34,150 nt of DNA from positions 1-34,150 of the IMG/VR virus record IMGVR_UViG_3300045120_000124. One strand, written 5' to 3'. Below, piece by piece: positions 1-34,150 of the stretch. The position numbers and the translations under genes were made by a program. This DNA comes from a virus. A model generated the notes under the pieces. That model saw nothing but the letters and a program-made list of their open reading frames with translations, was not told where the DNA came from and did no database searches. Numbering within the stretch: the first letter of the stretch is position 1; the number at the start of each line of letters is the position of its first letter.

Positions 1-32
1 CCCTCGCGCAGCATTCTGCGAAGTAAACGCTT

Positions 33-518
33 ATGGGAAACAGGAACAGCGGCCGACGCCCTAAACCTACGGCCCTGAAGCTCTTACGGGGAAATCCTGG
101 GCAGCGCGCCTTGAATTGTGAGGAACCGTTGCCCCCGGTTGGGCTTGCGGTCAAGCCGAAGGGTCTTTCTACGCAGGCCGCACTGGTCTGGGATGAGTTG
201 GCCCCCATTTGCATGGCAATGGGCACGCTCACGGCGGCTGATGTCCGTCCGTTTGGCACGCTCTGTGAAATTCAAGCCACCATGCAGGAAATCGCCGCGA
301 AAAAGGATGGCGCCGGCTTTCAGGCGATTCGGCTGATGGTGGACGGGCAAGACGGGGAACGGTTCTATGTGGAAATCGACAATCTCTTGAAGCACGAACG
401 CGATACGGCCACGGCCCTGCGGCACTATTACGGGCTCTTCGGGCTCGAGCCGGTGAGCCGCGCAAGAATTCACGTCAAGAAAGCCGAACCCGTCTCGAAA
501 TGGGCCGATGCGTTATGA
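33..518 (+). CDS. terS: Terminase small subunit, P27 family
   Basis: DNA-recognition subunit of the packaging motor, which brings the large terminase to viral DNA. The 161-residue protein opens with the hallmark of P27-type small terminases, a basic GRRPKPTALKLLRGNPG block at residues 7-23, followed by a proline-rich linker and a helical body. Length is normal for the family. It lies immediately upstream of the terminase module, and its stop overlaps the start of the next gene (ATGA at 515-518). The 32 bases before it show no clear ribosome binding site, and the upstream gene, if any, is outside the window. Assignment rests on motif and position. Confidence 0.93.
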   Translation: MGNRNSGRRPKPTALKLLRGNPGQRALNCEEPLPPVGLAVKPKGLSTQAALVWDELAPICMAMGTLTAADVRPFGTLCEIQATMQEIAAKKDGAGFQAIRLMVDGQDGERFYVEIDNLLKHERDTATALRHYYGLFGLEPVSRARIHVKKAEPVSKWADAL

Positions 519-742
519 CTATTTCATTAATTGCTACGACTTCCGAAGAGATGTTGAAGGCTATTGAGGACGTCAGGACAGCGAATACCGTAGTAACTGC
601 GGCGACCGATCTCGCGCAGAAGGCTCGGGATGATTGGCATCTGGCCGAAGCCGCCAGCCGTCATGCCAGTGCCGTTTTGGAACAGGCGTCACGCCGCTTG
701 TGGGATTTGATTCTAGGCGAGGCGCCTTCCAAAGCGACATGA
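515..742 (+). CDS. Small helical protein between the terminase genes
   Basis: I do not recognise this 75-residue protein. I chose the ATG at 515 because it forms an ATGA overlap with the small terminase stop; an in-frame ATG at 500 would lie inside that gene. The sequence is rich in Ala, Glu and Arg with regularly spaced hydrophobic residues, so it is probably mostly helical or a short coiled coil. Its own stop overlaps the large terminase start (ATGA at 739-742). Position suggests a packaging accessory or simply a linker gene that keeps the two terminase genes translationally coupled; this is inference. Confidence 0.7.
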   Translation: MTISLIATTSEEMLKAIEDVRTANTVVTAATDLAQKARDDWHLAEAASRHASAVLEQASRRLWDLILGEAPSKAT

Positions 743-2268
743 AAGGCCGACGCGCTGTAACGCCCTCGGCTGCTGATCGGGCGGTGCGCCTGATTAATCA
801 ACTCCCGCATACGAAGGGGCCGTTTGCCGGCCAGCCGTTCAATCTGCGGCCGTGGCAGGAGCGCATCATTCGACAGTTATTCACGACGCGCGCCGATGGG
901 CGGCGGCAGTATCGGACGTGCCTGCTCATGCTGCCGCGCAAGAACGGCAAGAGCGAACTGTGTGCCGCGCTGGCGATTTACTTCTTGCTCTTTGACGGTG
1001 AGATCGGCGGCGAGATTTACTCAGCGGCGGCCGACAAGGATCAAGCCGCTCTGGTCTTCAACGTGGCGGCGCAGATGATTCGGACGGAGCCCGAGTTGGA
1101 TGCGAAAGTAGAAATAGTCGATTCGCAGAAGCGCATCGTGCATCGCAAGAGCGGCAGTTTCTATCGGGCGATTTCGGCGGAATCCTATTCCAAACACGGC
1201 TTCAATGCGAGCGTCGTGATTTACGACGAATTGCACGCCGCGCCAGATCGCACACTTTGGGATGTGCTCGCCACGAGTCAAGGCGCCCGGGCGCAGCCGC
1301 TGATGATGGCGATTACGACGGCTGGTTATGACCGCACGTCGATTCTCTGGGAACTCTACGCCCACGCGAAGCGCGTGGCGCAGACGCCGGCGCTCGATCC
1401 GACGTTCTTACCCATTCTTTTTGAAGCGCCGATCGAGGCCGACTGGACCGACGAAGCGGTGTGGCGGGCCTGCAATCCGGCGCTCGGCGATTTCCGCAGT
1501 CTCGAAGATATGCGGATTATGTTCGAGCGGGCGCAGCAGATTCCGGCCCAGGAGAACACGTTTCGGCGGCTGTATCTCAATCAGTGGACCCAGGCGCACT
1601 CGGCCTATTTCGTGCGGGGCCAGTGGGACGCCTGCCAGGTCGCCAGTGATGCCGAACTCGTCGGCGCGCCCTGCTATGGCGGCTTGGACTTGGGCCAGTC
1701 CGATGACTTCACGGCCTGGGTGCGGATCTGGCTGCTGGGCGATGGCCGGGTGGCCGTGCGCTGCCGGTTCTGGGTGCCCGAATCGGCCCTGACGAAGTAT
1801 CCCGAGCGGCCGTATCTGGTGTGGCGCCAGGCTGGCTGGCTCGAGGTGACGGACGGCGATACGACCGATTTGGATCTGGTCGAAGCCACCGTGCGCGAAG
1901 ACGCGCAGGCCTCTGGCGTGCGGGAACTGGCCTACGATAAACGATTCGCGTCACAGATGGCGCTGCACCTACAGGGCGCCGGTCTCACGATGGTGGACTG
2001 CCCCCAGGGCTTTCAGTTGAATGAGGCGATCCGCAAGGTTTCGGCCTGGGTCACAACCGGGATGCTGTGCCATAATGGGCACGCCATTCTCGGATGGATG
2101 GCGGATAATACGGTGGTCGTCACGGGTCGAGCGGGAGAACTCCGCATTGACAAACAGCGGGCGAAAGAGAAAATCGACGGGATTGCGGCGCTTGTGATGG
2201 CGGCCTCTCGTGCGATTGGGCCGGCGCCGACGCCGCAGTATCAGATGATTGTCGCGGGTGGCCGATGA
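739..2268 (+). CDS. terL: Terminase large subunit (packaging ATPase and nuclease)
   Basis: Motor ATPase and endonuclease that cuts concatemeric DNA and pumps it through the portal. The 509-residue product fits the HK97-type Terminase_1 family. A Walker A-like PRKNGKS lies at residues 66-72, Walker B VVIYDELH at about 159-166, and the RNase H-like nuclease starts near residue 315 (GLDLG, D317), with a late acidic residue D480 in KIDG. The start at 739 is set by an ATGA overlap with the preceding gene; upstream in-frame ATGs lie inside that gene. Length is usual and the main motifs are present. The stop overlaps the next small gene. Confidence 0.96.
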   Translation: MKGRRAVTPSAADRAVRLINQLPHTKGPFAGQPFNLRPWQERIIRQLFTTRADGRRQYRTCLLMLPRKNGKSELCAALAIYFLLFDGEIGGEIYSAAADKDQAALVFNVAAQMIRTEPELDAKVEIVDSQKRIVHRKSGSFYRAISAESYSKHGFNASVVIYDELHAAPDRTLWDVLATSQGARAQPLMMAITTAGYDRTSILWELYAHAKRVAQTPALDPTFLPILFEAPIEADWTDEAVWRACNPALGDFRSLEDMRIMFERAQQIPAQENTFRRLYLNQWTQAHSAYFVRGQWDACQVASDAELVGAPCYGGLDLGQSDDFTAWVRIWLLGDGRVAVRCRFWVPESALTKYPERPYLVWRQAGWLEVTDGDTTDLDLVEATVREDAQASGVRELAYDKRFASQMALHLQGAGLTMVDCPQGFQLNEAIRKVSAWVTTGMLCHNGHAILGWMADNTVVVTGRAGELRIDKQRAKEKIDGIAALVMAASRAIGPAPTPQYQMIVAGGR

Positions 2269-2444
2269 AGGATCCCACGATGAAAGTGCGCGGGCGCCCC
2301 GCGATGGGCCGCGCCCAGTTGTCGCCGATTTCGTCGCGCGTCCCCATTGCCACTCACGACAAACTCATCAAAGTCGCCAACCGGCAGGAGATGTCAGTCG
2401 CCGCGCTCATTCGACGGATCATCGTGATCACGATCGATCGTTGA
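2265..2444 (+). CDS. Ribbon-helix-helix-like small DNA-binding protein
   Basis: A 59-residue protein starting at the ATGA overlap with the large terminase stop. A second ATG at 2280 has a better ribosome binding site (AAGGA at 2268-2272, 7 nt before it) and would give 54 residues. After a basic RGRPAMGRAQ segment there is a short strand-like stretch (ISSRVPIATHDKL) and two helix-like segments (IKVANRQEMSVAALIRRII), the arrangement of Arc/MetJ/CopG-type ribbon-helix-helix proteins. These usually bind palindromic operators as dimers. A perfect 14-bp palindrome and a promoter lie at the 3' end of this gene, so autoregulation or control of the next operon is plausible but unproven. Confidence 0.62.
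   Translation: MKDPTMKVRGRPAMGRAQLSPISSRVPIATHDKLIKVANRQEMSVAALIRRIIVITIDR
2421..2434. promoter_or_regulatory. 14-bp perfect palindrome, candidate operator
   Basis: ATCGTGATCACGAT reads the same on both strands. It ends 6 nt before the TTGACA -35 box at 2441, inside the 3' end of the ribbon-helix-helix-like gene. The position is where a repressor or activator site would sit. Binding by the neighbouring protein is inference. Confidence 0.4.
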
Positions 2445-2469
2445 CACGAATAGGCGCCTAGAGTAAGGT
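2441..2469 (+). promoter_or_regulatory. Candidate sigma70-type promoter of the RAMP-like/repeat operon
   Basis: A perfect TTGACA (2441-2446) is followed by exactly 17 nt and TAAGGT (2464-2469), which matches the consensus -10 at its first, second and last bases. It precedes the first sizeable intergenic gap, so transcription would begin about 65-70 nt before the ATG at 2543. The weak -10 leaves room for activation. Confidence 0.5.
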
Positions 2470-2477
2470 AAGCGGAG

Positions 2478-2504
2478 TCGGCAGACGTATGGTGCGTCCG
2501 CCGG
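2478..2504 (+). promoter_or_regulatory. Leader hairpin in the 5' untranslated region
   Basis: GACG (2484-2487) pairs with CGTC (2495-2498) around a 7-nt loop. After one A-C mismatch, GGC (2480-2482) pairs with GCC (2500-2502), with C2479-G2503 and a U-G closing pair beyond. It would sit at the start of the predicted transcript. The role is unknown; it could be a stability element or protein-binding site. Confidence 0.25.
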
Positions 2505-2527
2505 CCCCTCACCACGCCACATTCCCC

Positions 2528-2535
2528 AAGGAGGA
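2528..2535 (+). promoter_or_regulatory. Strong ribosome binding site AAGGAGGA
   Basis: AAGGAGGA lies 7 nt before the ATG at 2543 and fixes that start. It is the closest match to the anti-Shine-Dalgarno sequence that I found in the window, which suggests high expression of the RAMP-like protein compared with the coupled genes around it. Confidence 0.8.
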
Positions 2536-2542
2536 ATGCCAC

Positions 2543-3319
2543 ATGGCTGCGAAGAAGAATACCGCAAACGAAGAAATCACGGACATCTTGAAAGTCACGA
2601 CGGGCACGTTTGAGTGCTGCATCGTGGGCACGAGTCCCTTGATTCTCAATCGCATGAGCGAGAAGGCGAAGCATGAACTGCTCATGCCGAAGGGCCGCAA
2701 GAACGCGACCGAGCGAGCGACGACGCTCAAGCACGTCCCCGTCGAAGAATACCGCGCCTCCACCTACACGCTCAAAGACACCGATCAGCCCACGCTGCTC
2801 GCCTTGCTCTCGACCTCATTCAAAGGCGCCCTCCGATCGGCGGCGCTCGACATGCCAGGGGCGAAAAAGGCGCAGATCGGCCGGCTGACCTACATCGCCG
2901 GGGAATACGTTGGCATCTACGGCGTGCCCAAGTTATTCATGTCGATCACGCGCTCGGCCGACATGAACAAGACGCCCGATGTTCGCACGCGCGCCATCGT
3001 GCCCGAGTGGGCCTGTGTGGTGCGCGTGACGTTCGTGCAGCCCTTGATTCGCGCACAAGCGGTGGCGAATTTGCTGGCGGCGGCCGGCATCACGATCGGC
3101 GTCGGAGACTGGCGGCCGGAAAAGGGCTCTGGCAGCTACGGGCAATTCCGCATTGCGGACAAGACCGATCCCGACTTCGTGCGGATCCTCAAGGCAGGCG
3201 CTCGCAAGGCCCAGGTCTCGGCGTTGGAGCATCCGGTGTGCTACGACGACGAAACGAGCGAACTCTTGTCGTGGTTTGATTCGGAACGCGCGCAGCGGAA
3301 GTTGAAGGGAGTCGCGTAA
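2543..3319 (+). CDS. RAMP/Cas7-like phage protein of unknown function
   Basis: This 258-residue protein is not one I can name. Its start is set by a strong ribosome binding site; an earlier in-frame ATG at 2489 lacks one. Three features recall the ferredoxin-like RAMP fold of Cas7, Csm3 and Cmr proteins: a first strand leading to VGTSPLILNRMSEKAK near residue 30, a TSFKGALRSAAL segment near residue 93 that resembles the SSLKGALRS motif of RAMP proteins, and a late glycine-rich loop (IGVGDWRPEKGSGSYGQF, about residues 180-200). RAMP proteins bind RNA, often as filaments. No other cas-like gene is visible. It shares an apparent transcript with 3324-3791 and the pentamer repeat. The fold call is inference from motifs. 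Confidence 0.55.
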   Translation: MAAKKNTANEEITDILKVTTGTFECCIVGTSPLILNRMSEKAKHELLMPKGRKNATERATTLKHVPVEEYRASTYTLKDTDQPTLLALLSTSFKGALRSAALDMPGAKKAQIGRLTYIAGEYVGIYGVPKLFMSITRSADMNKTPDVRTRAIVPEWACVVRVTFVQPLIRAQAVANLLAAAGITIGVGDWRPEKGSGSYGQFRIADKTDPDFVRILKAGARKAQVSALEHPVCYDDETSELLSWFDSERAQRKLKGVA

Positions 3320-3323
3320 CGTC

Positions 3324-3791
3324 ATGCGACTGAATCAAGCGCAACTCGCGCGGATTCAGACACTCGAGGGCCGGGATGGACGTATCTCGGCCCGGAAAGT
3401 GTTTGAGGATGCGAAACAGCGGAGCAGTCCGCTCCATTCGCTGTATGACTGGAACGCGAAACACGCGGCTGAGAAGTGGTGGTTGCATCACACGCGGCTG
3501 ATTATTGCGAGCGTGACTATTCAGGTAACGGTGAATAATGCGGTGTTGAAGACTCCGCATTACATCGTGGACACGAGCGTGAAAGGCGGCGGCTACCGGA
3601 GCACCATCGCACTGAAAGGTGATTCACCGTCTGCCCGCGAATCATTGATTTACACGCTTGAAGTGGCCGCTGGACATTTGCGACGGGCCTATGATTTGGC
3701 GCAGCCGTTGGGCCTCACGAAAGAGATTGATTACCTCTTGGCGCAGATCGCTGGCGTGAAGCGAATCGTCATGAAAGAGAATGCTGCGTAA
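3324..3791 (+). CDS. Partner protein of the RAMP-like gene, conserved phage type
   Basis: This 155-residue protein starts 4 nt after the RAMP-like stop, so the two are very probably co-translated. The N-terminal third carries a pattern I associate with a widespread uncharacterised phage family: GRISARKVFEDAK, then SPLHSLYDWN and a tryptophan-rich helix. The middle has strand-like segments (about residues 70-100) and the C-terminal third looks helical. Known phage examples sit in varied accessory positions; function is not established. Here it is the last coding gene before about 540 bp of pentamer-periodic DNA, so a role with the RAMP-like protein or the repeat RNA is the natural hypothesis. 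Confidence 0.7.
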   Translation: MRLNQAQLARIQTLEGRDGRISARKVFEDAKQRSSPLHSLYDWNAKHAAEKWWLHHTRLIIASVTIQVTVNNAVLKTPHYIVDTSVKGGGYRSTIALKGDSPSARESLIYTLEVAAGHLRRAYDLAQPLGLTKEIDYLLAQIAGVKRIVMKENAA

Positions 3792-3797
3792 GCGGTG

Positions 3798-4330
3798 TGG
3801 CAGGAACTGGCGGGGCACGGCGCGGCGAGGATCGGCAATGCTGGTATGGCAGCATCAGGCGAGGTCAGACAAGGAACTGGCGCGGCACGGTGCAAGATGG
3901 CGTGGCAGGCTGAGCAGTGCGCGATTTGGCTAGACACGGTGGGGCACCGTATGTCCGGTCATGGACTGGCGGGGTCTGGCTGGCGCTGGCTGGGTGTGGC
4001 TGGGCGAGACACGGCACGGACGGGCGTTGCGTGGCGTGGCGACGAGTGGATCGGCTGGACTAGGTAGCACAAGGCGTCAGACTCACGGCAGGCCTGGTTG
4101 GGCCAGGCCTGGTGCGATTTGGTCTGGCAGGGCGAGGCAGGCGATGCGGGGCACCACGAGATATGAGGCGGCGGGGTGGGGTTAGGGACAGCGTGGCTGG
4201 GTCTGGCAGGCGCGGCCGTGGCGTTGCGTGGCCTGGCCGGGCGCGGACAGGCAGGGCACCACGAGACTAGGCAGGTATGGTGCGGCACAGCACGGTGAGT
4301 TCGGGCATGTCGGGGCGAGAGGTGGCGCGG
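3798..4330 (+). repeat. Degenerate pentanucleotide-periodic array, consensus NNGGC
   Basis: Written as consecutive 5-mers, GG recurs at a fixed phase. For 3901-4080, 21 of 36 pentamers have GG at positions 3-4, and 14 are NNGGC; chance would give about six with GG there. The phase slips by one base only at a few places. Longer imperfect copies are spaced by multiples of five: GGAACTGGCGNGGCACGG at 3803-3820 and 3873-3890 (70 nt apart), and GGGCACCACGAGA at 4149-4161 and 4254-4266 (105 nt apart). The units are degenerate rather than identical, so this is not a simple microsatellite. It is G-rich on the + strand and gives Gly/Trp/Arg-rich nonsense when translated. Confidence 0.85.
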
Positions 4331-4370
4331 GGCGCGATTCTCATGTGAGGATCGCGCCTTTTTGCTTTTT
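4331..4370 (+). terminator. Rho-independent terminator after the repeat array
   Basis: GGCGCGAT (4331-4338) pairs perfectly with ATCGCGCC (4351-4358). The inner bases can add a wobble and CTC/GAG pairs. TTTTT, GC and a second TTTTT follow directly (4359-4370). It closes the operon that begins near 2470 and separates it from the capsid genes, which must then have another promoter. Confidence 0.9.
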
Positions 4371-4383
4371 GTATTAAATACAA
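4369..4383. promoter_or_regulatory. AT-rich inverted repeat before the capsid gene
   Basis: TTGTATT and AATACAA flank a single central A. It overlaps the end of the terminator T-tract and lies 42-56 nt before the capsid ATG in otherwise GC-rich DNA. It may be an operator or part of the capsid promoter, but I could not fit -35 and -10 boxes convincingly. Confidence 0.3.
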
Positions 4384-4424
4384 CGCTCTTTCGATGACAT
4401 CGGTAGGCTAGACGCTGCCGACCG

Positions 4425-6419
4425 ATGCGTAAAGCCTACGCCCTCATTGACGTCAAGTCCTTCGACGTCCAAAAACGCGAATTTACAGGCACCGCGACGT
4501 CTCCGGTCACGGATAGAATGGGCGATGTCATTGAGCCGGCGGGCGTGCAATACGCCAATCCGCTGCCGCTCCTGCTCTATCACGATTCCAAAAAGCCGGT
4601 CGGTCAGACGCGGTTCGGGAAAGCCACTCCGACAGGCGTGCCCTTTTCGGCCACCATTTCTACGATCGACCGCCCCGGAGTCGTCAAAGACCGCCTGGAT
4701 GAAGCGGTCGATTCGCTCAACGCGCAGCCCCCGCTGATTCGTGGCGTCTCGATTGGGTTCCGCGAACTCGAGGATCCGGTCTACATGCCCGAGACGGGCG
4801 GTTATCGGTTTTCGCGCATTGAAGTCCTCGAATTATCGATGGTCACGATTCCAGCGAATCAAGCCGCGACGATCGATAACGTGAAAGCTTTTGACCTCGC
4901 ATCGACCGACGCCGCCGCGATAGGCACTGCGTCCTCGGCGCTTCCCTTGCCCGGCGTCACGGGCGCATCGCGCATCGTTCGGATGCGCTCGGAGACGAGT
5001 ATGAAGAAGTCCATAGCCGATCTGATTGCCGGGTGGGAAACGACCCGCGCGCAGAAGGCCGCACGACAGACCGAGATTCAACAGAAGGCGACCGATGAAG
5101 GCCGCGTGAAAGACGAGGCCGAATCCGTCGAGTTCAAAGAGATCGAAACCGACCTGGGCCGGATCGACGGCGAGATTGCCGACCTGAAGCTCATGCAATC
5201 GCGCGAAGTCGCGGCGGCCGTGGTGGTCCGGGGCGAGACCGCCCAACTCGGGAGCGTCACCCGCCCGGCGACGACCGTCAGCATCACGCGCAATCTGCCG
5301 AAAGGCTTTCTCTTCGCGCGTTACGCCATATGTATGGCGAACTCGCGCGGCATCCCCGGCGAAGCCATCCGGCTGGCGAAGGAACACTACCGGGACGATC
5401 CGGGCGTGGTCGCCCTGGTCGAAAAGACGGCGGTCGCTGGCGGCGCCACCAGCGGCTCGCATTGGCTCGACGACATGGTGCCCTACAACGTCATGGCCGA
5501 CTTCATTGAGTATTTGCGGCCGGGCTCGATCATCGGCAAGTTCGGCGGCCCGAATCCTGGGGCGCCTGGACGGAACTATCCGGCCTTGCGCCGGGTGGGC
5601 TTCAACGAGCGGGTGAGCGGCATGTCCACCGGGTTTACCGCCGGGTGGAAGGGCGAGGGCTTGCCGGCCCTGCCGAGTGCCGCCGTCACGTTCAACACGG
5701 CGCTGCTCTGGAATTGCATGTCGGCCTTGGCGATTCTGACCAAGGAAGCCGTGCGGTTCTCGAACCCGAGTGCCGAGATGCAGGTGCGCGACGACCTAGC
5801 GCGGGCGGTCAATCAGAAGCTCGATAACGATTTCGTCGATCCGGCGAAAGCGGTGAGCGGCACGACCTCGCCGGCCTCGATCACGAACGGGGTCGTGGCA
5901 ACGGCGCCCTCGGGCACCGCGGCGACGAATGTGCGGCACGACCTGGCGGCGTTGCTGGGCCTCTTTGCCGGCAACAACTTGGTGGGCTCCGACTTGACGC
6001 TCATCATGTCGGCCACCGAGGCGGCGCAAATCAGCAACATGGTGAACGCGCTCGGGCAACCCGACTTCCCGACGCTCACCATGGAAGGCGGCTATCTGGC
6101 CGGGATGCCGGTCATCGTGTCCGAATTGCTGACGTCGCTCGGGTCGCCCTCGACGCAGATGATCGTCATGGTGAAAGCCGGCGATGTCTATCTCGCGGAC
6201 GATGGCGTGGTCACGGTCGAAGCCAGCGATCAAGCGTCCGTCGAAATGGTGGACACGTCCTCGCAGTCGGCCATCAGCGGCACGGGCGCCTCGCTTGTCT
6301 CGCTCTGGCAGACGGGCGCGATCGGGCTGTTGGCGAATCGGGAGATCACCTGGAAAAAGCGCCGCTCGACGGCAGTCCAGTATCTGTCGCCCTGCGCCTA
6401 CGTCGTCCCGACGTCCTAG
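4425..6419 (+). CDS. Fused HK97-type prohead protease and major capsid protein
   Basis: One 664-residue product carries two head functions usually made by separate genes. Residues 1-150 are an HK97-family (U35/S78) prohead protease, with candidate catalytic His53 (LLYHDS), Ser109 (RGVSIGF) and the typical C-terminal signature LELSMVTIPANQAA at 135-148. Residues about 193-265 form a charged helical segment, as expected of the HK97 delta scaffold domain. Residues about 270-664 are an HK97-fold capsid subunit. Such fusions are known in some phages, with the protease freed by self-cleavage. An in-frame ATG at 5001 with GGAG 6 nt upstream could also make the capsid part alone. No strong ribosome binding site precedes 4425. 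Confidence 0.92.
   Translation: MRKAYALIDVKSFDVQKREFTGTATSPVTDRMGDVIEPAGVQYANPLPLLLYHDSKKPVGQTRFGKATPTGVPFSATISTIDRPGVVKDRLDEAVDSLNAQPPLIRGVSIGFRELEDPVYMPETGGYRFSRIEVLELSMVTIPANQAATIDNVKAFDLASTDAAAIGTASSALPLPGVTGASRIVRMRSETSMKKSIADLIAGWETTRAQKAARQTEIQQKATDEGRVKDEAESVEFKEIETDLGRIDGEIADLKLMQSREVAAAVVVRGETAQLGSVTRPATTVSITRNLPKGFLFARYAICMANSRGIPGEAIRLAKEHYRDDPGVVALVEKTAVAGGATSGSHWLDDMVPYNVMADFIEYLRPGSIIGKFGGPNPGAPGRNYPALRRVGFNERVSGMSTGFTAGWKGEGLPALPSAAVTFNTALLWNCMSALAILTKEAVRFSNPSAEMQVRDDLARAVNQKLDNDFVDPAKAVSGTTSPASITNGVVATAPSGTAATNVRHDLAALLGLFAGNNLVGSDLTLIMSATEAAQISNMVNALGQPDFPTLTMEGGYLAGMPVIVSELLTSLGSPSTQMIVMVKAGDVYLADDGVVTVEASDQASVEMVDTSSQSAISGTGASLVSLWQTGAIGLLANREITWKKRRSTAVQYLSPCAYVVPTS
4991..5003 (+). 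promoter_or_regulatory. Possible internal translation start of the capsid domain
   Basis: GGAG at 4991-4994 lies 6 nt before an in-frame ATG at 5001 (Met193 of the fusion), exactly where the capsid scaffold domain begins (MKKSIADL). Internal initiation would give a 472-residue capsid protein without the protease and help set the protease to capsid ratio. This is inference. Confidence 0.4.
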
Positions 6420-6438
6420 TCGGACGGTTTTACCCCTG

Positions 6439-6470
6439 GACGGTCGGCGGCTTTCGGGCCGTCGGCCGTC
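6439..6470 (+). terminator. 13-bp hairpin after the capsid gene
   Basis: Bases 6439-6451 pair with 6458-6470 (two wobble pairs) around a 6-nt TTTCGG loop, 19 nt after the capsid stop. Only GTTTAC follows, so it lacks a proper U-tract. It is better seen as a partial terminator or mRNA-stabilising hairpin that keeps capsid expression above that of the downstream genes. Confidence 0.5.
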
Positions 6471-6488
6471 GTTTACGCATGAGGCCCC

Positions 6489-6686
6489 ATGCCACGTTAC
6501 GTCTGCCTGAAACCCCTACCGGATGGGCAACTGCCTGGCGATGTGTTTGAGATCGCCGCCGCCTTCGGGAATGTCTTTCTCGCCGTCGGGGCGGTGCGGT
6601 TGGCGACCGAGGCCGACGTGCCCGAGACTGATCGCCCAAAGAAGCGTACCTACCGCCGCCGCGACCTCCAGCCTGAGCAGCCCTAA
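6489..6686 (+). CDS. Small basic-tailed protein between capsid and portal
   Basis: I do not recognise this 65-residue protein. The first 45 residues look like a compact mixed alpha/beta fold (PRYVCLKPLPDGQLPGDVF), and the tail is very basic (RPKKRTYRRRDLQ), which could contact DNA or a negatively charged partner. Its stop overlaps the portal start (TAATG at 6684-6688), so the two are co-translated. Small genes in this slot are sometimes head-decoration or DNA-binding head proteins, but nothing here proves it. Confidence 0.68.
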   Translation: MPRYVCLKPLPDGQLPGDVFEIAAAFGNVFLAVGAVRLATEADVPETDRPKKRTYRRRDLQPEQP

Positions 6687-8044
6687 TGCGCCTCGGGCCG
6701 TTTGAGATTTCTCGCCGCAAGGCGACTCAAGACTTCATTACGCCCTGGCCGATTACCGGGCCTTCGGCCTGGTGGCCGGTCATCCGCGAAAGTTTCTCCG
6801 GGGCCTGGCAGCGGGGGGTGACGGTCGCCGTCGATGATGCGGCCACCCATCCGACGCAATGGGCCTGCCTCACGCTCATCGCCAGCGATATTGCGAAATG
6901 CCGGCCGACGCTCGTCGAAGAAGACGACACGGGGATCTGCACCGAAGTGCGGCGCAATTCACCCTTCCTCGGAGTGGTCGATCGGCCGAATCATTTTCAG
7001 GACGCCATTCAGTTCTATTCCTCGTGGATGTTGTCCAAGCTGACCTACGGCAACGCCTATGCCATGAAGGCGCGGGACGGGCGCGGGATCGTGACCGAGC
7101 TTTATGTGCTTAATCCCATGCGCGTGAAGCCAATGGTCACGCCCTTGGGCGACATCTATTATGCGCTTCAGCAGGATCCGCTCGCAGGGCTCACGGAGGC
7201 CAGCATCATCGTGCCGGCGCGCGAGATTATTCACGATCGCTTTAACTGCCTCTATCACCCGCTCGTCGGCTTGTCGGCCATCTATGCGAGCGGCCACGCC
7301 GCGATGCAGGGTTTGATTATTTCCGGCAACACGACGCGGCTCTTCAAGAATGGCGTCCAGATTGGCGGGATTCTCACCGCCCCAGGCGTCATCAGCGTCG
7401 AAACGGCGAAGCGGCTCGAGCAGGGCTTTCAGCAGAACTACGGCGGCCCAGAAAATGCCGGCAAGATCATGGCGCTGGGCGATGGGCTGAAGTTCGACAA
7501 GACGCCGGTCATGTCGGCCGTGGACGCGCAGTTGATCGACCAACTCAAATGGGACGATGAGAAGATTTGCGCCACCCATCATGTCCCGGCCTACATGGCG
7601 AACGTCGGGCCGCTGCCGAGTTACAACAACGTCGAGGCCTTGGGCCAGCAATATTACGGCCAGTGCCTGCAGTTTCACATTGAGTCGCTCGAAGCCTGCC
7701 TGACCTACGGGCTGGACTTGCCTGCCGGCATGGAGATCGAATTTGACCTGGATGCGCTCGATCGCATGGATTCGGTGCAGCGCATGGAGGTCGCCACGAA
7801 GGGCGTCATCGGGGGCGTGCTGACGCCCGATGAAGCGCGGGCGCGGTTCAATAAGGGCAAGACGCCGGGCGGCGATGTGGTCTACCTGCAGAAGCAGAAT
7901 TGGCCGCTCGAACTGCTGGGCCAGGATGCGAAGCCAGCGACTCCTCCCGCCTCGTCCGCGCCGCCTGCTCTGCCTGCCCCCGTGCCGCCGAAGAGTTTGG
8001 ACTTCGCGGAGATTCAGGCCCTCGTCGCAAAGGAATTGGCATGA
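6686..8044 (+). CDS. Portal protein, HK97 family
   Basis: Forms the dodecameric ring at the unique capsid vertex through which DNA is packaged and to which the tail connectors bind. The 452-residue product has features of the Phage_portal (HK97 gp3) family: an early HPTQWACLTLIASDIAKCRP segment, a central SAIYASGHAAMQGLIISGN helix, the FKNGVQIGGILTAPG strand pair, a GPENAGKIMALGDGLKF wing segment and the THHVPAYMANVGP region. The last 50 residues are proline- and alanine-rich and probably disordered. Unusually for the order, it follows rather than precedes the protease-capsid fusion. ATGA at 8041 couples it to the next gene. Confidence 0.93.
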   Translation: MRLGPFEISRRKATQDFITPWPITGPSAWWPVIRESFSGAWQRGVTVAVDDAATHPTQWACLTLIASDIAKCRPTLVEEDDTGICTEVRRNSPFLGVVDRPNHFQDAIQFYSSWMLSKLTYGNAYAMKARDGRGIVTELYVLNPMRVKPMVTPLGDIYYALQQDPLAGLTEASIIVPAREIIHDRFNCLYHPLVGLSAIYASGHAAMQGLIISGNTTRLFKNGVQIGGILTAPGVISVETAKRLEQGFQQNYGGPENAGKIMALGDGLKFDKTPVMSAVDAQLIDQLKWDDEKICATHHVPAYMANVGPLPSYNNVEALGQQYYGQCLQFHIESLEACLTYGLDLPAGMEIEFDLDALDRMDSVQRMEVATKGVIGGVLTPDEARARFNKGKTPGGDVVYLQKQNWPLELLGQDAKPATPPASSAPPALPAPVPPKSLDFAEIQALVAKELA

Positions 8045-8817
8045 CCGACGAAGAACGATTGGCCGCGACGATTGTCTTGGCGGTCAAAGCCGCCACGGGC
8101 CCGCTGCTCGAGCGGATTGCTGTGCTCGAAGCGCGTGCGACAGAGGCGGTCGGCCGGCCCATCATCACGAACGAGCTTTGGGAGACCATGACGTCGTTTG
8201 TCGAGTCAACCCGGGCGCGTCTCGATTGGGTGGAGGGACGGGCGCTGCTTCCTGGGCCCGCTGGCCCTGCCGGGCCTGCTGGGAAAGATGGCGCTCCTGG
8301 TGCCAACGGCAAAGATGGCACCCCAGGCCGCGATGGCGTGGACGGCGTGAGCGTGATGGGCCTCAAAGGGGACGATGGGGCAGACGGCAAGGATGGCGCG
8401 CCGGGTCGTGACGGACGTGACGCGCTGCCGATGCCAGGCCCCGCGGGCCGTGATGGGATCGACGGCAAAGACGGGAAAGATGGCGTGAGCTTCGAGGACA
8501 TTGGTTTTGAGACCGACGCGGACGGGCATCTGTGGATTACGGCCGTGCGCGGGGACATCCGCAAATCGGCGCGCGTGCCAGGGCATGTTAATCGAGGGCT
8601 GTGGAAGGAAGGCGTCTCATATCTTCTGGGCGATGGCGTCACATGGGCCGGTTCCTACTGGACGGCACAGGCCGACACCTCCGAGAAACCCGGCGACGGG
8701 GCCACGGCCTGGCGCATGGCGGTGAGGCGTGGCGATCAAGGCAAGGCGGGACGGCCGGGCGACAAAGGCGATCCGGGCCTCAAAGGCGACAAAGGTGATC
8801 CCGGTCGGTGGTCATAA
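8041..8817 (+). CDS. Collagen-like protein with a carbohydrate-binding-like module
   Basis: The 258-residue protein begins at an ATGA overlap with the portal stop. Residues 1-68 look helical and could form a trimerising coiled coil. Residues about 72-149 are nearly continuous Gly-X-Y triplets (GPAGPAGPAGKDGAPG and so on), expected to form a collagen triple helix. Residues about 182-225 contain GLWKEGVSYLLGDGVTW followed by GSYWTAQ and TAWRM, the spacing of small chitin-binding (CBM5/12-like) modules. A second Gly-X-Y block ends the protein. Such proteins often form virion surface fibres. It overlaps the first gene of the sugar-modifying cassette, so glycosylation of its own triple helix or recognition of host glycans are both plausible. 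Confidence 0.85.
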   Translation: MTDEERLAATIVLAVKAATGPLLERIAVLEARATEAVGRPIITNELWETMTSFVESTRARLDWVEGRALLPGPAGPAGPAGKDGAPGANGKDGTPGRDGVDGVSVMGLKGDDGADGKDGAPGRDGRDALPMPGPAGRDGIDGKDGKDGVSFEDIGFETDADGHLWITAVRGDIRKSARVPGHVNRGLWKEGVSYLLGDGVTWAGSYWTAQADTSEKPGDGATAWRMAVRRGDQGKAGRPGDKGDPGLKGDKGDPGRWS

Positions 8818-9410
8818 CCGGCGCGATTGATCGGATCTGGTCCGGAGCGACGGTCGTCTGTCTCGGCACGGGGCCGAGTCTCACCCAAGCCGACGTGGAC
8901 ACCTGCCGAGGCAAGGCGCGGGTCATCGCCATCAAACATGCCATTGAGCTCGCCCCCTGGGCCGATGCGCTCTACAGCGGCGAGAAGGCCTGGTGGAATG
9001 CTGGTGTCAAATCGTTGGCCTACACCGGCCTGCGCGTGGCGATTGAACCTGGGGAAACCAGGTGGGGAGCGACGGTCTTGAAGAACACCGGCCCGATTGG
9101 TCTCGAGACGCGCCCGACAGGCCTGCGGACGGGCAAGAACTCGGGCTATCAGGCCATCAATCTCGCCTATCTGTTCGGCGCCGGCAAGATTGTGCTGCTC
9201 GGCTACGATATGGAACGTGGGGCTGACGGCCAGGATCATTTCTTCGGGCAGCACGCGCATGGCGGCCATCCTCCGTTGAAGGAATTTCTGCCCCTCTTCG
9301 AGACATTAGTCGCCCCCTTGGCAGCAGAAGGCGTGTCGGTCGTGAATGCCAGTCGGCGCACGGCCTTGACCTGTTTCCCCCGTCAGACGATCGCGCAGGC
9401 GCTTGCATGA
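8808..9410 (+). CDS. Rossmann-like GTPSL protein (DUF115/GT42-like)
   Basis: The 200-residue protein starts with GTG at 8808, inside the end of the collagen-like gene, with AAGGTGAT about 10 nt upstream. Residues 15-25 read TVVCLGTGPSL, the nucleotide-binding signature of DUF115 and sialyltransferase-like families. Later segments (RTGKNSGYQAINLAYLFGAGKIVLLGYDM) match the pattern seen in phage-encoded members, in which the Gly-Tyr-Asp segment closes a strand. Family members act on nucleotide sugars or related substrates, so a glycosyl transfer role is likely but the substrate is unknown. First gene of an eight-gene sugar cassette. Confidence 0.75.
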   Translation: MVITGAIDRIWSGATVVCLGTGPSLTQADVDTCRGKARVIAIKHAIELAPWADALYSGEKAWWNAGVKSLAYTGLRVAIEPGETRWGATVLKNTGPIGLETRPTGLRTGKNSGYQAINLAYLFGAGKIVLLGYDMERGADGQDHFFGQHAHGGHPPLKEFLPLFETLVAPLAAEGVSVVNASRRTALTCFPRQTIAQALA

Positions 9411-10147
9411 GACCGCGCATCTTTCTCGGCTGGGATCCGTCACAAATGCGGGCCTGGAATGTGGCGGCAGCCTCACTGCGCCGTCACGCCCTCTCCGGGG
9501 CCGAGCCCGAACGTCTGAGCATGATGGGCCTGCCCGGCTACACGCGCCCGACGGAACTCCGACCCCACGGCTATTGGGATGTGATCTCGCAGGCGCCGAT
9601 GTCCACCGCCCATGCGATTGCCCGCTTTTTCGTGCCGGCGATCTGTCAGTATCGCGGCTGGGCGCTCTTCACCGATGGCGATGTGCTCTTTCGGCGTAAT
9701 GTCGCAGACCTCTTCGCGTTGGCCGATTCGAGCAAAGCGATTCAAGTCGTGCAGCATTCGCACGCGCCGATCGAGACCGTCAAGATGGAGGGGCAGACGC
9801 AAACGGCCTATGTGCGGAAAAACTGGTCAAGCGTGATGCTCATCAACTGCGGGCACCCGGCGCATCGGGCGCTCACGGCTGAACTGGTGAATACCGCCCC
9901 TGGACGGGATCTGCATCGGTTCTGCTGGCTGCAGGATGAGTTGATTGGCGCGTTGCCGCCCGAGTGGAACGTGCTCATTGGCGAAGAAATCCATCCCGAT
10001 CCGGCCCTCGTGCATTTCACGCTCGGGCTGCCCGATATGGCCGGCTATGAACATCAGCCGTTCGCGGACGAATGGTATGCCGTGGCGGCTGGCTGCGGCT
10101 ATCGCCTCATCCGCCCGGCGCCGCCGGTCGAAGAGCGATCGGCGTGA
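9407..10147 (+). CDS. Glycosyltransferase, GT-A type
   Basis: The 246-residue protein is coupled by ATGA to the gene before. A DGD motif at residues 90-92 in LFTDGDVLF is the metal and nucleotide-sugar binding DXD of GT-A enzymes. A helix-rich region with WSSVMLINCGHPAHRA and a late VHFTLGLPDM histidine/glycine segment resemble GT8-type and related small transferases. It should transfer a sugar from a nucleotide donor in the cytoplasm; donor and acceptor cannot be read from sequence. The next gene begins in a GTGA overlap. Confidence 0.8.
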   Translation: MRPRIFLGWDPSQMRAWNVAAASLRRHALSGAEPERLSMMGLPGYTRPTELRPHGYWDVISQAPMSTAHAIARFFVPAICQYRGWALFTDGDVLFRRNVADLFALADSSKAIQVVQHSHAPIETVKMEGQTQTAYVRKNWSSVMLINCGHPAHRALTAELVNTAPGRDLHRFCWLQDELIGALPPEWNVLIGEEIHPDPALVHFTLGLPDMAGYEHQPFADEWYAVAAGCGYRLIRPAPPVEERSA

Positions 10148-10962
10148 GTCCGGACACGGCGTCTATTGCCACGGCGTCTGTCGAAATTCTCCGCTTTGCC
10201 GCCGAAGGCTCACGGGCACGCCTGGTCATGGACGCCATGAGCCACAGCGCCCCGCAGGCGACGGGCATTCTGCATTCAGTAGCACGCACGACCTGCTATC
10301 GCGGCGGCGCGGATTGGCTGGTGTTGTGGGGACCTGGCGCCCCAGACCGGCGTGAGCCGATGCGGCGGCAGCTTGCGGCGGGAGGCCGGGTTATTGCGCT
10401 TGATTTGAGCTATTGGGATCGGCCGACGAAGTTTCGCGTCTCGATCGATGCCGCCCACCCCCAAGCGTGGGTGCTCCGGGGCGACTGGCCGATGAGTCGT
10501 TGGGACGCGTCAGGGCTGGCCTGTGAGTCTGCTTGGGATCCGCGCGGGCCGGTGATCGTGGCCGGCATTGGGGACAAGGCCCGGATCCAATATGGGCGGC
10601 AAGTGGCCGATTGGGAGACCGCCATGACGCTCGAGGCCCGTCGGCGCGGCTATCGGGTTGTCTATCGGCCGAAGTTGCGGCATCAACTCACGCCAATCGA
10701 AACGGCGTTGCGCGGGGCGGCGGCCGTCATCACTTGGCATTCCAACGTCGCGGTCGATGCGATTCGCCTCGGCGTGCCCGTCATCTGCCGGGATGGCGCG
10801 GCGGCGGCCATCTGCCCGTCTCAATGGACGGACGGGAGACCGGAGCCGGTGGCCGACGATCTGCGGCGCCGGTTCCTGGCGAATCTGGCCTGGTTTCAAT
10901 GGGCGCCCACTGAGACGTCAGGCTATTGGGCCTTCCTGCGGGATCTGTTATGCGCGTCGTGA
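10144..10962 (+). CDS. Probable GT-B-fold glycosyltransferase
   Basis: The 272-residue protein probably begins with GTG at 10144 in a GTGA overlap with the previous stop; the only ATG further upstream lies inside that gene. The C-terminal half contains ALRGAAAVITWHSNVAVDAI followed by RLGVPVICRDGAAA, the arrangement by which GT-B enzymes and capsule-type transferases hold the donor sugar nucleotide. The N-terminal half has an alternating strand/helix pattern with GADWLVLWGPGAP. It is short for a full GT-B enzyme, as is common in phages. Substrate unknown. Confidence 0.65.
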   Translation: MSPDTASIATASVEILRFAAEGSRARLVMDAMSHSAPQATGILHSVARTTCYRGGADWLVLWGPGAPDRREPMRRQLAAGGRVIALDLSYWDRPTKFRVSIDAAHPQAWVLRGDWPMSRWDASGLACESAWDPRGPVIVAGIGDKARIQYGRQVADWETAMTLEARRRGYRVVYRPKLRHQLTPIETALRGAAAVITWHSNVAVDAIRLGVPVICRDGAAAAICPSQWTDGRPEPVADDLRRRFLANLAWFQWAPTETSGYWAFLRDLLCAS

Positions 10963-11684
10963 GTCCCTATCGGGCGCTGACGACGGAAAGCCCTTCGCAT
11001 CGCAAACTGGGCGCCTTCGATTGGGTCGAAGCCTTGGCCCTGCTCCGCGCCAGCGTCGATCGGACCTGTCACTGTGAAACGGTCGGCCTCACGGATCTGA
11101 CGACTGAGCTGCCCGATCCGGTCTACCGCTTTCCCGCACGGCATGATCGGCTCATGTGTTGGATTCTCGAGGTGAGCCTGGCGTATCTTGAGTCGCCGCT
11201 CTTCGATCAAGATACGGTGTTCGTCTCGCCCGATTCGATCATCCTGCGCGATTTGCGGGCGGGGTTCTCGGGTGATTTGACGGTGCTGGTCCGCTCCGCG
11301 GCGCGGTATCGCTTGCGGCCGATTCTTAATTCGGTGCAATGGTGGCCGCTGCACGGGCGCAGCCGGTTGATTCCCTTCTATCGTCGGGCCTTGGCGATTG
11401 CCGAAGGCTTGAACGAGAATCTGCAGCGGTGGGGCGCCGATAGTGAATCGTTGCGCCAACTGCTCTTTCCCATCAGCCCTGGCCTGCAGCACCGCGCCGG
11501 GCTGCGCGTGTCGTTGTGCGAATTTTCCCCCGTCTTTATCTCGCTGTCGGGGACGATGATGCGGGCGCTCGAAGAGCACAAGCCGTTGCCGCTTCCACCG
11601 TGGGCTAAAATTCTTGACTTCAAAGGCCCGCGCCGCAAACCCTACATGGCGGCGTGTGGTCGATCGCTCGGCCTGACGTCATGA
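10950..11684 (+). CDS. Putative GT-A-like transferase of the sugar cassette
   Basis: The 244-residue protein has two possible starts: ATG at 10950, or GTG at 10959, which makes the GTGA overlap typical of this cluster. I annotate the ATG. The sequence has an early conserved-looking patch (RFPARHDRLMCWI) and LFDQDTVFVSPDSIILRDL, where the acidic residues stand where a GT-A DXD would lie. No family is recognised with certainty. Its position between clear glycosyltransferases and the shared pattern of short length and coupled starts suggest a sugar or nucleotide-sugar function. Confidence 0.55.
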   Translation: MRVVSPYRALTTESPSHRKLGAFDWVEALALLRASVDRTCHCETVGLTDLTTELPDPVYRFPARHDRLMCWILEVSLAYLESPLFDQDTVFVSPDSIILRDLRAGFSGDLTVLVRSAARYRLRPILNSVQWWPLHGRSRLIPFYRRALAIAEGLNENLQRWGADSESLRQLLFPISPGLQHRAGLRVSLCEFSPVFISLSGTMMRALEEHKPLPLPPWAKILDFKGPRRKPYMAACGRSLGLTS

Positions 11685-12346
11685 CGACCGTCTTCACGGC
11701 CTGCCTGGGTCCGGACAGTCCGATGGTCCGATCGCCCGAGGAGCGGGATCCGAAGGCGATCTATCTCTGTTTCAGTGATCGGCCTATCGACGTGCCGCCC
11801 TATGAATGGGTGCCTGTGCTGCCGTCGGACACGCCCAGGCTCGATTCCAGGCGCATCAAAATCTTGGCCGATCATCCTCGGCTACTCGCCAGCGACGTGA
11901 CGCTCTGGCACGATGCGTCCTACCGGCTGCTGACCGTGCCGCGGTGGGCCGCCTACGTCTTGCGCCGCACGCCGGCCGATGTCGTGGCGATGCGGCATCC
12001 CCGACGGCAGCGCATCGAAGAGGAAGCCGCCGCGATTGCCCGCTGGGGCTATCTCACGCTCGAAGAAGCTCTGGCGCACGTCGCCCGCTATCGCAGAATG
12101 GGCTTTGAAGGGACGGCTGGCCTCACGAGTAACGGCCTGCTGGCCCGTCGGGTCTCGGTCAAGAACACCGAATGCAACCGTCTCTGGTGGGCCGAAGCGC
12201 AGTTGTGGGGCGGCCGTGATCAAGCGTGTTTTGACTTCTGCGCGTGGGCGACTGAAGTTCGTGTCTCCTACGTGCCGGGATCGGTGCGCCAGAACCGGTA
12301 CGCGGCGTTTCGGGAACCGATCGAGGAAGCGGTAACGGTCGCATGA
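11681..12346 (+). CDS. DUF616-type glycosyltransferase
   Basis: The 221-residue protein starts in an ATGA overlap. The central block SRRIKILADHPRLLASDVTLWHDASYRLL matches the DUF616 (TOD1/MUCI70-like) pattern, where Arg-Lys and a Trp-x-Asp triplet near a strand end form the sugar-nucleotide site. It is followed by MRHPRRQRIEEEA, again typical, and a GLTSNGLLARR segment late in the protein. DUF616 members are treated as GT-A transferases. The acceptor is unknown. It directly precedes the deacetylase, with which it may act on the same glycan. Confidence 0.75.
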   Translation: MTTVFTACLGPDSPMVRSPEERDPKAIYLCFSDRPIDVPPYEWVPVLPSDTPRLDSRRIKILADHPRLLASDVTLWHDASYRLLTVPRWAAYVLRRTPADVVAMRHPRRQRIEEEAAAIARWGYLTLEEALAHVARYRRMGFEGTAGLTSNGLLARRVSVKNTECNRLWWAEAQLWGGRDQACFDFCAWATEVRVSYVPGSVRQNRYAAFREPIEEAVTVA

Positions 12347-13113
12347 TCACGAGCGGCGACGTGCTACGCGCCTTGAGTGATGGCCGGCCTGTGCCTGGGC
12401 GGCATCTGCTCGTCACCGCCCATCCAGATGATGAGACGATTTCATTTGGCGGGGCACTCTGCCTGATTGCGGACGTGCGGCTGGTCGTCATGACGCATGG
12501 CGTGCCGCCTGAGTCGGATCCCGAACTGGTGAGTCAGCGGCTGACGGAACAGCGGGCCGCGATGGTGGCTGGCGGGTGGGACATTCCCGTCATGGCCGGC
12601 ATTCTGCAGGCCCGCACCCTGCACGATCATCTGCTCGAAGCCCGCTGGGCCTTGAGCGAACTCATGGCGGACGTTGATGTCGTCTGGACGCATCCGTATG
12701 AAGCCGGCCATCTGGATCACGATTCGTGCGCCTGGCTCGTGCAGGATCTGTGCGGCACAGGCGGCCCGCTCCGGATGGAGTTCGCGTCCTACCACGCGAC
12801 TCGCGCGACGTGGCATCAGTTCGGGGTGTTCTGGCCTGACGTCGATCATCCCGCCGTGTCGGTGCGCTATGTCGGCCATGAGTGGCGCCGGAAACAGGCC
12901 GCGATTCAGGCTTACGGCAGCCAACTGCGCGTCCTGGGGAAGTTTCCTAACTGGCAGGTCGAGCACTATCGATCGGCCCCTTGGTATGACTTCACCCGGC
13001 CGGCGCCGCCGTCGGCCTCACGGTGGGATCGGCGCGGCACGCTCACGCCCACGACGGCAGAATGGCGGGCGATCGTGCTGCGCGCGTCCATCTTGATTGG
13101 GGCGATGCCATGA
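12343..13113 (+). CDS. PIG-L (LmbE-like) deacetylase
   Basis: Zinc-dependent enzyme family that removes acetyl groups from N-acetylglucosamine-type sugars. The 256-residue protein shows the family's HPDDE motif at residues 27-31 and the second metal ligand set HLDH at 123-126. Length is normal and the N-terminal Rossmann-like strand order is intact (HLLVTAHPDDE, VRLVVMTHG). Both flanking starts are ATGA overlaps. In this cassette it would create free amino sugars or trim glycans made by the upstream transferases. Confidence 0.9.
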   Translation: MITSGDVLRALSDGRPVPGRHLLVTAHPDDETISFGGALCLIADVRLVVMTHGVPPESDPELVSQRLTEQRAAMVAGGWDIPVMAGILQARTLHDHLLEARWALSELMADVDVVWTHPYEAGHLDHDSCAWLVQDLCGTGGPLRMEFASYHATRATWHQFGVFWPDVDHPAVSVRYVGHEWRRKQAAIQAYGSQLRVLGKFPNWQVEHYRSAPWYDFTRPAPPSASRWDRRGTLTPTTAEWRAIVLRASILIGAMP

Positions 13114-13754
13114 AACACGTCTCGGGTTGGGCCTTTCCCGATGCCGACATGTTCATGGCGGCTGAGATGAAGGCCGACGGCAGTTATCAGCGATCGCATT
13201 TCGACATGGCCTTACGCTTTGTGACGGACTTCTCGTTTGCCATTGACGGGGGCGCCCACGTCGGGACATGGAGCCGACTGCTGAACGATCGCTTTCTACA
13301 GGTGCTGGCCTGTGAACCGAGTCTAGATACCTACGAGGCGCTGGTCACGAACATGCACGCCTTCGACTGCCGGCACGTCATCACGCGCCAGTGTGCGCTC
13401 GGGGCGGCGCCTGGGTTCGTGTCAATGGCGCCACTCGAACCACGCGCCGCGATGTTGAAGAATACCGGCGCGCGATTCGTCCAGAATGGCGGGTCGATTC
13501 CCCGTATCACGATTGATTCGTTGGAACTCGTCTCGCTTGGGTTCTTGAAACTGGACATTGAAGGATCCGAACCGCTGGCACTGACGGGGGCCGCCGACAC
13601 ACTGCAACGCTGTCGCCCGATCGTGCTCTTCGAGCAGAAAGGCTTTGCCGTCCGCTATCAGTTGCCCAAGGATGCGGCCCAGCAGGTGCTCACAGGCGTC
13701 GGGTATCACGAGCTCGCCATCGCCGGCTGCGATCGGATCTGGGGGCCGCGATGA
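13110..13754 (+). CDS. FkbM-family methyltransferase
   Basis: S-adenosylmethionine-dependent O-methyltransferase family, often acting on sugars or polyketides. The 214-residue protein has the motif I sequence AIDGGAHVG at residues 44-52 and the FkbM hallmark FLKLDIEGSEPLAL at about 145-158, which follows PRITIDSLEL as expected. It starts in an ATGA overlap with the deacetylase. It probably caps or modifies the glycan made by the neighbouring enzymes. Confidence 0.9.
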   Translation: MKHVSGWAFPDADMFMAAEMKADGSYQRSHFDMALRFVTDFSFAIDGGAHVGTWSRLLNDRFLQVLACEPSLDTYEALVTNMHAFDCRHVITRQCALGAAPGFVSMAPLEPRAAMLKNTGARFVQNGGSIPRITIDSLELVSLGFLKLDIEGSEPLALTGAADTLQRCRPIVLFEQKGFAVRYQLPKDAAQQVLTGVGYHELAIAGCDRIWGPR

Positions 13755-14302
13755 TCGCCAACCGTCAGGAACTGGCGACCTACTTCAACGACAAGGGCTT
13801 TCGCGTCGGGGCGGAAGTGGGCGTCGGGGATGGCCTCTATGCGAAGACGCTCCTCGAGCGCATCTCAGGCCTGTGCCTCTATGGCATCGATCCTTGGGAT
13901 AACGGCGGGGGCAATCGGCGGGGTGAGGCCAGTTATCTGGCGACCATGACGCATCTCAAGGGCTTCGTGGCGTCGGGCGCCTTTGTGCCAGTCCGCAAAC
14001 TGAGCGTGGCGGCGGCAGCAGACTTTCTGGATGGAATGCTGGATTTTGTGTTCATCGACGCGGCGCACGATTACAAGAACGTGACGCAGGACCTTGAGGC
14101 GTGGACGTTGAAGGTCAAGCCAGGAGGTATCGTCTCTGGGCACGACTACTACAACGTGAAGAACTGGCCGAAGACGACCGGCGTGACCCAAGCCGTGAAC
14201 GATTACGTGACAGCGCACGGAATCAAACTTGAAGTGATTGGCTGGGATCGGAAGAACCCGGACGGCGACAGCCGACAACCCTGCTGGTGGTTTGTCCGAT
14301 GA
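13751..14302 (+). CDS. Class I SAM-dependent methyltransferase (Methyltransf_24-like)
   Basis: The 183-residue protein begins MIANRQELATYFNDKGF and carries the S-adenosylmethionine-binding GAEVGVGDG (about residues 21-29), GIDPWD at the end of strand 2, DFVFIDAAHDYKNV (about 98-111) and VKPGGIVSGHDYY. This is the pattern of Methyltransf_24 enzymes found in polysaccharide clusters. Start and stop both overlap neighbours by ATGA. With the FkbM enzyme it gives this cassette two methylation steps. Confidence 0.88.
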   Translation: MIANRQELATYFNDKGFRVGAEVGVGDGLYAKTLLERISGLCLYGIDPWDNGGGNRRGEASYLATMTHLKGFVASGAFVPVRKLSVAAAADFLDGMLDFVFIDAAHDYKNVTQDLEAWTLKVKPGGIVSGHDYYNVKNWPKTTGVTQAVNDYVTAHGIKLEVIGWDRKNPDGDSRQPCWWFVR

Positions 14303-15159
14303 ATATCTTGGTTGTCGGTCAAGGCCCGAAGCCGGTGGGCTCATGGATCATGCGCGGGATTCAACTCGGGGCGGCGCTCGGGGCGCGGGTCGTTCAGACA
14401 CCCACGCCCGAAGATTGGCGGTGGGCCTCCCTGGCCATCCTTGTGAAGAATCACGCCCTGCCGCTCGTGGCCCAAGCACAGGCAGCCGGCGTGCCGATCA
14501 TCTGGGATGCCTTGGACTTCTGGCGGCAACCGGCGGAGAACCGCTGGACGGAAGCCCAGGCGCGTCAGGGCCTCGCCGCGGCCCTCCGGGTGATGCGGCC
14601 GGTGCTCACGATCGGCGCCACGCGCGCCCAAGCGGAGGCGGCGGCGGGCCGCTACCTGGTGCATCACAGCCGGGGCGGGCTCGTGCCCACGGAGGCCCGA
14701 GCGACCGTCACGACGGTCGGCTATGACGGCAGCCCCTCCTACCTCGGGCGCTGGCACGGCTGGCTGGCGTCGGCCTGTCATCGCCGCGGCTGGTCGTTCG
14801 TCATGAATCCCCAGGACTTGGCCGCGATGGATCTGCTCGTGGCCTTTCGGGATGGAGTGTTTGATGGCTGGCCCTGTCGGGAGTGGAAAAGCGGGGTCAA
14901 ACTGGTGAACGCCATCGCCGCGGGGCGCCCGATCCTCAGTCAGCCGAGTGCCGCCTGGGCGGAACTCACGCCGATGGGGTCGATTCTCTCCACGGTGGCC
15001 GAGCTCGACGCGGCCCTGGACGAATGGACGCCCTACCCGATGCGCCGCGCCGTGGTCGAATCCTCAAAGACACGGGCCGAAATGTTCCACGTTGAACATG
15101 TGGCGGCAGACTACCGTGCGATAATCGGCGCCTATGCGCGCCACGAGGTGCAGCCATGA
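14299..15159 (+). CDS. Glycosyltransferase-like protein, GT-B type
   Basis: The 286-residue protein starts MNILVVGQGPKPVGSWIMRGIQL, a GT-B N-terminal strand-loop-helix. Its C-terminal part has EWKSGVKLVNAIAAGRPILSQPSAAWAEL, the donor-binding end of GT-B transferases, followed by a TVAELDAALDEW helix that fits the same fold. It is short for a GT4 enzyme and a canonical EX7E motif is not evident. Last member of the sugar cassette; its stop overlaps the head connector start (ATGA at 15156-15159), so cassette and connectors share translation. Confidence 0.7.
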   Translation: MNILVVGQGPKPVGSWIMRGIQLGAALGARVVQTPTPEDWRWASLAILVKNHALPLVAQAQAAGVPIIWDALDFWRQPAENRWTEAQARQGLAAALRVMRPVLTIGATRAQAEAAAGRYLVHHSRGGLVPTEARATVTTVGYDGSPSYLGRWHGWLASACHRRGWSFVMNPQDLAAMDLLVAFRDGVFDGWPCREWKSGVKLVNAIAAGRPILSQPSAAWAELTPMGSILSTVAELDAALDEWTPYPMRRAVVESSKTRAEMFHVEHVAADYRAIIGAYARHEVQP

Positions 15160-15815
15160 ATCGCGGGATTTACTGGGAGTATTTTGAGACACCGTGGATC
15201 CTGGGGGCCAGGGGCGCCTGGGATGAGGGCGTCACCTGGCGCAGTATCCGCACGGTGGCCCCGACGGCGCTGCCCTGTGACGCGGACTACATCCGGAATG
15301 ACGTCCTGCGCGTCACAAACGAAGCCGAGCAATACCATATCCAGCAACTGCTCTGGCAAGTCACCGAACTGGCCGAAGACGCCACCCAACGGGCGCTGAT
15401 GCCGCAAACATGGACGATGGTGCTCGACCGCTTTCCGTGCCATCTGATTCGGCTGGTGCGTCCCCCTCTGCTCGAGGCGGTCAGCATCGCCTATGTAGAC
15501 GGGGACGGGAATACCCAAACGCTCACGGGCTCACCGGCGGAGTTTCAGGTCTGCTCGTCTGGCGAGATGGTCATGGCCGAACTCGTGCCGCTGCCGGGTT
15601 CGAGTTGGCCGGCCACGAAGACCCAACGGGATGCCGTGACCGTGACCTTTCGGGCCGGCTATGCGACGGCCGCCGCCGTGCCCTATCTCATCCAGGCCGG
15701 GATTGCCTTGGCGACCGGCGAACTCTATAAGAACCGGGAACTGTCCATCTCGGGTTACAAGAACAACCTGCCGTCGGTCTTGAAGCTCGATCAATTCTGG
15801 GCGCGCGTCTGGTAA
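15156..15815 (+). CDS. Head-tail connector, phiE125 gp8-like
   Basis: Protein that docks on the portal ring to start the neck. The 219-residue product has the layout of the phiE125 gp8 / gp6-like adaptor family: an N-terminal alpha-helical bundle segment (QLLWQVTELAEDATQRALMPQ), a beta-rich insertion (RPPLLEAVSIAYVDGDGN) that includes TVTFRAGYA, and a closing helix (IQAGIALATGELYKNRE). The N-terminal 40 residues are longer than usual and may be an extension. Order with the following adaptor and gp10-like genes is standard. A 62-bp gap follows, in which I see nothing definite. Confidence 0.85.
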   Translation: MNRGIYWEYFETPWILGARGAWDEGVTWRSIRTVAPTALPCDADYIRNDVLRVTNEAEQYHIQQLLWQVTELAEDATQRALMPQTWTMVLDRFPCHLIRLVRPPLLEAVSIAYVDGDGNTQTLTGSPAEFQVCSSGEMVMAELVPLPGSSWPATKTQRDAVTVTFRAGYATAAAVPYLIQAGIALATGELYKNRELSISGYKNNLPSVLKLDQFWARVW

Positions 15816-15877
15816 GCCGTTTTCTGTATTGAATCAGCCGTCGGCGCGCTCGTGTGGCATAGCCTCACGTCTGCGGC

Positions 15878-16225
15878 ATGTCGGTCACGATCGATGCGGG
15901 CCTGCTTCGTCATTCCGTCGTCTTAGCGAACCCTGGCACGCCCGTGCAGAACAGCGACGGTGGGTTTACGGACGCCTGGACGGCACTCTCGCCCGCGACG
16001 GTCTATGCTGCGATTGAAAGCGCCACGGCCGCCCGCATGGAACGCATCGCCAACAGCACCGTCACGAGCAATGCCAGCCACGTCGTGACGTTGCGCTATC
16101 ACCCGCAAGTGACGACGAAAACGCGCGTCACGTTTGGGACGCGGACGTTTCAGGTGGTCGGGGTGATTAATGAAGATGAGATGAACGTCCTCACACGCGC
16201 CCTCTGCACGGAACTCGTGCCATGA
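15878..16225 (+). CDS. Head-tail joining protein (SPP1 gp16-like stopper)
   Basis: The 115-residue protein fits the Phage_H_T_join family: LLRHSVVLANPGTPVQNSDGGFTDAWTALSPATVYAAIE, an Arg/Thr-rich central hairpin, THVVTLRYHPQVTTKTRV-like strands (here NASHVVTLRYHPQ) and the conserved RTFQVVGVINEDE near the end. It forms a ring that closes the DNA channel below the connector. The start at 15878 is the first ATG of the frame; no clear ribosome binding site is visible. ATGA couples it to the next small gene. Confidence 0.9.
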   Translation: MSVTIDAGLLRHSVVLANPGTPVQNSDGGFTDAWTALSPATVYAAIESATAARMERIANSTVTSNASHVVTLRYHPQVTTKTRVTFGTRTFQVVGVINEDEMNVLTRALCTELVP

Positions 16226-16434
16226 TTACATCAAAAATCTCAAATCAACAACTGGCTGTGGCATTTGAGAAGCGGGGTCTCCTACCGCCGAATTGCCGCC
16301 TAATCGAACTGTCGATTGGGGTAACTGGCGCCACGATTGTTCGGTATGAACGGTTCGTGTCTGCCTCCGATCTTCAACTCGTGGCTGACGCTCTTTCAGA
16401 GTGCGCCGAAGTAGAGCGGAAGCAGAGCGCATGA
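16222..16434 (+). CDS. Small protein inserted in the connector cluster
   Basis: I do not recognise this 70-residue protein. It starts and stops in ATGA overlaps, so it is translated with its neighbours. The first 45 codons are visibly less GC-rich than the flanking genes. Sequence suggests a short alpha-beta-beta-alpha fold (QQLAVAFEKRGLL, RLIELSIGVTGATIVRYERFV, LQLVADALSECAEVE). Connector modules do not normally carry a gene here, so it may be a later insertion or moron. Confidence 0.65.
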   Translation: MITSKISNQQLAVAFEKRGLLPPNCRLIELSIGVTGATIVRYERFVSASDLQLVADALSECAEVERKQSA

Positions 16435-16847
16435 GCAATAACAAGTTCGTCTTCGCCGGCCTGTCCGAACTCAAAAGCGATCTCCAGCATTTGCCAGAGA
16501 CCCTGGTGGGAGAAGGCGTGCATCTCGTAGAGGGTGCCGCTAATGCGACCGCCGTAGACGTCAAGCGTGACTATCCGGTCGTGACGGGCAATCTTCGTGA
16601 CCATGTGGTCGTCGATCCCGTCCAACACTCTGCGGGTGGGGTGCGCGCGACGGTGCGGAGCACGGCGAGGCACGCCCATCTGTTTGAGTATGGCACGCAA
16701 GCCAGGCACACGAGCATTGGCGCCAATCGCGGCGCGATGCCGCCTGGGCACATCTTTGTGCCGGCCGCCCAGCGGCAACGGCGCGTCATGGTGCAGCAGT
16801 TGATTGAGCTCGTGCGGAGTCAAGGACTGCAGGTGCATGGCGAGTGA
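16431..16847 (+). CDS. HK97 gp10-like tail completion protein
   Basis: The 138-residue protein begins at an ATGA overlap. It matches the HK97 gp10 family: FAGLSELKSDLQHLPETL at the start, a helix, DYPVVTGNLRDHV in the middle and the strongly typical HAHLFEYGTQARH followed by PPGHIFVPA. It acts at the tail terminator/neck interface. Length is normal. It overlaps the next gene by 11 bases. Confidence 0.9.
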   Translation: MSNNKFVFAGLSELKSDLQHLPETLVGEGVHLVEGAANATAVDVKRDYPVVTGNLRDHVVVDPVQHSAGGVRATVRSTARHAHLFEYGTQARHTSIGANRGAMPPGHIFVPAAQRQRRVMVQQLIELVRSQGLQVHGE

Positions 16848-17268
16848 TCCGAGCGATGTGGACGCGGCGCTCTGTAACGCCTTGAAGGCCGACACGGGCT
16901 CGGGCGGCTTGATGACGCTCATGACCGATGGCGTCTACATGGACATCGCGCCCAGTGGGGTCGATAAGTTTGTGATCGTCTCGCTGCTCGCGCACGAAGA
17001 CGCCTATCAGCAAAACGGGTCCTCGTATGAACGCAGCGTGTATCTGGTCAAGGCCGTCGAACGGAACACCGTTGGCACGCGGGCGAAAGCTGCCGCTGCC
17101 CGCATTCAAGCGGTCTTGCAAGACGTGCGACTGACCATTACGGGCTATTCGCACATGTTGACCGAACGTGAAGAACGCATCCGGTATGCGGAAGTCGATG
17201 AGGAAGACCGCGATACCCGATGGCAACACCGCGGCGGCCGGTATGCCGTCTGGGTCTGTCCGACGTAA
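16837..17268 (+). CDS. Tail completion/terminator protein, DUF3168-like
   Basis: The 143-residue product sits where the tail terminator is normally encoded, between gp10-like and tail tube genes. It shows the DUF3168 layout: a first helix (DVDAALCNALKAD), VYMDIAP and VIVSLLAHEDAYQ strands, a long loop (QQNGSSYERSVYLVKAV), a helix AAARIQAVLQDV and a final strand with RRGGRYAVWV-like residues. It should cap the growing tail tube. The start at 16837 lies inside the previous gene with AAGGA about 14 nt upstream. Confidence 0.78.
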   Translation: MASDPSDVDAALCNALKADTGSGGLMTLMTDGVYMDIAPSGVDKFVIVSLLAHEDAYQQNGSSYERSVYLVKAVERNTVGTRAKAAAARIQAVLQDVRLTITGYSHMLTEREERIRYAEVDEEDRDTRWQHRGGRYAVWVCPT

Positions 17269-17301
17269 GTTCACCGCACGCTCGTTGAAAGGATTTCGCA
17301 C

Positions 17302-17718
17302 ATGGCACGGATTCATGGACGCTACGGAGAAGTCTCTCGCACCGATGTCTCGCCGGCCGTTATCGTCGGCTCGGTCAGCAAATGGACGCTGAAGCAGACG
17401 CGCGATTACGTGGAAGTCACGTCCTTTCAGGACGCGAACAAGACGTATGTCGTGGGGCTCAAGGACATCAGCGGATCGATCTCGTTCTTCTACAATCTGG
17501 ACACCGGCTCGCCGGCCGCCGGGGACACCGAAGAACTGTTCGACATGGCCGAGAGCAACGATCCGGTCACGATCAAGCTCACGCCCGACACCAACAACCC
17601 GCTGCACTACTGGACCGGCCCGGCCTATCTGGACATTGACACGATCGACGTCGATGTGAAGGGCGCGGTCAACGGCTCGGCCACGTTCAAGGCCTCGGGC
17701 GCCTGGTCCCGCGCGTAA
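17302..17718 (+). CDS. Major tail tube protein
   Basis: The 138-residue protein has the expected size and beta-rich sequence of a siphophage tail tube subunit: VGSVSKWTLKQTRDYVEVTSFQDANKTYVVGLKDISGS near the N-terminus (two strands and a loop), then TIKLTPDTNN and a final NGSATFKASGAW strand. A clear GAAAGGA ribosome binding site precedes the ATG, fitting its high expression. It is encoded before the chaperones and tape measure, as usual. Hundreds of copies would stack as hexameric rings around the tape measure. Confidence 0.88.
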   Translation: MARIHGRYGEVSRTDVSPAVIVGSVSKWTLKQTRDYVEVTSFQDANKTYVVGLKDISGSISFFYNLDTGSPAAGDTEELFDMAESNDPVTIKLTPDTNNPLHYWTGPAYLDIDTIDVDVKGAVNGSATFKASGAWSRA

Positions 17719-17728
17719 CGGCGCGCCC

Positions 17729-18013
17729 GTGGGCGAGTATCGGCAGATCCGGGGCGTGGTCGGCCAGATCACATGGTCGTATTACGTCGCGGCGGCGATT
17801 CACGGCTATACCGTGCGACAGCACAAACAGACGGGCGCGTCCTCGCTCGTGGGGACCGTGGTGTCGGCCGATACCTTCCGACTGACCCAGGCCCCGCTGC
17901 AGTTTGTGGCCCCGCACGCGAAAGGCGAATGGCGCTGGAATATTTCCACGTTGAAGATTACCGACGGCACGGTCCATGCGACCCTGACCCCCATCAAGGA
18001 GACAGTGCAATGA
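17729..18013 (+). CDS. Small tail-region protein of unknown function
   Basis: The 94-residue protein begins with GTG at 17729, 10 nt after the tail tube stop. It is beta-rich (GQITWSYYVAAAIHGYTVRQ, DTFRLTQAPLQFVAPHAKGEWRWNI written as two segments here: DTFRLTQAPLQFVAP and KGEWRWNI) with a short threonine-rich end. I know no family. ATGA at 18010 couples it to the tail assembly chaperone. Position suggests a tube-decoration or assembly role. Confidence 0.65.
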   Translation: MGEYRQIRGVVGQITWSYYVAAAIHGYTVRQHKQTGASSLVGTVVSADTFRLTQAPLQFVAPHAKGEWRWNISTLKITDGTVHATLTPIKETVQ

Positions 18014-18435
18014 GTGATTTTGTGCGACCGGAAGTGCAGCGGCTGCCGCTGTCACACGGACGTTTTGTGGATGTGCGGAAACAGTTGACGCATGGGGAAC
18101 GCGAAGATTTCCTGGCGACGATTGCGCCCTACGATCTGTCGGGATCATCCAAACTCGATCGGCGGCTGCTCCGCACGACGCGCGTGTTGACCTATCTCTT
18201 GGGCTGGTCGCTCGTGGACGACAAAGGGAGTCCCGTGCCGATTGGTCCGGAGTTGTCTGAGACGCAACGGCGCGATACGATTCGGTCACTGGATCCGGTC
18301 GTCTTCGACGAACTGCACGCGGCAATTCTGGCGCATGAAACCGCGAACTATGCGGCCCGGAGCGACCCAAAAAACATCCCGAGCGGCGACAGCGAGTCAA
18401 AATTGACCTCGCCATCGCTCGCCGCTGTGGAATGA
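18010..18435 (+). CDS. Tail assembly chaperone (gpG analogue)
   Basis: Chaperone that keeps the tape measure soluble and recruits tail tube subunits. The 141-residue zero-frame product is helical with the usual position immediately before the tape measure. It starts in an ATGA overlap. Near the end, at 18369-18375, lies an in-frame A-AAA-AAC slippery heptamer followed by a stem-loop, which should divert some ribosomes into the -1 frame to make a longer G-T type fusion (see the frameshift feature). The family diverges strongly, so recognition rests on position, helical content and the frameshift signal. Confidence 0.8.
   Translation: MSDFVRPEVQRLPLSHGRFVDVRKQLTHGEREDFLATIAPYDLSGSSKLDRRLLRTTRVLTYLLGWSLVDDKGSPVPIGPELSETQRRDTIRSLDPVVFDELHAAILAHETANYAARSDPKNIPSGDSESKLTSPSLAAVE
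18369..18426 (+). other. Programmed -1 ribosomal frameshift signal
   Basis: A-AAA-AAC lies in the zero frame of the chaperone gene (codons CCA-AAA-AAC at 18367-18375), the canonical X-XXY-YYZ slip site. After a 6-nt spacer, AGCGGCGA (18382-18389) pairs with TCGCCGCT (18419-18426). The -1 frame is open from the slip site to the stop at 18537-18539 and merges with the small gene at 18432. The fusion would be about 176 residues. All elements are read directly from the sequence. Confidence 0.88.
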
Positions 18436-18539
18436 GGTATCGGGACCTGTTGGACTTGCCCGAAGATGTCTACGCGATCTTGATCGAGACGCTGAACGAG
18501 GAAGCCACGCAGGCTGAGCGACACGACGAAGACGATTAA
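18432..18539 (+). CDS. Tail assembly chaperone T-domain (frameshift partner)
   Basis: A 35-codon frame with ATG at 18432, overlapping the previous stop by ATGA. It reads MRYRDLLDLPEDVYAILIET and ends in acidic residues. The LPEDVY pattern followed by a helix is typical of short T-type products in phage tail regions. It is probably made mainly as the C-terminal part of the -1 frameshift fusion, though its own start could give the free peptide. Its stop touches the tape measure start. Confidence 0.75.
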   Translation: MRYRDLLDLPEDVYAILIETLNEEATQAERHDEDD

Positions 18540-21128
18540 ATGCCGATTTCCGCAACGTTTGCCGCCGACTTTTCGAGTTTCCAGACCGCCGTTGCCCAGG
18601 CGGAAACCTCGCTGCGCTCGTTTGAAGCCGGCGCGGGGCGTACGGAGACCGCGCTCAACAAAGTCACGGATTCGCTCTCGGGCGTGAAGATCGTGCAACA
18701 GGCCACGCTGGCGGCCGAAGCCGTCGATCGGGTCGGTGGCGTCTCGGCCTTGACGACGCGCGAACTCGAGCGGCTGGGCGCCACGGCGCAGGAAGCCGTG
18801 GAGAAGATGCAGGCGCTCGGCATCGACGTGCCCGAGAAGATCCAGGCCATTGCCGACGCCTCGCATCACGCGCAGCAGGAGACGGGCGGCTGGGCGCAGG
18901 CCTTGGACGTCGCCAAAGGGGCGCTCGGGGCCTTGGGCATTGCCACGAGTCTTGAGGCGCTGGTGGCCTTCGGCAAAGAAATCGTCCACAACGCCACGTC
19001 CCTGCAATTTACGGCGGCGATGCTGGGGGAATCGACGGCGGCCATTGAACGCCAGCGGTTTGCGATTGAGCAGAGCGGCGGCTCGTTTGAAGCCTTGAGC
19101 GCCGCGATTACTTTCATGAATCGCAATCTGGAGGACGAAACACCGAAGGCGACCCATGCGCTCGAAGGCCTTGGGTTGTCGCTGAAGAGCCTGCAGCAGG
19201 CCTCGCCCGAAGTCGCGTTCAACACGATCGTCGAAGCCATCCGCAAGCTTCCGGATCCGATGCAGCAGAGCGCCGCTGCGCTCGATATTTTCGGCCGTGG
19301 GGCCAGGGAAATCCTGCCGGCCATTAAGGCCGGGTTTGAAGACGTCGGGAAGGCCGCCCCCATCATGGCCGACGGCTCTGTTGAGGCGCTGGCTCGCATG
19401 GACAAGGCGTGGAAAGCCTTTTCGACTGACGCCAAAGTCGCGGTGGGTGAAGCCCTTGGGGCCGTGACGGGCGACACGGATTCGATCATTGTGTCGCTCG
19501 GTCGGCTGGGCAATTTCATTCCGCTCATCGGCGGCTATCTCACCGACTACTCCAAGGCGATCGTCGAAACGGCGAACGCGAGTCAAACGCTGGCCGTCGT
19601 CCAAGGCGTGAGTGCCAGGTCGATCGAAGAGATGGCGCTCAAGGGCAAAGAAGCCGCGCCCTCGCTGTCGTATCTCAATGCGCTGCTCGAGATCCGCACG
19701 CGCGAAACGAAAGAGCAGGCCGACGCCGATGCGAAAGCGGCGGAAGCCAATGAAAAGTATCAGACAGAACTCGGCGTCTACAATGAAGTGCTCGGCCGCA
19801 TGACGATTCTCGCGTCTGGTGCTGGACAGACGACGGGCGAATGGGCGAAGTCGCTGCTCTTGGCGGGTGCGTCCATGTCGGACGTCAAGTCCGTGACTGG
19901 ATTGGCCTCGGGCGAATTGGAACAGTTCAAGAAAGCCATCGAGGCCTCTGCCGCAGCGACCCGTCAGGCCACGAAGGATCAAGAAACCTGGGCGAAGGGG
20001 ACCGCCGAGAACTATGCGCTGGCCGAACGACTCACGGATGACTACGCCACCGAAGAAGCCAAGATGAGTCACAACGCGCTGGACGCCAAACTGCGCGATA
20101 ACCAACGCTGGCTTGATGACGAAACCACAAAGCTCCTGCGGTCGAAGGGCAATCAGGATTCCTACTATGCGGCGCTGGATGCGCTGCGCGCCCGCAAGAT
20201 CCAAAAGGATGAGGCGGCGCTCGTCGAAGAGCAGCGCAAAGAAACCCAAGCCCGTGATGCGAATCTCGTGCTCTGGGATACCTATTTCGTGGACGAAGCC
20301 AAACTCCACAAGTCGCACGTCATGGATGCCGAACTGCAGCAGGTCAAAGATGGACTGCAGCAGCAGCTCGACGCGCTCGATCGGTCGAAGCCCGAATGGG
20401 AGAACCAATACGACGCGCTCGTGGCGATTGCCGGCGTGCGCCAAGCGCAGATTGCCCAGAACTATCACGACAAAGCTGTGCAGCCGATGATCGATGACGG
20501 CGTGAAACTGCTCGATGCCGCCTTGCATGGGTGGGACGATTTCAAGAGCGCCCTCGAAGGGGTCTGGGCCGAGATTCTGCATACCTTTGAGGAAAAGGTG
20601 GTGAAGGCGATTGTCGATGACTGGCTGGGCGCCTTGGCGAAAATGGCGGAGGCCGGCATCGCGGCCGAAGCCTCCAGTTGGTGGCAAGCGTTGCTCGGCT
20701 TCTTCGGCTTGGGCGGCGGCGGCGGCGATCAAATTGACGTGCCTCCTGGTTTACCGCCAAACCTCACTGGCCCCGGCACGCATCCAGGGCCGCCGCGGAA
20801 TGCAGCGACCGGAGGCTTGATCACCGCGAGCGGTATCGAACGCTTCGACGCGGGCGGCATGGTCTCTCCCTGGCAGCCCGAAGGCACCGATACCGTGCCG
20901 GCCATGCTCACGCCTGGGGAACGGGTGCTGAGCGTCTCGGACACGAAGAACTACGATGCCGCCCGTCTGGGGACGTCAGTCGGATCTGGCTCCTCGGTCT
21001 ACGTCTCGTTCCATGTCTCGGCGGTGGATGCGAAGAGCGTCAAAGACTTTTTCCACGATCATGCGCGGGAACTCTCCGAACAGGTCGCCCGCTACGCCAC
21101 CGACCGCCGCCTAACGGTGCGCCAATAA
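18540..21128 (+). CDS. Tail tape measure protein
   Basis: The 862-residue protein sets tail length; by the usual rule of about 1.5 angstrom per residue the tail would be near 130 nm. It begins MPISATFAADFSSFQTAVAQAE, a start common to many tape measures, and is helical and alanine-rich throughout, with long coiled-coil regions at about residues 380-620. A hydrophobic stretch (about 120-150) may be the membrane-active part. The C-terminal quarter has a glycine-rich hinge and a GGLITASGIERFDAGGMVSP segment resembling the tape measure/baseplate-facing end. It is by far the longest gene after the hub, as expected. Confidence 0.92.
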   Translation: MPISATFAADFSSFQTAVAQAETSLRSFEAGAGRTETALNKVTDSLSGVKIVQQATLAAEAVDRVGGVSALTTRELERLGATAQEAVEKMQALGIDVPEKIQAIADASHHAQQETGGWAQALDVAKGALGALGIATSLEALVAFGKEIVHNATSLQFTAAMLGESTAAIERQRFAIEQSGGSFEALSAAITFMNRNLEDETPKATHALEGLGLSLKSLQQASPEVAFNTIVEAIRKLPDPMQQSAAALDIFGRGAREILPAIKAGFEDVGKAAPIMADGSVEALARMDKAWKAFSTDAKVAVGEALGAVTGDTDSIIVSLGRLGNFIPLIGGYLTDYSKAIVETANASQTLAVVQGVSARSIEEMALKGKEAAPSLSYLNALLEIRTRETKEQADADAKAAEANEKYQTELGVYNEVLGRMTILASGAGQTTGEWAKSLLLAGASMSDVKSVTGLASGELEQFKKAIEASAAATRQATKDQETWAKGTAENYALAERLTDDYATEEAKMSHNALDAKLRDNQRWLDDETTKLLRSKGNQDSYYAALDALRARKIQKDEAALVEEQRKETQARDANLVLWDTYFVDEAKLHKSHVMDAELQQVKDGLQQQLDALDRSKPEWENQYDALVAIAGVRQAQIAQNYHDKAVQPMIDDGVKLLDAALHGWDDFKSALEGVWAEILHTFEEKVVKAIVDDWLGALAKMAEAGIAAEASSWWQALLGFFGLGGGGGDQIDVPPGLPPNLTGPGTHPGPPRNAATGGLITASGIERFDAGGMVSPWQPEGTDTVPAMLTPGERVLSVSDTKNYDAARLGTSVGSGSSVYVSFHVSAVDAKSVKDFFHDHARELSEQVARYATDRRLTVRQ

Positions 21129-23746
21129 TGGCGACCTATGTCTTCACGATTAACGGGACAACCCGTGAATGTAAATCGGGCAGTCTCTCAATTGACGCCA
21201 CGACCGACGGCGTGACGGTGCTCTCGGCCGAGATTGTCTCCATCGATGCGTCGGTGCGGCCGACGCTTGATCAACCCGTCGTCCTCACGGAAAAAGGCAC
21301 GCCGATTTACGGCGGCTACATTCACACCGCGCAGGAGATGGGCGCTGGGAATCTGCCGATCGTCCCGATCGTCACGCGCATCTCGTGTGTCGATTTCAGC
21401 GACTACGCGAACCGGATTCACCCGAATCTGACGCTGGCGGCAGGGACGCTGAAATCGCAACTGGTGGCGCTGCAGCCCTATCGCACGCCCTTCGGCGCGA
21501 CGCTCGACGCCGGCCAAGCCAATGGCCCTACTATGCCGGCGCTCGTCTATGCCTACGAGAAAACGCTGGCGGAAATCTATGCAGATCTGGCGGTGCTCTC
21601 CGGCTACATTCCGCTGACGAGCGCCAGCAACGTCTTCAAGATGATCGCGCCTGGAGACGTCGCGTGTCCCTTCAACATCACGAGCGGCGATGGGAATACC
21701 GTCGGGGACATTCAAGTAGAACCGACTCGGGACGATCAATACGCCAATCGCGTGGTGGTGCCAGGCCAAGCGCAACTGCAGCCAGCGAGGGAGGACACGT
21801 TCAACGGCGATGGGACGACGGTGCTCTTTGAGCTCGGCGCTCATGCGTCTGGTCCAGAAGCGTTTACCGGGGGCGTCTGGATTGACGACGGGATGGGGAG
21901 TGGCGTGGTCTTTGAAACGCTCGGCGCCTCGGGCGCGACGTGGATCTGGGATCTGGCGGCCTCTCCGCAGACCATCACCGATATGGGCCCGCCCAGTCCC
22001 TATCGTGTCTTCCCGCTGCCGGTCGGCGGGACGGCTCGGATCATCTATGCGGGCACGTTTTCGGGCACCGCCATTGCCGAAGACGTGCCAGCCCAAGCGG
22101 CGCCAACCTACATCTGGGAAGTCGTGTTGCCCAGGACTGATGTCTTCGACCAAGCGGTCTTGCAGGCGTATGCCGATGCCGAGTTGGCGCGGCGGCTGGT
22201 GCAGCAGCAAATCGTGACCTACGACACCTATACGCTCGGGGCCGTGCCAGGACAGACCCAGAGCATTGTAGAAACTGAGCGGAATCTCAATGCGACCTAT
22301 CTCCTGAAAAGCGTTCGCACGAGCGACCCTGGCCGTAAAGACGGGGCCCTGCTGCGGTCGGTCACGGCGATAGCGAATCCGCTCTTGCGGACCTCCGCAC
22401 GGAACACCGTGCAGCAATGGAGTCAATCGGGCGAGGCCGCGCCGGCCGCGCAGATTGCGAGCGGAGACGGTCCAGCGCCGCCCTTCCGATCGATGCAGTT
22501 CAACCGGGCCGGCGTGTTCGGCGGCACGGCCGATGCCCTCATTGACGAAGACGGATCCGGCGAGACCTACGGCGTCGAAGTCTTGCCGTTCATGGCCGCG
22601 CTCGGCTCACGCGATTCGCGCGGCGGACAACTCGCGGTCTTCAATGACGTGATCGGGAAGGCCAATGCGCTCACGCTCTGGCAGAAGGATGACGGCAACA
22701 TTTATCTCGAGTTCGATGCGACGGGCATCACGGCGGGGGCCGCGTTCAATCTGCTGACCTATGGGCCGAAGGGCGACATCATTCTCGGGTCGGCGCGGTT
22801 TACCGGCATCAGTGACGGCGGCTACGGGTCGATCACGGGCGGTCTGGGCTATGTCGGCCTGCGGCATCTCATCGGTATGGATGCGCTGTTGCCAGGCGCC
22901 GTCCGGAAAACTTCGAGCTTCACGATTGACGCGGCCTATTCAGGTGGGGGTAGTCCCGAAGCCGTCATCTATCTGGACAAGACCACGAGCGCCACCGTGA
23001 CGCTGCCCACGACGACCGATGACACGATCGCGGTCGGGGCCTCGGACCAATACAACCGGATTCTCTTTCTGAAAAACATCAACAGCGGGGTTTGGGCGCT
23101 CACGCCCGCGAGCGGCACGATTGACGGGGCGTCCAGTTACAGCCTCAGCCAGAATCAGGCGGTGATCATCGGATCGTCAGTGGGCACAGGCGCCGGCTGG
23201 CACATCCTGGCCTCCTTTGGGACCGCCTCGGATCTCGTGCAAGTCGCCACGGTGACGCTCACGAATGCCCAAGTGATCGCGCTGCCCAGCACGACCTATG
23301 CGATCGGGCCGACGCCACCCTCCGGGTATCTCATCAATCCGTTAGCCGTGACGTGGAAGAAAACGGCGGCATCTGGCGCCTGGACGGGCATTAGTGCGGT
23401 CTATGCGACGCTTCAACTGCAGACGGCGACCTCTGGCGTCTGGGTCAGCGACATCATCGCCAATGACAATTCCCTCACGACCGATCTGACGCGGCTGACC
23501 GACTTCCTGGGTGGCGCGAATAATCGCCTCGTGCGTGTGGCGTGTCCCTACAATGAACCCGTGCAAGCGTCGGCCAGTGGCGACGTCGGCTACAACGCCC
23601 CCGTCGTGACGGCCAGTCCGACCGATCATGATGGTCTTGGGGTCGTGATTGGGCTCGACAATAACGGCAGCCCCACCGCGCTCGGCGGTGGGAATGCGGG
23701 CAACAGCTTGAAGGTGACGATGTATTACACCATTGAACCCGTATGA
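21128..23746 (+). CDS. Baseplate hub / distal tail protein with C-terminal extension
   Basis: The 872-residue protein begins in a TAATG overlap with the tape measure. The first 420 residues look like a tail-hub protein: MATYVFTINGTTRE, strands around GTPIYGGYIHTAQEMGAG, then the ISCVDFSDYANRI and ADLAVLSGYIPLT segments seen in siphophage hub proteins. The rest is beta-rich and repetitive in composition, with a KTTSATVTLPTTTDDTI-like fibre part around residue 620 and a beta-sandwich-like end (ATLQLQTATSGVWVSDI). It probably both closes the tail tube and carries part of the adsorption apparatus. Confidence 0.8.
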   Translation: MATYVFTINGTTRECKSGSLSIDATTDGVTVLSAEIVSIDASVRPTLDQPVVLTEKGTPIYGGYIHTAQEMGAGNLPIVPIVTRISCVDFSDYANRIHPNLTLAAGTLKSQLVALQPYRTPFGATLDAGQANGPTMPALVYAYEKTLAEIYADLAVLSGYIPLTSASNVFKMIAPGDVACPFNITSGDGNTVGDIQVEPTRDDQYANRVVVPGQAQLQPAREDTFNGDGTTVLFELGAHASGPEAFTGGVWIDDGMGSGVVFETLGASGATWIWDLAASPQTITDMGPPSPYRVFPLPVGGTARIIYAGTFSGTAIAEDVPAQAAPTYIWEVVLPRTDVFDQAVLQAYADAELARRLVQQQIVTYDTYTLGAVPGQTQSIVETERNLNATYLLKSVRTSDPGRKDGALLRSVTAIANPLLRTSARNTVQQWSQSGEAAPAAQIASGDGPAPPFRSMQFNRAGVFGGTADALIDEDGSGETYGVEVLPFMAALGSRDSRGGQLAVFNDVIGKANALTLWQKDDGNIYLEFDATGITAGAAFNLLTYGPKGDIILGSARFTGISDGGYGSITGGLGYVGLRHLIGMDALLPGAVRKTSSFTIDAAYSGGGSPEAVIYLDKTTSATVTLPTTTDDTIAVGASDQYNRILFLKNINSGVWALTPASGTIDGASSYSLSQNQAVIIGSSVGTGAGWHILASFGTASDLVQVATVTLTNAQVIALPSTTYAIGPTPPSGYLINPLAVTWKKTAASGAWTGISAVYATLQLQTATSGVWVSDIIANDNSLTTDLTRLTDFLGGANNRLVRVACPYNEPVQASASGDVGYNAPVVTASPTDHDGLGVVIGLDNNGSPTALGGGNAGNSLKVTMYYTIEPV

Positions 23747-23838
23747 GGCTCGCCGACACGCCGCCGCTCTGGTATTGCGCCTTCTGGAGCGGTCTGTTTC
23801 TCTTGTATTGTGTCTTCTGGATCTGGCGCGGCAAGTGA
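23743..23838 (+). CDS. Tiny single-pass membrane protein
   Basis: A 31-codon frame beginning in an ATGA overlap with the hub gene. After a short polar start it is one hydrophobic, aromatic segment (LWYCAFWSGLFLLYCVFWIW) followed by RGK, a clear single transmembrane helix with the positive end likely in the cytoplasm. No known family. It could be a small membrane-acting peptide; that it is translated rests on the overlap and the membrane pattern. Confidence 0.5.
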   Translation: MRLADTPPLWYCAFWSGLFLLYCVFWIWRGK

Positions 23839-23852
23839 TAAGAGGTAGCACC

Positions 23853-24029
23853 ATGGCAGACATCACGATCTACAACAACACGAATCTCACCGTGGAAGTG
23901 ATCAACGGGCCGCCGCCGGCCGATCAAACGGCGGTCATCACGCAACTACAGGCCGACAAGACGGCGCTGCAGGCCGAGATCGCCACGGCGAAGACCGACG
24001 CGCAGAAAGTCGTCACCGATCTCACCTAA
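23853..24029 (+). CDS. Short coiled-coil protein of the fibre region
   Basis: The 58-residue protein starts at 23853 behind AGAGG; longer upstream frames would overlap the membrane peptide. It has a short beta-rich start (MADITIYNNTNLTVEVIN) and then a heptad-like helix (ITQLQADKTALQAEIATAKT) that should form a coiled coil. TAATG joins it to the next gene. It may trimerise a fibre or bridge neighbouring fibre proteins. Confidence 0.7.
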   Translation: MADITIYNNTNLTVEVINGPPPADQTAVITQLQADKTALQAEIATAKTDAQKVVTDLT

Positions 24030-25285
24030 TGGCGGATCTCACCGTCGTGGCGCCGGGTCTGTCGATTACCATCGTTCAGGGTGGGGGCGTTGTCGTGCCC
24101 GGTCATAATCTAATCGGCAAGCAGAATCTGGTCTATCAAGGCGCCTTCCGTCTGCCGCAGGTCGCCCCATCTGGACAAGCGGGGTATAACGCTGGCGCCA
24201 CCGGACTGGGCTACAACCCCCTCAACCACTCGCTGATTCTGCGCGTCGATGAGGGGCTGAACCAGTACAACGAATATCTCGGCGAGGTGTCGATTCCCAC
24301 ACCCACCATCGCGGCGACGGTGGCCGACTTGCCAGTCGCCACAAGCCTCAATCTTCCGACTAATCTATTCAATGGCACGCTGAACGCGGGCCTGAACGGC
24401 AGCGGGCGACGCGTGCGCGGCATCCTGGTCGATCCCGATGGCACGATGGTTCTGGCCGCCTACGTCAACTACGACGGGAACTACGAAGGCGCGCGGTCAC
24501 ACTTCGTCCGCACGACGGACTTCGCTAATCCTGCCATCAGTGGCCCCTTTGAAATCAATACGTTTGGGGCGGGCAGTGCGCTGAACGGCGGCTGTGCGGG
24601 TGGCTGGCAATGCAACATTCCCCAAGCATGGCGCGCGGCGCTGGGTGGCGACACCCTTGCGTCGAATTGGGACATTTCGATCAACGGGCGGGCGTCCTGG
24701 GGACCGTGCGCGATTGTGTTCAACCGGCTGGACCTTGGCGTTACGACGCCCGCGCCTGGCATCCCGCTCCTGTTCTACTACGCCGCGCATCCGACGCTTG
24801 GCACGCCTGGGCAGGAGAACGCGATCTGGAACGACACTGGACTCAATGACGCCTGTTCTGGCGCCGTGTTCGTCGAAGGCACCGACACAATCCTATTTAT
24901 CAACACGCATACGAATCATGCAAGTTATGGCATTGCGACCACCGATCCGGCCCTCGACGGGCAGCCCGATGGCGAAGGCGGCGTGTATTGCTATGACGTG
25001 GAAACGACGGGGAAGGGTAATCACGGCAACCCTTGGACCCAACAGGTGCTGGCCTACGACGTGAACGATCTCGTGGCGGTCAAGAACGGCACCAAAGCCT
25101 TCTGGGAGCCGGTGCCCTATGCGGTGTGGGACTTCACCTTCCCGCAGTTTCAGAACCTGCACTTCATCGTCGGCACCGCCTACGATCCGGCCACGCAACG
25201 GATCTTTATGGCGTCCGAATACGGCGATCCGATTGGTGGGTTCTACAACGCGCCCCTCATCCATGTGTTTCAGGTGACGGTCTAG
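24029..25285 (+). CDS. Virion-associated protein, possibly beta-propeller-like
   Basis: I do not recognise a family in this 418-residue protein. It is beta-rich with many Gly, Asn and Asp turns and repeated short hydrophobic strands of the style GLGYNPLNHSLILRVD, GILVDPDGTMVLAAYV, GTDTILFINTHTNHASYG and TAYDPATQRIFMASEYG, spaced as in beta-propeller blades. Several aromatic and acidic loops could bind sugars. It sits between the hub and a LamG fibre protein, so host-surface recognition is likely. Start is set by the TAATG overlap. Confidence 0.65.
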   Translation: MADLTVVAPGLSITIVQGGGVVVPGHNLIGKQNLVYQGAFRLPQVAPSGQAGYNAGATGLGYNPLNHSLILRVDEGLNQYNEYLGEVSIPTPTIAATVADLPVATSLNLPTNLFNGTLNAGLNGSGRRVRGILVDPDGTMVLAAYVNYDGNYEGARSHFVRTTDFANPAISGPFEINTFGAGSALNGGCAGGWQCNIPQAWRAALGGDTLASNWDISINGRASWGPCAIVFNRLDLGVTTPAPGIPLLFYYAAHPTLGTPGQENAIWNDTGLNDACSGAVFVEGTDTILFINTHTNHASYGIATTDPALDGQPDGEGGVYCYDVETTGKGNHGNPWTQQVLAYDVNDLVAVKNGTKAFWEPVPYAVWDFTFPQFQNLHFIVGTAYDPATQRIFMASEYGDPIGGFYNAPLIHVFQVTV

Positions 25286-25286
25286 C

Positions 25287-26999
25287 ATGGGCGCCCCGTT
25301 CGTCGATCAGGTGCAGGATTCGCTGTTCACAGGACAGAGCACGACCGTCTTCACGACGCCCGCGCAGAATATCGTGGCGGGCAGTTGTCTCGTGGTGTGC
25401 TTCACCCATGCGGTGCATGCCGGCCGACTGACGGACGTTACGAACAGTTCGGGCGATAACTTCGTGTTCGTGGGCGCCGTCGACGATGCGACCTCTGACC
25501 GAGGAATCGAAATGTGGATCTGCCGCAATCCGGCGGTGAACGCGAGCTGTAGCGTGACCGCACGCGGTAGCAGCATGAACTACTGGATTCTAACCTGCGC
25601 CCAATACACGGGGGTGATTTCAGCACGGGATGTGGTGAACAAGACGGGCACCGGGACCGGCACGGCGATCTCGACGGCAAGTTTCAACACGACCTCCGCC
25701 GAGGAATACGTGTTCTGCTACGTCGAATCGTCCACGGGCAGTATTACCGCAGGGGGCAACTTCACGATCGACACGAGCGGAATATCGCTGGAAAGCTGGC
25801 ATCCGTTGACGACGCAGACGGGCGTGGCGGGCGATGCCACGAACTCTGTCTCAGCCATTTGGCTCGCTGTGGCGGCCTCGGTCGTCATTGCGAGCTATGT
25901 CGACAACTTCAGTTCCTATAAGACCGTCACGATTGACCACACGCAAGTCGGCGGGGGCGCGCTCATCAACTATTCGGTGACGATTGGCCGTGGGGTGGGC
26001 CCACAATCGGCAGATTCTGACCTCAAGACGGTGGGCAATGGCGGTTACGTCCAGAGCAGCAGCGGCTATGACATTCGGCCGTTTGCCGACAGCGGCCTGA
26101 CGATGCCGCTCAATTTCGAGTTGGTGCCTGGCACCTATGACTCCGCCACGGGCTCATTCGAGATGCACGTCAAAGTCCCGAACATCTCCGCGAGCGTCGA
26201 TACGGTGTTCTATCTCGCCTTTGGCGATGCGGGCCTCACGACCGATGCGAGTTCGGTGCGGGCATGGAACGACTTCTATCAAGGCGTCTGGCACTCGGCC
26301 GACGGATCGACGCTCTCATTAAGCGATTCCACGTTCAGGGCCAACAACGCGACCAATCACGGCACGACGGCGACCACCGGCGACATCGACGGCGGCCTCG
26401 GGTATAACGGCTCCTCGCTGTATCAAGCGATTCCGATGGCGGGGTTCCCGAGTGGCAACGCCGCCCGCTCCGTGCAAGCGTGGCTGAAGCCGACGGATGT
26501 CACCACCAACTACAATAGTTTCTTAGGCTACGGGAACAATGCGTCAAATCAGGCGTTCGCCTGCTATACCGATCCGACCGTTTCGGGCAAGGTAGCCGTC
26601 GGAGGGTATTTCAACCCCCCATCGAGTCTTTCTTCGACCCCCTTGACCATCAACGTCTGGAATCATGTCGCCATTACCTACGACGGCACCACGATCCGTT
26701 ACTACTTAAACGGTTCGGCCGATGGCACGGCGACATTTACGGCGTTCGGCGGAGTGCTAGCGACGAGCAACATCAAGGGGTTTCTCGGCTGCGACTTGGA
26801 CATCTCCGTCTTTGCGACCGGCGTGCAGGATGAAACACGCGTCACCAACAACGTGCTCAGTGCTGCCGTCATCGCCGCCGACTACAACGCGCAGAAGGCG
26901 TCCTCGACGTTTCTGGCCTGGGGCAGTCGGATCCCGGTTGGCGGGAGCAGCGGGAAGCCCATGCTCTATTTCGTGCAGCAGCGTCAGCAGTCTGCGTGA
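25287..26999 (+). CDS. Receptor-binding fibre protein with DUF2341 and LamG-like domains
   Basis: The 570-residue protein starts 1 nt after the previous stop. Residues about 1-220 are an N-terminal beta-rich part. Residues about 245-310 resemble DUF2341 (GYDIRPFADSG, PGTYDSATGSFEMHVKVP, VDTVFYLAFGD). Residues about 320-520 look like a LamG/concanavalin A-like jelly-roll: GVWHSADGSTLSLSDST, SVQAWLKPTD, NVWNHVAITYDG and YYLNGSADGTATF, the last two being signature segments. These pairings are common in carbohydrate-binding surface proteins and in phage fibres, where they bind host polysaccharide. Confidence 0.82.
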   Translation: MGAPFVDQVQDSLFTGQSTTVFTTPAQNIVAGSCLVVCFTHAVHAGRLTDVTNSSGDNFVFVGAVDDATSDRGIEMWICRNPAVNASCSVTARGSSMNYWILTCAQYTGVISARDVVNKTGTGTGTAISTASFNTTSAEEYVFCYVESSTGSITAGGNFTIDTSGISLESWHPLTTQTGVAGDATNSVSAIWLAVAASVVIASYVDNFSSYKTVTIDHTQVGGGALINYSVTIGRGVGPQSADSDLKTVGNGGYVQSSSGYDIRPFADSGLTMPLNFELVPGTYDSATGSFEMHVKVPNISASVDTVFYLAFGDAGLTTDASSVRAWNDFYQGVWHSADGSTLSLSDSTFRANNATNHGTTATTGDIDGGLGYNGSSLYQAIPMAGFPSGNAARSVQAWLKPTDVTTNYNSFLGYGNNASNQAFACYTDPTVSGKVAVGGYFNPPSSLSSTPLTINVWNHVAITYDGTTIRYYLNGSADGTATFTAFGGVLATSNIKGFLGCDLDISVFATGVQDETRVTNNVLSAAVIAADYNAQKASSTFLAWGSRIPVGGSSGKPMLYFVQQRQQSA

Positions 27000-27013
27000 G
27001 TTGGAGAGCCTAA

Positions 27014-28384
27014 ATGCCTGGATACCTGCGTCAGTCCACCGCCTCCCAATCGCGCGCCATTGGGCCGTTTATCGACGATACGGACTTCAAGACGCCAAAG
27101 ACCGGGCTCACGATCGCCAACACAGACATCAAGCTAGTCGTCAACGGCGGCGCGTCTGCCAACAAAAACTCGGGTGGCGGGACACATCGAGTGAATGGCG
27201 TCTATGGCGTGACGTTCGACGCCACCGACACCGCGACGGTGGGCGAGATGCAAGTCTCAGTGGTGGTCTCGAGCGCCTTGATTGTATTTGACAAGTTTGT
27301 GGTGGTCGAAGAGGCCGTCTACGATCGGGACTATGCGGCTTCCGCTCTCGGCTACGTGGACGGCGCGACGGTGAACGCCACGAAATGGAATAGCCTTTCC
27401 ACGGTGGCGCTGCCGCTCGTGCCGACCACGGCCGGGCGCACGTTGGACGTCTCGACGACGGGTGAGGCGGGCGTGGACTGGTCCAACGTCGGGAGTCCGA
27501 CCACGACCGTTGGTCTCACTGGCACGACCATCAGCACGTCGCAAGTCGTGGCGAGTGTCACGGCGGGTGTGACGTTGGCGGCCTCGGGCGTGCAGGCGAT
27601 CTGGGATGCCCTGACCTCCGCGCTCACGACCGCCGGATCCATCGGGAAGCTGATCGTTGATAACCTGAACGCGGCCATCACGTCGCGCATGGCGACCTAC
27701 ACGCAGCCGACGGGATTCCTAGCGGCGACCTTCCCCGGCACGGTGGCGAGTCCGACGAACATCACGGCGGCGAGTGGCGTGGCGCTGACGGCCGCCTACG
27801 ATGCGGCGAAGACGGCGGCCCAAGCCGGGGATGCGATGGCGTTGACCTCGGGCGAACGGACGACCGTTTCGACGTCGGTCTGGGCGAGTGCCACGCGGAC
27901 GCTGACCTCGTTCGGCACGCTCGCGGCCGATGTCTGGACGGCGGTGACGCGCGTGCTCACCGCCGGCACGAATATCGTCTTAGCGAAGGGCACGGGCGTG
28001 ACGGGCTTCAACGACCTGAGCGCCGCGCAGGTGAACGCCGAAGCCGATACGGCCCTGGCCGATGCTGGCGTGACCTCGGTGCGTCAGGCGAAACTCGACA
28101 ACTTGCCCGAAGGCATCAAAAAGAATACGGCCTTGAGCAATTTCGAGTTCTTCATGGCCGATGCCTCAGATGGCCGCACGGGCAAGACGGGGCTCTCGAT
28201 TACGGCGCTGCGCTCGATTGACGGGGGCGCGTTTGCCTCCTGCGCGAATGCGGCGACCGAAGTCAGTGGCGGCTTCTACAAGATCAACCTGGACGCGGCC
28301 GATCTGAATGGGACGGTCATCACGTTCCTCTTTAGCGGCGCCGGGGCCGACGATACCGGCCTGACCGTGAAGACGTCGGTCTAA
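27014..28384 (+). CDS. Fibre or appendage protein, Ala/Thr-rich
   Basis: The 456-residue protein has GGAGAG 5 nt before the ATG. The N-terminal 100 residues (GPFIDDTDFKTPKTGLTIANTDIKLVVNGG) and the C-terminal 85 (FMADASDGRTGKTGLSITALRSIDGGAF) share the KTGL-then-short-strand layout, as if the same small beta domain occurred at both ends. Between them lies a long alanine/threonine-rich low-complexity segment that may form a fibrous shaft. It fits a tail fibre or collar appendage; no enzymatic motif is visible. Confidence 0.7.
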   Translation: MPGYLRQSTASQSRAIGPFIDDTDFKTPKTGLTIANTDIKLVVNGGASANKNSGGGTHRVNGVYGVTFDATDTATVGEMQVSVVVSSALIVFDKFVVVEEAVYDRDYAASALGYVDGATVNATKWNSLSTVALPLVPTTAGRTLDVSTTGEAGVDWSNVGSPTTTVGLTGTTISTSQVVASVTAGVTLAASGVQAIWDALTSALTTAGSIGKLIVDNLNAAITSRMATYTQPTGFLAATFPGTVASPTNITAASGVALTAAYDAAKTAAQAGDAMALTSGERTTVSTSVWASATRTLTSFGTLAADVWTAVTRVLTAGTNIVLAKGTGVTGFNDLSAAQVNAEADTALADAGVTSVRQAKLDNLPEGIKKNTALSNFEFFMADASDGRTGKTGLSITALRSIDGGAFASCANAATEVSGGFYKINLDAADLNGTVITFLFSGAGADDTGLTVKTSV

Positions 28385-28385
28385 G

Positions 28386-28937
28386 ATGGTCATTACCTGG
28401 CGGGCACGCGCGGTGCAGGGCGGATCCGGCTGGCGGCAAGCCGGCCTGGCGGTGGCGCTGGTCGGGATCGTCACGACCATCACGGCCCCGGCGATCGACA
28501 CGATCGACGTCCAGGGCAGTTATACGCCCATCCTCTCGATCATGGGGGGGGCCTCCTCGCCGCTCGAGGTGGCTGGCACCTTTGGAGTAAACGTCATGGC
28601 AACCGAAGTGACACTGGGCGGTCCGGGCAAGATGTTCGTCGGGGAAGACAAGACGCTGCGCTTAACCGGCGTGACCGATGGCGATGGGGTGCTGATTGAC
28701 CTATCGGGCTGGACGATTCACTTCGTGGCGGCGACGTTTACGAAGACGGCGACGGTCTCTGGTGCCTTCAATGTGGACCCGGATCTGAATGCCCAAGTGG
28801 CCGCGGTCGCCTTGACGGCGGCCGAGACCACGAGCCTGGACGATACCCGCTATCCCTATTCCTTCAAGCGGGTCGATAGCGGCTTCAATGAAATCCTGGC
28901 CTACGGGAATTGGCCGGTGCAACGTGCGACCCAATAA
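28386..28937 (+). CDS. Beta-sandwich-like virion protein with possible second start
   Basis: The frame of 183 residues starts 1 nt after the fibre stop. Its first 70 residues contain AGLAVALVGIVTTITAPAIDTIDV and then short SYTPILSI strands. An internal ATG at 28596 (Met71) has GGAG 8 nt upstream and opens a self-contained 113-residue unit beginning MATEVTLGGPGKMFVGEDKT, beta-rich like the BppU-type or Ig-like domains of phage baseplates. It may therefore encode two products. No known family beyond that. Confidence 0.65.
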   Translation: MVITWRARAVQGGSGWRQAGLAVALVGIVTTITAPAIDTIDVQGSYTPILSIMGGASSPLEVAGTFGVNVMATEVTLGGPGKMFVGEDKTLRLTGVTDGDGVLIDLSGWTIHFVAATFTKTATVSGAFNVDPDLNAQVAAVALTAAETTSLDDTRYPYSFKRVDSGFNEILAYGNWPVQRATQ

Positions 28938-28958
28938 CAGTCTGCGAAAGGACCGGCC

Positions 28959-29273
28959 GTGTCTGATGAGCGATCGACTGGATCAAGTGTGGCCGAATTG
29001 AATCCCCTGCTCAAGCTCATGATTCAATTCGGCGTGCCCGCTGGGATTGCCGTCTATCTCGTCTACGTCGTGGCGGGCAGTATGTCGCAGGTCTCGGCGC
29101 AGACCGCGACGATGCTGCAGGCCCATATCGCGCAATCGGCCGCGCTGCAGATCCGCGTGGAAGCGGAACAGGTGTCGCTCGACATTCTCGTGCAGCTCGA
29201 CAAAATCAAGTGCCTGCATGAAGCCAAGGGCCTCACGGAACGGAGTGAGTGTTATGAGGCGTCGAAGCGGTGA
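28959..29273 (+). CDS. Single-pass membrane protein of the lysis region
   Basis: The 104-residue protein starts with GTG at 28959, with AAAGGA ending 6 nt before it. Residues about 22-42 (LMIQFGVPAGIAVYLVYVVAGS) form one transmembrane helix, followed by a helical region that ends in a Cys-containing tail (KCLHEAKGLTERSECYEASKR). Such proteins often sit beside lysis genes and may be holin-like or act with the next gene. No signature allows a firm call. Confidence 0.6.
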   Translation: MSDERSTGSSVAELNPLLKLMIQFGVPAGIAVYLVYVVAGSMSQVSAQTATMLQAHIAQSAALQIRVEAEQVSLDILVQLDKIKCLHEAKGLTERSECYEASKR

Positions 29274-29282
29274 GGAGCGCTC

Positions 29283-29759
29283 ATGGCTGACGGAGGATCG
29301 AAGGCACGGCTCGACGACGATTCGATTTTCACGGTGTGCAAGTCATGGACCGTGGAAACGGCCATGACGCATCTCTTGGCGTTGGTTAATGGGCTCGAAC
29401 AACGCACCGAAGATCGCTTCGAGGCCTCGAAAGATGCAGTGACGGCGGCGATTGCCGCCGCCGATCGCGCTGTGCAGAAGGCGGAGAGCGCCGCGGAAAA
29501 GCGGTTTGAAAGCGTGAACGAGTTTCGGAGCACACTCGCAGATCAACAGCGGAATCTGATGCTGCGGGCCGAAGCCGTGGCGCTCGTGGATTCCATTAAA
29601 GACAAGGTGTCGAGCCTCGAGAAGCAACTCGACCAACAACGCGACGAACGCCGCGGCGAGCGCACGGGGATGCAGAATCTCTGGGGATATGCGGTGGGTG
29701 TGATCGGGATGTTGCTCGCGGCCGGGGCGCTCATTACGCGATTCACCGGCAAACCATGA
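29283..29759 (+). CDS. Coiled-coil protein with C-terminal membrane helix
   Basis: The 158-residue protein has a GAGGAG ribosome binding site. A long coiled coil (EQRTEDRFEASKDAV, then EKRFESVNEFRSTLADQQRN and VSSLEKQLDQQRDER) is followed by a C-terminal hydrophobic helix (WGYAVGVIGMLLAAGALI, about residues 134-152). This layout recurs in a common uncharacterised phage family near lysis genes. It could be a holin, antiholin or a spacer that reaches across the periplasm; sequence alone does not decide. Confidence 0.72.
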   Translation: MADGGSKARLDDDSIFTVCKSWTVETAMTHLLALVNGLEQRTEDRFEASKDAVTAAIAAADRAVQKAESAAEKRFESVNEFRSTLADQQRNLMLRAEAVALVDSIKDKVSSLEKQLDQQRDERRGERTGMQNLWGYAVGVIGMLLAAGALITRFTGKP

Positions 29760-30874
29760 AACGTCTCGCCATTCCCGGCGGCCTCTACTGCGATGCGCTG
29801 CCTGGCGGGGAGTGGGTGTGCATGATGGCCGCGCCGGGGTTGCCGGTGCAGACGCATCTCGGATCCATCCCGACAATGGACGGCGTGAACCCGCTCTTCG
29901 TGCGCTGCAGTGTCAAGACGGGGAAGTTTAAGTTTGCCGGCCAGGCGACCGATACCCACTTCGGGCCAACGGCGATCTGGCAGGACGGGGCGGGCTGGGG
30001 GTTTCTGCCCGATGTGCCGGTGGGCTTATCGCCGGTGATCTACGATCTCATTGGCACGCTGCAGATCGCCACGGCCGATCGACACGTCGGATCAAACGGC
30101 TACCGCTATGTGGACATTTACACTGGGGCGCTCGTCACGGGCGATGCGACTTACAGCAGCGAACAGGCGTTGCCGCCGTTTGAAGGGCTCAGCGAATGGA
30201 CGGACCTCGGAGATGGCATCTTTATCGGCCAATGCAATGTCACGCCAGGGTGTGCGGTGTATCTGCAGGCCGATGGCACCTTGCGGATGCTCGAGCCGGG
30301 CGCCTCGCAGTTCATTCGGGCCACGCGCTATGCCGGCAGTAACGTCGTGGCGGTGGCGATGATTCAGCAGCACGGGGCGGATTCCGTGCTGATCTGGACG
30401 GATCTGTCAGAACTGTGGGCGCTGCCAATTATCAGCCAGCCGCCGGTGCCGATCCCGCCCGAGCCGCCCATTCCGCCGATTCCTGTGCCGCCGATCCCGA
30501 TCCCGCCTCTGCCGGCTGTCGGGCGGGATACACTCTTGGACTATTGGTTTCTATCCGATGAGGTGTCTATGATCTGCACGCGCGTCATTTCCGGCCGGCA
30601 ACTCCAGGCGCAAGGGGGCGGGTTCAATGTGATCGTTCAGAACCCGCTCGAGGCCGACTATCTCGGGCTGCCGCCGAAGGGCACGCTGCTCCCCGGTGGG
30701 CCGAAAGGCACCGTGGCGCTGAGCGTGCCTCCTGGCGGCGACTTTCAGTGCCGGGCGCTGAACAATGTCGGCGCCTGGGACCGCTGCACGAAATCGGGCG
30801 GGTTTCTCGTGTTCAAGGACGACGACACGGCCGAGCAAGGGCACCCGCGCTACGTGGTCCCCTTCATGGAGTGA
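29756..30874 (+). CDS. Virion or lysis-region protein with a proline-rich linker
   Basis: I do not recognise this 372-residue protein, which starts in an ATGA overlap. Residues 1-220 are beta-rich with recurring short motifs around TDTHFGPTAIWQDGAGW and DLGDGIFIGQC. Residues about 225-252 are a Pro/Ile/Val linker of PPIP-type repeats (PPVPIPPEPPIPPIPVPP) that probably forms an extended rod. A cysteine-containing C-terminal domain (about 255-372) follows. A two-domain protein joined by a stiff linker fits a structural or cell-wall-facing role. Confidence 0.6.
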   Translation: MKRLAIPGGLYCDALPGGEWVCMMAAPGLPVQTHLGSIPTMDGVNPLFVRCSVKTGKFKFAGQATDTHFGPTAIWQDGAGWGFLPDVPVGLSPVIYDLIGTLQIATADRHVGSNGYRYVDIYTGALVTGDATYSSEQALPPFEGLSEWTDLGDGIFIGQCNVTPGCAVYLQADGTLRMLEPGASQFIRATRYAGSNVVAVAMIQQHGADSVLIWTDLSELWALPIISQPPVPIPPEPPIPPIPVPPIPIPPLPAVGRDTLLDYWFLSDEVSMICTRVISGRQLQAQGGGFNVIVQNPLEADYLGLPPKGTLLPGGPKGTVALSVPPGGDFQCRALNNVGAWDRCTKSGGFLVFKDDDTAEQGHPRYVVPFME

Positions 30875-30876
30875 CG

Positions 30877-31866
30877 ATGCTGACGGTTGCGGACTATTAC
30901 GCCTTGGCGCAGGCCGGCGGAGCGGCCCCATTCCCGCCGCCGCCGACGCGAACGCAGGTCTGCTCCGTGCGGCCCTACTTCGCTGGGCTGACGGTCGTGA
31001 CGCAGCAGTTCGGCACGCTGCCCTGGTATGACATGGCGCTGTTCTGTCTGGCGGCCGAATCCGACCGGCAAGCCGTCTACGCCGCGAAGCGCGCCGTGGG
31101 AGCGACGCATTGCCTCATGTCGTTCGACCCGGATGAGGGCGGCCCGGTCAACCGGCTCGGCCCCTACAAGGACATTCGCATTCCCTATTCGCACATGGGC
31201 CATCCGGATCTCATGCGGCGCGACACCCGCGAAGTGATCACCAGCGGCTTCACGCCGATGGTCAACCTGGGCTGCGACCACGAAGACGGCGTGCCCTACT
31301 TTCAGAATGCGCTCGATCGGCTGCGCGCGCTCGTGGAGTGCCTGAAAGCGGATCCGGCGGACCTCACGCAATACGTGCTCGTAATGCCGGGCTGGGATGG
31401 GACGTTCTACGGCTGGACGCCCGAGGAAATCACGGAGTTCGGGCGCGTCTTTCGGCAACTGCTCCCGAACGGCTATCTGGCGATCGAGCACGATCCCGGC
31501 CACATTCCGATCGGGGGAGGGGCGGGCGATTGGAGCTCGAGCGGCCCCATGTCTACCTACGACGTCCTTCTGAGCGAATACAGTTACGGGGACGATGCGC
31601 CGCCGAGTGATGGGATGTTTCAGGTGGCCTGCCGACTACTCGGGGCCGCCTGGGTGCGGCCGCCAGAGTGCGAGCCCTACATGGATCACAACTACGCCGT
31701 GGCGCACTGGTATCTCGGGCAGGGCTCGCCCCGCGGCCCCTATTTCGCCATCGCGTTCGAGTGGTGGGCGACGTTTGACTGGGTGCAGTGGGCGACGACG
31801 GCCGACGCTATTGCCCAGCAGCGGGCCTATCTGTCGGCACTGGGCTATGGCGTTCTGACCGGCTAG
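30877..31866 (+). CDS. TIM-barrel-like candidate glycoside hydrolase
   Basis: The 329-residue protein starts 2 nt after the previous stop. After a proline-rich start it has alternating strands and helices of a TIM barrel: THCLMSFDPDEGG, DIRIPYSHMG, FTPMVNLGCDHEDG, YVLVMPGWDGTFYGW, YLAIEHDPGH and FAIAFEWWATFDW. Glu204 (in LAIEHD) and Glu295 (in FAFEWW-type strand end) stand where retaining glycosidases keep their acid/base and nucleophile. It could be the endolysin/depolymerase of this phage or a sugar-binding fibre tip. No family is recognised and no transmembrane or signal segment is seen. Confidence 0.55.
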   Translation: MLTVADYYALAQAGGAAPFPPPPTRTQVCSVRPYFAGLTVVTQQFGTLPWYDMALFCLAAESDRQAVYAAKRAVGATHCLMSFDPDEGGPVNRLGPYKDIRIPYSHMGHPDLMRRDTREVITSGFTPMVNLGCDHEDGVPYFQNALDRLRALVECLKADPADLTQYVLVMPGWDGTFYGWTPEEITEFGRVFRQLLPNGYLAIEHDPGHIPIGGGAGDWSSSGPMSTYDVLLSEYSYGDDAPPSDGMFQVACRLLGAAWVRPPECEPYMDHNYAVAHWYLGQGSPRGPYFAIAFEWWATFDWVQWATTADAIAQQRAYLSALGYGVLTG

Positions 31867-31882
31867 GCGTATACTTTGCCGC

Positions 31883-32023
31883 ATGGCGACACCCCTCCGA
31901 CTCGTCTTGCTCGTCCTGGCGTTTGTCTGTTTCCTGGTGGCGACGGCCTACCCTCCCGACGCGCCGCGTGTGCGTCTCGTGGCGGCAGGCCTGGCCGCGT
32001 GGGTGGCCTCCCTGATTTTCTAG
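31883..32023 (+). CDS. Small two-helix membrane protein
   Basis: A 46-codon frame, ATG at 31883. MATPLRLVLLVLAFVCFLVA forms one hydrophobic helix, then a short polar turn (YPPDAPRVR), then a second (LVAAGLAAWVASLIF). This hairpin layout is common among tiny phage membrane proteins near lysis genes and could be holin-like. A TATACT sequence at 31870-31875 looks like a -10 box but no -35 is present. No ribosome binding site of note. Confidence 0.6.
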   Translation: MATPLRLVLLVLAFVCFLVATAYPPDAPRVRLVAAGLAAWVASLIF

Positions 32024-32048
32024 GCCTGTCACGGCTTGGAGAGAACTC

Positions 32049-32324
32049 ATGAACCTGCCCGCGATGCTGAAAGAACTGCTGGCGCTGCTGAAGACGAACC
32101 CGCAAGCGGCCCTGGCGGCGGCTCAGGGCGTGCTGGCCCTCTTGCGACTCAACCCGAACATGCTGGCGACGATGATTCCGTCGGGCGCCACGCTGCCGGT
32201 GCTGGTCTACATCAAAGCGCATCCCGTGGAGGGCATTGACTTTCTGAGCGACGAACTCACGGTGCTGGGGAAGAATCCGGCCCTCTTTGCGGCCGTCGTC
32301 GCGTCGATTCCGCTCAAGGGCTGA
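32049..32324 (+). CDS. Small helical protein, unknown function
   Basis: The 91-residue protein has a good GGAGAG site before the ATG. It is almost entirely helical and leucine/alanine-rich (MLKELLALLKTNPQAALAAAQGVLALLRLNP, written here as separate parts: MLKELLALLKTNPQAA and AQGVLALLRLNP), with amphipathic rather than fully hydrophobic helices. No family is recognised. It might associate with membranes or with the neighbouring membrane protein. Confidence 0.65.
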   Translation: MNLPAMLKELLALLKTNPQAALAAAQGVLALLRLNPNMLATMIPSGATLPVLVYIKAHPVEGIDFLSDELTVLGKNPALFAAVVASIPLKG

Positions 32325-32345
32325 ACTTCAGCTATTCTGTCCCGC

Positions 32346-32576
32346 ATGGGCCTTCTGGACGTGCTGAAAGATAAACTCCTGGCTGCTCCGGCCCCACCTC
32401 GGTGTTTCTGTTGCTGGCAGAGCGTGATCCCATTAGAGCCCCTAGCCGATCACCGCTGGCTCTGCAGTGTATGTGGACGGGATTACGAGGCGGTTTACGA
32501 TGCCGATGGTGATTGGCGCGTGGATACCAGACCCTTGCGAGAACGTCTCCGCCAACAGCAAATGGCGGTAAAATAG
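32346..32576 (+). CDS. Zinc-ribbon-like small protein
   Basis: The 76-residue protein has two CXXC pairs, C20/C23 and C40/C43 (LCSVCG), the spacing of a zinc ribbon. The first 18 residues are a helix, the last 20 are basic and helical (RPLRERLRQQQ). Such proteins bind DNA, RNA or protein. It is the last gene before the 10-bp hairpin that separates this group from the HNH gene. Partner unknown. Confidence 0.7.
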   Translation: MGLLDVLKDKLLAAPAPPRCFCCWQSVIPLEPLADHRWLCSVCGRDYEAVYDADGDWRVDTRPLRERLRQQQMAVK

Positions 32577-32579
32577 GCA

Positions 32580-32610
32580 GAACGCGGCGCAATGGCCTGT
32601 CGCCGCGTTC
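32580..32610 (+). terminator. 10-bp perfect hairpin before the HNH gene
   Basis: GAACGCGGCG (32580-32589) pairs perfectly with CGCCGCGTTC (32601-32610) around an 11-nt loop. It starts 3 nt after the zinc-ribbon stop. The bases after it (CCCATTTCTC) have only a weak T run, so it may be an inefficient terminator or a processing/stability element. Confidence 0.5.
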
Positions 32611-32640
32611 CCCATTTCTCGACCGTGGGAGCGGTCCAGT

Positions 32641-33192
32641 ATGGTTGCCAAAAGTGATCCTACCCTGATTATTAGGTGCCTTGTCTGTGATGCGGTCCTT
32701 GCACCAGTCGCCAACCGACAAGTGCAATATCGACAGACGCGGCGCCCGACCTGTTCAATGCGCTGCCTTAAACTTCTGCCGTCAGAGGCCACGCATTATA
32801 AAAGTCGCCATGTAGCAGGCCGACATCTCTATGACCATCGCGCGATCGCCGCCGCGGCGCTGGGCCGACCACTGCCCGCAGGAGCGCACGTCCACCATGT
32901 CGATGGCAATTCGTTAAATAATGCCCGCAACAATCTGGTGATTTGTCCCTCATGGGCGTATCATGCACTTCTTCATGCGCGGCAACGTATCCGTGAGGCT
33001 GGGGGAAACCCCAACACCGACGCCTGGTGTTCCGCGTGCAAACGTCCACTTCCGACGGCCGAGTTTTACGTGAGAAAAACACGAACATTTAGGGGAAGGA
33101 CATGGGGGCCGCTCACCTCGGTCTACAAACCATGTTCAAGATTGCGGGCGAGATTAGCGGCGCCCTTGCGTCAGAAGCGGCGGGAGCGATGA
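32641..33192 (+). CDS. HNH endonuclease with zinc-binding cysteines
   Basis: The 183-residue protein has an HNH core: HVHHVDGNSLNNARNNLV at residues 83-100, with the last catalytic or metal-binding histidines near 108-112 (YHALLH). Cysteines 13/16 and 38/42 probably form a zinc site, and C130/C133 another. A group I-like homing or packaging-associated nuclease is possible; HNH proteins near terminases aid cos cleavage, but here the gene is far from the terminase in the window. ATGA at 33189 couples it to the methyltransferase, so a restriction-modification-like pairing is also possible. Confidence 0.85.
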   Translation: MVAKSDPTLIIRCLVCDAVLAPVANRQVQYRQTRRPTCSMRCLKLLPSEATHYKSRHVAGRHLYDHRAIAAAALGRPLPAGAHVHHVDGNSLNNARNNLVICPSWAYHALLHARQRIREAGGNPNTDAWCSACKRPLPTAEFYVRKTRTFRGRTWGPLTSVYKPCSRLRARLAAPLRQKRRER

Positions 33193-33893
33193 AGCCCTAC
33201 TACGAGCACGCGGGGATCACGATCTACCACGGGGATTGCCGTGAGGTGCTGCCTTACTTGACGGCTGACGCGTGTGTGACGGACCCGCCATACGGCATCA
33301 ATTTAGTCACGAAAACAAGCGATTATACAGGGAGCAAATATTTCGACGCCGGTGCTTCTCTCTTAGCGTCAACTCTTTATTCAGATGAGCCGTCACAGAT
33401 TCGAGAGTTGATTCAACAAGTGATGCCATTGTTACTAGGCATTATTGACCGCGCGCTTGTGTTCTGCGGCCCTCGGATGATATGGGCCTATCCAGAACCA
33501 GCGGGCATCGGATGTGTCTTCATCCCTAGTGGCGCTGGCCGATCAGCATGGGGATTTCAATATTTCCAACCGATTTTGTTTTATGGTAAAGACCCCTATT
33601 TAGCCGATGGAAAGGGCGGACAGCCTAACTCTTTTCGCACGGAGCAGCCGAATCTTGAACACTTCGACCATCCATGTCCTAAGCCTATATCTTGGATGAA
33701 TTGGGCCGTTAACCGTGCGAGTCGGCCTGGTGAAACGGTGGTCGATCCATTTATGGGCAGCGGCACGACATTAAGAGCGTGCAAAGATCGTGGCCGAAAC
33801 GCCATCGGCATCGAAATCGAGGAGCGCTACTGTGAAATTGCCGCCAAACGGCTGGCGCAAGAAGTCTTGGACTTTACGGCCGTGGAGGCGTAG
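33189..33893 (+). CDS. DNA methyltransferase (N6-adenine or N4-cytosine), mosaic
   Basis: The 234-residue protein starts at an ATGA overlap with the HNH gene; a longer frame from 33102 lies inside that gene. Motif IV DPPY is at residues 32-35 and motif I DPFMGSGTT at 186-194, the order of beta-class amino-methyltransferases. The ends are GC-rich (38 of 60 bases in 33181-33240), but the middle is AT-rich (26, 25 and 22 of 60 in lines 33301, 33361 and 33541), suggesting a swapped target-recognition region. A 110-base piece (33510-33619) is repeated exactly at the window end. It could protect phage DNA from host restriction. Confidence 0.88.
   Translation: MKPYYEHAGITIYHGDCREVLPYLTADACVTDPPYGINLVTKTSDYTGSKYFDAGASLLASTLYSDEPSQIRELIQQVMPLLLGIIDRALVFCGPRMIWAYPEPAGIGCVFIPSGAGRSAWGFQYFQPILFYGKDPYLADGKGGQPNSFRTEQPNLEHFDHPCPKPISWMNWAVNRASRPGETVVDPFMGSGTTLRACKDRGRNAIGIEIEERYCEIAAKRLAQEVLDFTAVEA
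33510..33619 (+). repeat. 110-bp direct repeat, copy 1 (inside the methyltransferase)
   Basis: These 110 bases are identical to 34041-34150. This copy is in the AT-rich centre of the methyltransferase gene and is read as coding sequence. The bases just upstream differ between copies; the downstream limit cannot be seen because copy 2 runs off the window. Confidence 0.97.
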
Positions 33894-33907
33894 ACTCGCC
33901 GAGACAG

Positions 33908-33940
33908 AAAAAAGGCCCCGAGGATGGTGTCCTCGAGGCC
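33908..33940 (-). terminator. Terminator for minus-strand transcription
   Basis: GGCC-C-CGAGGA (33914-33924) pairs with TCCTCG-A-GGCC (33930-33940) with one mismatch around a 5-nt loop. AAAAAA lies on its 5' side (33908-33913), so read from the minus strand it is a stem followed by six U. It has no U-tract on the + side. It implies a gene on the opposite strand beyond the window, or bidirectional use. Confidence 0.7.
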
Positions 33941-34040
33941 GGGCAAGACCTGAGATGAGCAGGGCTCGCAGCGCGAAGCTGCCGCCATTCTACCCCACAT
34001 CTAGGGCCTGCCTGCAAGTCCACCACCTTTTCCGCTGGGG

Positions 34041-34150
34041 GGATGTGTCTTCATCCCTAGTGGCGCTGGCCGATCAGCATGGGGATTTCAATATTTCCAA
34101 CCGATTTTGTTTTATGGTAAAGACCCCTATTTAGCCGATGGAAAGGGCGG
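34041..34150 (+). repeat. 110-bp direct repeat, copy 2 (window end)
   Basis: Identical over all 110 bases to 33510-33619 and cut by the window end. It is in a region that otherwise carries no gene (33894-34150 holds the minus-strand terminator, about 100 bp of featureless GC-rich DNA, and this repeat). It could be a partial second methyltransferase copy or an assembly artefact at a contig end. Confidence 0.97.

Follow-up and report, generated by a model that had tools for sequence, protein, structure and literature searches.

A predicted nine-gene virion-glycosylation cassette in the head operon of a siphovirus-type phage

Why does a phage carry a set of sugar-transferring and sugar-modifying enzymes among the genes for its head, and what do these enzymes modify? 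The question is raised by the IMG/VR virus record IMGVR_UViG_3300045120_000124, of which a stretch of 34150 bases (hereafter the window) was analyzed. The window contains a siphovirus-type structural operon with the order terminase, protease-capsid fusion, portal, collagen-like protein, glycan cassette, head-tail adaptor, head closure, neck, tail terminator, major tail protein and tape measure. The tail terminator and the tape measure were named by position and shared gene order, and the other genes of the operon by PHROG or Pfam matches. A search of phage isolates at the DNA level gave no match.

The cassette occupies positions 8808-15159, with all genes on the + strand. The initial annotation had described eight genes here; its coordinates, strand, position and overlaps were correct, but the count was not. 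We found nine genes (g1 to g9), which encode six predicted glycosyltransferases, one PIG-L deacetylase and two methyltransferases (FkbM and Methyltransf_24). In line with the proposed insertion between portal and head-tail connector genes, the cassette is anchored upstream by the portal gene (6686..8044, +; phrog_2271, E 1e-101) and the collagen-like gene (8041..8817, +; PF01391 above cut-off), which overlap by ATGA, and downstream by a head-tail adaptor gene (15156..15815, +; phrog_442, E 1e-16). Two products of this operon are candidate acceptors of a glycan, namely the prohead protease-major capsid protein fusion (4425..6419, +; phrog_617, E 1e-91) and, alternatively, the collagen-like protein, which has a weak CBM5/12-like C-terminal match (PF02839, E 0.006). 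At window 7900-8817, a match to phrog_1289 was noted as well; it concerns the C-terminal part of the collagen-like product, and the family's name, portal protein, is probably misleading in this case.

Further features of the window were also recorded. A 70-aa protein is encoded between head closure and neck (window 16222-16434), and its homologues lie within the transferase cassette of two relatives (L010:15264-15506 and L020:10003-10242; L numbers designate loci of relatives). The tail region encodes a possible receptor-binding protein, which has a lectin domain of the concanavalin A-like type (Laminin_G_3; window 25287-26999). At window 32641-33893, an HNH endonuclease-like gene overlaps the start of the next gene, which encodes an N6/N4 DNA methylase (33102-33893).

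Is the cassette expressed together with the head genes? Short start/stop overlaps had been claimed throughout, and indeed genes overlap by 4 to 13 nt at each of the eight internal junctions and at the two borders of the cassette. Eight of these ten overlaps are 4 nt long (ATGA or GTGA), while that between the collagen-like gene and g1 is 10 nt and that between g3 and g4 is 13 nt long. The start codons of g1 to g9 were set from the overlaps, the g3 start at 10144 being GTG. Outside the cassette, overlaps occur at 7 of the 19 junctions of the structural block, among them that between portal and collagen-like gene. The initial annotation had further supposed that the output of the cassette follows that of the virion genes, and had named a separate promoter as evidence to the contrary. 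Consistent with the proposal, a scan of the region for promoter-like sites detected none within the cassette; the sole site was inside the portal gene, and sites were fewer than in shuffled sequences. The overlaps and the lack of an internal promoter-like site make it likely that translation of the cassette is linked to the head genes. A foreign origin of the cassette was considered on the basis of base composition and rejected, because GC and GC3 are those of the flanks. The AT skew of the cassette is negative, largely due to codon positions 1 and 2, and thus probably reflects protein content.

Which activities does the cassette encode? The product of g1 (8808..9410) is a predicted GT42/sialyltransferase-like (DUF115/MptE-like) glycosyltransferase (phrog_4603, E 2e-36) with phage matches; its relatives include P1 PmgP, P7 HdmB, D3 orf7 and PAJU2 gp10. 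The GT42 label comes solely from the match to phrog_4603, itself an annotation, and the name of this family, alpha-2,3-sialyltransferase, is best read as denoting a predicted fold, not an activity and not sialic acid. The g2 product (9407..10147) is GT8-like, with a DGD motif, a match to phrog_28018 (E 9e-44), a match to PF01501 (Glyco_transf_8) below the cut-off, and 38 viral relatives. For g3 (10144..10962), a GT-B glycosyltransferase (DUF6716-like) is predicted, since PF20471 (DUF6716, putative glycosyltransferase) was matched by 15 of 25 members of the g3 family (best E 5e-6). The g5 product (11681..12346) resembles TOD1/MUCI70 glycosyltransferases (PF04765, E 7e-4, below cut-off) and weakly matches a phage glycosyltransferase family (phrog_26101, E 5e-6). 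For both g3 and g5, a glycosyltransferase function is thus predicted from matches below curated cut-offs. No Pfam family was matched by g4 (10950..11684) and g9 (14299..15159), and no significant PDB hit was obtained in profile searches with g3, g4 and g9. AF2 models of g4 (pLDDT 92.6) and g9 (pLDDT 92.2) showed a GT-A and a GT-B fold, respectively. According to Foldseek, the closest structures to the g4 model were UGGT, GT8, GT6 and the capsid glycosyltransferase of PBCV-1 (2p72), with E values of about 1e-7, and those closest to the g9 model were SenB, Gtf3 and GtfC (E 1e-8 to 1e-6). The models support the view that g4 and g9 are glycosyltransferases.

The remaining three genes matched Pfam families above cut-off. 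The g6 product (12343..13113) is a PIG-L family N-deacetylase (PF02585), and its AHPDDE and GHxDHD (HxDH) motifs are invariant in the family alignment; g7 (13110..13754) encodes an FkbM-family methyltransferase (PF05050), and g8 (13751..14302) a Methyltransf_24 methyltransferase (PF13578). Judged by the number of enzymes, a complex glycan, as suggested by the initial annotation, is plausible. When g1 to g9 were examined for transmembrane segments, no convincing one was found, and neither flippase-type genes nor a polytopic membrane transferase were detected in the cassette. In this respect it differs from a Gtr-type serotype-converting cluster, which has both.

Does the cassette recur in other phages, and next to which genes? 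Near relatives, as judged by the portal, have the order portal, collagen-like gene, g1, variable transferases and methyltransferases, and then the adaptor, whereas most farther portal relatives have a short gap instead of a cassette. In the portal tree, cassette carriers group strongly together, and the presence or absence of the cassette changes about 11 times. The order of the block is much alike in L143, L145-L152 and L184: L145, L147 and L149 contain g1-g2-g3-g4-g7-g9 followed by the adaptor, and L146 and L184 additionally g5 and g6. Since independent viral contigs contain the block in the same order, the cassette is not a chance arrangement. Several variants were noted. In two Mesorhizobium prophages (L096:2395-8704 and L130:3730-9908), a related cassette lies between the capsid and portal genes, and thus at an insertion point different from that in the window. 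A cassette-bearing relative is also the prophage of Nitratireductor aquimarinus TN35-13 (L088). In L144:4719-7463, two g1 copies flank g9, suggesting reshuffling within the cassette. In L010:7066-12820, L016:6984-10245, L023:11383-14702 and L024:1929-7247, the collagen-like region is in two parts: several genes of no known function lie between two collagen-like genes, upstream of g1.

Because a choice of loci by their portal would be biased, we used loci found with g2 alone. This viral scan gave 38 loci (L145-L182), while g9 and g6 gave two loci each, and g3 and g4 as single proteins gave none. Head genes were located at most 6 kb from the g2 relative in 33 of the 38 loci, some of which are near-identical (L168 and L173 were counted with their near-copies L167 and L172). 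These head genes are capsid genes of three different families (phrog_617/10, phrog_1005 and phrog_9953), a phrog_145 portal, or adaptor and neck genes. If 44% of random positions are roughly assumed to be that close, the probability of at least 31 of 38 loci lying near head genes by chance is 2e-6, a value to be taken as a guide only, since the loci are related. Among the other five loci, the g2 relative is located by a tail sheath gene (L180), a collagen-like homologue (L155), an internal virion protein gene (L157) or near a heptose-biosynthesis gene (L181), and in L179 it has no identified neighbour.

The heptose-biosynthesis neighbour in L181 would fit enzymes that alter the host surface polysaccharide and thereby block superinfection or adsorption to debris; LPS and capsule are also built by such enzyme families. 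We consider this explanation improbable, because neither a membrane transferase nor a flippase was found in the cassette, nor any clear transmembrane segment, its translation appears tied to late head genes, and it recurs beside capsid genes.

If virion proteins are modified, which of them is the acceptor? The initial annotation had named the adjacent collagen-like fibre or the capsid. A dedicated collagen-like acceptor would have parallels in bacterial spores and giant viruses, which carry glycosylated proteins of this type, and g1 indeed lies directly downstream of a collagen-repeat gene, both in the window and in most of the near relatives. Collagen triplets are also commoner in cassette carriers (median 27 vs 0), but this raw association fell away after correction for shared ancestry, the corrected association resting on five pairs and not being significant. 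Moreover, many phages carry collagen without a cassette, and no lysyl hydroxylase family is represented among the cassette genes. Since cassette loci without collagen exist as well, a dependence of the cassette on collagen was rejected. In L149, L153 and L162, the block is located directly behind a capsid gene, and the records of L149 (48.6 kb) and L162 contain no collagen. The L149 locus weakens the candidacy of the fibre: here, the six genes g1-g2-g3-g4-g7-g9, with 40-58% identity to those of the window, lie between an unrelated capsid gene and an adaptor gene. Overall, the collagen-like protein is an unlikely dedicated acceptor. Judging from gene order, the constant neighbour of the cassette is the head/capsid region and not the collagen-like fibre, which makes the capsid the better candidate. 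Thus, the acceptor is most likely the major capsid protein or a head protein travelling with it. The location of related genes in tail regions (in L180 and in Caulobacter and Brevundimonas jumbo phages, where g1 relatives come after tail or fibre genes) means that other virion acceptors are possible. C-terminal Ser/Thr tails of the capsid protein were considered as glycosylation sites and dismissed, as they did not differ between cassette carriers and other phages.

A few mycobacteriophages have been shown to glycosylate their virions. Virion proteins are reported to be glycosylated in Corndog and Che8, with glycans found on capsid and tail tube in Corndog (Freeman 2023, cited through PMC12619734, PMC12363180 and PMC11600133). 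In Corndog-type phages, the interval from portal to protease contains the genes for an O-methyltransferase and three transferases, for which capsid modification was proposed; the enzymes are produced in infected cells and were not identified as parts of the virion (PMC4351075). For comparison, we used the Corndog-type (cluster O) cassette of Firecracker, gp33-36. Like the cassette of the window, it combines a methyltransferase with transferases, consists of co-oriented genes among the head genes (in Firecracker between portal and protease/capsid genes), and has overlaps of similar size (4-8 nt); it differs in having four genes instead of nine, no PIG-L gene and actinobacterial hosts. The g8 profile matched the O-methyltransferase gp33 (E 2e-7), while the profiles of g1 to g7 and g9 matched none of gp33-36. 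Since the methyltransferase is the sole family in common, the window cassette is apparently a larger, independently assembled variant of the Corndog type of virion-glycosylation cassette. Together with the placement near head genes in 33 of 38 loci and the lack of membrane segments and flippase, this parallel indirectly supports the initial proposal that virion rather than host glycosylation is the function.

Smaller sets occur in other phages. D3, PAJU2, P1 and P7 carry g1 homologues (phrog_4603) in late or head gene regions, with one to three genes in contrast to nine in the window, and in PAJU2 a methyltransferase is encoded two genes beyond gp10. In P1, pmgP is nonessential (PMC10695390), the essential pmg genes being only five others (PMC9024508), as expected of a decoration function. 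The Caulobacter Bertelyvirus CcrBL9 has relatives of g1, g3 and g2 and an FkbM methyltransferase in one block (gp174-179), as in the window, but in this jumbo phage the block is located after tail genes.

Phages also use glycosyltransferases in DNA hypermodification (Pyle 2024, as cited in PMC12619734), and the DNA methylase encoded in the window would be compatible with enzymes that glycosylate modified bases in the DNA of the phage. However, no hydroxymethyl-base biosynthesis gene was found among the scanned proteins of the window, although the record may be partial, and the relatives of the cassette are located in head operons. A sugar on the DNA is therefore very improbable, even more so than a modified host surface.

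Virion glycosylation is the explanation that we prefer: the cassette probably acts late and in the cytoplasm on virion proteins, most likely on the capsid. The nine enzymes would be translated late in infection with the head proteins, as suggested by the overlaps and the lack of an internal promoter. A first transferase, perhaps g1, would attach a sugar from host nucleotide sugars to a head protein in the cytoplasm, and up to five more transferases would lengthen the glycan. The PIG-L enzyme would then take off an N-acetyl group, and the two methyltransferases would cap hydroxyls. The virion could benefit, for example, by resisting proteases, by being shielded from predators or by not adhering to cell debris. 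We infer the enzyme activities, the order of steps, the acceptor, the glycan and this benefit from the gene content and its arrangement.

More tentatively, and with somewhat less than even confidence, the cassette may represent a mobile, modular capsid-glycosylation system widespread in environmental phages of proteobacteria, mostly alphaproteobacteria. Its core of g1, g2, g3 and an FkbM-type gene would have moved between lineages with unrelated major capsid proteins, each time beside capsid genes, and the shell would be decorated with oligosaccharides that contain up to about six sugars and are O-methylated and in part deacetylated. The proposed role in immune evasion is not supported, since the closest relatives with a name are prophages whose alphaproteobacterial hosts are mostly environmental. 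Prophages of Rhizobium, Devosia and Sphingomonas-type bacteria are among the relatives, and no role in animal immunity is needed. The nine-gene version and its recurrence by unrelated capsid genes suggest that coating the shell with a complex sugar is common in environmental phages. These loci provide many candidate phages in which the acceptor and the benefit can be studied, and a source of new glycosyltransferases.
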